A stretch of 64,000 nt of DNA from positions 186,001 to 250,000 of the forward strand of contig CAMCXI010000001.1 of the NCBI GenBank assembly GCA_945883335.1. Reading direction: 5' to 3'. Within the stretch, counting starts at the first letter, position 1. Every line of letters starts with the position of its first letter. The position numbers were made by a program, and so were the translations under genes. Source of the stretch: Candidatus Methylopumilus universalis. Lineage in GTDB: Bacteria; Pseudomonadota; Gammaproteobacteria; Burkholderiales; Methylophilaceae. This document shows positions 1 through 64,000 of this stretch, piece by piece. Under the pieces are notes generated by a model, which saw only the letters and a list, made by a program, of their open reading frames with translations, was not told the origin of the DNA and did no database searches.

Positions 1-1
1 C

Positions 2-700
2 ATATTAGAAGCATCGGCTTCGCTGGTGGATTTAATGAATAGTCTATCCCCTAAGGTAAGGGTCATTAAAGAAGGCGATCCATTTCCTCATTTTGATTTT
101 GTATGCCCTGTAATGAGCTTACCTTTTGCGCTCAAAACCGCATTAGATAGTATCCCAGCAAACATTCCCTATCTCAGTGTGAGTGAATTCAAAAAGGATT
201 TTTGGAAACATAAACTAGGCAATAAAACCAAACCCAGAATAGGTGTAGTTTGGTCGGGATCCATGACCAATAGAATCGATCATAATCCATTTGCTAGGCG
301 CAATATTCCTTTAGCGCAAATGACCCCCCTATTTGATTTGCCTTTTGAATTCCATGTATTGCAAAAAGAATTTAGGCCAGAAGATCAGTCAGTCTTAGCA
401 GGCTTGAACCATCTTCATTTACATCATGATGATTTGATTGATTTTTCTGATACAGCAGCCTTGATTGAGGAAATGGATTTGGTGATTTCGGTCTGCACCT
501 CGGTGGCACATTTGTCTGGCGCATTGGGGCACCCAACTTGGGTGTTGTTGCCTTATTCTGCCGATTACCGTTGGCTAGTCGATCGTAATGATAGTCCTTG
601 GTACCCAACAGTGTCGCTATTTAGGACTCAAAATGTTGGCGATTGGTCTAGTGTGATCTCCAATATCATCGCTCAATTGAAGGTTAAACTTGCGAATTAA
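2..700 (+). CDS. C-terminal part of TPR/glycosyltransferase-like protein (ADP-heptose/SPINDLY-type domain), 5' end truncated by window
   Basis: Frame open to window edge upstream of the GTG at 26; motifs PRIGVVWSGS..., DTAALIEEMDLVISVCTSVAHLSGALGHPTWVLLP typical of the C-terminal domain of TPR glycosyltransferase-like proteins. Confidence 0.7.
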   Translation: MLEASASLVDLMNSLSPKVRVIKEGDPFPHFDFVCPVMSLPFALKTALDSIPANIPYLSVSEFKKDFWKHKLGNKTKPRIGVVWSGSMTNRIDHNPFARRNIPLAQMTPLFDLPFEFHVLQKEFRPEDQSVLAGLNHLHLHHDDLIDFSDTAALIEEMDLVISVCTSVAHLSGALGHPTWVLLPYSADYRWLVDRNDSPWYPTVSLFRTQNVGDWSSVISNIIAQLKVKLAN

Positions 701-747
701 CATTCCAAAAAACATGTTTTTGCCAAACGAAGCCAAATTTATTTTTA

Positions 748-1611
748 ATGATTTTTTTCATGATGAATAATATTCATCATGTGCTTCATCAATCCAGTCA
801 GCAATTGGTTCATACGATCGGATTAGATCATGCTGAAGCGAATTTAGAGGCTAATTTACTCTTACAACATGTACTCCATGTAAATCGTGCCTGGGTGATC
901 ACCCATGACCGTGATGTGTTGAATGCTGATCAACAGGCGGAATTCCAACTACTTTTAAAGCGAAGGCTGGACGGAGAGCCGATTGCCTATATTGTTGGGT
1001 TTCGGGAGTTTTATGGATTGCAACTAAAAGTCAGTCCAGTTACCTTGATTCCAAGGCCTGATACTGAAACGCTTGTCGATGCAGCATTAGAAAAAGTCCC
1101 TTTGGATAAGGCCTGGCATATTTTAGATCTCGGCACGGGCACTGGTGCAGTTGCTTTAGCAATCGCTAAACATCGAAATAATTGCGAGGTAACTGCTGTT
1201 GATCAATCTAGCGATGCCTTGAGCGTGACTTTGGAAAACGCTCAATCCTTAAAATTAAATAACTTACGCTTGATTGAGAGCAATTGGTTTTCAGAACTTC
1301 AAGGTGAGGGATTTGATCTGATTGTGAGCAATCCACCTTACATCGCCCAAGATGACGAACATCTCAAACAAGGGGATTTACGCTTTGAACCAATCTCAGC
1401 ACTAGCGTCTGGCATGGATGGTTTAGATGATATCCGCAAGATTGTTCAAGATGCACCTGATTATCTAAAAACAAATGGCTGGTTAATGTTAGAGCACGGT
1501 TTTGATCAAGCAGAGTCGGTTGCGACTTTATTAAAAACACGTGGCTTTAACCAAATTGCCCATGCAAAAGACATCGCGGGCACGCTGCGCGTCACATTTG
1601 GCGCAATTTAA
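748..1611 (+). CDS. prmC: Peptide chain release factor N(5)-glutamine methyltransferase
   Basis: SAM motif DLGTGTGAVALAIA and NPPYI motif; HemK/PrmC-like N-terminus; true start may be slightly downstream. Confidence 0.93.
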   Translation: MIFFMMNNIHHVLHQSSQQLVHTIGLDHAEANLEANLLLQHVLHVNRAWVITHDRDVLNADQQAEFQLLLKRRLDGEPIAYIVGFREFYGLQLKVSPVTLIPRPDTETLVDAALEKVPLDKAWHILDLGTGTGAVALAIAKHRNNCEVTAVDQSSDALSVTLENAQSLKLNNLRLIESNWFSELQGEGFDLIVSNPPYIAQDDEHLKQGDLRFEPISALASGMDGLDDIRKIVQDAPDYLKTNGWLMLEHGFDQAESVATLLKTRGFNQIAHAKDIAGTLRVTFGAI

Positions 1612-1634
1612 CGCGGCCATAGTATAATCAGCGC

Positions 1635-2762
1635 ATGTCAGAAAATTCATCCGTCGGCATTGTTGCCCCACAAATCGCGCATTTCAATGAGCCTCTTACG
1701 CTAAAAAGCGGTCAAGTGTTGCCTCAGTTTAATCTCATGTATGAGACTTACGGCGAACTCAATGCCGACAAATCCAATGCGGTGCTCATTTGCCATGCGC
1801 TTTCTGGGCACCATCATGTGGCGGGCAAGCATCACGCAGATGACAAAAATCCTGGTTGGTGGGATAACCTGATTGGCCCTGGCAAACCCCTTGATACCAA
1901 TAAATTCTTTGTGATTGGCCTCAATAATCTTGGCGGCTGTCATGGCAGTAGTGGCCCGCTCAGTACAAATCCAGATACGGATAGACACTGGGGTGCAACT
2001 TTCCCGATTGTGACGGTTGAAGATTGGGTCAATTCGCAAGCCCGATTAGCAGACTTTCTAGGCATTAAACAACTCGCCGCAGTGCTAGGTGGTAGCTTGG
2101 GTGGTATGCAGGCTTTGCAATGGGCTATCGCTTACCCTGAGCGTATGCGCCATGCTTTGGTCATTGCTTCAGCGCCTAATTTAACCGCCCAAAATATTGC
2201 ATTTAATGAAGTGGCGCGCCAAGCGATTATTACCGACCCTGAGTTTTACGAGGGTGACTACTTCAACCATGGCGCATTGCCACGTCGTGGTTTACGTATT
2301 GCTCGTATGTTGGGTCACATTACTTATTTGAGTGATGATGCGATGGGGGCGAAATTCGGCCGAAAATTGCGTGATGGCAATATCAAATATGGCTTCGATG
2401 TTGAATTTGAAATGGAATCCTATTTGCGCTATCAAGGCGATAAATTTGCTGGCGAGTTTGATGCGAATACCTATTTGCGGATGACCCGTGCGTTGGATTA
2501 CTTTGATCCAGCGTTTGAGTACAACGGTGATTTATCTGCTGCTCTTGCGAAAGTCACCGCAGACTTTTTGGTGGTTTCATTCACCAGCGATTGGCGCTTT
2601 TCACCAGCGCGTTCACGCGAAATTGTCAAAGCTTTGCTGGATAACGAGTTGTCAGTGAGCTACGCAGAAGTCACGGCGGCACACGGTCATGATGCCTTCT
2701 TAATGCCAGATGCGCATTATCACCACATCATGCGTGCTTACTTTGCAAAGATCGAGGTGTGA
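1635..2762 (+). CDS. metX: Homoserine O-acetyl/succinyltransferase
   Basis: alpha/beta hydrolase with [13 protein letters not shown]; followed by metW. Confidence 0.95.
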
Positions 2763-2763
2763 T

Positions 2764-3384
2764 ATGGGAAATCTAGAAAAAAATATCGCGCTTAATGCTG
2801 AAAACCGTGCGGATTTTGCGCTCATTGCAAAATGGATTGCCCCAAATGCCAAGGTGCTGGATTTGGGCTGTGGTGATGGCGCTTTGCTAACAAACCTTCG
2901 CAAAACTCACAATGTTCGCGCTTATGGCGTTGAAAAAGATGACGCGAATTGGCTAAAAGCCATGAATAACGGCATTGATGTCATTCAGATGGACTTAGAA
3001 TCAGGCTTGTCTGGCTTTGAGGCCCAATCTTTTGATGTGGTCATTTTGTCGCAAACCTTGCAAGCAGTGCTCAATACAGAAGCGATTGTCAAAGAGATGC
3101 TACGCGTGGGTCGCGAAGTGATTGTGACTTTCCCTAACTTTGGCTATTGGCGCTATCGATTTCAATTAGCGGTAGGGGGTCATATGCCTGTTTCTGACAA
3201 CTTGCCTTACCAATGGTACGACACCCCAAACGTCCATTTGTGCACAATTCACGACTTTGATGAGTTTTGCCGCAAGAGCGATATTGTGATTCAAGAGCGC
3301 TTGGTGCTTAACGATAAAGAAGCTGTGCACTTTATGCCTAATATGATGGGCGCATTGGCGATGTATCGCCTGCGCTCTAAATAA
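2764..3384 (+). CDS. metW: Methionine biosynthesis protein MetW
   Basis: ATG at 2764 just after metX stop; VLDLGCGDGALL and FPNFGYWRYR motifs; metXW order. Confidence 0.93.
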   Translation: MGNLEKNIALNAENRADFALIAKWIAPNAKVLDLGCGDGALLTNLRKTHNVRAYGVEKDDANWLKAMNNGIDVIQMDLESGLSGFEAQSFDVVILSQTLQAVLNTEAIVKEMLRVGREVIVTFPNFGYWRYRFQLAVGGHMPVSDNLPYQWYDTPNVHLCTIHDFDEFCRKSDIVIQERLVLNDKEAVHFMPNMMGALAMYRLRSK

Positions 3385-4039
3385 GTCTTAGCAACCCCAG
3401 TAGACCAAACCCTAATACCAGCAATCCGCTTGCTCGTCTCACCCAAATGTTTTGTAACACGGTTTTGAGCCTAACAGCAGCCATGCCCATCGTAAGCAGT
3501 GTTGGTAAAGTGCCAAGCCCAAAAGCCAACATTAGTAAGCCGCCATTGATAGCACTCCCTGTCGCAATCGCTGCAATCAGCACGCTATAAACTAAGCCGC
3601 ATGGTAACCATCCCCACAAGCTCCCCAAGAAAAAAGCCTGTTTAATATTTTGTGCGGGAATGTAGCGTTTTGAATAAGGCTGCAGGGTTTTCCAGATGCC
3701 TTTCCCAGCCCCTTCTAAGTAGGTTACCCCATGCCAAATGCCGGCTAAATAAAGGCCAAGTGCAATCAGCATTAAGCTACTGATGCCGTACAACACATGT
3801 TGAATTGGTAGGACGTGTTCAAGAAAAAAACTAGAAGCGCCGACTAAGCCAGCAATCGCACCAGCAAAGGTATAACTTAAAATTCGCCCAGCGTTATAGG
3901 ATAATAAAAAAGGCGCTTTGGATTTGCTCTGAGGTAAGTGCATGCTTACAGCGCCGACAATGCCCCCGCACATGCCAACACAATGCCCACTACCAAGCAG
4001 ACCCACTAAAAATGCACTCATTAAACTTAATTCAATCAT
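3377..4039 (-). CDS. Sulfite exporter TauE/SafE-like (UreH_2-type) membrane protein
   Basis: MSAFLVGLLGSGHCVGMCGGIVGA and LPCGLVYSVL motifs; multiple TM segments. Confidence 0.8.
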   Translation of the reverse strand: MIELSLMSAFLVGLLGSGHCVGMCGGIVGAVSMHLPQSKSKAPFLLSYNAGRILSYTFAGAIAGLVGASSFFLEHVLPIQHVLYGISSLMLIALGLYLAGIWHGVTYLEGAGKGIWKTLQPYSKRYIPAQNIKQAFFLGSLWGWLPCGLVYSVLIAAIATGSAINGGLLMLAFGLGTLPTLLTMGMAAVRLKTVLQNIWVRRASGLLVLGFGLLGLLRLI

Positions 4040-4086
4040 ACTGATATTGTGGCATGAGAAGGTGCTTTTCGGGTAATGTTGAGCCT

Positions 4087-5346
4087 ATGAAAAATAATCT
4101 TCATTTTTTACACGCCCTCCTTAATAAGCGCATGTTGATTTGTATTTTCACCGGGTTTAGTTCGGGGTTGCCCCTTTATATTTTGGTGAGTTTGCTGCCC
4201 GCTTGGCTCAAAACCGAGGGCGTTTCGCTCAAAGAGATCGGCTTGTTTGCGCTCATTGGCCTGCCATTTACTTGGAAGTTTCTTTGGGCACCTTTGTTTG
4301 ATCGCTTTACTCTGCCGCTAGGTCGCCGCCGGGGATGGCTATTGCTCACCCAAATTGGTTTGCTTCTTACGTTGCCAGTGTTTGGATTTTTCCATCCACA
4401 ATTGGATATCAGTACCATCGCATTTTTCTGTGTGTTGGTCGCATTTTTAAGCGCTAGCCAAGATGTGGTACTCGATGCTTATAGACGTGAGTTGCTTCCA
4501 GATGTTGAGCTAGGTCTTGGCAACGCGGTGCACGTGAATGCTTACAAAATAGCGAGTTTGGTGCCAGGCTCTTTATCGTTAATATTGGCTGACCATATGG
4601 AATGGTCCAGCGTATTTATGATTACTGCTTTATTTATGTTGCCGGGCTTGGTGATGACTTTGTTAATCACTGAACCCTCACTTAAAAATGTTGCGCCAAA
4701 AACCTTACGAGCTGCTGTGCTTGAGCCTTTTCAGGAATTTATTACCCGTAATGGTTTGAACAGCGCTTTAACTGTTTTGCTGTTTATCTTTTTTTATAAA
4801 TTGGGCGATAGCATGGCGACTGCTTTAGCCACCCCCTTTTATCTGGAGATGGGTTTTAGTAAAACCGAAATTGGCTTGGTCGCCAAAAATGCAGGCCTGT
4901 GGCCTAGCGTGATTGGCGGCATGTTAGGCGGAATTTGGATGTTGCGCCTTGGCATTAACCGTGCCTTGTGGATTTTTGGTGCAGTTCAAATGATCGCTAT
5001 TTTGGGCTTTGCTTGGCTCGCAATGGTCGGCCATAGTTTGCCTTGGTTAGCATTGGTGATAGGGCTGGAAGCTTTAGGTGTGGGGCTTGGCACGGCCGCT
5101 TTTGTGGCCTATATCGCACACACCACCAATCCACTTTATACCGCGACCCAATTTGCTTTGTTCACAAGCCTCGCGGCAGTGCCACGAACCTTCGCCAATG
5201 CTGCAACTGGCTATTTGGTGGAGTATTTTGGATGGGTCAACTTTTTTGTATTGTGTTTTGTTTTAGCGATTCCTGGCATGTTGTTGTTAATAAAAGTCGC
5301 CCCTTGGAAAGCTAGGTTTGGCAGTCAAATGAATGGACATGTGTAA
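4087..5346 (+). CDS. AmpG-like MFS transporter (muropeptide permease family)
   Basis: GFSSGLPLYILVSLLPAWLKTEGVSLKEIGLFALIGLPFTWKFLWAPLFDR signature; ORF track opens at 4054. Confidence 0.85.
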   Translation: MKNNLHFLHALLNKRMLICIFTGFSSGLPLYILVSLLPAWLKTEGVSLKEIGLFALIGLPFTWKFLWAPLFDRFTLPLGRRRGWLLLTQIGLLLTLPVFGFFHPQLDISTIAFFCVLVAFLSASQDVVLDAYRRELLPDVELGLGNAVHVNAYKIASLVPGSLSLILADHMEWSSVFMITALFMLPGLVMTLLITEPSLKNVAPKTLRAAVLEPFQEFITRNGLNSALTVLLFIFFYKLGDSMATALATPFYLEMGFSKTEIGLVAKNAGLWPSVIGGMLGGIWMLRLGINRALWIFGAVQMIAILGFAWLAMVGHSLPWLALVIGLEALGVGLGTAAFVAYIAHTTNPLYTATQFALFTSLAAVPRTFANAATGYLVEYFGWVNFFVLCFVLAIPGMLLLIKVAPWKARFGSQMNGHV

Positions 5347-5393
5347 GCCCGCCTGTTCGGGTATAATTCTGTTTTTTCAAGTAGGAGCGTCAT

Positions 5394-5663
5394 ATGCCTA
5401 TTTATGATTACCAATGCACGAGTTGCGGCTTTAAAAAAGAAGTGATGCGTAAGGCTAGTGAGCCTAGCGTGACGGCGTGCCCAGAATGCAGTAAAGACAC
5501 CTTCGCGAAACAAGTTTCTGCGCCGGCCTTTCAATTGAATGGTACAGGTTGGTACGCGACAGATTTTAAAGGTGGCTCAGCTAAGCCTGAAGCAAAGTTA
5601 GAAACAAAACCTGAAACAAAAAATGAAGCAGCGCCTGCCGCTTGTAACACTGGCAACGCTTGA
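5394..5663 (+). CDS. FmdB-family zinc ribbon protein
   Basis: MPIYDYQCTSCGFKKEVMRK...CPEC zinc ribbon. Confidence 0.9.
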   Translation: MPIYDYQCTSCGFKKEVMRKASEPSVTACPECSKDTFAKQVSAPAFQLNGTGWYATDFKGGSAKPEAKLETKPETKNEAAPAACNTGNA

Positions 5664-5695
5664 GAATAAATTACTAGTCACTCAATTAAGAACAT

Positions 5696-6334
5696 ATGAA
5701 AAAAAACTTTATTACTGGCTTGTTGGTACTCGTGCCATTGTTCATTACGGTCTGGGTCCTCAGCACCTTGATTGGTGTCATGGATCAAAGCTTATTGCTC
5801 CTGCCTGTTGAATGGCGTCCTGAAGCACAGCTTGGCCGCACTGTTCCTGGTATTGGCGCCATTCTGACCTTGCTGATTATCTTGTTCACTGGCGTGATTG
5901 CCACCAACTTCTTTGGTAAGCGCTTAGTGTCATTCTGGGAAGCGATGCTTGCCCGTGTGCCAGTGGTTAAATCTATTTATTCAAGCGTCAAGCAAGTGTC
6001 GGATACTTTATTTTCTGACTCTGGTAATGCTTTCCGCAAGGCTTTGTTGGTGCAATATCCACGTCAAGGTTCTTGGACGATTGCGTTTTTAACTGGCCGT
6101 CCGGGTGGCGATGTGGCGAACCATCTTAAAGGTGATTATGTCAGTGTTTATGTTCCGACCACACCTAACCCAACATCCGGTTTTTTCTTGATGATGCATC
6201 AAAGTGATGTGATTGAATTGCACATGAGTGTGGATGAGGCCCTGAAATACATTATCTCGATGGGTGTCGTAGCGCCGGCGGTGCCTCACACCTTTGAACA
6301 TGACCCGGGTGTTGATGAAACATCAGATGCTTAA
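5696..6334 (+). CDS. DUF502 family membrane protein
   Basis: KNFITGLLVLVPLFITVWVL N-terminus and PNPTSGFF motif; located before aspS. Confidence 0.85.
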   Translation: MKKNFITGLLVLVPLFITVWVLSTLIGVMDQSLLLLPVEWRPEAQLGRTVPGIGAILTLLIILFTGVIATNFFGKRLVSFWEAMLARVPVVKSIYSSVKQVSDTLFSDSGNAFRKALLVQYPRQGSWTIAFLTGRPGGDVANHLKGDYVSVYVPTTPNPTSGFFLMMHQSDVIELHMSVDEALKYIISMGVVAPAVPHTFEHDPGVDETSDA

Positions 6335-6376
6335 TTAACTCTTAACTTTAATTTTTCTAATAAGAACTTTATCAAT

Positions 6377-8164
6377 ATGCGTACTCATTATTGCGGACAT
6401 GTAAACCGCGACCTCATTGGCCAAACAGTAACTTTATGTGGTTGGGCGCATCGTCGCCGCGACCATGGGGGCGTTATTTTTATCGACTTGCGTGACCGTG
6501 AAGGCATGGCACAAATTGTGATTGATCCAGATACCCCTGCAGCATTTGTAATCGCTGAATCAGTGCGTAGCGAGTATGTATTGAAAGTGACCTGTAAAGT
6601 TCGCCCTCGCCCAGAAGGCACTGTGAACAAAAACATCCCAACCGGTGAAGTGGAAATGTTGGCAAGTGAGATTGAGATTCTCAATGCATCGCTTACCCCG
6701 CCATTTATGTTGGATGATGAAAACTTAACTGAAACCGTGCGTCTTGAGCATCGTTATATCGACCTTCGTCGCCCAGCGATGCAAAAAAATATGATGTTGC
6801 GTTACCGCGTGGCAAAGACCTTGCGTGATCATTTAGATAGCAATGGCTTTATTGAAGTTGAAACGCCAATGTTGACCCGCAGCACCCCAGAAGGTGCGCG
6901 AGATTACTTAGTGCCAAGCCGTGTGCATCATGGCATGTTCTTCGCCCTGCCACAGTCACCACAGCTATTCAAACAGTTATTGATGGTGTCAGGTTTTGAT
7001 CGTTATTTCCAAATCACGAAATGTTTCCGTGACGAAGATTTGCGCGCTGATCGTCAGCCAGAATTTACCCAAGTGGATATCGAAACTTCATTCTTGGGCG
7101 AAGAAGAGATTATGAACATTGTCGAAGACATGATTCGTAAGATGTTCAAGGGTGTGCAAGATATCGACTTGCCAGCACGATTCCCACGTATGCCATTCTC
7201 TGAAGCCATGACCCGTTATGGTTCAGACAAGCCTGACATGCGCGTCACGCTTGAAATCACTGAGCTTTCAGATGTGATGAAAGATGTGGATTTCAAAGTA
7301 TTCGCAGGCGCTGCCAATATGGAAAATGGCCGTGTTGCGGCTTTGCGTGTGCCTAACGGCGCGGCAATCACTCGTTCTGGCATTGACGCGTACACTGAAT
7401 TTGTGAAGATTTATGGCGCTAAAGGTTTGGCGTACATTAGGATTAACGACATTACCCAATTAAACGAAGAAGGTCTGCAAAGCCCGATTGTAAAGAACAT
7501 TCACCAAACAGCTTTGAAGGCGATTATTGAACGCACAGGCGCACAAAATGGCGATATCATTTTCTTTGGCGCGGATAAAACTAAGATCGTGAACGAGGCC
7601 TTAGGTGCTCTCCGTCTTAAAGTGGGGCACGAACATGGCCACGTGGATGGCCGTGCTTGGGCACCGCTGTGGGTGGTGGACTTCCCAATGTTTGAGCATG
7701 ATGAAGAAGCAGATCGTTGGGTTGCCCTTCACCATCCATTCACGGCACCAAAAGATGGTCACGAAGACTTACTCGCGACTAACCCTGGCGCTTGCTTATC
7801 TAAAGCTTACGACATGGTGCTTAATGGCTGGGAAGTGGGCGGCGGTTCAGTGCGTATCCACAAACAAGAAGTGCAATCAAAAGTATTTGATGCCTTGAAG
7901 ATTAGCAAAGAAGAAGCCCAAGAAAAATTCGGCTTCTTGCTCGATGCACTCCAATACGGCGCGCCACCACACGGCGGTTTGGCTTTCGGTCTAGATCGCT
8001 TAGTCACCTTGATGGCGGGTGCTGAGTCTATTCGTGATGTGATTGCGTTCCCGAAAACACAACGTGCACAATGTTTGATGACCAACGCACCAAACGAAGT
8101 AGATGAAAAACAACTACGTGAGTTGCATATTCGAGTGCGTACGCCAAATGTGGCAGGCGCTTAA
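6377..8164 (+). CDS. aspS: Aspartyl-tRNA synthetase
   Basis: Full-length class II Asp[18 protein letters not shown] and [10 protein letters not shown] motifs. Confidence 0.98.
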
Positions 8165-8172
8165 GTAGAAAG

Positions 8173-8200
8173 AAAAAGGCGCTTTCAAAGCGCCTTTTTT
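8173..8200 (+). terminator. Rho-independent terminator after aspS
   Basis: aaaaaggcgctttcaaagcgcctttttt hairpin with T tract. Confidence 0.85.
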
Positions 8201-8220
8201 AATTTTAAGTTGAGGCATCT

Positions 8221-8673
8221 GTGGATTTCAAAACCCCAATTTCTGTTTTAGTGCTGATTCACACGGCTGATTTAGAAGTCTTGTTAATCGAGCGTGCGGA
8301 TAAAGCAGGGTTTTGGCAATCAGTGACAGGAAGCCTTGAAAATGAAGATGCTACATTGCGCGATACAGCTGTTCGCGAAGTGATGGAAGAAACGGGTTTG
8401 GATGCGACGCAGTTTGATTTATCAGATTGGCATTTCTCTCAAACCTACGAGATTTACGAACATTGGCGTTACCGATATGCGCCGGGGGTCACATATAATA
8501 CTGAGCATATCTTTGGTTTAGAATTGCCAAACATTGTAGATGTAAAATTAGCGCCTAATGAGCATGTGGCTTATGAATGGGTGGACTGGCGCGAGGCAGC
8601 CAAGCGCGTATTTTCTTGGACGAATGTGGAGGCGCTTCGGTTACTCGGTGAGCGCCACCAATTAATACTTTAA
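8221..8673 (+). CDS. nudB: Dihydroneopterin triphosphate diphosphatase (Nudix)
   Basis: Nudix box GSLENEDATLRDTAVREVMEETG; position next to aspS; GTG start. Confidence 0.88.
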   Translation: MDFKTPISVLVLIHTADLEVLLIERADKAGFWQSVTGSLENEDATLRDTAVREVMEETGLDATQFDLSDWHFSQTYEIYEHWRYRYAPGVTYNTEHIFGLELPNIVDVKLAPNEHVAYEWVDWREAAKRVFSWTNVEALRLLGERHQLIL

Positions 8674-8683
8674 CGGAATGACT

Positions 8684-9781
8684 ATGCAAGTTTCTCAAAT
8701 CAAATTTGAACCCTATCAAGCCCGCAATGAAGAAGATTTGCAGGCGCGTATTGTCGCGGCCAAACAAAAGCTCGGAAAAAAATTAGTGATTCTTGGGCAC
8801 CATTATCAGCAAGAAGGCGTTTATCGCCATGCGGATTACACAGGCGACTCACTTAAACTTTCTCGTTTTGCTGGTGAAACGGATGCTGAATATATCGTAT
8901 TTTTAGGTGTGCATTTTATGGCTGAAGTGGCGGATATTCTGTCACGCCCTGAGCAAATTTCTATCTTGCCAGACCTTTCAGCAGGTTGCTCTATGGCGGA
9001 CATGGCCAACTTAGCTAAAGTGGAACGCTCACGCCGGGAGCTATCTAAAGTGCTGGATTTTGATGAAAAAATTACGCCAGTCACTTACATTAACTCCGCC
9101 GCTGATTTAAAAGCGTTTTGTGGTGAGCATGGCGGTATTGTGTGTACCTCAACTAATGCACCTAAGATTTTAGAATGGGCGTTTCAGCAAAAAGAAAAAG
9201 TGTTGTTCTTCCCTGACCAAAACCTCGGTCGCTGGAGTGGCTATAAAATGGGCATCCCGCTTGAGCAAATGCCAGTGTGGGATCCTGACCAACCAATGGG
9301 CGGCCTGACTGAAGAGCAAATTAAAAACGCGAAAATTCTGCTTTGGAAAGGCCACTGCGCGGTACATCAAATGTTCCGCGAGCAAAACATTACGAAATTC
9401 CGAGCTGAGCATCCTGAAGGTTTGGTGATTTCGCACCCTGAGTCGCCTTTCGAAGTGTGTTTGAACTCAGACTATGTGGGCTCAACAGAATACATCTTAA
9501 AGACGGTTGCTGATGCGCCTGAGGGCACCCATTGGTTAGTGGGCACCGAGCTTAACTTGGTCAATCGTTTAGCGGAGCAAATGAAGCCGCAAGGCAAAAC
9601 CGTGCAATTTATGTCGCACGTGGTGTGTGAATGTTCAACCATGGCGCGTATTGATCCACAGCATTTGGCTTGGACGTTAGAAAACTTGGTTGAGGGTAAT
9701 GTGGTGAATCAAATTAAAGTGCCAGCCAAAGAAGCTTCGCTTGCCAAACTCACCTTGGACCGTATGTTGGCGGTTTCATAA
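8684..9781 (+). CDS. nadA: Quinolinate synthase A
   Basis: GHHYQ, CSMADMA, HPESPFEVC and CECSTMARI motifs. Confidence 0.95.
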   Translation: MQVSQIKFEPYQARNEEDLQARIVAAKQKLGKKLVILGHHYQQEGVYRHADYTGDSLKLSRFAGETDAEYIVFLGVHFMAEVADILSRPEQISILPDLSAGCSMADMANLAKVERSRRELSKVLDFDEKITPVTYINSAADLKAFCGEHGGIVCTSTNAPKILEWAFQQKEKVLFFPDQNLGRWSGYKMGIPLEQMPVWDPDQPMGGLTEEQIKNAKILLWKGHCAVHQMFREQNITKFRAEHPEGLVISHPESPFEVCLNSDYVGSTEYILKTVADAPEGTHWLVGTELNLVNRLAEQMKPQGKTVQFMSHVVCECSTMARIDPQHLAWTLENLVEGNVVNQIKVPAKEASLAKLTLDRMLAVS

Positions 9782-9799
9782 AGTCACTTAGGCGACTGA

Positions 9800-10561
9800 A
9801 TGCATAACACGCTACACATCGCCACTTTTAATATCCACAAGGGCTTAACGCACTTTAACGCGCGTTTTGCTTTGCATGAGCAGCGTGAATTATTACGCAC
9901 TTTGCAGCCCGATATTGTATTTTTGCAAGAAGTGCGCGATGAGCATGCGCCGCATAGTAAGCGGTTTAGCAATTGGCCGGAAGCTGGCCAAGCTTCATTT
10001 TTAGCAGGTGCGATTTGGCCACATTTTTCTTACGGTAAAAATTCAGTTTATCCCGCCGGGCATCACGGCAACGCCATCCTTTCCAAGTTTCCCATTTCTG
10101 CCGAAAATAATGCAGACATTTCAGCACACAGCACCGAAGAACGTGGCATGTTGCATTGCACGATTCAAATTCCAAAATGGGAAAAACCTTTGCATGCTAT
10201 TTGTGTGCATCTTGGTTTGTTTGCACGCTGGCGCCACGCACAGTTACAAATGGTGGCTGACTATATCGATGCCCATGTGCCAGCCGATGAGCCCTTAATG
10301 ATTGCTGGCGATTTTAACGATTGGACAACAAGAGCCGGAAGCGTGTTTGCCGGCAAGCTAGGCTTACACGAAGTGTTTGAACAACACACAGGCCGCCATG
10401 CCAGAAGCTTTCCGTCTATTTTGCCACTGTTGAGCCTAGATCGCGTTTATACCCGCGGCTTTCATATCCAACATGCCGAAGTGTATTCGGGTGCGCGCTT
10501 TATTAAAATGTCAGACCATGCAGTGTTAAGCGCACGCCTAACTAGACAACACGTTGATTAA
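9800..10561 (+). CDS. Endonuclease/exonuclease/phosphatase family protein
   Basis: TFNIHKGL, QEVRDEH, GDFNDW and SDHAVLSARL motifs; upstream of clsB. Confidence 0.88.
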   Translation: MHNTLHIATFNIHKGLTHFNARFALHEQRELLRTLQPDIVFLQEVRDEHAPHSKRFSNWPEAGQASFLAGAIWPHFSYGKNSVYPAGHHGNAILSKFPISAENNADISAHSTEERGMLHCTIQIPKWEKPLHAICVHLGLFARWRHAQLQMVADYIDAHVPADEPLMIAGDFNDWTTRAGSVFAGKLGLHEVFEQHTGRHARSFPSILPLLSLDRVYTRGFHIQHAEVYSGARFIKMSDHAVLSARLTRQHVD

Positions 10562-10565
10562 AAAA

Positions 10566-11723
10566 ATGACTAATTTTCTAAACGGCAATCACATCAAACT
10601 TCTTCGCAATGGCGCAGAATATTTTCCTGCGCTAGAAGCGGCCATTGATGTTGCGAAACATGAAATTTATCTAGAAACCTATATTTACCAGGCGGATAAA
10701 ACCGGCATTAAAATTGGCAAAGCGCTCATGCGTGCGGCGCAGCGAGGCGTTTCGGTTTGCTTATTGTTGGATGGTTTTGGTAGCCAAGATTTAGCGCATA
10801 ACTATATTCAAAGCCTAGGTTTGGGCGGTGTGCAAGTGATGTTTTATCGCACCAAGATTTCACCTTGGTCGCTTAAGAAAAACCGCCTGCGTCGTCTGCA
10901 TCGCAAGATTGTGGTGATCGATCAACAAGTTGGTTTTGTGGGCGGCATTAATATTATTGATGATGACGATGTACCCAGAGGGGCCACATCCCGCGTTGAT
11001 TATGCCGTTCGCATCGAAGGCGCTTTATTGCCCATGCTGTATGCCAGTGTGCATAAGCTTTGGCGACACATCGCATGGTCTCAATTGCGCCCAATTAAAA
11101 AATCAGTTGCAGCACTTAGCCCAGCCCACTATTCACATCAGGATGGGATGAAAGCCGCCTTAGTGTTGCGCGACAACATCATGCACCGCCGTGATATTGA
11201 AGAAGCTTATCTCTCAGCCATTCAATACGCAAAAACAGAAATCATTATCGCAAATGCCTACTTTATTCCGGGCATGCGCTTTCGCAAGGCCTTAATTGAT
11301 GCCGCCACTAGAGGCGTCAGCGTTAAATTATTGTTGCAAGGCCGTGTCGAATACTTTGTCATGTTGGCCACCCATGCGTTTTACAGCCTATTTTTACAAC
11401 ATGGCATAGAGATTTTTGAATACCGCAAAAGCTATATGCACAGCAAAGTGGCGGTGATTGATAGCGAATGGGCAACAGTGGGTTCGTCCAATATTGATCC
11501 ATTCAGTTTGCTTCTTGCGCGTGAGGCCAATGTGGTGGTGTCAGACAAAACCTTTGCCGCCGAACTTCGTGTGGACATCCTCAATACCATTCAAGATGGC
11601 GCAAGCAAACTCAGCCATGAAGATTGGCGCCATCGCCATTTGGCGGGGCGTTTCGCTTCATGGCTGGCTTATGGGTTTTTGCGCCTATTTTTGGGGCTGA
11701 TTGGGTATTCGAACGAGCATTAG
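10566..11723 (+). CDS. clsB: Cardiolipin synthase B-like phospholipase D family protein
   Basis: Two HKD motifs (HRKIVVIDQQVGFVGG; HSKVAVIDSEWATVGSSN); ORF extends to 10554. Confidence 0.9.
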   Translation: MTNFLNGNHIKLLRNGAEYFPALEAAIDVAKHEIYLETYIYQADKTGIKIGKALMRAAQRGVSVCLLLDGFGSQDLAHNYIQSLGLGGVQVMFYRTKISPWSLKKNRLRRLHRKIVVIDQQVGFVGGINIIDDDDVPRGATSRVDYAVRIEGALLPMLYASVHKLWRHIAWSQLRPIKKSVAALSPAHYSHQDGMKAALVLRDNIMHRRDIEEAYLSAIQYAKTEIIIANAYFIPGMRFRKALIDAATRGVSVKLLLQGRVEYFVMLATHAFYSLFLQHGIEIFEYRKSYMHSKVAVIDSEWATVGSSNIDPFSLLLAREANVVVSDKTFAAELRVDILNTIQDGASKLSHEDWRHRHLAGRFASWLAYGFLRLFLGLIGYSNEH

Positions 11724-11806
11724 ATTGTACTAAGCTTAATGGCGATGATTTCGTTATAATTGCACATGAAAATTATACTGACTTTGATAAAGTCTGAGAG
11801 GTTGAA

Positions 11807-12742
11807 ATGAAACAGGATTTTAATGTTGTTCCACGATTGTTTTTGTTCGCTTTATTTGCTGCTTTAACTGCTTGTAGCACCGTCAAAGACTTAACCAATG
11901 TGGATTTAGCCAGCATGAAAGTTTGGCCTTTTGGTAATACTGATGCACCGCGTGTTTATCAGCCAGCCAATTCTGTGCCTTACATGTGTGAAGGCAATAA
12001 AAAATTCTTTGTACGGATGCTTGAGAATGGCGCATCGGCTTGGTTGATTTTGTCAGATCGTGAAGTGTTATTGTCACAGGTTGGCTCAAGCAAAGTCTAT
12101 ACAAATGGGATTAGCAAATTAGATTTAAGCAGCGACGATGTAAGCTTAGTGGTCAATGAGACGACGAAATATGTGGCGTGTAAAGCTGACGGCGTTGCTA
12201 AGGTGGCCAAGGTTGAGCCTGCACCTGTGGTTGCGCCAGTTGTCGTGCCTGCGCCTGTTGTTGTAACAGCGCCAAAAGTGAAGCAAGAGCCTGCGCCAGT
12301 GGTTGCACCTCAGGGGGTAGAGGCAAAGCCAGCTGAAACACCAGTTGCAGCGATTGAAAGTGTGAAAGAAGCCCCTGCCGCTGAAGGAAAAGTAACAGAT
12401 CAAGACGCGGTATTAAAAACATTGGACGCTTGGGCGAGTGCTTGGCGGTCTAAAAATACTGATGCTTATTTAAGTTTTTATTCAGCAAACTTTAAGCCAG
12501 AAGGCATGAGCCAAAAAGCTTGGATCGCGCAACGTAAACAACGTTTAGGGTCTAACCCAGCTGAAATCACGTTGGTGTTGGAGAGCGTGAAAGTTGGCGC
12601 GGATGCGAATAAGGCTGAGGCGAGCTTCGTGCAGCGTTATACCAGCGGCAAGGTGAGCGATACCGTGGTTAAAGTATTGCGCTTTGAGAATGAAAATGGT
12701 CATTGGTTTATTGTGAAAGAGACCGCACAGGCTAAAAAGTAA
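11807..12742 (+). CDS. Putative lipoprotein with Pro/Val/Ala-rich linker and NTF2/SnoaL-like C-terminal domain
   Basis: Lipobox-like LTAC; VAPVVVPAPVVV linker; C-terminal LDAWASAWRSKNTDAYLSFYSANFKP. Confidence 0.7.
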   Translation: MKQDFNVVPRLFLFALFAALTACSTVKDLTNVDLASMKVWPFGNTDAPRVYQPANSVPYMCEGNKKFFVRMLENGASAWLILSDREVLLSQVGSSKVYTNGISKLDLSSDDVSLVVNETTKYVACKADGVAKVAKVEPAPVVAPVVVPAPVVVTAPKVKQEPAPVVAPQGVEAKPAETPVAAIESVKEAPAAEGKVTDQDAVLKTLDAWASAWRSKNTDAYLSFYSANFKPEGMSQKAWIAQRKQRLGSNPAEITLVLESVKVGADANKAEASFVQRYTSGKVSDTVVKVLRFENENGHWFIVKETAQAKK

Positions 12743-12778
12743 GCATTAGACTGTTCAGCTATAGATAGGATAAACATC

Positions 12779-13198
12779 ATGAAAAGCTATCGTAAAGAAC
12801 TTTGGTTTAACCCACCGACTCGCGTGGCCTTGATTAATATCACCAACCAAATTAATGAGTGCCTGCGTGAAAGCGGCGTGCGTGAAGGTTTGGTATTGGT
12901 GAACGCCATGCACATTACGGCGAGTGTGTTTATTAATGATGATGAGTCAGGTTTGCACCACGATTATAAAGAGTGGTTAGAGCGCCTTGCTCCACATGAG
13001 CCTATTCGCAATTATCGTCATAATGATACTGGTGAAGATAACGCTGATGCCCACATGAAACGCCAGATTATGGGTCGTGAGGTAGTGGTCGCGATCACTG
13101 AAGGCCGTTTGGATTTTGGTCCTTGGGAACAGATTTTCTATGGTGAGTTTGATGGACGTCGTAAAAAACGGGTGTTGGTTAAAATTATTGGTGAGTAA
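12779..13198 (+). CDS. YjbQ family protein (UPF0047, secondary thiamine-phosphate synthase family)
   Basis: [23 protein letters not shown] and [19 protein letters not shown] motifs. Confidence 0.9.
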
Positions 13199-13212
13199 TG
13201 TCGGATTGATTC

Positions 13213-13250
13213 AAAAGGCGCTAATCTCCATCAGAGCTAGCGCCTTTTTT
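13213..13250 (+). terminator. Rho-independent terminator
   Basis: aaaaggcgcta...tagcgcctttttt. Confidence 0.8.
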
Positions 13251-13333
13251 TATTTGACGCGGCGCCAAAACAGCAAGAGATTTTTAATAAAGCCTAGTAT
13301 TCATTATTGGGTAAATAACTAAAGGCTGAGTCG

Positions 13334-14251
13334 ATGCGTGCATCAAAATCAACAACGCTAAAAGCCTTCACAGCACTGATATTGCTTTCTGTGTTGTGGG
13401 GTTATAACTGGGTCGTCATGAAATATGCCTTGCTTGATGCAGGGCCATTTCAGTTTGGCGCACTGCGTACCTTTTTGGGCGCCTTGTGTTTGATGGGCGT
13501 TTTGTTGGTGCTCAAAAAACCAATGCGCCCGAGAGAGGTGCCAACGCTTATTTTGCTGGGGATACTTCAAACCTGTGGGTTTACGGGCTTGATTATTTGG
13601 GCGCTGGTGCATGGCGGCGCAGGTAAAACTGCGGTTTTAACTTACACCATGCCATTTTGGGTGATGGTGCTCGCTTGGCCCTTGCTGGGTGAGAGAATTC
13701 GCGGTGTGCAGTGGGTGGCGGTGCTGTCCTCATTGCTTGGTTTGGTGTTGATTTTTGATCCACTGCATTTGGGTGGCGATGTGTTTAGTATGAGTTTGGC
13801 GGTAGTGGCAGGTGTTTTTTGGGCGCTGGCGGTAATTTTGGCCAAAAAATTACATCATCGTGTACCAGATTTAGATTTAATTTCATTAACTGCATGGCAA
13901 ATGTTTTTTGGCTCATTGCCATTGGTTGTGGTGGCTTTTTGGGTGGATGCGCCACCGATTGATTGGTCGCCAAGGTTATTTGCGGCGATTGGGTTTAATG
14001 CCATTTTCTGTAACGCATTGGCATGGTTGCTTTGGCTCTATGCTTTGCAAAGGCTGGCCGCGGGCGTTGCAAGTATGACTTCTATGCTAGCCCCGCTCAT
14101 TGGCGTAATGGCGGCTTGGATTCAGTTGGGTGAGCAGCCATCTTCATTTGAGATTGTGGGGATGCTGTTAATCGGCGTGGCCTTGATTGTCATTTCTGTG
14201 CATGCCATGAGAACGCAGGAAGCAATCGAGCCAGCGATGGGCCAAGACTAA
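13334..14251 (+). CDS. DMT superfamily (EamA) transporter
   Basis: Ten hydrophobic segments, WGYNWVVMK...RTFLGA EamA features. Confidence 0.85.
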   Translation: MRASKSTTLKAFTALILLSVLWGYNWVVMKYALLDAGPFQFGALRTFLGALCLMGVLLVLKKPMRPREVPTLILLGILQTCGFTGLIIWALVHGGAGKTAVLTYTMPFWVMVLAWPLLGERIRGVQWVAVLSSLLGLVLIFDPLHLGGDVFSMSLAVVAGVFWALAVILAKKLHHRVPDLDLISLTAWQMFFGSLPLVVVAFWVDAPPIDWSPRLFAAIGFNAIFCNALAWLLWLYALQRLAAGVASMTSMLAPLIGVMAAWIQLGEQPSSFEIVGMLLIGVALIVISVHAMRTQEAIEPAMGQD

Positions 14252-14337
14252 AGGCTTGAAGCAAAAGTCTTGAGAATTAAAAGGCGTGTGGCTTTATGCT
14301 AAAATTGAATTATTTTTCAGTAATAGAGGGTTAGGTC

Positions 14338-15063
14338 ATGGCAGGGCATTCCAAGTGGGCCAATATTCAGCATCGTAAGGGTCGTCAAGATGCTAAGCGT
14401 GGCAAGATTTTTACGCGTCTCATTAAAGAAATTACCGTCGCGGCGCGTATGGGCGGTGCTGATGTGGGAACCAACCCACGTTTACGGATGGCAGTGGATA
14501 AAGCTAAAAGCGAATCCATGCCAAAAGACAATATTGAAAATGCGATTAAACGCGGTGCCGGCACACTTGAAGGTGTGAACTACGAAGAGATTCGTTATGA
14601 AGGCTACGGCATTAGCGGTGCAGCTGTGATTGTGGATTGCTTAACCGATAATCGTAATCGTGCGGTAGCCGATGTTCGCCACGCATTCACTAAATTTGGC
14701 GGTAATTTGGGCACTGACGGGTCAGTGGCCTTTATGTTTAAGCACTGCGGAAGCTTGCTTTTTGCACCGGGTACCAATGAAGATAAAGTGATGGAAGTTG
14801 CTTTAGAAGCCGGCGCTGAAGACATTATCAATAACGATGATGGCAGTATCGAAGTGATGACCACGCCAGCAGATTTTTCTGTAGTAAAAGAAGCTTTGGA
14901 AGCGGCTGGTTTAGCGCCAGTGCATGCAGAAGTTACTATGAAGGCGGATAACGAAACTGTGTTTACTGGCGATGATGCCGTGAAAATGCAGAAGCTGCTT
15001 GATGCTTTGGATGACTTAGATGATGTGCAAGAGGTTTACACTTCAGCGGTGATCGAAGAATAG
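14338..15063 (+). CDS. yebC: YebC/PmpR family DNA-binding regulator / translation factor
   Basis: [32 protein letters not shown]. Confidence 0.96.
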
Positions 15064-15629
15064 TGAGTTTGAATAACGCGCCAGTGAACGTTGTTAGAAT
15101 ATTGGGGATAGACCCAGGCTTACGACTCACTGGTTTTGGCGTGATTGAAAAAGTAGGCGATAAAATCACCTACATTGCGAGCGGTACGATTAAAACTGCC
15201 AGCGCGAAAACCGAAGATAGAGAAGAATTGCCAGCGAGGCTAAAAATCATCATCGATGGTTTATTTGAAGTGATCGATACTTACCAGCCTCATGAGGTTG
15301 CCATAGAAAAAGTGTTCGTTAATGTGAATCCTCAATCGACTTTGCTTTTGGGCCAAGCGCGCGGTGCTGCGATAAGTGCTGCAGTGATTCGAAATTTAAG
15401 TGTGGCGGAATATACTGCGCTACAAGTCAAACAAGCGGTGGTCGGTAACGGCCACGCCGCAAAGGAGCAAGTCCAAGAAATGGTCAAACGTCTGCTCACA
15501 CTCCCTGCAACACCCAAACCAGATTCTGCGGATGCCCTTGCCTGTGCGATTGCGCATGCGCATGGTGGACAAGGCATGGGTAAGCTAGCAACCGCTGGCT
15601 ACCGTGTAAAAGGAGGTAGGCTCGTATGA
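15063..15629 (+). CDS. ruvC: Crossover junction endodeoxyribonuclease RuvC
   Basis: [17 protein letters not shown]; followed by ruvAB; GTG start overlapping yebC stop. Confidence 0.96.
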
Positions 15630-16204
15630 TTGCTCGCCTAAAAGGGTTGTTGCTTGAAAAAACACCGCCGCATGTGGTGATTGATTGCAATGGCGTGGGT
15701 TACGAGTGTGAAGTACCGATGAGCACTTTTTACAACTTACCCAATATTGGCGAAACGCTGACGCTTTTAACGCACTTTGTAGTGCGTGAAGATGCCCAGT
15801 TGTTATACGGCTTTGGCACAGAGCGCGAACGGGCGACATTTAGACAATTGCTCAAAGTGAATGGTATCGGTGCAAAATCTGCACTTTCAATTTTAAGTGG
15901 TTTGTCTGTGGAGGATTTAATCCAGGCCATTTCCCTGCAAGAAACTGGCTTGCTCACGCGTGTGCCAGGTGTTGGTAAAAAAACAGCAGAGCGTTTGTTA
16001 CTCGAGCTTAAAGATAAATTCTCAGTTGAAGGGCTGACTGGCAACACGAATACGCCTAAATCAGCCGCTAGCGATGTGCTCAATGCCTTGGTCTCTCTTG
16101 GTTACAACGAAAAAGAAGCCTTGCTTGCAGTGAAACAACTTGCGCCGGATGTTGGCGTTTCTGAAGGTATCAAACTTGCGCTAAAGGCATTGTCTAAATC
16201 ATGA
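15626..16204 (+). CDS. ruvA: Holliday junction DNA helicase subunit RuvA
   Basis: [31 protein letters not shown]. Confidence 0.96.
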
Positions 16205-17247
16205 TTGAAACAGATCGTCTTATTGTCGCAGAGCCTTTAACCCAGCAAGAGGAAACGCTGGAGAGAGCACTTCGCCCTAAAGCGCTCGATGAGTATGTCG
16301 GCCAAGAAAAAGCACGTGGTCAGTTAGAGATTTTTATCAATGCGGCACGTGGCCGAAGTGAGGCTTTAGATCATGTTTTGTTATTTGGCCCACCGGGTTT
16401 AGGTAAAACAACCTTGGCGCACATCATCGCAAAAGAGATGGGTGTGAATATGCGCCAAACTTCAGGCCCTGTACTTGAACGTGCTGGCGACTTGGCGGCA
16501 CTTCTCACAAATCTTGAGCCTAACGATGTTTTGTTCATTGATGAAATTCACCGTTTGTCACCAGTCGTTGAAGAAATTTTATATCCAGCCATGGAAGATT
16601 ATCGCTTGGATATTATGATTGGTGAAGGCCCTGCTGCTCGCTCAGTTCGCCTAGATTTGCCGCCTTTCACGCTAGTGGGTGCTACCACACGTGCAGGGAT
16701 GTTGACGAATCCACTGCGTGATCGTTTCGGTATTGTGTCGCGTTTGGAGTTTTATACTTCAGAAGAATTGTCACGGATTGTTGATCGTTCGGCTGGGCTT
16801 TTGGAAGTGGCGATGCAAGGGGAAGGCGCTTTTGAAATTGCAAAACGCTCACGCGGAACACCGCGAATTGCAAACCGTTTATTGCGCCGAGTGCGTGATT
16901 ATGCTCAAGTGAAATCTGATGGGGTGGTGACCTCAGAGATTGCAGATGCTGCCCTCAAAATGCTGGATGTTGACCATCTTGGTTTTGACGTGATGGACAG
17001 AAAATTATTACTCGCTGTGCTGGAAAAATTTGGTGGTGGCCCTGTTGGTTTAGACAACTTGGCGGCAGCAATTGGTGAGGAGCGCGATACGATTGAAGAT
17101 GTGCTTGAGCCTTACTTGATTCAGCAAGGTTATTTAATGCGTACTCCGCGTGGTCGTGTTGCTACCCAGCAAGCGTATCAACACTTTGGATTGCCTGTTC
17201 CTAAAGCTTTAGCCACTGGCGAAATTTGGGCGGCAGAGGACGTTTAA
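16201..17247 (+). CDS. ruvB: Holliday junction DNA helicase RuvB
   Basis: [18 protein letters not shown] Walker [12 protein letters not shown]. Confidence 0.98.
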
Positions 17248-17253
17248 TTAACC

Positions 17254-17652
17254 ATGATGACATTTGACTGGCCTGTGCAAGTTTATTGGGAAGATACCGA
17301 TGCAGGTGGCGTGGTGTATCACAGTCAGTACCTCAATTTTATGGAACGTGCGCGCACGGAATTTTTGCGAAGTCTTGGACTGGTGCAAACAACGCTTAGA
17401 GATGATTTGAGTATTTTGTTTGTGGTGCGCGACATTCAAATTCGTTTTAAAAAGCCAGCTAAGTTTGATGATGCGCTCAATGTCAATACTCAGCTTTTAA
17501 AGGTTGGCCGTAGCTTGCTCGAGTTTGAACAAAATATATATCGCGGCGATGAACATTTAATCGCGGCTAAGGTCGATGTGGTTTGTATTGGCGCTGATAG
17601 CTTTAAGCCTGTGAGCATTCCAAACAAGATGTTAGGTTTGTTAACGCTTTAA
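17254..17652 (+). CDS. ybgC: Tol-Pal system-associated acyl-CoA thioesterase
   Basis: VYWEDTDAGGVVYHSQYLNFMERARTE hotdog signature; upstream of tolQ. Confidence 0.94.
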   Translation: MMTFDWPVQVYWEDTDAGGVVYHSQYLNFMERARTEFLRSLGLVQTTLRDDLSILFVVRDIQIRFKKPAKFDDALNVNTQLLKVGRSLLEFEQNIYRGDEHLIAAKVDVVCIGADSFKPVSIPNKMLGLLTL

Positions 17653-17685
17653 ATTTTAGATTTAATTATTAGAAATAGTGGAGAA

Positions 17686-18378
17686 ATGATGACTGAATTA
17701 CCAGCAAATGCCGCCGCAGATATGTCTTTAACGACGCTCATCACAGGCGCCAGTTTACCTGTGCAAATGGTGATGGCAATTTTGCTGATCGTGTCTATCG
17801 TTTCATGGTGGTACATCTTTATTAAGGTGATGACGATTGGTCGCGCAGAAAAAGAAGCGGAAAGTTTTGAGCATACTTTTTGGGCTGGCGGCGACTTGAA
17901 TAAGCTTTATGACGGCTTATCCGCAGGCCGCAATAAGCCGCATGGTATGTCGAGCATTTTTGAAGCGGGGTTCAAAGAATTTGTGCGTTTGAAAAAACAG
18001 CCCGGCTTGGAAGTGAGTGACTTAATGGAAGGTTCCCGCCGTGCCATGCGCGCTGCTTATAACCGTGAAATGGATGATTTGGATTCTCATCTTCCTTACC
18101 TTGCCTCTGTTGGTTCAGTAAGCCCATATATTGGTTTATTTGGCACAGTGTGGGGCATTATGAATGCTTTCCGCGGTTTGGCGAATATGGCGCAAGCCAC
18201 CTTAGCGCATGTTGCGCCAGGCATTGCAGAAGCGTTAATTGCAACGGCAATTGGCCTATTTGCAGCGATTCCTGCGGTGATTGCTTATAACCGCTTTTCA
18301 TCTTCTGTCGATCGACTAGCTGTGAGATATGAAAGCTTTATAGAAGAGTTCACTAATATCTTGCAACGTAAGAGTTAA
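17686..18378 (+). CDS. tolQ: TolQ proton channel protein
   Basis: ExbB/TolQ family; GLFGTVWGIMNAFRGL. Confidence 0.96.
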   Translation: MMTELPANAAADMSLTTLITGASLPVQMVMAILLIVSIVSWWYIFIKVMTIGRAEKEAESFEHTFWAGGDLNKLYDGLSAGRNKPHGMSSIFEAGFKEFVRLKKQPGLEVSDLMEGSRRAMRAAYNREMDDLDSHLPYLASVGSVSPYIGLFGTVWGIMNAFRGLANMAQATLAHVAPGIAEALIATAIGLFAAIPAVIAYNRFSSSVDRLAVRYESFIEEFTNILQRKS

Positions 18379-18380
18379 GC

Positions 18381-18776
18381 ATGGCGCGCATTCGTAAACG
18401 CAGAGCAATGAACCAGATTAATGTCGTGCCTTATATCGACGTGACTTTGGTGTTGCTGGTCATTTTTATGGTGACTGCACCGATGACCAATCCGGGTGTG
18501 GTTGAGTTACCTAAAGTGGGTGCTGAAGTACTCAAGCAGCAAACCGCGCCCGTGGTGATTACAGTCATGGCGGATGGCAAAGTGATATTTCAAGAAAAGA
18601 AAATGAGTAATGACCAACTATTATTTGAAATTAAAAACCAAGTAACAAAAGAGCCGGACCGCGCTTTTGTGATTAGTGCGGATAAAAAAGTAGGCTATGA
18701 GCAGGTGGTTGAAGTGCTCGCTTTGCTCAAAAAATCGGGCGCGAAAGCTGGCTTATTATTGAATCCAGCGAATTAA
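18381..18776 (+). CDS. tolR: TolR
   Basis: INVVPYIDVTLVLLVIFMVTAPM. Confidence 0.96.
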   Translation: MARIRKRRAMNQINVVPYIDVTLVLLVIFMVTAPMTNPGVVELPKVGAEVLKQQTAPVVITVMADGKVIFQEKKMSNDQLLFEIKNQVTKEPDRAFVISADKKVGYEQVVEVLALLKKSGAKAGLLLNPAN

Positions 18777-18782
18777 AAATAC

Positions 18783-19619
18783 ATGTTCCGTCAGCATGAA
18801 AAAGAGGTGGTTTGGCAAGCTGGTGCTTTTACAGCGCTGGTACATGGCCTTCTGCTTGCATTGTTTTTGGTCTCGTTTCAGTGGAAGACGGTTCAGCCCA
18901 TGAATATTGCTCAGGTTGAACTTTGGGACAGTGTGCCTAGCCCGAAAGCAGAACCAACGCCCGCGCCTCCCGATGATCCAACCCCAACACCTGAACCCCC
19001 TAAAGTATTGGAGCCAATCACGCCTGAGCCCAAAGCTGAGGCTGAAGTAAAAGAAACATCGAAAGCTGAAATTCAAACTAAAAAAACGCCGGTTCTGCCA
19101 CCAAAGATTGAAACACCAAAACCTGAGCCAGTAAAACCTAAAGAATTGCCAAAAGAGCCGATCAAGCCTGAGAAAACAAAGGCAGATGCAGAGGCGCTCA
19201 AAAAACTACAGCAATCCTTGTTGGCGGAAGACGCGCAATCTCAAAAGCGTGAGCCAAGCAAACCAGAGGCAAGTCCGTCAGGCTCCAAGACTGCACAAAT
19301 TGCACAGGCCGGGTCTGCGAACGCAGGCGAAGTGGATAAATATAAGAGCCTCATCAGTAGCAAAATTAAGCAGCATGTCAACAAACAGCTTTGTGGAAAT
19401 GATAAGGCGATTAAAGTCAGTTTTACGATCGCGCTGATGCCCACGGGTGAAGTGATGGGGAGACCAAAATTGATTAAAGAAAGTGGGATGTCTTCATGCG
19501 ATGATGCTGTAGAACGTGCGATTTTGGAATCACAGCCATTGCCCGTTCCAAGTTCGGCGGATTTATTCAGCCAGTTTCGTGAGTTAAATTTAGTATTCCG
19601 ACCTAATGACACCAACTAA
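18783..19619 (+). CDS. tolA: TolA cell envelope protein
   Basis: N-terminal TM, Pro/Lys/Glu-rich domain, TonB/TolA C-terminal domain; tol operon position. Confidence 0.92.
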   Translation: MFRQHEKEVVWQAGAFTALVHGLLLALFLVSFQWKTVQPMNIAQVELWDSVPSPKAEPTPAPPDDPTPTPEPPKVLEPITPEPKAEAEVKETSKAEIQTKKTPVLPPKIETPKPEPVKPKELPKEPIKPEKTKADAEALKKLQQSLLAEDAQSQKREPSKPEASPSGSKTAQIAQAGSANAGEVDKYKSLISSKIKQHVNKQLCGNDKAIKVSFTIALMPTGEVMGRPKLIKESGMSSCDDAVERAILESQPLPVPSSADLFSQFRELNLVFRPNDTN

Positions 19620-19636
19620 TTTGGTAGAATCACGCC

Positions 19637-20920
19637 ATGTTTAAAAATAAATTTTATTTGATACTATTTTTACTTTTGCCAATCATCGCGAAGGCGGAGC
19701 TGACCGTCGAAGTTGTGGGCGGAGCTGCCCAACAAATTCCAATTGCGATTGTGCCTTTTTCTGCTCAAGCTGCGCCGACGCAAGTCGCTCAGGATAATAT
19801 CAGCCCGGTGATTGGCGCAGATCTCCGCTTAAGCGGCTTGTTTCGCGTGCTTGAAACGCGCGGTGTTGCTAGTCAACCGCACACCTTGTCGGAAGTAAAG
19901 TACAGTGATTGGACCAGTATTCAAGCGCAAGCCTTAACCATTGGCACGGTGGAAAGCTTGCCCGGCAATCGTTTAAAAGTGTCGTTCCGGCTGCTTGATG
20001 TACTCAAACAAAATCAATTGTTAGCGATGGAATTTAATATTACGCCCGCGCAGCAACGTGCAACAGCGCACAGAATTGCCGACATGATTTATGAGAAGCT
20101 GACGGGTGAGAAAGGGGTGTTTGCAACCCGTATTACCTATGTAAATAAAGAAAATGGCCGTTACTCATTGCAGGTGGCGGATGCTGACGGTTTTAATCCA
20201 CAAACGGTTGTTTCTTCCAAAGAGCCCCTTATTTCCCCATCGTGGTCACCAGATGGGACTAAGCTCGCTTACGTTTCTTTTGAAAAGAAAAAGCCTGTGA
20301 TTTTTGTGCAGTCCTTGGTTTCTGGACAACGGATTGTCCTGGCTAATTTTAAAGGCAACAATAGTGCACCATCATGGTCACCCGACGGAACAAAGCTAGC
20401 AATCGTGCTGACTTACAGTGCTAACTCACAAATTTATGTGATCAATGCAGACGGCACTGGATTGCAACAAGTTTCATTTAGCAACGGTATTGATACCGAG
20501 CCTGAGTGGTCTCCAGATGGGGCATTTATTTACTTCACTTCGAACCGTGGAGGTGGCCCACAAATTTATCGTATGCCGGCAGCCGGTGGCGATGCAAAAC
20601 GTGTGACGTTTGAAGGTTCTTATAATGTGAGTCCGCACCTGTCAACCGATGGTAAGTTACTGACGTTTATTAAGCAGACACCAGCAGGATTTAAGGTGGC
20701 AGTGCAAGACTTGGCCACAGGTCAAGTCCAGACACTGAGTGATACTACTCAAGATGAATCGCCGAGCTTTGCACCAAACGGGAGAATGATTCTTTATGCA
20801 ACCAGCATCGGCGGCAAAGGTTCTCTTGCGGCAGTATCAGTCGACGGCCGAGTTAAGCAACGATTAAAAGATACTGGCGGTGATGTGCGTGAGCCCTCCT
20901 GGGGTAGCTCACAGAATTAA
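19637..20920 (+). CDS. tolB: TolB beta-propeller protein
   Basis: Repeated SWSPDGTKLA WD40-like motifs. Confidence 0.97.
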   Translation: MFKNKFYLILFLLLPIIAKAELTVEVVGGAAQQIPIAIVPFSAQAAPTQVAQDNISPVIGADLRLSGLFRVLETRGVASQPHTLSEVKYSDWTSIQAQALTIGTVESLPGNRLKVSFRLLDVLKQNQLLAMEFNITPAQQRATAHRIADMIYEKLTGEKGVFATRITYVNKENGRYSLQVADADGFNPQTVVSSKEPLISPSWSPDGTKLAYVSFEKKKPVIFVQSLVSGQRIVLANFKGNNSAPSWSPDGTKLAIVLTYSANSQIYVINADGTGLQQVSFSNGIDTEPEWSPDGAFIYFTSNRGGGPQIYRMPAAGGDAKRVTFEGSYNVSPHLSTDGKLLTFIKQTPAGFKVAVQDLATGQVQTLSDTTQDESPSFAPNGRMILYATSIGGKGSLAAVSVDGRVKQRLKDTGGDVREPSWGSSQN

Positions 20921-20980
20921 CTGTCTAAATACATTTGTTGGACATTGAAAAGATTTTTTGTAGTTTTATTTAGGAGAAAG

Positions 20981-21535
20981 ATGATGAAGAAAAGTATATT
21001 AATGAGCGTGTTATTGGCAGCAACTTTAGCTGCTTGTTCTAACAATGCAGTGAAAGAAAAGCCAGCCGCCCCAGTGGTAGACAGTAGCAAGTCTAGTCAA
21101 ACGAGCCAGCCAAGTGCTCCAGCTAAAGAAGAAAGTGCTTCTACAGCATCGGCAGTTCAAACTGAAATGTCTGTTAATCCTTTAAAAGATCCAAACAACA
21201 TTCTTTCTAAACGCAGTGTTTATTTTGATTTCGATAAAGATGAAGTCAAAGCTGAGTTCCGTCCTCTTGTGGAAGCGCATGCGAAGTATTTGGTTGCTAA
21301 TCCAAACGCCAAAGTGATTTTCCAAGGCAATGCGGATGCACGTGGTTCACGTGAATACAACTTGTCATTGGGTCAACGTCGTTCAGTAGCTGTTAAAAAA
21401 GCTGTGAATGTGTTGGGTGCACAAGATAAGCAAATCGAAACTGTGAGCTATGGCGAAGAAAAAGCGAAAGAGTGCAAAGACGAAACTTGTTACCAACAAG
21501 ACCGTCGTGTTGATATCGTTTACGAAAACGAATAA
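20981..21535 (+). CDS. pal: Peptidoglycan-associated lipoprotein Pal
   Basis: Lipobox LAAC; OmpA-like domain GNADARGSREYNLSLGQRR; ORF track opens at 20945 but ATG 20981 has SD-like aggag upstream. Confidence 0.96.
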   Translation: MMKKSILMSVLLAATLAACSNNAVKEKPAAPVVDSSKSSQTSQPSAPAKEESASTASAVQTEMSVNPLKDPNNILSKRSVYFDFDKDEVKAEFRPLVEAHAKYLVANPNAKVIFQGNADARGSREYNLSLGQRRSVAVKKAVNVLGAQDKQIETVSYGEEKAKECKDETCYQQDRRVDIVYENE

Positions 21536-21540
21536 TCAAT

Positions 21541-22395
21541 ATGCGTAAACTGATTCTGATTGGCCTTTATTTATTGAGTGTGTCGCCATTCGCGCATGCA
21601 GCTTTGTTTGATGACAAAGAAGCACGGCAGCAGATTGTCGATTTACAACAAAAAACAGAGGCCCAGAATCAGGCTACGCAAACAGCACTGGAAGCATTAA
21701 AAAAATCTCAGCAGGCCTTGGAGCAACGTATTCTTTCAATTGAGAATGTCATCAAAAGCCAAGGTCTGATGGATTTATTGAGTCAAATCGATCGACTGAA
21801 TGATGAATTAAATAAAGTGAAAGGCGAGCTTGAGCTTGCACAGCATAATATTGAGGTGGCCCAGCAACGCCAAAAAGAATTATATGCAGACACCGATGGT
21901 CGTTTGCGTAAATTAGAGAATACTAATGCCCCTGCGGTGAATGCAGCGCCAGAAAATAAAGAGCAACCAGCACAAGTGAGTAGTGCAATTACAACGCCAG
22001 CGGAAGTTAGCGCTGAATCAAAGGCTTTTGAAAGCGCGCTAGGTTTACTTCAAGCAGGCAAATATAAAGAAGCGTTTGATGCATTTGATAAGTTTCTACA
22101 AGGCTATTCGAATAGCAAGCAAGTGCCAAGTGCTCAATATGGCCTAGGTTACGCGCAGTTTTCTTTGAAGAATTACAAAGCCGCCATTGCAACTCAGCAA
22201 AAGTTAATCACGCAGTTTCCGGATAGTCCAAAAGTGCCAGATGCAAAGTTTAATATCGCAAACTGCCAGATTCAACTGTCTGATATTGAGGGCGCTAAAA
22301 AGACCTTGCGCGAGTTAATTACTCAGCATTCAACAAGTGAGTTAGTTCCAAGTGCGAAGCGTCGCCTAGCTGTATTGGAATCGATTAAGAAATAA
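21541..22395 (+). CDS. cpoB: Tol-Pal system protein YbgF / CpoB
   Basis: N-terminal coiled coil and C-terminal TPRs; end of tol operon. Confidence 0.92.
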   Translation: MRKLILIGLYLLSVSPFAHAALFDDKEARQQIVDLQQKTEAQNQATQTALEALKKSQQALEQRILSIENVIKSQGLMDLLSQIDRLNDELNKVKGELELAQHNIEVAQQRQKELYADTDGRLRKLENTNAPAVNAAPENKEQPAQVSSAITTPAEVSAESKAFESALGLLQAGKYKEAFDAFDKFLQGYSNSKQVPSAQYGLGYAQFSLKNYKAAIATQQKLITQFPDSPKVPDAKFNIANCQIQLSDIEGAKKTLRELITQHSTSELVPSAKRRLAVLESIKK

Positions 22396-22428
22396 GCCTT
22401 AAGCTACGCAAGAAGCTTCTGAAAAAAT

Positions 22429-23067
22429 ATGTCCTTACGCATTTATGAAATTTTCCATTCATTACAAGGCGAGTCATCACGTGTTGGCTTGCCTACGGTC
22501 TTTGTTCGCCTAACGGGTTGTCCCTTACGCTGCGGCTATTGCGATACTGAATATGCTTTTCATGGTGGCGCTACCCAAAGTTTTGAAGAGATTTTAGCGA
22601 CAGTGGCTAGCTATCAAGCCCAATATGTGTGTGTGACTGGTGGGGAGCCCTTGGCACAAAAGGGCTGTCATCAGCTATTAAAAATGCTTTGTGATGCAGG
22701 TTATCAGGTGTCAATTGAAACTAGCGGGGCGATGGATATAAGCCAAGTAGATCAGCGTGTTTCTGTGATTATGGATATTAAAACACCAGGCTCTGGCGAA
22801 GAAAGCAAGAATCTTTGGAGCAATATTGCCGCTTTGTCTACAAAAGACGAAGTGAAGTTTGTGCTGGTGGATAGAGCTGATTACGATTGGGCGAAGCAAA
22901 CATTGGGTCAGTATGATTTGCCTTCGAAATGCTCAGTGTTATTTTCACCAGTATATAAAACACTTCTGCCAGATCAATTAGCAGCTTGGGTGTTGCAAGA
23001 TCATTTGCAGGTTCGTATGCAAGTCCAGTTACATAAAGTGATTTGGGGCGAAAAGGCTGGTGTGTAG
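22429..23067 (+). CDS. queE: 7-carboxy-7-deazaguanine synthase
   Basis: IFHSLQGESSRVG, RLTGCPLRCGYCDTEYAF radical SAM motif. Confidence 0.95.
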   Translation: MSLRIYEIFHSLQGESSRVGLPTVFVRLTGCPLRCGYCDTEYAFHGGATQSFEEILATVASYQAQYVCVTGGEPLAQKGCHQLLKMLCDAGYQVSIETSGAMDISQVDQRVSVIMDIKTPGSGEESKNLWSNIAALSTKDEVKFVLVDRADYDWAKQTLGQYDLPSKCSVLFSPVYKTLLPDQLAAWVLQDHLQVRMQVQLHKVIWGEKAGV

Positions 23068-23070
23068 GCG

Positions 23071-23811
23071 ATGAAAAAAGCAGTTGTTTTACTTTCAGGT
23101 GGCTTGGATTCTGCAACGGTGCTTGCCATTGCCAAAGGCCAAGGTTATGAATGTTATTGCTTGAGCTTGGATTATCATCAGCGACATGTGGCTGAGTTGC
23201 AAGCGGCTGAACGTGTTGCGAGTAAATTGGGTGCTAAAGCTCATAAAACGGTGCAATTAGACCTTTCCATGTTTGGCGGCTCTGCGCTCACGGACAACAA
23301 TATTGATGTCCCAGAATCACCAAGTGATGGCATCCCTGTGACATATGTTCCTGCACGCAATACCATTATGTTGTCTTTAGCACTGGCTTGGGCTGAGACT
23401 TTAGCCGCGCAAGATATTTTTATTGGGGTGAATGCACTGGATTATTCTGGCTATCCTGATTGTCGCCAAGAATATGTGGCTGCGTTTCAGCGTATGGCCA
23501 ATTTAGCGACTAAAAGTGCAGTGGAAGGCAAAACTATTACCGTGCATGCGCCACTCATTGACATGACTAAAGCGCAAATTATTCAATGTGGCCATTCTTT
23601 GGGTTTTGATTACGGCATCACGGTTTCATGCTATCAGGCTGATGCTGACGGCCTTGCATGTGGTTTATGTGACTCGTGTCGATTCCGTAAAGAAGGATTT
23701 ATTGCGGCCGGACTGCTTGATCCAACGCACTATCAATCAACTGCCAACCGAAGACAATCAGATAAATTTGCAAAAACCGCATATTTACCTTGCCAAAGCA
23801 TTCGAAAATAA
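23071..23811 (+). CDS. queC: 7-cyano-7-deazaguanine synthase
   Basis: [17 protein letters not shown]-loop, C-terminal Cys cluster. Confidence 0.96.
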
Positions 23812-23858
23812 CGTAAAATCCGCCCCTTTCTGTAAAAACGATTAGAGAACAAAATATT

Positions 23859-24383
23859 ATGGTAATCATTCGACTAGCCCGCGGTGGCGCGAAGAAGACC
23901 CCTTTCTACAGCGTAGTAGTTGCAGATTCACGTAATCGTCGCGACGGCCGCTTTATTGAGCGTGTTGGCTTCTACAACCCATCAGCTAAAGAAGGCCAAG
24001 AAGGTCTTCGCTTAGATACAGCACGTATAAGTCATTGGCAAAGCAATGGCGCGCAATTATCTGATTGCGTAACTCGCTTGGTTAAAGACAATGCTAAAGG
24101 TCCAGAATTCATGGCCGCTAAGAAAGCAAAAGACGCTGCTAAAGTGGCAAATGCTAAAGCTGCAGCTGAAGCTAAATTAGTTGCTGCTGCAAAAGAAGCT
24201 GCCGCTGCTAAGAAAGCTGAAGAAGAGGCTGCTGCAAAAGAAGCCGCTGAAGCTGCTGCTGCCGCACCTGCTGTAGAAGAAGTTGCTGCTGAAGAGCCGG
24301 CTGTAGAAGAAGTTGCTGCTGAAGAGCCGGCTGTAGAAGCTGTCGCTGAAGAAGCTGCTCCTGAGGCAACTGACGCTGAATAA
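23859..24383 (+). CDS. rpsP: 30S ribosomal protein bS16 with long Ala/Glu-rich C-terminal extension
   Basis: [35 protein letters not shown]16 core; ~90 aa low-complexity tail. Confidence 0.96.
24271..24330 (+). repeat. Perfect 30-bp tandem duplication in rpsP 3' end
   Basis: ctgtagaagaagttgctgctgaagagccgg repeated twice consecutively, then a partial third unit. Confidence 0.95.
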
Positions 24384-24434
24384 TTCTTAAGGCTACGCGT
24401 GTAGCCTTAATGAAGCGTCGTTGTAAAACAATCA

Positions 24435-24977
24435 GTGAGTAACATGGTAGTCATGGGGCGCATCGTCGCCCCTTATGGCATTTTTGGATGGCTTAAAGTG
24501 CAAACCAGCACCGAGTCAATAGATAGCCTGCTTGACTACCCTGATTGGTGGCTTGGACGGGATGATAATTCTACTCAGCCAGGCATTAAAAATTCACCTT
24601 GGCAAAAATATGCGGTTGAAACAGCAAAAGTACATAACGATACTTTGCTGGTGAAACTCAAAGGGGTGAGCAATCGGGATACTGCTTTAGCGTTAAAAAG
24701 CAAACATGTGGCTGTGCCGCGTGAAGAGTTTCCAGAAGCGGATGAAGGCGAATACTACTGGTCAGATTTAATTGGATTAAATGTGACTAATCAACAAGAC
24801 ATTGTGCTTGGGTTGATCAGTGATGTGTTTGAAACGGGTGCGAATGACGTGATTGTCGTCAAAGACCCCAAAGATGGCAAAGAGCGCTTACTCCCCTTTG
24901 TTGATCAAACGATTGTAGAAGTGAGCATTGCAGAAAAAACCATGTTGGTCGATTGGCCAATTGAGTGGGATGAGTAA
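24435..24977 (+). CDS. rimM: Ribosome maturation factor RimM
   Basis: VVMGRIVAPYGIFGWLKVQ; rpsP-rimM-trmD-rplS order. Confidence 0.96.
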   Translation: MSNMVVMGRIVAPYGIFGWLKVQTSTESIDSLLDYPDWWLGRDDNSTQPGIKNSPWQKYAVETAKVHNDTLLVKLKGVSNRDTALALKSKHVAVPREEFPEADEGEYYWSDLIGLNVTNQQDIVLGLISDVFETGANDVIVVKDPKDGKERLLPFVDQTIVEVSIAEKTMLVDWPIEWDE

Positions 24978-25772
24978 GTGATTCAATTTGATGTTGTTAC
25001 GCTTTTCCCTCCGATGTTTGATGCGATTAGTCAGCATGGCATCACTGCAAGAGCGCTAGAGAATAAGTTATACAGTTTGTGTTTGTGGAATCCTCGGGAT
25101 TACACAACGGATAATCACCGTACGGTGGATGATAGACCCTACGGCGGCGGGCCTGGCATGGTGATGCTGGCGGAGCCTTTAGAACAGGCAATAGAAGCGG
25201 CTAAAGCTAGACAAATAGCCGCAGGCGTAGCAAAGCCTAAAGTGATTCATATGTCACCGAGCGGCAAGCCACTCACGCATGAGATTGTGATGGACTTGGT
25301 TGCAGAAATAGACTTTGCTGACCAAGGATTAGTGGTGTTAGCGAGTCGATATGAAGGCGTAGATCAGCGATTGTTAGATCGTATAGTCGACGCAGAATAC
25401 TCGATTGGTGATTATGTGTTGTCTGGCGGCGAGTTGCCAGCGATGGTGTTAATGGATGCGATTGTGAGGCAGTTGCCAGGCGCATTAGGCGATGCTGATT
25501 CTGCGATAGAAGATTCATTCGTAGATGGCTTACTAGATTGTCCGCATTACACTAGGCCTGAAGAATATTCGGGTGCGAAAGTGCCTGATGTGTTGACCTC
25601 AGGTAACCATGCAAAAATTAAACAGTGGCGCTTGAAAATGTCATTGAAAAGAACTCGGGATCAACGTCCCGATTTATTGGCCGTCAGGTCGTTGTCAAAA
25701 GAGGAATCTCGGCTGCTAGCAGAGCTTGATGTTGAGCTTAATGAAAAGCAGGAACAAGATTCGCATAACTAG
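24978..25772 (+). CDS. trmD: tRNA (guanine37-N1)-methyltransferase
   Basis: [41 protein letters not shown]. Confidence 0.98.
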
Positions 25773-25785
25773 AAGGAGCACGAAA

Positions 25786-26181
25786 GTGGCAAATATTATT
25801 GAAATGTTAGAAAAGGAAGAAATTGCGCGTTTAGGCAAAACGATTCCTAATTTTGCACCAGGCGACACAGTTGTTGTTGGTGTAAACGTTGTTGAAGGTA
25901 CACGTAAACGTGTTCAGGCTTACGAAGGTGTTGTGATTGCTATCCGCAACCGTGGCCTTAATTCTTCATTCATCGTACGTAAAATCTCATCAGGTGAAGG
26001 CGTGGAACGTACATTCCAGACTTACTCACCATTGATTGCAAGCATCGAAATTAAACGCCGGGGTGATGTTCGCCGTAGCAAGCTTTACTACTTGCGTGAG
26101 CGTTCAGGTAAATCTGCGCGTATTAAAGAGAAATTACAAGCACGTGACCGTGAGGTGATGGCGCCGGAAGCAGCACAATAA
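25786..26181 (+). CDS. rplS: 50S ribosomal protein bL19
   Basis: GTG start at 25786; [11 protein letters not shown]...PNFAPGDTV...[15 protein letters not shown]. Confidence 0.97.
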
Positions 26182-26212
26182 GCTAAGATTTAATATTCTA
26201 TGCTTTGAAATT

Positions 26213-26244
26213 AAAAGCCTCAGACGAAAGTCTGGGGCTTTTTT
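26213..26244 (+). terminator. Rho-independent terminator after rplS
   Basis: aaagcctcagacgaaagtctggggctttttt. Confidence 0.85.
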
Positions 26245-26283
26245 ATTAGCGTTAGTTTTATAAATTAGGCTAATATAAACCAC

Positions 26284-26760
26284 ATGCTTAAATTTGGTAT
26301 TCAACATCACGACGTCATGATCAATGCGCCATTCGGAGGGGTGGGCATCAATATTCAAAATGAATGCGTCATTGGTGTCACCTTACTCCCGACCCAAAAA
26401 ACTGTCAGCGATATTGATGGATTATGTGCTCAAAATTTGAAAAAGCAGATTGCTCAATATTTTCAAAATGCAGATGTAAGGATAGAGGTTCCCTTTAAAG
26501 TCGATGGAACCCAATTTCAACAACGTGTTTGGAACGCAATTTCTGCTATTCCTGTCGGTCAAGTGCTGACATATTCAGAGTTGGCTCGCGAGGTTGGTTC
26601 GGGACCTCGCGCTGTTGCTAATGCATGTGGCGCAAATAAACTACCCCTCCTAATCCCTTGTCATCGTGTTGTTGCTAAAAATGGTTTAGGTGGATTTATG
26701 CAAAGCGCCCAAGATGGATTGAAAATAAAAGAATGGTTATTGGCACATGAATCAAAATAA
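26284..26760 (+). CDS. ogt: Methylated-DNA--protein-cysteine methyltransferase
   Basis: PCHRVV active site, FQQRVWNAISAIPVGQVLTYSELA. Confidence 0.93.
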   Translation: MLKFGIQHHDVMINAPFGGVGINIQNECVIGVTLLPTQKTVSDIDGLCAQNLKKQIAQYFQNADVRIEVPFKVDGTQFQQRVWNAISAIPVGQVLTYSELAREVGSGPRAVANACGANKLPLLIPCHRVVAKNGLGGFMQSAQDGLKIKEWLLAHESK

Positions 26761-27643
26761 CCAATCGATCCTCGATGAGTTTATAGACAGAATATGGTTA
26801 GAAGAAGGGCTTGCGCGTAATACTTTAGATAGCTACCGCCAAGATTTAGCACAGTTTGCCGCTTGGTTAGAAAAGGACGCCGCTAAAGATTTATTGCAGG
26901 TTGAACAGTTTGATATTCAGCGCTATTTGGCAGTTAAGTTTCCAGTAAGCAAGCCGCGCAGTATCAGTCGATTAATTGCGAGCTTACGCCGTCTCTACCG
27001 CTTCGCTTTGCGTGAAAATAAAATCACACAAGACCCGAGTTTACAAATTGAATCCCCAAAGTTACCACGCTCACTGCCGAAAAGTCTCAGTGAACAAGAC
27101 GTTGAGTCTTTATTAGGCGGGCCTAATTTAGATGATCCAATTGGCTTGCGAGACAGGGCAATGCTCGAGCTGTTGTATGCAAGTGGTTTGCGGGTGTCTG
27201 AGCTGGTTGGCGTAAAAGTAACAGAAGTCAGCCTTTCAGAAGGTGTGGTTCGGGTGACGGGCAAGGGGAGTAAAACTCGCTTAGTGCCAATGGGTGAAGT
27301 GGCAGTTGATTGGCTTACACGTTACTTAAAAGAAGCACGTCCAGTGATTTTAGAAAAGCGTCTCAGTGACAGTATGTTTGTAACCCAGCGCGGCGCAGCG
27401 ATGACGCGTCAGGCATTTTGGTATTTGATTAAACGTTATGCTTTAGTGGCGGGCATTCATAAGCCTATGTCGCCTCATGTGTTGCGGCACGCTTTTGCAA
27501 CACATTTATTGAATCACGGGGCGGACCTTCGTGTGGTGCAGATGTTATTAGGGCATTCAGATATTTCAACAACTCAGATTTATACCCATGTGGCAAGAGA
27601 AAGATTGAAGCAGTTGCACACCGCACACCATCCGCGAGGTTAA
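26747..27643 (+). CDS. xerD: Tyrosine recombinase XerD
   Basis: SPHVLRHAFATHLLNHGADLRVVQMLLGHSDISTTQIYTHV catalytic motif. Confidence 0.95.
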   Translation: MNQNNQSILDEFIDRIWLEEGLARNTLDSYRQDLAQFAAWLEKDAAKDLLQVEQFDIQRYLAVKFPVSKPRSISRLIASLRRLYRFALRENKITQDPSLQIESPKLPRSLPKSLSEQDVESLLGGPNLDDPIGLRDRAMLELLYASGLRVSELVGVKVTEVSLSEGVVRVTGKGSKTRLVPMGEVAVDWLTRYLKEARPVILEKRLSDSMFVTQRGAAMTRQAFWYLIKRYALVAGIHKPMSPHVLRHAFATHLLNHGADLRVVQMLLGHSDISTTQIYTHVARERLKQLHTAHHPRG

Positions 27644-28008
27644 TCTGGCTTAGATTCCCGCTCAATCACTACGCCGAGCGATTTCACGCCAGGTAAGATA
27701 CCCGGCTTGGCGACTTTAATTTTGACCCAGGGTGCTTTGAACTCTGTGATGATAAGTTGGCAAAGATGCTCTGCCAAAGCTTCGACTAACTTAAAGCTTT
27801 TCTCATTCAAGGTATCGCGTAAGCTTGACACAACAAGGCCGTAATCAATGGTGTCAGCAATTTCGTCAGTGATGCAACTTTCACTATTCTGCATCGCGAT
27901 TTCAATATCGAGGACAATAGTCTGCGGCACCATGCGCTCCCATTCGGGGACGCCAAGTTTGGTCTGAATTTTGACTTCGCTTAAAAAAATGATGTCCATG
28001 CCTATCAT
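27640..28008 (-). CDS. folB: Dihydroneopterin aldolase
   Basis: MDIIFLSEVKIQTKLGVPEWER; FolB-like 122 aa; next to plsY. Confidence 0.9.
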   Translation of the reverse strand: MIGMDIIFLSEVKIQTKLGVPEWERMVPQTIVLDIEIAMQNSESCITDEIADTIDYGLVVSSLRDTLNEKSFKLVEALAEHLCQLIITEFKAPWVKIKVAKPGILPGVKSLGVVIERESKPD

Positions 28009-28055
28009 GCCTATATGGTTTAGAATAAGTCTTTTGGATTTTAGAGCATCTCACC

Positions 28056-28685
28056 ATGAATGAGTTAGGTTTTATTGACGTTAGTCCAATTGCATTAGTG
28101 CAAATTGTTGCGGCCTATATTCTTGGGTCTATCGCGTTTGGTATTTTAATTAGCAAGCTTTTTGGCTTGCCTGATCCAAGAACTGTCGGCTCCGGCAATC
28201 CTGGTGCAACCAATGTGCTGCGCAGCGGAAAAAAATCGGCAGCGGCATTAACTTTGCTAGGCGACGCTTTTAAAGGTTGGTTTCCAGTATGGTTTGTGAT
28301 GCAGCCGGATGGTGGCTTGATGTGGGTCACCAGTGCCGTAGCGATTGCTGTATTTTTGGGGCATTTGTACCCTGTGTTTTATAAGTTCAAGGGTGGCAAA
28401 GGCGTGGCTACGGCTTTGGGGATTTTGCTGGCGATTTCACCCTGGCTCGCGCTTCTGACGATGCTCACTTGGGTATTAGTATTTGCGGCAACTAAATATT
28501 CATCATTGGCTGCCATTATTGCTTCAATTTTATTGCCGGTTTATGCTGCCTCATTAAATTGGTTTGAGGCTTATCGTGATTACGAGATCGTCTTTGTGTT
28601 CTTGGCGGTGATGCTGGTTTGGCGTCACAGAACCAATATCCAGAAACTGCTCAACGGCACAGAGTCAGGTTTTGGGAAGAAATAA
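28056..28685 (+). CDS. plsY: Glycerol-3-phosphate acyltransferase PlsY
   Basis: GSGNPGATNVLRSGKK, GHLYPVFYKFKGGKGVATALG. Confidence 0.96.
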   Translation: MNELGFIDVSPIALVQIVAAYILGSIAFGILISKLFGLPDPRTVGSGNPGATNVLRSGKKSAAALTLLGDAFKGWFPVWFVMQPDGGLMWVTSAVAIAVFLGHLYPVFYKFKGGKGVATALGILLAISPWLALLTMLTWVLVFAATKYSSLAAIIASILLPVYAASLNWFEAYRDYEIVFVFLAVMLVWRHRTNIQKLLNGTESGFGKK

Positions 28686-28693
28686 TATTTAAG

Positions 28694-29731
28694 CTATTGC
28701 GGTTTTTGTAATTCCGCTAAATCCCAGCGTGGGCGCACAGTAAAGCTGTGATTTAGCTTATTTTCTTCAAGCGCTTTCAATCTCTGCGCGCCTGCAAATG
28801 CGATCATCGCGCCGTTGTCGGTGCAGAACTCCAAACGCGGATAGTGGACGTGGCAAAGTTTACGCTTGGTAGCAAAGTTAAGTTGTTCACGCAATCGTTT
28901 ATTCGCGCCAACGCCTCCAGACACAATCAAATTATCCAGCCCTGTTTCTCGTAACGCTGACATGCATTTAGTCGTCAAAATTTCTGTGACAGCTTCCTGG
29001 AACTCATAAGCGATATCTGCTTTAGTTTGCAAATCACTGTCGGTTTCATTGGCTAGCGCTTGATTTGCTAATGTAAGCACCGCAGTTTTTAAGCCGCTAA
29101 AGCTAAAATTGAGGTCGCCACTATTGAGCATTGGGCGTGGTAATTTGAATCGCCCTTTTTTGCCTTGGTTTGCTACTTTTGATACAGCTGGACCGCCTGG
29201 ATATCCAAGGCCAAGTAGTTTTGCAGTTTTATCAAAAGCTTCGCCCGCGGCGTCATCAAGGGTATCGCCTAGCAGTTCGTATTCGCCAATATCCGTGACT
29301 TTCATCAACTGTGTGTGGCCACCAGAAACAAGCAAGGCAACAAATGGGAATTGTGGTGGGTTTTCTTCGAGTAAAGGCGCAAGTAAGTGGCCCTCTAGAT
29401 GGTGTACGCCTATAGTCGGCACATTAAGTGTGAAAGCTAAAGACTCTGCGATACAAGTGCCTACTAACAAGGCACCAGAAAGCCCTGGGCCTTGTGTGTA
29501 AGCGATGCCATCAATGTCTGATAGTGCTAGCTTTGCATCGTTTAGTACTTTTTGAATGAGTGGTAAGGTGCGTCTAATATGGTCGCGAGAGGCAAGCTCT
29601 GGCACCACGCCACCGTATTCTGAGTGCATTTCAATTTGTGAATGGAGCGCATGGGCAAGCAATCCGCGCTCGGTATCGTAAAGTGCGAGACCAGTTTCAT
29701 CGCAAGAAGATTCAATTCCTAAAACAAGCAT
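28694..29731 (-). CDS. tsaD: tRNA N6-threonylcarbamoyladenosine transferase TsaD
   Basis: [26 protein letters not shown]. Confidence 0.98.
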
Positions 29732-29855
29732 ATTTGAGCGTTATCTGAATGGTGATGCGTTTTTGGACGCAAAGTGTTTGATAAATTGTGGTTTAACCGT
29801 TAGAATAACAAACTTTTCCGCAATTTCGACCAAAAATTTAAGTAGAGAGAGTTCT

Positions 29856-30068
29856 ATGTCTAGTGTACGTGTAAAAGAGAATGAGCCGTTTGACGTTGCG
29901 CTTCGTCGCTTCAAACGCATTATTGAGAAAACTGGTTTGTTGACAGATTTGCGTGCTCGCGAATTCTACGAAAAACCAACATGGGAACGTAAACGCAAAG
30001 CTGCGGCTGCTGTTAAACGTCACTACCGTCGTATTCGTAACCAAACTTTGGCACCAAAACTTTACTAA
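29856..30068 (+). CDS. rpsU: 30S ribosomal protein bS21
   Basis: [30 protein letters not shown] track opens upstream at 29763. Confidence 0.97.
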
Positions 30069-30133
30069 TATCTTTTAGTATTTGTTTGTTGTTGTAAGTT
30101 TGTTGTTAGTTAATTAAGAATTTCGAGGTTGTT

Positions 30134-30580
30134 GTGTCATTAAAAGCGCGTATCACCGAAGACATGAAAAATGCAATGCGCGCTAAAGATAGTGGGCGTT
30201 TAGGTGCTATTCGTTTATTGCAATCAGCGATCAAGCAACGCGAAGTCGATGAGCGTATTGAGCTTGACGATATGCAAGTGATCGAAGCGATCGAAAAGAT
30301 GCTCAAACAACGTCGTGATTCAATTTCTCAATACGAAGCTGCCAATCGTCATGATTTAGCTGATATTGAGAAGTTTGAAGTGACCGTGTTGCAAGAATAC
30401 TTGCCACAAGCGTTAACCGATGATGAAGTTAGCGCAATCTTAGAGCAAGTCATTGCTGAAACTGGCGCTGCTGGTATCAAGGACATGAGTAAAGTGATGG
30501 CGGCAGTTAAACCGCTGGTCGTTGGGCGTGCTGATATGGGGAAAATATCGGGCTTGATTAAAATAAGACTCAGCGCATAA
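30134..30580 (+). CDS. yqeY: GatB/YqeY domain-containing protein
   Basis: MSLKARITEDMKNAMRAKDSGRLGAIRLLQSAIKQ; between rpsU and dnaG. Confidence 0.93.
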   Translation: MSLKARITEDMKNAMRAKDSGRLGAIRLLQSAIKQREVDERIELDDMQVIEAIEKMLKQRRDSISQYEAANRHDLADIEKFEVTVLQEYLPQALTDDEVSAILEQVIAETGAAGIKDMSKVMAAVKPLVVGRADMGKISGLIKIRLSA

Positions 30581-30611
30581 TTTCACAGTAGTTAAAGTAA
30601 GTTAAAAAATG

Positions 30612-30638
30612 AAAAAAGGAGCGATGAGCTCCTTTTTT
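30612..30638 (+). terminator. Rho-independent terminator
   Basis: aaaaaaggagcgatgagctccttttttg. Confidence 0.8.
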
Positions 30639-30727
30639 GTTTTGTTTGGCAATGCGTTATGATGTTTTGTGCGGTGAAATTTACAAGCGGTAACTCTCAA
30701 TGATTTTGATACGATAAGCCTAAGAAT

Positions 30728-32467
30728 ATGATTCCAGAAAGCTTTATCCAAGAACTCATTAATCGCGTGGATATTTATGACGTGATTAATAAAAGTGTTC
30801 CTCTCAAAAAAGCGGGGGCGAATTACTCTGCTTGCTGCCCTTTCCATAATGAAAAATCCCCCTCTTTTACAGTAAGCCCCACTAAGCAGTTTTATCACTG
30901 CTTTGGTTGTGGTGCGCATGGCACCTCCATTGGCTTTTTGATGGAGTACCAAGGATTGAGCTTTGTTGAGGCCGTTCAAGAGCTCGCCAAAATTGCGGGC
31001 ATGATTGTTCCGCAAGAAACCCGGGATATTGATAAGCCACAACAAAAGATCATTCCGGGCATGCAAGAAGCGCTTCAAACAGCGCTTAATTACTATCGTG
31101 CCGAATTAAAAAAATCACCCCGCGCGATAGAATATTTGAAAGGCCGTGGCTTGAGTGGTCAGGTCGCCGCGAATTTTCAAATGGGTTATGCGCCCGCGGG
31201 TTGGCAAAACTTACAGTCCGTATTCCCTCAATATGAGAGCGAAGTGCTTGAGACGATTGGGCTTGTGGTGAAAAATGAGCAGGGTAAACGTTACGACCGT
31301 TTCCGTGACCGCATTATGTTTCCCATTCACGACCAAAAAGGTCAAGTCATTGGCTTTGGCGGTCGAGTAATCAATCCGGAAGATACGCCTAAATATTACA
31401 ACTCACCTGAAACGCCCTTGTTCCAAAAAGGACATGAGTTGTATGCTTTGTTTATGGCGCGTCGCGCCATGCGTGATTCAGGCAGAGCCTTAGTCGTTGA
31501 AGGCTATATGGATGTGGTGGCATTAGCCCAATATGGGATTGAATATGCAGTAGCATCGTTAGGAACAGCGACTACGCCATTTCATATTGCTAAGTTAATG
31601 CGTCAGACAGATGAGATTGTATTTTGCTTTGATGGTGATAATGCAGGTCTAAAAGCGGCATGGCGTGCAGCGATGAACGCATTACCAGCGCTGAAGGATG
31701 GCTTGAAGCTTAGTTTCTTATTTCTGCCTTCAGAGCATGACCCAGATAGTTTTGTACGCGAGTTCGGCAAAGAAGCCTTTGAGGCCAAAATGAAAACGGC
31801 CTTGCCACTTTCGCAATACATTATTCAGTATTTGAGTGCAGACAATCCGTTGCAATCCCAAGAGGACAAAGTCCGCTTTTTAAATGACGCTGAACCGATT
31901 TTGCAGCAAATTCAAGCGCCACGCTCGCGCTTGTTTTTGAGTAAGCGAGTCGCTGAACTTGCCGGTGTCTCGCAGGATGAAATGCAAAGCATGCTGAACT
32001 TGCCAAGTATCCAGCGTCAGCCACATGCGCGTCCAAAACAAACCCGAACGCTAGTTTCTATCCAGCGTCGATTTTTACTCATGATGTTAATGCGGCCTGA
32101 CTTGGTCATGGCGCAAGATTCTTCATTAGTAAAAGGCGATACAGAAGAAGATAAGATGTTGCGTGCAGGAATTGATGCGGCAATGCTTTATCCAAACTCT
32201 AAGCCAGCCGCAATCTTGCATCATATGCAGGACAGAGTTGATGCAAAGGTTATGCGTGAGGTTGAGCGAGAATTGCAATTGTTAGACGAAAGTCTGGATA
32301 TTGCTCTTGAAATGAGCGGTGCGAGGTCGCAACTAATAGAAGCATCCCAGCAACGCGACCACGCGCATTTGTTCGATAAGATAAAAGAGAAAAGTTTAAG
32401 CGAGCTTACTGAGGAAGAAAAAGCACTGCTTAAGGGCTTCAGTAATTCACAGAAAAATAGCATGTAG
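30728..32467 (+). CDS. dnaG: DNA primase
   Basis: CCPFHNEKSPSFTV zinc finger, VVEGYMDVVAL toprim. Confidence 0.97.
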   Translation: MIPESFIQELINRVDIYDVINKSVPLKKAGANYSACCPFHNEKSPSFTVSPTKQFYHCFGCGAHGTSIGFLMEYQGLSFVEAVQELAKIAGMIVPQETRDIDKPQQKIIPGMQEALQTALNYYRAELKKSPRAIEYLKGRGLSGQVAANFQMGYAPAGWQNLQSVFPQYESEVLETIGLVVKNEQGKRYDRFRDRIMFPIHDQKGQVIGFGGRVINPEDTPKYYNSPETPLFQKGHELYALFMARRAMRDSGRALVVEGYMDVVALAQYGIEYAVASLGTATTPFHIAKLMRQTDEIVFCFDGDNAGLKAAWRAAMNALPALKDGLKLSFLFLPSEHDPDSFVREFGKEAFEAKMKTALPLSQYIIQYLSADNPLQSQEDKVRFLNDAEPILQQIQAPRSRLFLSKRVAELAGVSQDEMQSMLNLPSIQRQPHARPKQTRTLVSIQRRFLLMMLMRPDLVMAQDSSLVKGDTEEDKMLRAGIDAAMLYPNSKPAAILHHMQDRVDAKVMREVERELQLLDESLDIALEMSGARSQLIEASQQRDHAHLFDKIKEKSLSELTEEEKALLKGFSNSQKNSM

Positions 32468-32528
32468 TTTTGAGGTATAATATTTGGTTTTCCATCACCA
32501 GTTCATGGTTATAGGATAGAGGTTACGC

Positions 32529-34430
32529 ATGGCAAAAGATAAAGATCAGCAAAACGAACAAAACATGGATAAAAACGAAGATCAAGCGGTTGATGGGCGC
32601 ACGCGTCTTAAATTACTGATTGTGCTTGGTAAGGAGCGCGGCTACCTTACTTACGCCGAAATCAATGACCATTTACCAGATGATTTTCAAGATTCTGAGC
32701 AAATAGACGGCATCATTGGCATGATCAATGACATGGGCATTCAGGTCTATGAAGAGGCGCCTGATGCTGAAGTGTTATTGATGTCAGATGCGCCAGCCGC
32801 CGTTGCTGATGAAGATGCGGTTGAAGAAGCTGAACAAGCTTTAGCGACGGTAGATTCTGAGTTCGGTCGTACGACAGACCCAGTGCGTATGTATATGCGT
32901 GAAATGGGCACAGTTGATTTGCTGACGCGCGAAGGCGAAATTGAAATTGCTAAGCGGATTGAAGATGGCTTAAAACACATGGTGCAAGCGATTGCTGCTT
33001 GCCCTACAACGATTGCTGAATTGTTAGCAATGGTTGATAAAGTTGAAGCAGATGAACTGAGCGTTGATGACTTAGTGGATGGCTTGATCGATTCAGATGT
33101 TGGCATGGATAACGTAATGCCTGTCACCAGCGATGAAGAGGAAGAGCCTGAGATTGAAGAAGAGGACGATGACGGCGCAAAAGCGGCTGCGATCTCTGCT
33201 GAAGTCTTAGCTAAGCTTAAAGAGGAAGTATTGGTTCGATTCGCCGTTATCCGTGAATCAAACAAAAAAATGACGGTGATTCTTGAAAGCAAAGGCTCTC
33301 AAGATCCTGAATATCAAGCCCTACAAGCGGCCATTCTGGAAGAGCTGACTGTTTTCCGTTTTTCAGCAAAACAAGTTGAAGGTCTTTGCGGTCAAGTGCG
33401 TGATATGGTGGAAAGAGTCCGCGGTCACGAACGTAAAATTATGGAATTCTGTGTTGATAAATCAGGCATGCCACGCACGCACTTTATCAAATCATTCCCA
33501 GGTAATGAGTGTGAGCTGACTTGGCTTGCTGGTGAATTGGCGGTTGATAAGCCATATGTTGAAAAACTAGAGCGCTTCAAACACTCTATCGTGGATCAAC
33601 AACAACGCCTGCTCGATTTACAAGCCGACGTTGGTTTGCCAATCAAAGAACTAAAAGACATCAACAAGCAAATGACCACAGGCGAAGCCCGTGCTCGTCG
33701 TGCTAAACGTGAGATGATTGAAGCGAACTTGCGTTTGGTGATTTCGATTGCTAAAAAATACACCAACCGTGGTTTGCAATTCCTGGACTTGATTCAAGAA
33801 GGCAATATCGGCTTGATGAAAGCGGTTGATAAATTTGAATATCGCCGCGGTTATAAGTTCTCGACCTATGCAACATGGTGGATTCGCCAAGCGATTACGC
33901 GTTCTATCGCTGACCAAGCGCGCACCATCCGTATTCCTGTGCATATGATTGAAACGATTAACAAGATGAATCGTATCAGCCGTCAAATTTTACAAGAAAC
34001 AGGCTTGGAGCCAGATCCAGCAACGCTTGCTGAGAAAATGGAAATGCCAGAAGATAAGATTCGCAAGATTCTTAAAATCAGCAAAGAGCCAATTTCCATG
34101 GAAACGCCAATTGGTGATGATGATGACTCACATTTGGGTGACTTTATCGAAGACAACACAACGCTTGCGCCAGTAGATGCCGCGGTTTATGCAAGCTTGC
34201 GTGATGCAACGAGTGAAGTTTTGGAGTCACTCACCCCACGAGAAGCTAAAGTCTTGCGTATGCGTTTCGGTATTGAAATGAATACTGATCACACGCTAGA
34301 AGAAGTAGGTAAACAGTTTGATGTCACGCGTGAGCGTATCCGTCAAATCGAAGCGAAGGCGCTACGCAAATTGCGCCATCCAACTCGCTCAGAGCGGCTT
34401 CGTAGCTTCTTGGAAACTGGTCAAGACTAG
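32529..34430 (+). CDS. rpoD: RNA polymerase sigma-70 factor
   Basis: [28 protein letters not shown]; region 4 [32 protein letters not shown]. Confidence 0.98.
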
Positions 34431-34449
34431 ACTTTCCTCTGTCCGTTTC

Positions 34450-34492
34450 GGCCCCTTAGCTCATGCTTGGTTAGAGCAGCGGACTCATAATC
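34450..34492 (+). pseudogene. Truncated intron-less 5' fragment of tRNA-Ile(CAU)
   Basis: ggccccttagctcatgcttggttagagcagcggactcataatc is identical to the 5' exon at 34629-34667 plus the first 4 nt of the 3' exon (aatc, 34873-34876); the tRNA 3' half is then absent. Confidence 0.9.
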
Positions 34493-34628
34493 TATTCAAT
34501 AAGTTATGTATAGGTTATAAAATATTTATAAATCAGTGCTTTAGGTTTATAATGCGTAGCAAAAATTGCTTCTACAGTGCTTCTACACTTTCTGTCGTAG
34601 CAGCATTATAAAAGTAAGTTAAGTTTAA
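34493..34628 (+). repeat. 136-bp AT-rich segment between the tRNA fragment and intact tRNA, with inverted and direct repeats
   Basis: TATAATGC (34548-34555) / GCATTATA (34603-34610) inverted repeat; TGCTTCTACA at 34567-34576 and 34578-34587; CGTAGC at 34555-34560 and 34596-34601. Confidence 0.6.
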
Positions 34629-34912
34629 GGCCCCTTAGCTCATGCTTGGTTAGAGCAGCGGACTCATATATAGATGTGCCATACGATAGGAAACTTTGTA
34701 TGGGATGGTGTCAAATTCGGTGAAACCTGACGGCAGTAAAATGCACAAGGCAATGCCGAGCGAAGCTTAGTGTGAAAGCACTTTGAACGTGTAGAGACTA
34801 GACGGCACCCACCTAAAGCGAAAGCCATGGTGAAGGCATAGTCCAGGGAGTGGTGAAAGCCACACAAACCAGAATCCGTTGGTGCTGTGTTCGACTCACA
34901 GAGGGGCCACCA
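34629..34912 (+). tRNA. tRNA-Ile(CAU) (Ile2, TilS-type), interrupted by a group I intron; exons 34629-34667 and 34873-34912, CCA encoded
   Basis: Joined exons fold as a cloverleaf: acceptor GGCCCCT/AGGGGCC, anticodon arm GCGGA-CTCATAA-TCCGT, T arm CTGTG-TTCGACT-CACAG, 3' CCA; resembles E. coli tRNA-Ile2(CAU). Confidence 0.94.
34668..34872 (+). ncRNA. Group I self-splicing intron (subgroup IC3-like, Azoarcus tRNA-Ile type), 205 nt, no ORF
   Basis: IGS GTG pairing with 5'-exon CAT (U.G at splice site); P2 ccatac/gtatgg with GAAA loop; conserved ggatggtgtcaaattcgg and gtgtagagactagacggcaccc core blocks; ggcatagtccagggagtgg...cacacaaaccag ending in omega-G. Confidence 0.93.
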
Positions 34913-34915
34913 ATT

Positions 34916-34953
34916 AAAAAAGACCTAGAGGTAAAATCCTCTAGGTCTTTTTT
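34916..34953 (+). terminator. Rho-independent terminator after tRNA-Ile (may also serve the minus strand)
   Basis: aaaaagacctagaggtaaaatcctctaggtctttttt. Confidence 0.85.
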
Positions 34954-34976
34954 ATTATCTCGGTAAATTCAGCCCT

Positions 34977-35450
34977 TTATAATGGCTTGAATACCATCCA
35001 ATAAATATTCACTAGCGGCAATAAAACCGCAATTGCGCCGAATATATTCCAGCGTTTGCTTAGTTTCCAATACTCATCTGGGATTGCTTTTCCCTGAGCA
35101 AAATTTCGAGCTAAGCGGGCTTGTTTTATTTGCGTTGGGATTAAAACAGTGATCCAAATAATCCCAGATGCGATGAAAAGAGAACGCCCCCATGTCAGCC
35201 ATTGAATGTCCCATGTGTTGGCCATAAAGCCGTAGGCCATTGAGTCGCCAGCAGTCACGGCCAATATTGCACCAGGCGCAGTAAATACTAAATCAGTCAG
35301 TATTACTTGTCGCTGGGCAAATGCAATCACGCTTGGATCTTTGGTTTTGTCCGCCATCAATTTCCACCATGCCGTGACGATGATGTTTCCCATCAGCAAT
35401 ATCACGCCAAGAATATGAAGAGATTTTAATAGTGGGTAGGTATTATCCAT
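34977..35450 (-). CDS. DUF2269-family membrane protein
   Basis: HILGVILLMGNIIVTAWWKLMADKT; four hydrophobic segments. Confidence 0.75.
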   Translation of the reverse strand: MDNTYPLLKSLHILGVILLMGNIIVTAWWKLMADKTKDPSVIAFAQRQVILTDLVFTAPGAILAVTAGDSMAYGFMANTWDIQWLTWGRSLFIASGIIWITVLIPTQIKQARLARNFAQGKAIPDEYWKLSKRWNIFGAIAVLLPLVNIYWMVFKPL

Positions 35451-35474
35451 TTTTGTGCTCTCTGGATTAAAAGA

Positions 35475-36551
35475 TTATGATTTGCGTTGCTGTGAATGCC
35501 TATCTGGGTGGGTTTCTAACCACGCTTGCCACACCGAAAATGCAATCGCCAGTATCACAGGGCCTAAGAACAGGCCAACAAATCCAAAGGCTGACAAGCC
35601 GCCAATGACGCCAAAAAAAGCCAACAGGAAAGGAATTTTTACGCTTTTTGCTAAAACAATGGGTCTGATGACATTATCAATCCAAGACACGACTAATGCC
35701 CCCCAGAGAAGTAGCTCTACCCCAGCTACCGTATTGCCAGTAAGTATTAGCCAAAGGCCAATACCGCCCCAAATAAATGGGGTCGCGAAGGGTAGCATAG
35801 AAAATAATGTGGTGACTGCCGCTAGCATAATAGGTGCGTCTAGCCCCACAATCCAGTAACCTATCCCAGCGAAGATGCCTTGTGCAATAGCAGTTAAAAC
35901 GATGCCGTAAACAACCCCTCGAGTTGCATCGCCAGCCGCTTCAAAGTAACTGCGTGCGCGCATCCCAAGTAATGATTCTAAAACTTGTTCGGATTGTGTC
36001 ACGAACTTTAATCCGCCTTTATAAGCGAAGAATAAAGCCAATAATGCAAAGCCCATGTCGGCAAGATTTCGACTGATGCCACCAATGATGCTGATCAACT
36101 TCTGATCTGCATTCATTAACAAAGTATGAATTTCGTTTTTAAATTCAGTTGGATTTGTTAATGCCTTTGAAAGCCATGTGTCGATATCATGACCAACGAT
36201 GGGTAGTTCGGCAATAAACTTGGGCAGTACAATTCCACCATTTGCGAGTTTGCTGGTAAAAACCGATGTGGCGATACTGAGTTCGCTTTTTAATACGAAG
36301 AATAACCACAACACAGGCACAATCAATGCTGTGGCCATTAAGACAGTCATGATCAGTGCAGCGATTGTATCTCGACGCCCTAGTTTATTGAATAGCCAAA
36401 TATAAGACGGCCAGCTTACATAAGCCAAAATACAAGCCCAAGCGATAGCAGTGAAAAATGGCGCAAGAACGACCCAACCACCAATGCAGATGCTGACCAC
36501 GAAAAGTGCGAATAAAATTTGTCTGACGGTATTGTGAGTGAGGTTTTGCAA
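35475..36551 (-). CDS. AI-2E family transporter (PerM-like)
   Basis: Multi-TM; DAPIMLAAVTTLFSMLPF and FGFVGLFLGPVILAIAF motifs. Confidence 0.88.
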   Translation of the reverse strand: MQNLTHNTVRQILFALFVVSICIGGWVVLAPFFTAIAWACILAYVSWPSYIWLFNKLGRRDTIAALIMTVLMATALIVPVLWLFFVLKSELSIATSVFTSKLANGGIVLPKFIAELPIVGHDIDTWLSKALTNPTEFKNEIHTLLMNADQKLISIIGGISRNLADMGFALLALFFAYKGGLKFVTQSEQVLESLLGMRARSYFEAAGDATRGVVYGIVLTAIAQGIFAGIGYWIVGLDAPIMLAAVTTLFSMLPFATPFIWGGIGLWLILTGNTVAGVELLLWGALVVSWIDNVIRPIVLAKSVKIPFLLAFFGVIGGLSAFGFVGLFLGPVILAIAFSVWQAWLETHPDRHSQQRKS

Positions 36552-36703
36552 GACGTTTCCCTAAGCTTTAATTGTGCGGCGATTAGCCAAACAAGCCGAA
36601 TTGTTTTTAGGAGTATAAATGATATAAAGTAATGCATGAATAATGACAGCGTTTCGTTATAGACTATCAGTATTATTTAATTCTTTCATCTTAAGGTAAT
36701 CTA

Positions 36704-37897
36704 TTGATGAGCCAGCATCAACACCCGCATCAACACGCCCATGCACATCAGTTACCGTTTGATGACCCAAGTCGCTATGCGCTTGCAAATCGATGTACGT
36801 GGACTAGTGTATTTGTGAATATTGTGCTCACGATCACCCAAGTAGTCGCAGGGATATTTTCACACTCTCAGTCTCTTATCGCGGATGGCGTGCATTCGCT
36901 CTCGGATTTAATTTCCGATTTTTTGGTATTAATCGCAAGCCACCATAGCAAAACGCCCGCTGATGATGACCATCCTTATGGGCATGGTCGTATTGAAACT
37001 GCGGCCTCCTTGGTGTTGGGCGCGATTCTTGTGCTGACTGGTATTGGTATTATGTACGGCGCCGCGATTAAATTAGAAAACATTGGTAACTTGCCACCTG
37101 TGACATCTTTAGCTTTGTGGACGGCTGGCTTAGCGCTCATTGCTAAAGAGGGTTTGTTCCGATATATGCTTCACGTCGGCGAACAATTAAGATCACCTAT
37201 GTTGATTGCAAATGCTTGGCATGCAAGGTCTGATGCAGCTTCATCATTGGTCGTTGCCATTGGTATTGCCGCCAATATGATGGGCTTTATCTATGCTGAT
37301 GCTTTAGCTGCGATTGTGGTTGGCTTTATGATTGTACGTATGGGGTTTGTGTTTGTTTGGGAAGCCTTTCAAGAGTTGATTGATGCTGGGCTTTCATTCG
37401 AAGAAGTCGCAAGTATTCGCCAAACCCTGATGGATACTCAAGGCGTTGAAAATGTGCATGAGTTAAGAACCAGAAAGATGGCACATCGCGTGCTAGTCGA
37501 TGCACATATTCTTGTGGACTCTAAAATTAGTGTGTCAGAGGGACATAGCATTGCTGAAAGAGCTCGCAAGCGCGTGATTGATAGTCATGAGTCAGTCAAC
37601 GATGTCTTGGTGCATGTAGACACGGAAGATGATGGCGCCGATGGTGATGATATTAAAATCGACTTGCCAAGTCGCGATGAGTTAACTAAAGCATTATCAG
37701 CCATCCTTGAAGGATTGCCCGCGCCAGAACAAGTCACTTTTCATTACTTGGCTGGCAAAGTAGAGGCCGATGTTTTAATGCCCCATGAAGGGCTTAAAAC
37801 CAAAGCGGCCATTACCAAAGCACATCAGTTAATCGCGGATAGATTAACTAGCCATGTTTATTTTAGCCAAGTCAGGCTTGCGGCTAAGTTAGATTAA
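36704..37897 (+). CDS. Cation diffusion facilitator family transporter with His-rich N-terminus
   Basis: QHPHQHAHAHQ; SLIADGVHSLSDLISD and HPYGHGRIETAASL CDF motifs. Confidence 0.93.
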   Translation: MMSQHQHPHQHAHAHQLPFDDPSRYALANRCTWTSVFVNIVLTITQVVAGIFSHSQSLIADGVHSLSDLISDFLVLIASHHSKTPADDDHPYGHGRIETAASLVLGAILVLTGIGIMYGAAIKLENIGNLPPVTSLALWTAGLALIAKEGLFRYMLHVGEQLRSPMLIANAWHARSDAASSLVVAIGIAANMMGFIYADALAAIVVGFMIVRMGFVFVWEAFQELIDAGLSFEEVASIRQTLMDTQGVENVHELRTRKMAHRVLVDAHILVDSKISVSEGHSIAERARKRVIDSHESVNDVLVHVDTEDDGADGDDIKIDLPSRDELTKALSAILEGLPAPEQVTFHYLAGKVEADVLMPHEGLKTKAAITKAHQLIADRLTSHVYFSQVRLAAKLD

Positions 37898-39421
37898 TCA
37901 GTAGTGACTTCGGGCGCTTGATGCCACGCTAGGCTTCAAATCAAAGGCGATGCAAATTCGCTCTTCGCTAGAAGTGAATGGAATCGTTCTATGGAATAGC
38001 GATGATGGAAATAGCACGATTTCTCCAACTTTCGGCATCACTGAGCCCACTGGGAACTTGTTGTGCTTTTGTGGGTAATCGTCACCATGCACGCCATATT
38101 CAAAAGCGCCTTCGTCGGGACTCTTTTTGTCGGATGGCATAGCGAGATACACTGCACCACTTATCCAGCCGATTTCATGTATATGGGGGTCTAAATGCCC
38201 ACCTTGGCGCATTTTTACAAACCAAGAGCTGGTGAATTCTAATTCATCGGGGAAAGATTTAATCAATTCACAATCGGCACCTGCAAATTGATGTTGGTAG
38301 TTTTTAAATTCTTTCTTAACTAAATCAGCTAAGGTACTAAAAGAAGCTTCTGACCGCTTAAACAAATTGCCTGCGGATTGTTTGCCATTGTGCAACATGC
38401 CTTGCACCCGCTCTGCAATCTCCGCATTGTTAATGTCGTTGAGTAAGGCCTTTAATAGCGGGCTGTCGGGTTCGGAAAGTTCAGGAATCGCCGCGTTATA
38501 AACAAAATCAAATCCCTTTTTGCAAAAGTTGTAAGGATCTTCGACACCGAAGTTAATCGCGTAGTGCGTTGAAAGGGTCGCGAGGAATGGCGCTGTGTGC
38601 AGCTCGCTTTTCACAATCTGATCTAGCTTTGCTTTAAAAGCATCAAAGCGTTCGGCCTTGTATAAGCAATACATACTGCGCTCTTGCCAATCATCCAGTT
38701 GGCTTCGTTCAAAGTGCGGGATAGCCTCATCATAACGTTTGGCAAGATACAAAAACTCAGCCAAGTTGTAATTGGCGCTCGCGTGGTTTGGATTAAGTGC
38801 CAAAGCATTTTGATAGCTAGCGATAGCCTCTTGCATATTGCCTTGGTCGCGAAGGGTTTCACCCAAGTTGTTGTGCGCATCTGCATAATTTGGAAATAAG
38901 ATAATTGCTTGTCGGTAGCTCTTAATAGCGTCTTCTAATTTTCCTTGATCACGTAAGGCAGTGCCAAGATTAAAATGGCCGCGTGCATCTTGGGGATTGA
39001 TGGAAAGGGCTTTTCGATAACTCGCGACGGCTTCTTCTAATTTTCCTTGCTTTTGAAGCAGCGTACCTAAGTTGCCATAAGCCTCAAAGAATTTAGGCTG
39101 TATCGCAATGGCCTTGCGGTAGCTTGCGGCGGCCTCAGTTAATTGGCCTACATTAGTGAGGGCAATCCCAAGATTAAAGTGCAAATCGGGCATGTTGGAT
39201 TGTAATTTAAGGGCGCTTCGATAACTATTGATGGCGCCTTCGTATTGGCCAAGCCCATCTAAGGCGATACCTAATACATTGTGCAAAATAAAGGTGTTTG
39301 GATATTTCGCCAATAAAGACTTTGCCATATTGGCTGCATTTGCAAGCTGCCCGGCATTCAGCACATTGAGTAGGGGTTGAATTTCGTGCTGGCTAGGTTG
39401 TTTATTTGATTGGGTGGCCAT
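37898..39421 (-). CDS. TPR-repeat protein with C-terminal putative 2OG-Fe(II) oxygenase domain
   Basis: Multiple 34-aa TPRs; C-terminal HLDPHIHEIGWISGAVYLAMP ... FPSSLFHRTIPFTSSEERICIAFDLKP. Confidence 0.85.
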   Translation of the reverse strand: MATQSNKQPSQHEIQPLLNVLNAGQLANAANMAKSLLAKYPNTFILHNVLGIALDGLGQYEGAINSYRSALKLQSNMPDLHFNLGIALTNVGQLTEAAASYRKAIAIQPKFFEAYGNLGTLLQKQGKLEEAVASYRKALSINPQDARGHFNLGTALRDQGKLEDAIKSYRQAIILFPNYADAHNNLGETLRDQGNMQEAIASYQNALALNPNHASANYNLAEFLYLAKRYDEAIPHFERSQLDDWQERSMYCLYKAERFDAFKAKLDQIVKSELHTAPFLATLSTHYAINFGVEDPYNFCKKGFDFVYNAAIPELSEPDSPLLKALLNDINNAEIAERVQGMLHNGKQSAGNLFKRSEASFSTLADLVKKEFKNYQHQFAGADCELIKSFPDELEFTSSWFVKMRQGGHLDPHIHEIGWISGAVYLAMPSDKKSPDEGAFEYGVHGDDYPQKHNKFPVGSVMPKVGEIVLFPSSLFHRTIPFTSSEERICIAFDLKPSVASSARSHY

Positions 39422-39435
39422 GATTTAAGTCTAAA

Positions 39436-40719
39436 TTACGGTTGAGTTTGTTGGCTATTTTTCAATTGTAGCGCCATGTGCTTCAAAAAGCGCATGGCCA
39501 CTTTTGGTTCGTTCAAAATAAGCGTTTGGATATTATTAGCATTAATCACAATAATATCGCAAAAATCTGAGTCCACCACTGCATCAGCAATACGAACGCT
39601 ATCGCCTAGAATAGCCATTTCGCCGAAGAAGTCGCCTGCCGTGAGGTGTCTCACTAATCTGTTTTCATAGGCCAGCTTCACATTGCCATACGCAATGTAA
39701 TATAAATCTCTGCCCTCGTCGCCAATATTGAAGACCACTTCTCCGCACTGGTAGATGCACCCATGGCGTGACATCACCTTAGCAATGAAGTTAGGGTTCT
39801 TTCTGACAGCCTCGTTAAACAAGCCTCTTAATAAAAGCGTGTCACGCTTTTCAAGCGTAGAGATTAGTTCAGTGCCAAATAAAAAGATGGCAAATGTGTA
39901 ATACAGCCAGGCAAGTGAGATAAACACGTTTTTCATCCCGCCAAATACCGCACCGTAAGTGTGATTGACTGAGAGTACTTCACTAAACAATGGGCGCATT
40001 GCCATCCATAAGAGTGCAGTCATCATTGAGCCGGTCAGGATGGTTTTAAAGGAAGCATTAATTGGCAGGAAAGCCCGATAAAACAAGCTCAGTAATATCG
40101 TGACAATCATCAATGTGCCAGCGCTATCTGTTAGGTTGGCATGTGCAAACGACAGTCCAAGAAGCTGAGAGACTTGCGCAAGCAATAAATCAAAAAAGGT
40201 AAACATAAAGAATACAAATAAGATGCCAATCACTGACAAAATATCTTGGATAGATTTACGGATAAATGAAGGGTGCTCGGTGATTGCAAAAATGGTTTCA
40301 AAGGCTGAGCGCAAAGTACTTGCTAGCGGAATAGCAAACCAAAATAGCGCAATCGTACCTAAGGTGCTCCATGCAGTTTTATGTTCGGCTACTTTGTGGA
40401 TCTCAAGCATAATTCTGCGGCTCAGTTTTGGTTCGAGTGAGCTGGTGATGCTCGCCAGATTAACGACAGCAGTATGCGATGAAAAAACCAGGTGAGACAA
40501 AAAGAAAAACATTAACAGCGCCATTGGAATGATGGCAATCATCGCGTAAAACGAGAGCGATGCCGATATTCCCCAGCCGTTGTGTAATTTAAATGCGCTA
40601 AAGGTTTCTCGCATGACAAACAAGGGCGTGTCATAGCGAAGTTTAGCCATACGTGCTTTTGGTTTTGCAATCGCAGGGTGATCGCTAAAGTGATGGGTTG
40701 ATTTAGATTGAATCGACAA
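39436..40719 (-). CDS. YihY/BrkB-family inner membrane protein fused to C-terminal cyclic nucleotide-binding domain
   Basis: N-terminal YihY-like GWGISASLSFYAMIAIIPMALL; C-terminal HLTAGDFFGEMAILGDSVRIADAVVDSD cNMP-type motif. Confidence 0.85.
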   Translation of the reverse strand: MSIQSKSTHHFSDHPAIAKPKARMAKLRYDTPLFVMRETFSAFKLHNGWGISASLSFYAMIAIIPMALLMFFFLSHLVFSSHTAVVNLASITSSLEPKLSRRIMLEIHKVAEHKTAWSTLGTIALFWFAIPLASTLRSAFETIFAITEHPSFIRKSIQDILSVIGILFVFFMFTFFDLLLAQVSQLLGLSFAHANLTDSAGTLMIVTILLSLFYRAFLPINASFKTILTGSMMTALLWMAMRPLFSEVLSVNHTYGAVFGGMKNVFISLAWLYYTFAIFLFGTELISTLEKRDTLLLRGLFNEAVRKNPNFIAKVMSRHGCIYQCGEVVFNIGDEGRDLYYIAYGNVKLAYENRLVRHLTAGDFFGEMAILGDSVRIADAVVDSDFCDIIVINANNIQTLILNEPKVAMRFLKHMALQLKNSQQTQP

Positions 40720-40745
40720 AATAGATACTCTATATATTGGCTGTG

Positions 40746-41789
40746 TTATTGATGTGAAATTCTAAAGGCTTCGGTCGCTTCAATTAATGCGGATGTTATG
40801 CCAGTTTCCATCGCAGAATGCCCTGCATCAGGAATAATTGATAATGTTGCGTGCGGCATGGCTTTTTTTAATTCCCAAGCACTGATTGGTGGGCAAACCA
40901 TATCATAGCGACCTTGAATAATGGTAGTCGGGATGTGGGATAGCGATTTAGCTTCCGCAAGCAAATCGCGGTGACCCACAAAGCATTGATTTAAGATGTA
41001 ATGAATTTGAACGCGTGCTCGTGCAATCTCAATGTCAACCAGAGTGGTGTTATTTGAGCTATTGACTCTCGGTAATAATGATATGATGCTACTTTCAAAA
41101 GCGGTCCAAGTTGTGGCTGCTGGGCCAGCAATACCCATGTCTTCTGAAAACACTCGCGATCCGTATGCCTTGAGCGGGTCTGATCGTTCATCGTTGGGTA
41201 AAAAGGTGAGGAGTTTTTCCCAGCTATCAGGATAAAAGCTTTTCACTTCCCCCAAGAACCATTCAAGTTCGCTTGGTCTACCTAAAAAGATACCGCGCAG
41301 AATTAAACCGGTGACTGAGTCTGGATGGGCGATTGCATAAGCCAGAGCAAGCGTACTGCCCCAAGAACCACCAAATACTAGCCACTCTTTAATGCCTAAA
41401 TGATGCTTGAGTTTTTCAATGTCGCTCACAAGCGCGTTGGTATCATTGTCTTCGGTGCAGCCCAGTGGAGTGCTCTTACCGCAGCCGCGTTGATCAAGCA
41501 GAATAATGCGATAAAAGCTGGGGTCAAAAAAGCGCCTTTGGGATGGGTTACAACCACTGCCTGGGCCGCCATGTAAAAAAACAACGGGATAGCCGTCTGG
41601 ATTTCCGCACTCTTCGTAATAAATGGCATGTTTTTGGGAGACAATGAACTTTTCAGAATGAAATATTGCGATTTCTGGGAATAAGTTTAACGGCGTTGAT
41701 TGCATGAGATTGGATGCTTTCATATTGATTATCTTGATTAATTTTGGATATGATACCATCGTAAAAATTGATGAAATATATTTTTTCAA
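40746..41789 (-). CDS. pip: Proline iminopeptidase
   Basis: HGGPGSGCNPSQRRFFDP, LDQRGCGKSTP, FGGSWGSTLALAYA; true start probably 41723 or 41705. Confidence 0.93.
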   Translation of the reverse strand: MKKYISSIFTMVSYPKLIKIINMKASNLMQSTPLNLFPEIAIFHSEKFIVSQKHAIYYEECGNPDGYPVVFLHGGPGSGCNPSQRRFFDPSFYRIILLDQRGCGKSTPLGCTEDNDTNALVSDIEKLKHHLGIKEWLVFGGSWGSTLALAYAIAHPDSVTGLILRGIFLGRPSELEWFLGEVKSFYPDSWEKLLTFLPNDERSDPLKAYGSRVFSEDMGIAGPAATTWTAFESSIISLLPRVNSSNNTTLVDIEIARARVQIHYILNQCFVGHRDLLAEAKSLSHIPTTIIQGRYDMVCPPISAWELKKAMPHATLSIIPDAGHSAMETGITSALIEATEAFRISHQ

Positions 41790-41854
41790 TGAAATGTAAA
41801 TAAATTGTTAACAAACTATTGCAAATCATTTTGGCCTGTTCTAATATCTCAATG

Positions 41855-41928
41855 CGCCCACATTAGGTGAGGCGAAAGTGACGGATTAAAAAGTGAGGAC
41901 AATCACATAATATAAATGTGAGCCTCGC
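41855..41928 (+). promoter_or_regulatory. Potentially structured leader upstream of xoxF
   Basis: Hairpin GTGAGG-acaa-TCACAT-aatataa-ATGTGA-g-CCTCGC (41893-41928) plus an upstream cgcc/ggcg pairing (41855-41858/41871-41874). Confidence 0.45.
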
Positions 41929-41985
41929 AATTTAAAAAGTCATCTTGTAGTTAACCCTTAGTAATTACCACTTTGGAGATTTAAA

Positions 41986-43863
41986 ATGAAGATGAGTAAA
42001 ATCAATCTAGCTCTAGGTCTAGTAGTTGGTGCATCATTGGCTATGCCAATGGTAGCTTCAGCTGCAGCTGATCAAGAAGCTGCAATGAAAGATGCTAACA
42101 ACTGGGCACATCCACGTGGCCAACACAATAACCAAGGTTATTCAGCATTAGCACAAATCAACAAGGGCAACGTTAAAAACGTTAAAGCTGCTTGGACATT
42201 CGCTACTGGTGTAAACCGTGGTCATGAAGGTTCACCAGTTGTTGTTGGTAACATGATGTATGTACATACAGCATTCCCAAACAACATCTACGCTCTTGAT
42301 TTGAACGACAATCAAAAAATCGTTTGGTCATATTTCCCTAAACAAGACCCATCAGTTCAAGCAGTTCTTTGCTGCGACAACGTTTCACGTGGTCTAGGTT
42401 ACGGTGATGGCAAGATTTTCTTGAACCAAAACGATGGTACTTTAGTTGCTCTTGATGCTAAGACAGGTAAAAAAGTTTGGGATGTTAAGAACGTTGATCC
42501 AAAAGTTGGCGCTACTAACACAAACGCTGCTCACGTAATCAAGGACAAAGTTTTAGTTGGTTGTTCTGGTGCTGAGTTCGGTGTTCGTTGCTTCATGGCA
42601 GCTTACAACATCAAAGACGGTTCATTAGCTTGGAAAGCATACTCAACAGGTCCAGATTCAGAAATGTTGATCGGTGCTGACTTCAATAAAGAAAACCCAC
42701 AATATTCAGCTTTGTCAGTATACGAAGATGTTAACGGTGGTAACAAACTAGGTGGTTCTTTCAAGAAAATCGCTAACGACAAATTAAAAGTTGGTGAAAA
42801 AGACCTAGGCGTTAAAACATGGTTGAAACCACAAGCAGTTAAAGATGGTTGGCAACATGGTGGTGGTTCAGTGTGGGGTTGGTACCCATACGACGCTAAG
42901 TCAAACTTAGTGTACTACGGTACAGGTAACCCATCAGTTTGGAACCCAGACGTACGTCCAGGTGACAACAAATGGTCAATGACTGTATTTGCACGTGATG
43001 TAGATACTGGTATGGCTAAATGGGGCATGCAAATGACTCCACATGATGAGTGGGATTACGACGGTATTAACGAAGTTATCTTGTTCGACAAAGGTGGCAA
43101 AACATACGCTAACCACATGGACCGTAACGGCTTCGTTTACACATGGGAAGCTTCAAATGGTACTTTAGTTGTTGCAAACAAAGTTCACTCATTCGTGAAC
43201 TGGGCAAGCGACATCGATTTGAAAACTGGTGTGCCAAACAAGTTGGCTACAGCTTCAACTCACCAAGACTACAATGCAAAAGGCGTTTGTCCAGCTGCTT
43301 TGGGTACTAAAGATCAACAACCAGCTGCTTACAGCCCACGTACAGGTTTAATGTACATTCCATTGAACCACGTATGTATGACATACGAGCCAGTTGAGTC
43401 TAAATATGTTGCTGGTCAACCATGGGTTGGCGCTACATTGACTATGTTTGCTGGTCCAGATGGCGTAATGGGTGGTTTCACTGCTTGGGATCCAATCAAG
43501 GGTAAATCAGTTTGGTACAACAAAGAGAAATTCTCAGCATGGGGTGGTGTATTAACAACTGCTTCAGACTTAGTTTTCTACGGTACTCTTGATCGTTGGT
43601 TCAAGGCTGTTGATGCACAATCAGGTAAAGAACTTTGGAAATTCCAAGTTGGTTCTGGCGTGATTGGTAATGCATTCACATACGGTAACAAAGGTAAACA
43701 ATACGTTGGCGTGCTATCAGGTATCGGTGGCTGGGCTGGTGTTGCGATGAACCTTGGCTTAACTAACCCAACAGACGCTCTTGGCGCTGCTGGTGGTTAT
43801 GCTGAATTGACAAAATACAATGCTGCTCCAGGCGGCGGTGTATTGAACGTGTTCAGCCTATAA
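41986..43863 (+). CDS. xoxF: Lanthanide-dependent PQQ methanol dehydrogenase XoxF
   Basis: PQQ-ADH propeller; vicinal CC (VLCCDNVSRG); DEWDYDGINE with the extra Asp typical of XoxF; followed by xoxJ and xoxG. Confidence 0.97.
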   Translation: MKMSKINLALGLVVGASLAMPMVASAAADQEAAMKDANNWAHPRGQHNNQGYSALAQINKGNVKNVKAAWTFATGVNRGHEGSPVVVGNMMYVHTAFPNNIYALDLNDNQKIVWSYFPKQDPSVQAVLCCDNVSRGLGYGDGKIFLNQNDGTLVALDAKTGKKVWDVKNVDPKVGATNTNAAHVIKDKVLVGCSGAEFGVRCFMAAYNIKDGSLAWKAYSTGPDSEMLIGADFNKENPQYSALSVYEDVNGGNKLGGSFKKIANDKLKVGEKDLGVKTWLKPQAVKDGWQHGGGSVWGWYPYDAKSNLVYYGTGNPSVWNPDVRPGDNKWSMTVFARDVDTGMAKWGMQMTPHDEWDYDGINEVILFDKGGKTYANHMDRNGFVYTWEASNGTLVVANKVHSFVNWASDIDLKTGVPNKLATASTHQDYNAKGVCPAALGTKDQQPAAYSPRTGLMYIPLNHVCMTYEPVESKYVAGQPWVGATLTMFAGPDGVMGGFTAWDPIKGKSVWYNKEKFSAWGGVLTTASDLVFYGTLDRWFKAVDAQSGKELWKFQVGSGVIGNAFTYGNKGKQYVGVLSGIGGWAGVAMNLGLTNPTDALGAAGGYAELTKYNAAPGGGVLNVFSL

Positions 43864-43920
43864 TTTATAGTTGAAAAACTGTAGTTATAGAACTAACCGT
43901 TAGTTAGTTTGTCATATAAA

Positions 43921-43947
43921 CACCCCGCTTCGGCGGGGTGTTTTTTT
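43921..43947 (+). terminator. Rho-independent terminator after xoxF
   Basis: caccccgcttcggcggggtgttttttt. Confidence 0.92.
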
Positions 43948-43988
43948 AGTTTTAGATTTATGCAATCTAACGAATAAAGGAAGAATAA

Positions 43989-44906
43989 ATGTTAAAAAAC
44001 CTATTAATGTCTATGTTGTTGGGTAGTGTTGTTGTAAGCAACGTGCTTGCAGCAGAAATGCCGGATATCCCAGCAATTAATCCTGACGAAGGTCGGATTG
44101 GCGAAGTGCGTCGTGTGGATGATCCAACGGAATTTAAGGTATGTGCAGATCCTGACAATATGCCTTACTCAAACAGCAAACAAGAAGGTTTTGAAGACAA
44201 AATTGCTGAAGTATTAGCAAAAGAATTAGGTAAGAAGCTTTCATATCAATACGCTTATTACCGCCAAGGTTTTTTAAGAAATACACTTAATGCTAACCGT
44301 TGTGACTACGTCATGAGCACAACATCAGATAACGATTCAATGCGTACATCAGTACCTTATTACCGTTCAGGTTATGTCTTTGTTTATCGTAAAAGCAGTG
44401 GCTACAATATTACAGATTGGGATTCGGCTGATCTAAGAAAAGGGGTGATCGGCATTATTGGTCAAAGCCCACCAACACGTCCGCTTGCTGATAATAATTT
44501 AATGGCTAACGCTCGTCCATATCGCCTTCAACGCGATCTAAACTTTCCACCAAGTCAATTGATCGATGATTTAGCAAAAGGTGATATTGATGTGGCGATT
44601 GTTTGGGGTCCGATTGCTGGTTACTATGTAAAGAAATCGTCAGTGCCACTAGTGATGAATCCGATTCCTGAATACGAAGATAAAAACGTAAAAGGTAAAG
44701 AAAACTGGAACATTTCTATTGGCGTGCGTAATAAAGATAAAGCGCGAGCAGAGGAACTAAACAAAGCGCTTGCGAATCGAAAAGCTGATATCGATAAGAT
44801 CTTAGATGATTACGGTATCCCGCATTCTCCAGTCGTTACAGGTGATAGCTTGGAGAAAAAAGCACGCGAGAAATCTCAAGGTGAAAAAGTTGATAAGCCA
44901 ATTTAA
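43989..44906 (+). CDS. xoxJ: XoxJ, periplasmic solute-binding-like protein of methanol dehydrogenase system
   Basis: Signal peptide; FKVCADPDNMPYSNSKQEGFEDKIAEVLAKELGKKLSYQY, typical MxaJ/XoxJ; next to xoxF. Confidence 0.94.
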   Translation: MLKNLLMSMLLGSVVVSNVLAAEMPDIPAINPDEGRIGEVRRVDDPTEFKVCADPDNMPYSNSKQEGFEDKIAEVLAKELGKKLSYQYAYYRQGFLRNTLNANRCDYVMSTTSDNDSMRTSVPYYRSGYVFVYRKSSGYNITDWDSADLRKGVIGIIGQSPPTRPLADNNLMANARPYRLQRDLNFPPSQLIDDLAKGDIDVAIVWGPIAGYYVKKSSVPLVMNPIPEYEDKNVKGKENWNISIGVRNKDKARAEELNKALANRKADIDKILDDYGIPHSPVVTGDSLEKKAREKSQGEKVDKPI

Positions 44907-45041
44907 CAAGGCGTGTGGTTGATAAATTCAGTCGAAAAAGTCAACCAATTTTCACTGCTTTCGTTATAGAATAACATTTCAAAATTAATTTTTTGTAATA
45001 CATAAAACACATAAGCAATTATTCGCAATTTAGGAGATGAC

Positions 45042-45572
45042 ATGTTTAGCAACAACGCAGTAAAAGCAGTTATTTTGAGTTCAGTAGTAGCTTTGGCTGG
45101 TTTATTGCCACTTCAAGCAAGTGCTGATTGCCAATTAGTATCTACAAAAGATGGCAGTCCTTTAAGCATTAAAGTGACTCCTGAAGATACACCGGAAGCT
45201 AAAGAATTTTTAGCCACTTGTGTAAACCCATATACTAAAAAAGCAGTGGCTGATGCGGATGTCGCAAAAACAGGTAAGAAGCTATTTGGCTACTGGTCAT
45301 GTACGCAATGTCACGGTGGTAACGCAGGTGGTCAAACAGGCCCAAGTATTACTGACGCAACATGGCAATATTCTAAGCACTTAACTGACAAAGGTATGTT
45401 TGAAACAATCGCTGGCGGTTCTAATGCAGGTATGCCAACTTGGCATGCGCAGCCAGCAGGTAACGATGAGTTGCTTAAAACAGATGAAATTTTACGTATT
45501 GTTGGTTGGTTACGTACTATGTATGCAGGTGGCGGTGACAAACCATGGTTGAATGAAGCTCCACAAAAGTAA
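45042..45572 (+). CDS. xoxG: XoxG-type c-type cytochrome
   Basis: Signal peptide, single heme motif CTQCH; xoxFJG order. Confidence 0.93.
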   Translation: MFSNNAVKAVILSSVVALAGLLPLQASADCQLVSTKDGSPLSIKVTPEDTPEAKEFLATCVNPYTKKAVADADVAKTGKKLFGYWSCTQCHGGNAGGQTGPSITDATWQYSKHLTDKGMFETIAGGSNAGMPTWHAQPAGNDELLKTDEILRIVGWLRTMYAGGGDKPWLNEAPQK

Positions 45573-45589
45573 TATATGTGTTTAAAACA

Positions 45590-45617
45590 AAGGCTGCCTT
45601 CGGGTGGCCTTTTTTGT
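45590..45617 (+). terminator. Rho-independent terminator after xoxG
   Basis: aaggctgccttcgggtggcctttttt. Confidence 0.75.
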
Positions 45618-45678
45618 TTTATGGACATTAACAAGTTGGGTTAAAATAAGTCTCCATAATAAAAATATATAAAAAATA

Positions 45679-46224
45679 TTGGGAGGCATTATGCAAGCAA
45701 AATTATTAATGGTTTCGGTAATCACGTTGGCGCTTTTGGGCGGCTGTTCTGGTAAATCTGATAGTGGTTCAGCATCATCAGGCGGTTCTATTTCAGGCGG
45801 CGCTATGCTGGCTTTTGTTAAAACACAAGATGGTAGCCCCCTAGAAATTAAAGCTGAGCTTTTTGATACGCCTGCCGCTAAAGAATTTAGCACTACAGGT
45901 AAAAATACCTATGTGGGGAATGCTGATGCAATCGCCAAAGGTAAAAAATTATTCCAAATGTATTCCTGTACACAATGTCACGGTGGCGATGCTGGCGGAC
46001 AAACTGGACCAAACCTCCACGGCCCTGACTTTCGTTATGCGAAAGATGCAAGCAACAAAGGCATGTTTGAAACGATTTGGAATGGAACAAACGGCGGGAT
46101 GGGCGCTAAGGGAAAAGGCTTAATGGATCCTTCAGATCCCACTAATGGACTGAGCCCAGATGAAGTTTTACAAATTCAGGCTTGGCTTAGAAACCAAAAC
46201 CAAAAACTTACTGGTAACGAATAA
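45679..46224 (+). CDS. Lipoprotein c-type cytochrome, paralog of the adjacent XoxG
   Basis: Lipobox LALLGGC; CTQCHGGDAGGQTGP shared with XoxG CTQCHGGNAGGQTGP; DGSPLEIK and KGMFETI also shared. Confidence 0.9.
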   Translation: MGGIMQAKLLMVSVITLALLGGCSGKSDSGSASSGGSISGGAMLAFVKTQDGSPLEIKAELFDTPAAKEFSTTGKNTYVGNADAIAKGKKLFQMYSCTQCHGGDAGGQTGPNLHGPDFRYAKDASNKGMFETIWNGTNGGMGAKGKGLMDPSDPTNGLSPDEVLQIQAWLRNQNQKLTGNE

Positions 46225-46258
46225 GCAGTACCAATTTAAATGATAGGCAACAAAATTT

Positions 46259-47593
46259 ATGCGATTTAAAAAACTTTCAAGTGCAAACTTGCATCAGGTA
46301 GTCATCGTTGGTGGCGGTGCCGGCGGTTTGGAGCTTGCCACGAGACTCGGTGATAGCTTAGGCCGCAAAGGTAAAGCAGAAATCACTTTGATTGACCGCA
46401 CAAGAACCCACGTTTGGAAACCACTCCTGCATGAAATTGCCGCTGGTAGTATGAATCCAGATAAGCATGAGCTTGAGTATCTAGCGCAAGCCCATTGGCA
46501 CCATTTTAATTTCAGACTAGGCGAAATGGACGGCTTGGATCGTGCTAAAAAAGAAGTATATATCGGTGCAAATTTTGACGAGAACGGCGCTGAGATTATT
46601 CCTAGGCGTACGATTAAATACGATACGCTTATTATTGCCATTGGTAGCACTACCAACGATTTTGGCATTAAGGGCGCACGAGAGAACTCAATTGCTTTAG
46701 ATACCATGGATCAAGCAGAGCGTTTCCATAGAAGATTACACAATGCTTTGGTGCGCGCACAAACCCAAGTGGGGCCAGTGTACGCTGGACAGCTTGAGGT
46801 CGTCATTGTGGGTGCCGGTGCAACAGGTGTTGAGCTTTCTGCTGAGTTGCACAACACCACACGTGAATTAGCCGCTTACGGGCTCGATAAGATTGATCCT
46901 GATAAGGACATTAGCATTTCGCTAATCGAGGCTTCTAACCGTGTATTGCCAGCATTACCAGCTAATTTGTCAAAAGCTGTCGATTTGGAATTACGTAAAT
47001 TACGTGTGCACGTATACGCAGGTGAACGTGTGACCGAAGTAACAGATAAAGGTATTTATACGCATAGCGGTCGTTTTATCCCATCAGAGTTGGTGGTTTG
47101 GGCAGCAGGTATTAAAGCACCAGACTTTTTAAATGGTTTAGATGGTCTCGAATCGAATCGAATCAACCAACTAGTAGTTAAATCAACACTACAGACCACT
47201 GTCGATGAAAATGTGTTTGCCTTCGGTGATTGCGCTGCATGCCCGAGATTAGGCAGCGTGGAGAACGTCCCGCCACGTGCACAAGCTGCGCATCAGCAAG
47301 CTTCAATGCTAATTAAAACAGTCAAAGCAAGACTTCACGGCAAAGCATTACCGACCTTTGTCTACAAAGATTACGGTTCATTAGTGAATCTTGGTAGTTA
47401 CTCAACCATAGGCAGTTTGATGGGCTCAATCTCAGGCGGCACCATGTTTATTGAAGGCATGTTTGCACGATTAATGTATCAATCGCTTTATAAAATGCAT
47501 TTAATCGCATTGCATGGTTTTTTCACAGTGTTCTTACAAACGCTCGCTCGAATGATTACGCGACGAACCGAACCGCAGGTAAAACTGCATTAA
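46259..47593 (+). CDS. NDH-2-like NAD(P)/FAD-dependent oxidoreductase
   Basis: VVIVGGGAGGLELATRLGD and VVIVGAGATGVELSAELH dinucleotide motifs; FAFGDCAACP. Confidence 0.88.
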   Translation: MRFKKLSSANLHQVVIVGGGAGGLELATRLGDSLGRKGKAEITLIDRTRTHVWKPLLHEIAAGSMNPDKHELEYLAQAHWHHFNFRLGEMDGLDRAKKEVYIGANFDENGAEIIPRRTIKYDTLIIAIGSTTNDFGIKGARENSIALDTMDQAERFHRRLHNALVRAQTQVGPVYAGQLEVVIVGAGATGVELSAELHNTTRELAAYGLDKIDPDKDISISLIEASNRVLPALPANLSKAVDLELRKLRVHVYAGERVTEVTDKGIYTHSGRFIPSELVVWAAGIKAPDFLNGLDGLESNRINQLVVKSTLQTTVDENVFAFGDCAACPRLGSVENVPPRAQAAHQQASMLIKTVKARLHGKALPTFVYKDYGSLVNLGSYSTIGSLMGSISGGTMFIEGMFARLMYQSLYKMHLIALHGFFTVFLQTLARMITRRTEPQVKLH

Positions 47594-47629
47594 GAGAATT
47601 GAGCATTAAAACTCAGAAGTGAAATTCAG

Positions 47630-47663
47630 AAGCCCTTACTTAGTGATTAAGTAGGGGCTTTTT
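47630..47663 (+). terminator. Hairpin terminator between convergent genes
   Basis: agcccttacttagtgattaagtaggggcttttt. Confidence 0.7.
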
Positions 47664-48837
47664 GCTTGATGTGCTTGCGGTAGAGGGTCGCAATAACCCC
47701 CATTGAGATAATCACAAATAAACCAAAGATGATAATGATATGGTCAATTTCAAAATTTCTCCCGACCATCCAAGTGTAGGCACCCAGCATCAGTAGTATG
47801 CCTATATTTTCATTAAAGTTTTGAACGGCGATCGAGTGACCGGCACCAAGTAAAGTATGGCCACGATGTTGTAATAGCGAATTGAGTGGCACTAAGAAAT
47901 ATCCAGCTAACACGCCGATAGCAAATAGCAGGATGGCAGCAACAATCGGATTGTGCACAAACACCATGCAAACCACTAGCACCCCCATATAAATCCCTGC
48001 AGGCAAAACATTAGCGGCTTTTTCTAGCTTCACATAAATGGATGCAATCACAGAGCCAACAGCAATGCCAATCGCAAGGACTCCAATCAGTTTGGTCGCA
48101 TCGGTTTGATTAAACCCAAAATTTTGATCTGCCCATCTGAGCACCACGAATTGTAGGGTAGCACCAGCCCCCCAGAACAGCGTTGTGACTGCAAGTGATA
48201 CTTGGCCTAGGGTATCTTTCCAAAGTGTCGTAAAAGCGTGCCAAAAGTCCTTCATGATGAATCTAAATGACCGTTGTTCAACGCAGTGGTCGATTGGCAT
48301 TTTGGGAATATGGTAATTAAAAAATGCAGCCACCATATAAATTCCAGTAATCACCGCAATACCAAAATAAGGATCATTGGCTGAAATGGTGGATCCAAAA
48401 ACAGGCCCAAATATAATGGCAAGCACGGTAGTGCCTTCCATCCAACCGTTGGCCATAATCAATTGATTCGGTGGAAGCATTTCAGTCAGGATGCCGTATT
48501 TTGCTGGGGAGTAGGCAGCAGCACCAATACCAACAATGGCATAAGCATACAGTGGTGGCACACCCAACAACGCTAGAACACAGCCAAAAAACTTGATGCC
48601 ATTACTTAAAAACATGACCTTGCCTTTGGGTAAAGCATCGGCAAATGGGCCAACAAATGGCGCGAGCACGATGTAAGAGATAATAAAAAATTCTCTTAGA
48701 AGCGGCTCATGCCAGGTTGGCGCGTTAAGTTGATGGAGCAGTGCAATCGCAGCAAAGAGCAAAGCGTTGTCCGCAACGGCAGATAAAAACTGTGCCAGCA
48801 GTAACGTAAAAAAACCTTTGCCCATGACGTTTTTCAA
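47647..48837 (-). CDS. lplT: Lysophospholipid transporter LplT (MFS)
   Basis: MGKGFFTLLLAQFLSAVADNALLFAAIALL; FNENIGILLMLGAYT. Confidence 0.9.
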   Translation of the reverse strand: MKNVMGKGFFTLLLAQFLSAVADNALLFAAIALLHQLNAPTWHEPLLREFFIISYIVLAPFVGPFADALPKGKVMFLSNGIKFFGCVLALLGVPPLYAYAIVGIGAAAYSPAKYGILTEMLPPNQLIMANGWMEGTTVLAIIFGPVFGSTISANDPYFGIAVITGIYMVAAFFNYHIPKMPIDHCVEQRSFRFIMKDFWHAFTTLWKDTLGQVSLAVTTLFWGAGATLQFVVLRWADQNFGFNQTDATKLIGVLAIGIAVGSVIASIYVKLEKAANVLPAGIYMGVLVVCMVFVHNPIVAAILLFAIGVLAGYFLVPLNSLLQHRGHTLLGAGHSIAVQNFNENIGILLMLGAYTWMVGRNFEIDHIIIIFGLFVIISMGVIATLYRKHIKQKAPT

Positions 48838-50235
48838 TTAAAGCGTCTCAGATGCAAAATCGGCTAAGCGAGAGCGTTCACCACGCATCAATGTGATATG
48901 GCCGTTATGTCCCCAACCCTTAAAGCGATCAACTACATAGGTAAGTCCAGAGCTGCCCTCAGTTAAATAAGGCGTATCAATTTGCGCGATATTGCCCAAA
49001 CAAACCACTTTAGTGCCAGGGCCTGCGCGGGTGATTAAGGTCTTCATTTGTTTTGGCGTGAGATTTTGCGCTTCATCAATAATTAAGAATTTGTTCAAGA
49101 AGGTACGGCCACGCATAAAATTAAGTGATTTAATTTTAATGCGTGTGCGAATCAAATCTTGTGTCGCCGCTCTGCCCCATTCGCCTGCAGCATCATCAGA
49201 TTTATTGAGAACATCCAAATTATCCTCGAGCGCACCCATCCAAGGCGCCATTTTTTCTTCTTCAGTGCCTGGCAAGAAACCAATGTCTTCGCCAACAGAA
49301 ACGGTCACACGGGTCATGATGATTTCACTGTAGATTTTTTTATCTAGCGTTTGCGTTAATGCCGCAGCTAAAGTCAGCAATGTCTTCCCGCTACCGGCTT
49401 GGCCGAGCAATGAAACGAAGTCAACATCCGGATCCATGAGTAAATTCAGCGCAAAGTTCTGTTCGCGATTTCGCGCAATGATGCCCCACACATTATGTTT
49501 TACTTGGGTAAAGTCTTTAATGATTTCTAAGACAGCAGTATTACCTTCTAAGCTTCTCACAATCGCTTCGAAAGGCTTATCAAACGCATAAAACACAAAC
49601 TCATTGATTAAAAAGCTTTTGCAAAGCGGCCCAGTGATGCGGTAAAACATACGCCCTGCATCCTGCCATGATTCCATTGCTTTGCTGTGTTTATCCCAAA
49701 AATTCTCAGGCAGCTCTTTCATGCCCGAGTAAAGCAATTCGGTATCTTCTAGTACTTTATCGTTGAAATAGTCTTCAGCGGGGACGCTTAAAGCACGGGC
49801 TTTGATGCGGATATTGATGTCTTTACTGACAAGAATCACTTCACGTTCGGGATGTTTCTTTTTTAAGGCAAGGACGACGCCTAAAATTTGATTGTCTGCG
49901 ATGCTGCCAGCAAGCATTGGCAGAGAAAAATCCATGGCATCTGTTTGAAGGAATAAACGACCCGTTGCATGTTTATTGCCTTTAATGGAAAGCGGGCATC
50001 CATCATCTAAACTAGCAAGGCTTGCGCCTACAATCTCTTCTAAGTTGCGGCTGGTTTGACGGGCATTTCTTGCAACTTCCGTAATCCCTTTTTTGTTGTT
50101 ATCCAACTCCTCAAGAGTCACCATAGGGAGGTAAATGTCGTGCTCTTCAAAGCGGAATAAGCTTGAAGGGTCATGCATGAGCACATTGGTATCAAGCACA
50201 AAGAGTTTATTACCAGCCGACTTTTTCTTAGCCAT
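48838..50235 (-). CDS. PIN domain-PhoH family ATPase/RNase
   Basis: N-terminal PIN (FVLDTNVLMHDP) and PhoH Walker A (LLGQAGSGKTLLTLAA). Confidence 0.94.
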   Translation of the reverse strand: MAKKKSAGNKLFVLDTNVLMHDPSSLFRFEEHDIYLPMVTLEELDNNKKGITEVARNARQTSRNLEEIVGASLASLDDGCPLSIKGNKHATGRLFLQTDAMDFSLPMLAGSIADNQILGVVLALKKKHPEREVILVSKDINIRIKARALSVPAEDYFNDKVLEDTELLYSGMKELPENFWDKHSKAMESWQDAGRMFYRITGPLCKSFLINEFVFYAFDKPFEAIVRSLEGNTAVLEIIKDFTQVKHNVWGIIARNREQNFALNLLMDPDVDFVSLLGQAGSGKTLLTLAAALTQTLDKKIYSEIIMTRVTVSVGEDIGFLPGTEEEKMAPWMGALEDNLDVLNKSDDAAGEWGRAATQDLIRTRIKIKSLNFMRGRTFLNKFLIIDEAQNLTPKQMKTLITRAGPGTKVVCLGNIAQIDTPYLTEGSSGLTYVVDRFKGWGHNGHITLMRGERSRLADFASETL

Positions 50236-50280
50236 TCGTTTAGTTTCCCCTGAAAATACTAAAAATGAAAAGATAAATCT

Positions 50281-50736
50281 CTACAAAGAACGGATAAACG
50301 CTAATACCTCTGGGATGTGACCATCCACTTTGACGCCACGCCATTCGTGGATTAAAACGCCTTCTTTATTAATAACAAAAGTGCTTCGCTCAATGCCACG
50401 CACTTCCTTGCCGTACATTTTTTTCATTTTGATGACGCCAAATAATTGGCAAGCGAGCTCTTCAGTGTCGGCTAATAAATCGAAGGGGAACTCGAATTTA
50501 GCTTTGAAATTTTCATGTGACTTAATGCTATCGCGTGAGATACCGAAAATTTCGGTATTTGCCGCAGCGAAATCTGCATAATGGTCACGGAATTGTTGGC
50601 CTTGTGTCGTGCAGCCTGGGGTTGAGTCTTTAGGGTAAAAATAAATAACGACTGTTTTACCTAAATGCGCAGAAAGCTTAAAAGTTTTACCGCCGGTGGA
50701 TGGGAGTTCAAAGTCTTGGAAGCTGGAATTGTTCAT
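50281..50736 (-). CDS. bcp: Thioredoxin-dependent thiol peroxidase (Bcp-type peroxiredoxin)
   Basis: VVIYFYPKDSTPGCTTQGQQFRD. Confidence 0.94.
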   Translation of the reverse strand: MNNSSFQDFELPSTGGKTFKLSAHLGKTVVIYFYPKDSTPGCTTQGQQFRDHYADFAAANTEIFGISRDSIKSHENFKAKFEFPFDLLADTEELACQLFGVIKMKKMYGKEVRGIERSTFVINKEGVLIHEWRGVKVDGHIPEVLAFIRSL

Positions 50737-50842
50737 AGTGTTTGATTGAATTAACTTATGCTCATTGTTGTTAAAAAAAAAGATTAGCGCAAGTAAGTTT
50801 TGTGAAGATTTGAAGAAGCCCTCAAATTTCTATTGTTTGGGG

Positions 50843-51550
50843 TTATTCAAGTCTGAATGAAACAGGCACTGTCACGTTAAATGCGCTACTTTTTAAGACT
50901 TCTGGAGGCGTGGGGAAGTTCGATTTTTTAACCATCTCTAAGGCTTGTTTATCCAACACTTCAAAGCCGCTTGATGTCCGGATTTTTTGGCTCAAAATTT
51001 TGCCATTTCCATCTAATTGGAAATCAATTTCCACCACGCCCTGCCAGCCACGCATTTTTGCAATACCGGGGTAGTTAATATGCTTAGCGATTTCGCGGCT
51101 TAATGCACTGCCGTATTGATTACGGGCAGAATCAAGATCAGCTTGATTAACCGTTGGCTTTGGAGGTTCTGGTTTAGCGACAACTGGCGTTGGCGCCACA
51201 AATGTTGGGGTCACTTCCGCTTTTGGTGCAGCAGCAATCACGGGCGGCGGCTCACTAATGGGCGTGGGCGTATTCACCGGCTTCACTATCGGCTGTGGAA
51301 TAGGCTTGACTTGCGGTGGCGGCAAAACTTTAGGCTTCACTGGTTCGGGTGGTTTAACCGGCGCAGGGGGGGGAGGTGGTTCAGGTTTATGTGGCGTTAA
51401 GTCAATCACCAACTCTATGGGTTTAACCGGCTCTTGAAAAGAAATATTGGGTATCCCTATCGCCGCAATCAAATGCAGCCCGATAGAAATAAAAAATGCC
51501 CATGTCAGAGCATTTTCACGATTGAATAATGGTTGGGATATTTTGGTCAA
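50843..51550 (-). CDS. tonB: TonB family energy transducer
   Basis: N-terminal TM, Pro-rich EPVKPKVLPPPQVKPIPQP, C-terminal GWQGVVEIDFQLDGNGKI...SGFEVLDKQAL. Confidence 0.9.
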   Translation of the reverse strand: MTKISQPLFNRENALTWAFFISIGLHLIAAIGIPNISFQEPVKPIELVIDLTPHKPEPPPPPAPVKPPEPVKPKVLPPPQVKPIPQPIVKPVNTPTPISEPPPVIAAAPKAEVTPTFVAPTPVVAKPEPPKPTVNQADLDSARNQYGSALSREIAKHINYPGIAKMRGWQGVVEIDFQLDGNGKILSQKIRTSSGFEVLDKQALEMVKKSNFPTPPEVLKSSAFNVTVPVSFRLE

Positions 51551-51664
51551 AATATGAAAGCGATGTTTCTGTATTGAATGTTTATCTATATGCCGAGATT
51601 AAAATACTTAATGAATTATTTCAGATTATACATGAAGCATCGTTTTTACTACCTCAATGCTTAT

Positions 51665-52585
51665 TTACTCCCACTCTAATCCAGGGTAAATATTATTCAC
51701 ATTACGTCGATTCACGATATCAAAAAGTTGCCAGTAGCTACGCTCAGAAGCGGCCGCGGTGCTCATGGCCTTTTCCATGACCTCGCCTTTTTTAATGCTG
51801 GCACGAATGTCATTTAAAAGCGTCCATAAATAACGCTCTTGATCGTTCAGCTGTTTTTTCCAATTCGCGTCTTTAAGTGAACTGCTATGTCCAGGAATTG
51901 CAAATTCTGCTTCATGGGTTTTAAGCTCGTTAATCACCGCTAGCCAGCCCTTGATGTCGCCATCAATTGAAGGCGTGCGCTCCACAAAGAGTAAATCGCC
52001 AGTCCAAAGTGTAGCGCTTTTATGATCGAATACTGTTAAATCGGTATTGGTATGTGCCGTTGGGTAAGCCGTCAGTAAAAGCGTTCTGTCACCCAAGTCT
52101 AGATTGGCAGTCGTTTTAACAAGCATGCTGGGTTTGACGATTTCACTGCCTGCAAAAGTGTCACCTAGCCATTGTTGATTAATCCGGAGATAGTTTTCAC
52201 GGCGGCGCTCCATCGCATCAGGCAGTTTCTCATGACCCACAAAAGTAGCTTTGTCTTGAATAAATGCCGCGTTCCCAAAAATATGGTCTGGATGCACGTG
52301 GGTATTGATGACGTATAAAATAGGCAGGTTGGATACTTTGCGAATGGCCTCACGCAAAGCTTGGCCAGTTTTTAAGCTACCGCCCGTATCAATCACGGCA
52401 ATCCCCTTGCTGCCGACGATAAAACTCACATTGCAAATATCAGCGTGGTAGCCTTCGGACATATCTTCATGCACGCCGTGATGGACATAAACCCCATTGC
52501 CTAAACTCTCCATGGCTAATGGCGCGGCTAAAGCGAAATGGAAAATAAAAAGCGATGTGATTCCAAGTATGATTTTTTTAAGCAT
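51665..52585 (-). CDS. Quinoprotein relay system zinc metallohydrolase (MBL fold, SoxH-related)
   Basis: Signal peptide; VINTHVHPDHIFGNAAF, YPTAHTNTDLTVF, TGDLLFVERTPSIDGDIKGWL. Confidence 0.88.
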   Translation of the reverse strand: MLKKIILGITSLFIFHFALAAPLAMESLGNGVYVHHGVHEDMSEGYHADICNVSFIVGSKGIAVIDTGGSLKTGQALREAIRKVSNLPILYVINTHVHPDHIFGNAAFIQDKATFVGHEKLPDAMERRRENYLRINQQWLGDTFAGSEIVKPSMLVKTTANLDLGDRTLLLTAYPTAHTNTDLTVFDHKSATLWTGDLLFVERTPSIDGDIKGWLAVINELKTHEAEFAIPGHSSSLKDANWKKQLNDQERYLWTLLNDIRASIKKGEVMEKAMSTAAASERSYWQLFDIVNRRNVNNIYPGLEWE

Positions 52586-52721
52586 TGATTATCCTTTAAG
52601 GCGATCCGCTTGTATGGGTGTCTAAAACTTTTAATGCGTTTAAAATCTAGCAAGACAAGCATTTATGATGCAATATAGCACGCTAAGTTTAAGCAGTAAT
52701 CTTTATATAAAGGGGAAAAGT

Positions 52722-53351
52722 ATGACGCAGAATCAATATACAAAAACCGCCATTGTTTTGCATTGGCTGATTGGTATCGCTATTTTGGCGATGTTTGCTT
52801 TAGGCTGGTTTATGGCCGATATTCCTAAAGACCAACCAAAATCGACTGCTTTCGATTTGTTTAATTTAGGTATCTACACATGGAACTTGGCAACAGAAGT
52901 GACGCCAAGAACTTTCTACTTTAATTTGCATAAATCAGTGGGTATTACCATCTTGGCGCTTGTTGCCTTCCGCATGTTCTGGCGCATTACACATCGTCCA
53001 CCAGCGCTTTTAGATAGCATGTCAGCCCTAGAGAAGAGCCTCGCTAAAGGCGGCCATCATTTGCTTTACTTGCTCATGTTTGCTTTGCCGATTTCAGGTT
53101 TGATCATGGCGATGAACAGCAAATTTGAATACGGCGTGAAATGGTTTGGTATCAGCTTGATGAATGGCCTAGATAACAAAGCGATTCGCGAATCGTTTGT
53201 AGAAGTGCATGAAGTCATCGGCATCATCATGTTAGTGGCGATTGGCGTTCACGTCTTAGGCGCTTTGAAACACAAGTTTATTGATAAAGATGGCACCATG
53301 AGCCGCATGTCATTATGTGGTTTGTGCGCTAAAGGTTCTTGCAAAAAGTAG
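52722..53351 (+). CDS. Cytochrome b561 family protein
   Basis: TKTAIVLHWLIGIAILAMFALGW and HKSVGITILALVAFRMFWRITHRPP; ORF opens at 52665 but ATG 52722 is preferred. Confidence 0.92.
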   Translation: MTQNQYTKTAIVLHWLIGIAILAMFALGWFMADIPKDQPKSTAFDLFNLGIYTWNLATEVTPRTFYFNLHKSVGITILALVAFRMFWRITHRPPALLDSMSALEKSLAKGGHHLLYLLMFALPISGLIMAMNSKFEYGVKWFGISLMNGLDNKAIRESFVEVHEVIGIIMLVAIGVHVLGALKHKFIDKDGTMSRMSLCGLCAKGSCKK

Positions 53352-53359
53352 TTCATGAT

Positions 53360-53424
53360 CCATTCCGCCCTTAGCATGTCGAAGGGAATGTGTTTTGATG
53401 GTTCTACAAGCTCACCATGAATGG
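53360..53424. repeat. Degenerate intergenic palindromic repeat (GTCGAAGGG / TTCGACAAGCTCACCATGAA-like)
   Basis: ccattccgcccttagcatgtcgaagggaatg followed by atggttctacaagctcaccatgaatgg; two internal dyads (cattcc/ggaatg; atggt/accat). Confidence 0.6.
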
Positions 53425-53460
53425 AAAGCTTGGGGTTAAGAAAACTTAAGCACTGAATGA

Positions 53461-53487
53461 AAAAAGGGCGCATCGGCGCCCTTTTTT
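53461..53487. terminator. Hairpin terminator between convergent genes
   Basis: aaaaagggcgcatcggcgccctttttt. Confidence 0.8.
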
Positions 53488-53510
53488 ATTGCCCTTACTT
53501 TGTAGGTGGC

Positions 53511-54326
53511 TTAGTTTTTAACTTCGGCCTGATGGCTAAATTCTTTGCCATCATTATCAAAAGCATTCACAGCCAAAACCCCAGGTGCTCTGGGGATAAA
53601 GTTAAATCTTAAATATGGGTCTTCGCTTGTCCCTACCCCAAAATCTACATTCATTACAGGCTCATTATTGTAAGTGAATGCCGCTTTTTGAATATAAAAA
53701 GCGGGCACAAAACCTTGCGAGACTAAATCACGTTGCAAGCCAGTGCGCATAGGGTGTTTGATGATGAAAGTAGCTGAAGCAGCATCGCCAAATTTCACAG
53801 GGCTTTCCACATTCATTTTAATTTTGCCTGCCGCCGCGCGGATTGCATTTTCATCGCCATCTACTGTGCCGCCACAGCCGCCAGCCGCGCGAATCTCCAC
53901 AGAAGCTAGAAATAGCTTGCCATCAGCGGTTTCGCCCACAGCGCGGATGTAAGAATCCATCTCCATACGAATACGTGTTGCCAGCTTAAATTTGCCTAGC
54001 TTATCCGTGAGGTGGTAAGTGGCAGTAAGCGGAATTGGATTTGAATCCACTAAAAGATAAAGCGTTTTAATTGCATTTGCATCGGCTTGTGTTTGGTCGA
54101 TAGCAATCTCAAGTGGCACTTGCGCACCGCTCTCAGCACGGCGTGGCGCAACAAAGGTAATAAAAGGCGCATCCGCCATCGGTCTTTGGGCAAAGAAAGC
54201 CTCTTTCACTAAAGGCCATTTTGAGGGGTCGGATTCAGCGTGTGTCTGCAAGCTGAAACTGATTAATCCCAAGCCTGCAAAAATTAGCCGTAATGCGAGG
54301 TTGATGCTTTTCATGAGTATCTCCAA
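53511..54326 (-). CDS. Quinoprotein dehydrogenase-associated SoxYZ-like carrier protein
   Basis: SoxY-like N-terminus, GGCGGTVDGDEN, SoxZ-like C-terminus; likely start at 54314. Confidence 0.85.
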   Translation of the reverse strand: MEILMKSINLALRLIFAGLGLISFSLQTHAESDPSKWPLVKEAFFAQRPMADAPFITFVAPRRAESGAQVPLEIAIDQTQADANAIKTLYLLVDSNPIPLTATYHLTDKLGKFKLATRIRMEMDSYIRAVGETADGKLFLASVEIRAAGGCGGTVDGDENAIRAAAGKIKMNVESPVKFGDAASATFIIKHPMRTGLQRDLVSQGFVPAFYIQKAAFTYNNEPVMNVDFGVGTSEDPYLRFNFIPRAPGVLAVNAFDNDGKEFSHQAEVKN

Positions 54327-54556
54327 TTGAGTATCCGACTCACAACATAGTCAGTGATTAAGACCAAATCGTTTAATTAGTTCTCTAATTTTAAGTGATT
54401 ATCAACAAATACGTAAATAATTCGCAAATTCTTCTTAAAAGCTGGGCTTTTAATGATTTTACGTATGGTCATGTTTTTAACGGTACATTAGTATTTGCAT
54501 AATTAATTAACAAGTACTTAACATTTATCCTGACTCTAAGAATTGGCAATTATAAA

Positions 54557-56688
54557 ATGAATAAAAAACTAATTTTTACACTGGTCGCGGCCAGTTTATC
54601 AACCTCAGCATTTGCTGAAGGTATTAATTTAAGCCCTGTAGTGGTTACGGCAACTAGATCAGCACAAAATAGCTTTGACTTACCAGTTTCTATTGATGTT
54701 GTGGATCAACGTAGCATCAAAGAAGGCCAGCTTCAAATGACGCTTTCTGAAAGCTTAATTCGCGTTCCTGGTATTACAGCACAAAATCGTAATCAACAAG
54801 CGCAAGACCCACAACTTTCAACCCGTGGTTTTGGATCACGCTCAAGTTTTGGCGTTCGTGGTATTAGACTTTATGTTGATGGCATTCCATTAACGATGCC
54901 TGATGGCCAGGGTCAGCCAGGTATTGTTGATTTGTCTGCAATCAAGAGCATTGAAGTGATGCGTGGTCCATTTTCATCGCTTTACGGAAACTCTTCTGGC
55001 GGTGTTATTCAGATGATTTCTCAAGATGCTCCAAAAACTCCCGAAGTTGGAGCGTCATTGATGTATGGTAGTTATGGTACTCGAAGAGAAGTGCTTAATG
55101 CCGGAGGTACAGAGGGCATTTTTGAATATAATTAAATCTATCAAACTTTGATACTGACGGTTATCGCGATCACAGCTCAAGTAGTAAAAAGCAAGCAACA
55201 GCTAAATTTAAATTCAATTTTAGCGACTCAACAAAATTAACAACACTTATTAATTGGATTGATCAGGATGCTCAAGATCCTCTTGGACTTTCTAGAGCAA
55301 ACGTCGGAGAGCCATCAGCGTTTACAAACCCAAAGTCAGTTATTTCACAGGCTGATCAATCAAATACACGCGTTAGTAGAAAGCATACGCAAGTTGGGTT
55401 TAATTTAGAGCATGCCTTTAATGAAAACAATAGTATCAATCTAGTTACTTATGTCGGCACCCGCGAAAACTTGCAGTATCTTTCATTGCCTTCAGCTTCT
55501 CCAGTTTTTGCAAATGGTCGTGCAAGCTCTATTTCCAGAGATTTTTGGGGTAGTGATATTCGTTGGAATAACAAAGGCTCGATTTTTAATATGCCATACA
55601 GCTTAACAGCCGGTCTTAATTACGGTATTGCCGAAGATTCAAGACAAGACGTGAACGCGGATAATGGTGTTATGCGTACGATTACTGTTGCTAATAATAG
55701 TAACTACGGCTTAAACCGAAGTGAAGACAATATTTCAAAAAACTTTGATCAATACGCTCAAGGTAAACTATCTCTTTTGGAAAACTTAGATTTACACGCT
55801 GGTGTCCGTCATACAAAAGTGAATCTAACTGTCAGAGATAAGTTCCTGTCTGGCACAAGTGCTAACGGTAACAACAGCGGTTCAGTAGAGTATGACAAGA
55901 CGACCCCAGTTATTGGTTTGATTTGGAAAGCGCATCCAGCACTTAACTTATATGCAAATTACGGCCAAGGTTTTGAAACACCGACCTTTGTCGAGGCTGC
56001 TTATACCACTTCAGGTGCGAATAGCACGCCTAACTTAACCCTAAAGCCAAGCGAAAGTCAAAACTATGAAGTTGGAGCCAAAGCTTTCATTTGGAACAAT
56101 ACACGCGCTAACTTTACATTATTTAAAACCGATACGAAAAATGAGTTGGTTGTAAAAGATACTGCAAATGGACGTTCTGCTTTTGGTAATGCAGACAAAA
56201 CACAACGGTCTGGAATTGAGCTTTCTGTAGATTCTCAATTGCCAAATAACTTCTCATTGTATGGCGCATACACATTACTTGATGCTACGTTTGAGTCAGA
56301 CTACTCATATACGGTGAACTCAGTTAATAAAGATATTAAAGCTGGCTATTTGCTTCCTGGTGCTTATAAAACACAAATCTATGGTGAAGTGGCATGGAAG
56401 GCACCATCAGTTGGTTTCTTTAGTGCCTTAGAAGGTTTTCACAACAGTAAAGTGTTTGTAGATGACGTGAACAGTGATGCTGCACCTGCTTATACAATAT
56501 TTAATGTACGTGCTGGATTCCAGCAAAACATTAGCAATTGGCGTTTGAGTGAGTATCTTCGTGTTGAGAATATCTTTGATAAAGACTATATTGGCTCTAT
56601 CAAAGTCAACGACGGAAATGCGCGCTTCTTTGAGCCAGCCGCAGGACGCAACTATATGGTTGGTGTGAGCGCAAGTTATCGCTTTTAA
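54557..56688 (+). pseudogene. TonB-dependent receptor interrupted by a single frameshift near 55128-55135
   Basis: Plug domain in ORF 54557-55135; the +2 frame continues without stop as NLSNFDTDGYRDHSS... into ORF 55471-56688, which ends ...ASYRF. Confidence 0.88.
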
Positions 56689-56706
56689 TCAACTGTTAGT
56701 AACTCT

Positions 56707-56735
56707 AAAAGCCGTCATTATTTGACGGCTTTTTT
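56707..56735 (+). terminator. Rho-independent terminator after TonB-dependent receptor
   Basis: aaaagccgtcattatttgacggctttttt. Confidence 0.88.
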
Positions 56736-56761
56736 ATTGGTATCTAAGCAAGGAGTCTTTT

Positions 56762-57139
56762 TTGGCAATTTTAGGATTTAATCATTACAACTTACGAGCC
56801 GAGCGCTCCATGATGGAACAACTCAAGGTATTTTATCGAGATGTGGTTGGCTTGCGGATTGGTGATCGCCCGCAATTAACTAGCTTTGGTTATTGGTTGT
56901 ATGCAGAAAGCAAAGATGTGTTGCATTTGTCTGAATCCAAGCCAGAAGAAAAGCGTAAAGAAAATGTGGCAACCACCTTTGACCATGTGGCATTCACGGC
57001 AACGGATTATGATGCAACGATTGTTCGTTTTGAGAAGTTAGGCATTCAGTTTAAAACCCGCGAAATTTCCGATGCAGGGCAAAAGCAGATATTTTTTCGC
57101 GACCCTGCGGGCAATGGCATTGAGCTGAATTTTTCTTAA
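56762..57139 (+). CDS. VOC (glyoxalase/bleomycin resistance) family protein
   Basis: FDHVAFTATDYDATIVRFEKLGIQF, FFRDPAGNGIELNF; TTG start. Confidence 0.88.
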   Translation: MAILGFNHYNLRAERSMMEQLKVFYRDVVGLRIGDRPQLTSFGYWLYAESKDVLHLSESKPEEKRKENVATTFDHVAFTATDYDATIVRFEKLGIQFKTREISDAGQKQIFFRDPAGNGIELNFS

Positions 57140-57175
57140 AACGTAATCCTAAAAACAGCCTACCAAGTTTGGCTG

Positions 57176-58456
57176 TTAAATAACGCCATCAAATAGTTGT
57201 ACTTTGACGGTGGTGCCTGCTTCTACGTTGCCCACGTCGTCATCAAGCACAATAAAGCAGTTGGCTTGCGACATTGAACTTAAAACGCCTGAGCTTTGAT
57301 TGCCTGTTGTTTTAACTTGCCAATCGCCATCTTCCCCCACAAATAAAATCCCACGTTGAAACTCTGTGCGGCCTTTGAGCTTTCTGATGGGGCTGGTGCA
57401 AACCACATTGAGCATAGGAATGGCTGCGGGATTGGCTTGCCCCATGAGTACTAGCATGGCTTGCCTGACAAATTGATAGAACGTCACCATCACCGCGACA
57501 GGGTTGCCTGGTAGGCCAAAGTAATGGGCATTGCCGATTTTGCCAAAAGCGAGTGGGCGACCTGGTTTCATGGCGATTTTCCAAAACAGCACTTGGCCGA
57601 GTTTTTGGAGGAGCTGTTTCATGTAATCCGCTTCTCCAACGGATACGCCGCCGCTGGTTAAAATCACATCAGAACCTTCAGCCGCTTTGATGAGGGTTTT
57701 TTCTAATAAAATAGGATCGTCTGGAATCGCACCTAGGTCTTGTATCTCAGCGCCCATGCGGGTCAGCATTCCAAATAAGGTGTAACGATTGCTATCAAAA
57801 ATCTGCCCTGTTTTTAAAGTGCTGCCGATGCTGGCAAGTTCGTCGCCTGTTGAAAAGAAGCTCACTTTCAGCTTGCGATAAACGGATACTTCACCAATGC
57901 CAAGTGATGCAATCAGCCCTAAATCAGCTGGGCTGATTTGATGGCCAACATTTAAAACAACTTGTCCCGCTTTAAGGTCCTCGCCTGCATAGCGAACATT
58001 GGCGCCACGATTTGGTGTGTCGGTAAATAGGATGAACTCACCATCAACTTCAACGCGCTCTTGGGCGATGACGGTATCTGTGCCTGCTGGGATAGCTGCG
58101 CCAGTCATAATTCTGACACAAGCCCCTTTTTCAAATCTGCCTGTTAAGGCATTGCCAGCAAAAGCTGCGCCTGTGATTTTTAGGCGCATTGTGCCCTGGG
58201 CTAAGTCGTCCGCATTAAAAGCGTAGCCATCCATCGCAGAATTGTCGTGGTTAGGTACATTGTGTGTGGTATGAATTTCTTCTGCCAATACACGCCCCAA
58301 AGCGGCATGAAGGTGCAGGCATTCTGTTTCTTGGACGGGGCTTAAAAAAGCTTTGATGTATTCTCTCGCCTGCTCAACAGGCATGGAATTTGGATCGTAG
58401 TCATCACATACGCTGGTGGTGTTCGCAAGCTCAGTGAGCGTTTTTTTAGTCGTCAT
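57176..58456 (-). CDS. moeA: Molybdopterin molybdotransferase MoeA
   Basis: NHDNSAMDGYAF, TSGGVSVGEADYMK, GLPGNPVAVMV. Confidence 0.96.
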   Translation of the reverse strand: MTTKKTLTELANTTSVCDDYDPNSMPVEQAREYIKAFLSPVQETECLHLHAALGRVLAEEIHTTHNVPNHDNSAMDGYAFNADDLAQGTMRLKITGAAFAGNALTGRFEKGACVRIMTGAAIPAGTDTVIAQERVEVDGEFILFTDTPNRGANVRYAGEDLKAGQVVLNVGHQISPADLGLIASLGIGEVSVYRKLKVSFFSTGDELASIGSTLKTGQIFDSNRYTLFGMLTRMGAEIQDLGAIPDDPILLEKTLIKAAEGSDVILTSGGVSVGEADYMKQLLQKLGQVLFWKIAMKPGRPLAFGKIGNAHYFGLPGNPVAVMVTFYQFVRQAMLVLMGQANPAAIPMLNVVCTSPIRKLKGRTEFQRGILFVGEDGDWQVKTTGNQSSGVLSSMSQANCFIVLDDDVGNVEAGTTVKVQLFDGVI

Positions 58457-58992
58457 TTTTTAAGCCAAGTATGAATAAATGCGGCAATTGAATTAATATC
58501 GTTCAGGTCAATTTGCGGGGTAGCGATCGGCAAATGGGTGTCCGTGGCAATAGCAATAATGTTGGCATCTTCTGATGCTAATAGCGGTGTGCCAAACGCA
58601 GCACGATGCACTTCAATCTTGGGAATGGCTTCATGTTTAAATCCTTCAGCCAATACTAGGTCAATTAAATTTCCATCCATTTGCGCGAGTAAATGGGCAA
58701 GATTAGGCTCATTTTCCGCATGCGGAGTACGCACTAACTCTGTCATTAAAGCCCACCTTTGGCGGGATGCGACCATCATCTGCACAGCGCCTGCTTGACG
58801 CAATTTGAAGCTGTCTTTGCCTTCATGGTCGATATCAAATTCGTGGTGCGCATGCTTCACAACCGAAATACGTAAGTCTTTTTGGATAAGTGCGGGAATA
58901 AGTTGTGTCAATAAAGTGGTTTTGCCGATGCCGCTACTGTGGGCGCAAAAACCTAGCACGGGGATTTTATTGATCTGCTTATGGTTGTTCAA
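58453..58992 (-). CDS. mobB: Molybdopterin-guanine dinucleotide biosynthesis protein B
   Basis: VLGFCAHSSGIGKTTLLTQLIP P-loop; VVKHAHHEFDID. Confidence 0.94.
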   Translation of the reverse strand: MNNHKQINKIPVLGFCAHSSGIGKTTLLTQLIPALIQKDLRISVVKHAHHEFDIDHEGKDSFKLRQAGAVQMMVASRQRWALMTELVRTPHAENEPNLAHLLAQMDGNLIDLVLAEGFKHEAIPKIEVHRAAFGTPLLASEDANIIAIATDTHLPIATPQIDLNDINSIAAFIHTWLKK

Positions 58993-59576
58993 GATTCACC
59001 CTCAAGCATGTTCAATTCTTCAGGTGTGTTGACGTTGGAAAATGCTAAAGGATTGTCGTCAAAACTCACTTCAACATAAGCATGTTTTTTTTGCCAGTCT
59101 TCCACTTTTCGGCCACCAGCGTTTAAAAAGTTTTCTAGGTTTTGTGCCAAATTTGTTCGGCATAAGCAAAATACTGGGTGATGCTGATCGCCTGTTTTCG
59201 CAACGGCAATATCTGATTTTTGCGCCTCTAATGCCGCCATTAATCGCGCGCATAAATCCTCTGAAATAAGCGGTGAATCACATGGTACGCTGAGTAGAAA
59301 TTCAGTTTTTGCGGCTTTCATGCCAGCATGTAAGCCTGCTAAGGGGCCTGCAAAGTCTGATATCTCATCAGCAATGATGGTAAAGCCAAACCCTTGGTAA
59401 GTCTCTATTTCTCTGTTGGCGTTAATCAAAATCTCGCTAACTTGGGGGTTCAAACGCTTAATGACATGCTTAATCATAGGCTCGCCTTTAAGCGGAACAA
59501 GACCTTTATCAATGCCGCCCATGCGACGTGCTTTGCCGCCCGCTAGGATGAGCCCTGTGATGTTGTCTTTGTTCAT
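58989..59576 (-). CDS. mobA: Molybdenum cofactor guanylyltransferase
   Basis: GLILAGGKARRMGGIDKGLVPLKGEPMI. Confidence 0.95.
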   Translation of the reverse strand: MNKDNITGLILAGGKARRMGGIDKGLVPLKGEPMIKHVIKRLNPQVSEILINANREIETYQGFGFTIIADEISDFAGPLAGLHAGMKAAKTEFLLSVPCDSPLISEDLCARLMAALEAQKSDIAVAKTGDQHHPVFCLCRTNLAQNLENFLNAGGRKVEDWQKKHAYVEVSFDDNPLAFSNVNTPEELNMLEGES

Positions 59577-60578
59577 TTAGCCGCCAGTATGTGACATAAA
59601 GCGAACAACGGCAGGCGCTGCACGCTTCAGGTCAAAGTCATGGCCTTTAGGTTTGATTTTCATGCTCTCGATAATGGCTTTCTTGAGTGGTTCGTCATCA
59701 TGAGGATGGGCGCGCAAAATCGGCATCAGTTCGATTTTGTCATCTTGGCCTAAGCATAAATACAATTCGCCTTTGCAAGTGATGCGAACACGGTTGCACG
59801 CCTCGCAAAAGTTGTGGCTATGCGGCGAGATAAAGCCAATTTTGGTATTGGTATCGGCAACTTGCCAATAGCGTGCAGGCCCCCCAGTATTAAGCGCGCT
59901 ACTGACAAGCGGGTAATGTTTTTGGAGTGTGGCGAGTGTTTCTGTGTTGCTGACAAAAGAGCTATCGCGGGCGTGGTCAACAATGCCTATGGGCATTTCT
60001 TCAATAAACGAAATGTCAATGGCTTGTTCGATAGCGAAGCCCACTAAATCTAGGCTTTCATCATCATTAATACCGCGCATGAGGACGGTGTTGAGTTTGA
60101 TGTTTTCAAAACCGGCTTGTTTGGCGGCAGTAATGCCACGTAAGACTTTATCTAAATCGCCCACGCGCGTGATGTTTTTGAAGCGCTTAGCGTTTAAGCT
60201 ATCTAAGCTGATGTTGATGCGCCAGACGCCAGCTGATTTAAGCGCTTGCGCTTGTTGCTCAAGCTGTGAGCCATTGGTGGTGGTGACAAGCTCGCGCACG
60301 CCAGCTAATTGACCGATTTCTTCAAATAACCAAATCGCATTTTTGCGCACCAAAGGCTCACCGCCTGTAATGCGTACTTTGCTTACCCCCAGTGAAACAA
60401 AGGCTTTAACAATGCGGGCGCATTCCTCAAGTGATAAGACTTCATCTCGGGGTAAGAAAGAGACATCTTCACCCATGCAATAAGTGCAACGAAAGTCGCA
60501 GCGGTCGGTAATCGACAAGCGAATGTAATCAACTTGTCGTCCGTGTGCATCAATAAGTATGTTTGGTTGGGAGTGCAT
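59577..60578 (-). CDS. moaA: GTP 3',8-cyclase
   Basis: RLSITDRCDFRCTYCM radical SAM motif; FCEACNRVRITCKGELYLCLG. Confidence 0.97.
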   Translation of the reverse strand: MHSQPNILIDAHGRQVDYIRLSITDRCDFRCTYCMGEDVSFLPRDEVLSLEECARIVKAFVSLGVSKVRITGGEPLVRKNAIWLFEEIGQLAGVRELVTTTNGSQLEQQAQALKSAGVWRINISLDSLNAKRFKNITRVGDLDKVLRGITAAKQAGFENIKLNTVLMRGINDDESLDLVGFAIEQAIDISFIEEMPIGIVDHARDSSFVSNTETLATLQKHYPLVSSALNTGGPARYWQVADTNTKIGFISPHSHNFCEACNRVRITCKGELYLCLGQDDKIELMPILRAHPHDDEPLKKAIIESMKIKPKGHDFDLKRAAPAVVRFMSHTGG

Positions 60579-60658
60579 GATTGATTGTTATTGGGCTGAG
60601 GCTAGATATTAAGGTTTAGTCCCGCGAGATACAATGCTATTCAAATTGTGGATATTGA

Positions 60659-62305
60659 CTAATTGGCTCTTTGATAGAGCCTGAATTTTTCGTGTCTATC
60701 TGCTGGGCGTTTATATTGCCAAATCACTTTCCAACTCTCACCTGGATTAATATCTCCATGATTTTTGTTTTCTTGCACCAAATACAAACGGCAATTTGGC
60801 TCAGCGTTTTTTTGTAAAGGTATGACACGCAAGTTGGTGTAGTAGTCTAATAAGGCTTGTTGTGATTGACCGAAGCCAACGCTGTTGATACAGCCATGTT
60901 TTGCAGGCAGAGCTTTTTGAAAGCTAAGCATCACACCTCTATAGCTTTTTGCAGAATCTATCATAGGCAACCATAGCGCCATGAGCAGGGTCCACGCCAT
61001 TGTGATTCCTACAGCCCAATCAGTCACTGCAGCTCGGTTAGAGCGTTTTGCATTGATGGTAATCGCCCAAATAAACGTAGCAAATAGCGCTATCATTAGC
61101 GAGGGGATATTGATATGGGCTTCAGCAAGGCCCGATAGAAAATGCATGCGCCCTGACAATTTTGCTGGATAGCCAGTTACGATGGCAAACCAACCTAGCC
61201 AAATCAGGATGCCCATTAATCCAAATAAAATCAGACCAAACCAATTGAGTGCGCCAGCAGCGCCGCGTTTAAGGGTTTCAGCGCATCCACCAGCCATGGC
61301 TACTAATGGCAAAAGAAGAGTCAGTGCGTTGACGTCAATGTTTTTAGACTTTAATCCAATGACAAAAAAGCCGATCAGGAAAAACGTAATAATCAGTTGA
61401 AATCTTGGTTTAAATAATAAGCTAGAACGGAAGCGCCAAATGCCCCAAGCGGCGATTGGCAAAGCAGGCCAGGCAAACCAACACAGGGTGCGGATGGAAT
61501 ATAAATGGTTGAGTTGCGTGAATTCGATTTGATGTTGCCACCAATCGCTTAAATGGCTTGGTGAGATATGCCAAATTAAAGCCGGCCATAATAAAATCCA
61601 AGGCGCCAATGTGAAACTGGCTAAGCCAAGGACAATCGCATAGCTTTTGGAACGCCAAGCCTTAAAGAGTAAAGGTAAAGTAATCGCTGTAAGTAAGCTA
61701 ATCGCGGCTGTCATAAGCCCAGTAGACATAAAGCTGATGCCGATGCCTGTGCCAAGCAATACGCTGGCTCTGAATGGACGGCGTTTAGCAAGTGCTAATG
61801 CGTAGAAGGCCATGGCACTGCCTGTTAAGGCTGAGACTTCGGGCATTAATGAATGCGCGGTTACAATGAGCCCGATAGAACTCAGCAAAATGAAAGTAGT
61901 TTGGCGGCCAATGCCCTCGCCCCAAAGTTCTCGACCTATCATACCTGTGATGAGTAGTGTTAACGCCATCCAGAAGCCACTCACAATGCGGGCTGCATCA
62001 TGTGTATTTAAAATAGGGCTTAGTAGTTTTGAAGCAGTTGCCGCAGAAAGGTAATACAGCGGTGGATTTTTAATCCTAGTTTCGCCAACGGCGATAGGGT
62101 CAAGCAAATGTTCGCCAGCGAGCATGGATTTGATAATGCTGATGCTGGTGGATTCGTTGGGCTTCCAAGGTTGATGGCCGATCAGTCCTAAACACACCCA
62201 AATAAAGCATAGAATAATCAGTAGGCGCATCTTTGCTGCCTCACCTATTCTTGCTCTTGGTGTGGCTAGATTGCCTTGCCAATCATGATCAATCTCAAAT
62301 GCCAT
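60659..62305 (-). CDS. ArnT/PMT-like glycosyltransferase family 39 membrane protein
   Basis: N-terminal PWKPNESTSISI...ETRIKNPPLYYLSA with many TM segments. Confidence 0.8.
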   Translation of the reverse strand: MAFEIDHDWQGNLATPRARIGEAAKMRLLIILCFIWVCLGLIGHQPWKPNESTSISIIKSMLAGEHLLDPIAVGETRIKNPPLYYLSAATASKLLSPILNTHDAARIVSGFWMALTLLITGMIGRELWGEGIGRQTTFILLSSIGLIVTAHSLMPEVSALTGSAMAFYALALAKRRPFRASVLLGTGIGISFMSTGLMTAAISLLTAITLPLLFKAWRSKSYAIVLGLASFTLAPWILLWPALIWHISPSHLSDWWQHQIEFTQLNHLYSIRTLCWFAWPALPIAAWGIWRFRSSLLFKPRFQLIITFFLIGFFVIGLKSKNIDVNALTLLLPLVAMAGGCAETLKRGAAGALNWFGLILFGLMGILIWLGWFAIVTGYPAKLSGRMHFLSGLAEAHINIPSLMIALFATFIWAITINAKRSNRAAVTDWAVGITMAWTLLMALWLPMIDSAKSYRGVMLSFQKALPAKHGCINSVGFGQSQQALLDYYTNLRVIPLQKNAEPNCRLYLVQENKNHGDINPGESWKVIWQYKRPADRHEKFRLYQRAN

Positions 62306-62359
62306 CTAGATTTTTCCTTGATTTGATGCGCTGTTTTTAGTTAAAGGATAGTCTAAAAT

Positions 62360-62387
62360 AAAAAAGGCAGCGTGAGCTGCCTTTTTT
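62360..62387 (-). terminator. Rho-independent terminator of rpmE (bidirectional hairpin)
   Basis: aaaaaggcagcgtgagctgcctttttt. Confidence 0.8.
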
Positions 62388-62403
62388 GAGTATGCACCCA
62401 ACA

Positions 62404-62610
62404 TTACATGCCGTATTTTTGGCGGAATTTTTCAACACGACCAGCAGTGTCTAAAATCTTTTGCTTGCCTGTGTAGAATGGATGGCATTGTGAACATACT
62501 TCGATGTTCAAGTCTTTGCTGTTAGTAGAACGCGTTTTGAACTTGCTGCCGCAGCTGCAAGATACGTTAATTTCGTTGTACTCTGGATGAATTTCGGCCT
62601 TCATGGTCAA
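62404..62610 (-). CDS. rpmE: 50S ribosomal protein bL31 (C+ zinc-type)
   Basis: [27 protein letters not shown]...[13 protein letters not shown]. Confidence 0.96.
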
Positions 62611-62699
62611 ATCTCTTTCAATAGCTTTTTACTGAGCCCGCAATTATCAATGAATTATTTAAATTAAGCAACTACTACGCTGATATTTAAGCCGAGCAA

Positions 62700-63959
62700 T
62701 TAACCTCTGCGCATGCTATCAAAGAAGTCAGCGTTGTTTTTGGTTGCTTTGATTTTGTCGAGCAAGAATTCCATCGCTTCCAAGTCGTCCATTGGGTAGA
62801 GCAATTTACGTAGCACCCAAATCTTTTGCAGAATATCTTTTTCAATCAACAGTTCTTCACGGCGTGTACCAGACTTATTGACGTTAATCGCTGGATAAAT
62901 GCGTTTTTCAGCCATGCGGCGGTCAAGATGGATTTCCATATTGCCCGTGCCTTTAAATTCTTCATAAATCACGTCATCCATACGAGAGCCTGTATCTACA
63001 AGCGCTGTTGCGATGATGGTGAGCGATCCGCCTTCTTCAATATTACGTGCCGCACCAAAGAAGCGTTTTGGACGCTGTAGCGCATTGGCATCCACACCGC
63101 CGGTTAATACTTTGCCTGAGGCTGGAACAACCGTGTTGTAAGCGCGCGCCAGGCGGGTGATGGAGTCTAACAAAATCACCACATCCTTTTTATGTTCAAC
63201 CAGACGTTTTGCTTTTTCTAGTACCATTTCAGCCACTTGTACGTGACGTGTTGCCGGCTCATCAAAGGTTGAAGCAACCACTTCGCCTTTTACAGAGCGC
63301 GTCATTTCCGTTACTTCTTCAGGACGCTCATCGATCAATAGTACGATTAAGCTAACATCAGGATGATTGGCGGTAATCGCATGTGCAATATGTTGCATCA
63401 TCACGGTTTTACCGCTTTTTGGACTTGCCACTAAAAGCGCACGTTGACCACGGCCAATTGGCGCAATCATGTCAATCACTCGGCCAGTGACATTTTCTTC
63501 ACTGCGAATATCACGCTCTAATGTAAGCGGGATGGTCGGAAATAGTGGTGTTAAGTTTTCAAATAGAATCTTGTTCTTGGTGTTTTCTGGGGATTCACCA
63601 TTGACGCTATCGACTTTGACTAAAGCAAAATAACGTTCGCCATCTTTAGGGGTACGAATCTCGCCTTGTATGGTGTCGCCAGTGTGTAAATTGAAACGAC
63701 GAATTTGTGAAGGTGAAACATAAATATCATCTGGGCCTGCTAAGTACGAAGTATCTGGTGAGCGCAAAAAGCCAAAGCCATCTTGCAAGACTTCTAAAGT
63801 ACCATCCCCAAAAATGCTATCGCCTTTTTTGGCGGTATTTTTCAACAAAGCAAATATTAAGTCTTGCTTGCGCATACGGCTCGCGTTTTCAATCTCGCTG
63901 GCGATGGCCATATCGACGAGTTCTGTGACTGGGAGATGTTTTAGGTCTGATAGATGCAT
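62700..63959 (-). CDS. rho: Transcription termination factor Rho
   Basis: [37 protein letters not shown]. Confidence 0.98.
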
Positions 63960-64000
63960 ATGAGGGAGCTCACTGGAAAACGAAACTACTTAAGAGGGAT

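Follow-up and report, generated by a model that had tools for sequence, protein, structure and literature searches.

The tRNA-Ile2(CAU) gene of the window (the whole stretch of 64,000 nucleotides analysed here) lies in what is very probably the scar of a tRNA-dependent integrative element, which supplied its host with a replacement tRNA-Ile2 carrying a group I intron. We attribute the delivery of the tRNA gene to such an element because the 5' half of the gene is duplicated upstream, because the intervening spacer holds candidate attP arm sites and because element-borne homologues are found beside integrases. The window itself has kept neither an integrase nor the element body, so the window's element is deduced from its relatives. 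An earlier note had read the locus as an ORF-less group I intron in tRNA-Ile2(CAU), which stands, and had treated it as a simple intron, a view that we replace with the one given here.

According to the mechanism we propose, a tyrosine integrase used the core CTCATAA to recombine attP with the host tRNA-Ile2 at its anticodon loop, and the host 5' half was left behind as attL. A shared core of this small size does not allow integration to rebuild the tRNA, and the element therefore carries a complete tRNA-Ile2 just inside its left end. This element-borne gene bears the group I intron between the anticodon and A37. The sequences themselves show the site of integration, the short core, the unrestored tRNA, the complete element-borne gene of the same isotype and the group I intron within it; splicing would be required for a working tRNA, and we infer that the intron is spliced in vivo. 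In the window the element body would since have disappeared, the simplest route being recombination of the 3' exon on the element with the host 3' half that formed part of attR, and the copy with the intron would have stayed as the only tRNA-Ile2 gene found. This route of loss is suggested by the right flank of the locus, which is the native flank of the congener G008: the region 34916–34953 matches the downstream flank of the intronless gene in that genome (blastn, 91%).

The split of the gene at 34629–34912 after its anticodon, claimed in the earlier note, was recovered by ARAGORN with introns allowed, which places a 205-nt intron after CAU; joining 34629–34667 to 34873–34912 gives a 79-nt cloverleaf with anticodon CAU and an encoded CCA. 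The note's other readings of the sequence hold as well at the positions it gives. Its expectation that a linear tRNA search might be blind to the locus was also borne out, as default ARAGORN reported no tRNA in the window and an Rfam scan at the gathering threshold returned nothing there; default tRNA and Rfam scans overlook such intron-bearing genes. The group I hallmarks are in place: the IGS GUG (34676–34678) pairs with the exon CAU in P1, a U.G pair stands at the splice site and the intron ends in G (34872). P2 and the core helices P3, P4, P5, P5a, P7, P8 and P9 are present, and the P3/P7 pseudoknot forms (Table 1). The covariance model RF00028 matches 34655–34865 over its full length (E=2e-11) with 48.9 bits, a match that needed relaxed filters and falls just short of the gathering score (50). 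Among 46 relatives, the intron helices have 93.7% of their cells paired, and 20 pairs are changed on both sides. Both-side changes amount to 174 cells against 54 in shuffles, with 0 of 500 shuffles as high, and this signal drops sharply when helix partners are slid as a control. The peripheral helix P6a is paired in only half of the cells because length varies in this region. The intron belongs to a family found in other families of the same order. The earlier note likened it to the Azoarcus tRNA-Ile(CAU) intron, of subgroup IC3, to which it may belong.

Table 1. Features of the tRNA-Ile2 locus (positions in the window)
Feature	Position	Strand	Basis or remark
Presumed rpoD (sigma-70), landmark	32529–34430	+	ORF; conserved upstream neighbour of tRNA-Ile2 in the family, same in relatives
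Putative attL scar: original host tRNA-Ile2, 5' half up to and including the anticodon loop	34450–34492	+	Identity to 34629–34668
Core CTCATAA within the putative attL scar, then TC	34484–34490	+	
Spacer attributed to the element (attP arm), 138 bp	34491–34628	+	Homology with the spacers of further intron carriers and with the G006 C76 tandem junction
Direct repeats TGCTTCTACA, two copies	34567–34576, 34578–34587	+	Exact repeat, 11 bp apart
5' exon of the intron-bearing tRNA-Ile2	34629–34667	+	Ends in anticodon CAU; ARAGORN on spliced and unspliced sequence
att-like core within the intron-bearing copy	34663–34669	+	Reads CTCATAT; alignment of att contexts
Group I intron, 205 nt, ORF-less	34668–34872	+	RF00028 E=2e-11; helices and covariation
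P3 helix of the intron	34707–34712 with 34804–34809	+	Coordinates checked
P7 helix of the intron	34796–34800 with 34839–34843	+	Coordinates checked; P3/P7 pseudoknot forms
3' exon of tRNA-Ile2, CCA encoded	34873–34912	+	ARAGORN
Hairpin and T run, probable terminator	34916–34953	+	Sequence inspection

An exact repeat of the initial 40 bases of the tRNA stands at 34450–34489 (40 bp identical to 34629–34668), 179 bp upstream, between the intact gene and an ORF which, from its sequence, we take to be rpoD. After this repeat come ATC and then non-tRNA sequence; upon inspection, no tRNA 3' half was found after the half-tRNA at 34450–34492, which departs from restoration of the Islander type. The single-contig congener G008 possesses one intact intronless tRNA-Ile2 in the same place after rpoD, where the orphan half sits in the window, and the same orphan half occurs in G005, G003, G009 and G006. 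Within the spacer, the two copies of TGCTTCTACA are probable arm-type sites of the integrase, as judged from their sequence and position. Their spacing and nearly the same distance to the core recur in G005, G003, G009, G006 and G159, in the Comamonas-like locus L247 and in the Polynucleobacter locus L228, the Polynucleobacter version of the repeat reading GCTTACACA. The spacer holds a possible promoter at 34525–34553, but the promoter scan gave one where 1.0 was expected, no better than chance. The hairpin at 34916–34953 was not reported by the simple scan.

The junctions expected of an integrative element are found among the relatives. In G006, contig C72 has a host half followed by an intron-bearing tRNA, whose intron is divergent and inserted at the same site; in C76, TTGAAGCTACTCATAATCTATTCAAG, an attP-like tandem junction, precedes a further intron-bearing tRNA; on C134, TTGAAGCTACTCATAATC adjoins the 3' half and downstream genes of the host, which makes it an attR; and C105 opens within the 3' end of an intron-bearing tRNA and runs on into an A3-type integrase gene (see below). 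In G159, attL, an intron-bearing tRNA and attR lie within 1.25 kb. Polynucleobacter and its relatives provide all three forms, with AGAGGA-CTCATAA-GAAAG at attL, TCTGCT-CTCATAA-GAAAG at the tandem junction and TCTGCT-CTCATAA-TCCTTTGG at attR. The core common to the att sites is CTCATAA, attL holding the 5' half only and attR, in the relatives, the 3' half only. The distance from attL to attR is about 5.7 kb in L231 and about 2.9 kb in L247, and in the relatives the interval from attL to the integrase contains a complete tRNA-Ile2. The two acceptor stems of G009 differ, that of the orphan half being of the host type (GGGCCTC) and that of the intron-bearing gene of the foreign GGCCCCT type. The intron-bearing copy itself retains the core site on the left and the greater part of the overlap (CTCATAT in the window, CTCATAA in L247).

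Three loci deserve separate description. At L234 (2461–2700), TCTGCTCTCAT precedes the intron, in place of the tRNA 5' half; it looks like an element integrated at an intron-bearing copy, which would make it an exception to full protection. At L252 (about 600–960, Polynucleobacter sp. es-MAR-4), the tRNA-Ile2 that comes after the orphan half and the spacer is native and intronless, and the element is degenerate, a state that may reflect intron loss or an unaltered replacement. L100 (G113 C4) carries three tandem intron-bearing tRNA-Ile2 at 7638, 11354 and 15080, about 3.7 kb apart, of which one is intact and two are decayed, with a decayed A3-type integrase beside one; this array would represent successive integrations, the older copies decaying.

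Within the family of the window, the orphan half was found in 16 of 21 intron-bearing tRNA-Ile2 loci versus 0 of 29 intronless loci, in which it was sought within 900 bp (30 were scored and one was set aside, its 5' sequence not being tRNA). The Fisher p value of about 4e-9 overstates the independence of these loci because they share descent. The other five intron-bearing loci comprise two tandem junctions (G006 C76 and G147a), one truncated half (G147b) and two with none, namely G007, of the same genus, and the degenerate G159b.

The possibility that the host possesses a single tRNA-Ile2 gene agrees with our searches, as the intron-bearing copy is the only one found in an assembly of 1.6 Mb in 12 contigs with 92.8% estimated completeness, a value that leaves some room for a second copy. 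This sole-copy status is based on family and pattern searches of the assembly: RF00028 gave one locus; the RF00005 hits included no second tRNA-Ile2, the two other CAT tRNAs among them being by sequence the initiator and elongator Met; and the intact CTCATAATCNNTTGG core was absent throughout the assembly. As the intron-bearing gene appears to be the sole tRNA-Ile2, decoding of AUA in this host probably depends on splicing of the intron, and, if that sole gene is element-derived, it relies on horizontal transfer as well as on ribozyme splicing. The same genome (G000) also has decayed fragments of this intron away from rpoD, at C1:6338–6436 (L043) and C6:16707–16755 (L053), one of which keeps a decayed 3' exon; they are probably relics of older element copies.

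An integrase alignment was built from three genes downstream of intron-bearing tRNAs (G216, G442 and G227), with a match to a PHROG integrase. In an integrase-anchored scan of one genome each of 84,980 species, made without reference to introns, the CAU|A37 intron was present in the tRNA-Ile2 upstream of the integrase at 15 of 48 loci, and a second group I intron, at U33|C34 of the upstream tRNA-Ile2, at 5 of 48. At L220, L222, L226 and L231 the tRNA-Ile2 is intronless, with an anticodon stem unlike attB (e.g. TCGACTCATAATCGA), and stands behind an att half or junction. The layout extends to Polynucleobacter, Comamonas, Limnohabitans and Rhodoferax, with two intron sites or stem-recoded intronless replacements. 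A single intact tRNA-Lys, the classical arrangement, was found at L219, L239, L240 and L255; members of the integrase family likewise adjoin tRNA-Met, tRNA-Lys and tRNA-Leu, and many of the remaining loci are truncated or degenerate. We also considered one P4-type integrase, carrying PF00589, for all elements. It was rejected, since it adjoins intron-bearing tRNA-Ile2 only in G056 and G121; most of its relatives in the family are at other tRNAs or at intact tRNA-Ile2. The commoner integrase family at these elements is the second one (alignment A3), for which a PDB profile search gave only a marginal match to an integrase (E=0.038); its AlphaFold model was of low confidence (pLDDT 47.7) and was set aside. 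The element integrase had 0 matches among 50,697 phage records. The cargo observed includes genes for R-M and TonB as well as trb genes, and in appearance the carriers are Burkholderiales genomic islands and ICE-like elements.

Could the half-tRNA have arisen without any mobile element? A resident intron with a half left by local tandem duplication would suit the several intron-bearing tRNA-Ile2 loci in other families, and the congener G007, that have no upstream half. Such a duplication would have to end at the same core in many genomes and be followed there by shared spacers with arm repeats; moreover, attR and tandem junctions exist, integrases adjoin and the half is absent from all 29 intronless loci, so we consider this origin highly improbable, and tandem-duplication debris as the source of the half was rejected on the attR, the attP-like junctions and the intronless controls. 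The genome is metagenome-assembled, in 12 contigs, and contigs of several congeners break within the locus, which would be compatible with an assembly artefact. Here the chance is close to nil: the window's contig is 372 kb long and unbroken at the locus, and the same layout in the single-contig genomes G173, G216 and G568 and in named Polynucleobacter isolates led us to discard this explanation.

The role of the intron within the element is a more balanced matter. By replacing the right-hand half of the anticodon-loop attB, the intron may act as a shield through which the replacement gene escapes being targeted by the integrase of its own element or by related ones, a role that we infer by comparing loci and favour slightly. 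Its support comes from convergence, as the two insertion sites, the divergent intron of G006 C72 and the stem recoding all alter the attB region, and from the excess of altered replacement copies over native ones; it is weakened by the survival of the left core and most of the overlap, and by the L234 and L252 cases. The alternative shares the element origin and sees the intron as riding on element-borne replacement tRNAs with no effect on integration, a means by which it would spread because it lacks a homing endonuclease. This is a serious possibility, though the less probable one in our estimation: the intron is ORF-less, the intron-bearing copy still has its left core site together with most of the overlap, one integration has probably occurred at such a copy (L234) and, the elements sharing ancestry, their repeated association with introns may be inherited. 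Against it stand the same changes of the attB region, at two insertion positions, by a divergent same-site intron and by stem recoding, and the fact that a native intronless replacement was seen only once, at L252, where the element is degenerate. For the shield reading in its wider form, in which introns and recoded stems shield attB and the elements are the vehicle by which ORF-less tRNA introns, perhaps with the Azoarcus ribozyme among them, are spread over the Burkholderiales and over tRNA isotypes, we see an even chance. The function thereby suggested for the intron would be to guard an essential tRNA against recombination.

The Azoarcus-type intron occupies the same tRNA, at the same point after CAU, with about 205 nt and no ORF, as here; its peripheral helices, according to the earlier note, differ from those of the window's intron. 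It is not known to be linked to an integrative element. The Azoarcus-type intron is listed among beta-proteobacterial tRNA introns (PMC4033280), and the close homologue G563 shows no upstream half. tRNA-dependent lysogeny has been described for actinobacteriophages (Guerrero-Bustamante and Hatfull 2024, PMC10865867), with tRNA-Ile2-CAT and tRNA-Leu-CAA among the target genes. These phages share with the present elements a tyrosine integrase, a short common core (about 10 bp) in a tRNA gene and a tRNA that is not rebuilt. However, the paper describes no introns in their replacement tRNAs and has the word only in a reference title, whereas here the replacement has a group I intron or a recoded stem, lies directly inside attL and travels on island- or ICE-like carriers. 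Islander-type islands (PMC4383910) resemble the present case in combining a tyrosine integrase with a tRNA target, and relatives of our integrase sit beside single intact tRNA-Lys, tRNA-Leu or tRNA-Met genes; such islands restore the target with their own tRNA 3' portion, while here the broken host gene is not repaired and the element provides an entire gene. For archaea, tRNA introns have been proposed to impede integration (Randau and Soll, discussed in Sugahara et al. 2012, PMC3293823). That proposal shares with ours the ideas that later integration is blocked when the att site holds an intron and that elements can import the intron, but the archaeal introns discussed there are removed by the tRNA splicing endonuclease, whereas ours are bacterial group I ribozymes; here they lie in complete replacement genes, and integrases and att sites are found nearby. 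A search of the open-access literature found no bacterial precedent linking group I introns, tRNA and integrative elements. tRNA-dependent integration is known from phages, and by that search a replacement tRNA with a group I intron is new; beyond actinobacteriophages, the process now takes in the genomic islands and ICE-like elements of Burkholderiales described here. It also offers a testable answer to how ORF-less group I tRNA introns spread, namely inside the replacement tRNA genes of integrative elements, and the same idea would account for the anticodon-loop position of such introns.

Outside the family, a model of the family intron matches 61 of 399 genomes of the order, in tRNA-Ile2, Leu(UAA), Leu(CAA), Ser(UGA), Arg(CCU), Asn(GUU) and Thr(UGU). 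Orphan halves lie upstream of the tRNA-Ile2 copies of G489, G369, G216, G568, G312, G442 and G227 and of the tRNA-Leu copies of G526 (two loci), G528 and G374, the tRNA-Leu elements of G526 and G528 extending into trb-type conjugation genes. The link with elements is not universal, because a half is lacking at most of the other intron loci in tRNA-Leu, Ser, Arg, Asn and Thr. tRNA-Asn(GUU), tRNA-Thr(UGU) and tRNA-Ser(UGA) are not known as standard intron-bearing bacterial tRNAs; group I introns occur in them at L171, L189, L183, L184, L169, L173 and L181, in Burkholderiales-type genomes.

DNA methyltransferases or type I restriction-modification genes are often found beside intron-bearing tRNA-Ile2 (L108, L105, L200 and L318), and this R-M and methyltransferase cargo suggests a role as defence islands. 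At L318 (4001–4107), on the Comamonas aquatica plasmid pB1A, a remnant of the intron and 3' exon lies between an IS3 transposase and type I restriction-modification genes. L319 (3001–3166), on the 1.26-Mb plasmid of Tritonibacter mobilis, holds an intron core that is 73% identical, on an alphaproteobacterial replicon.
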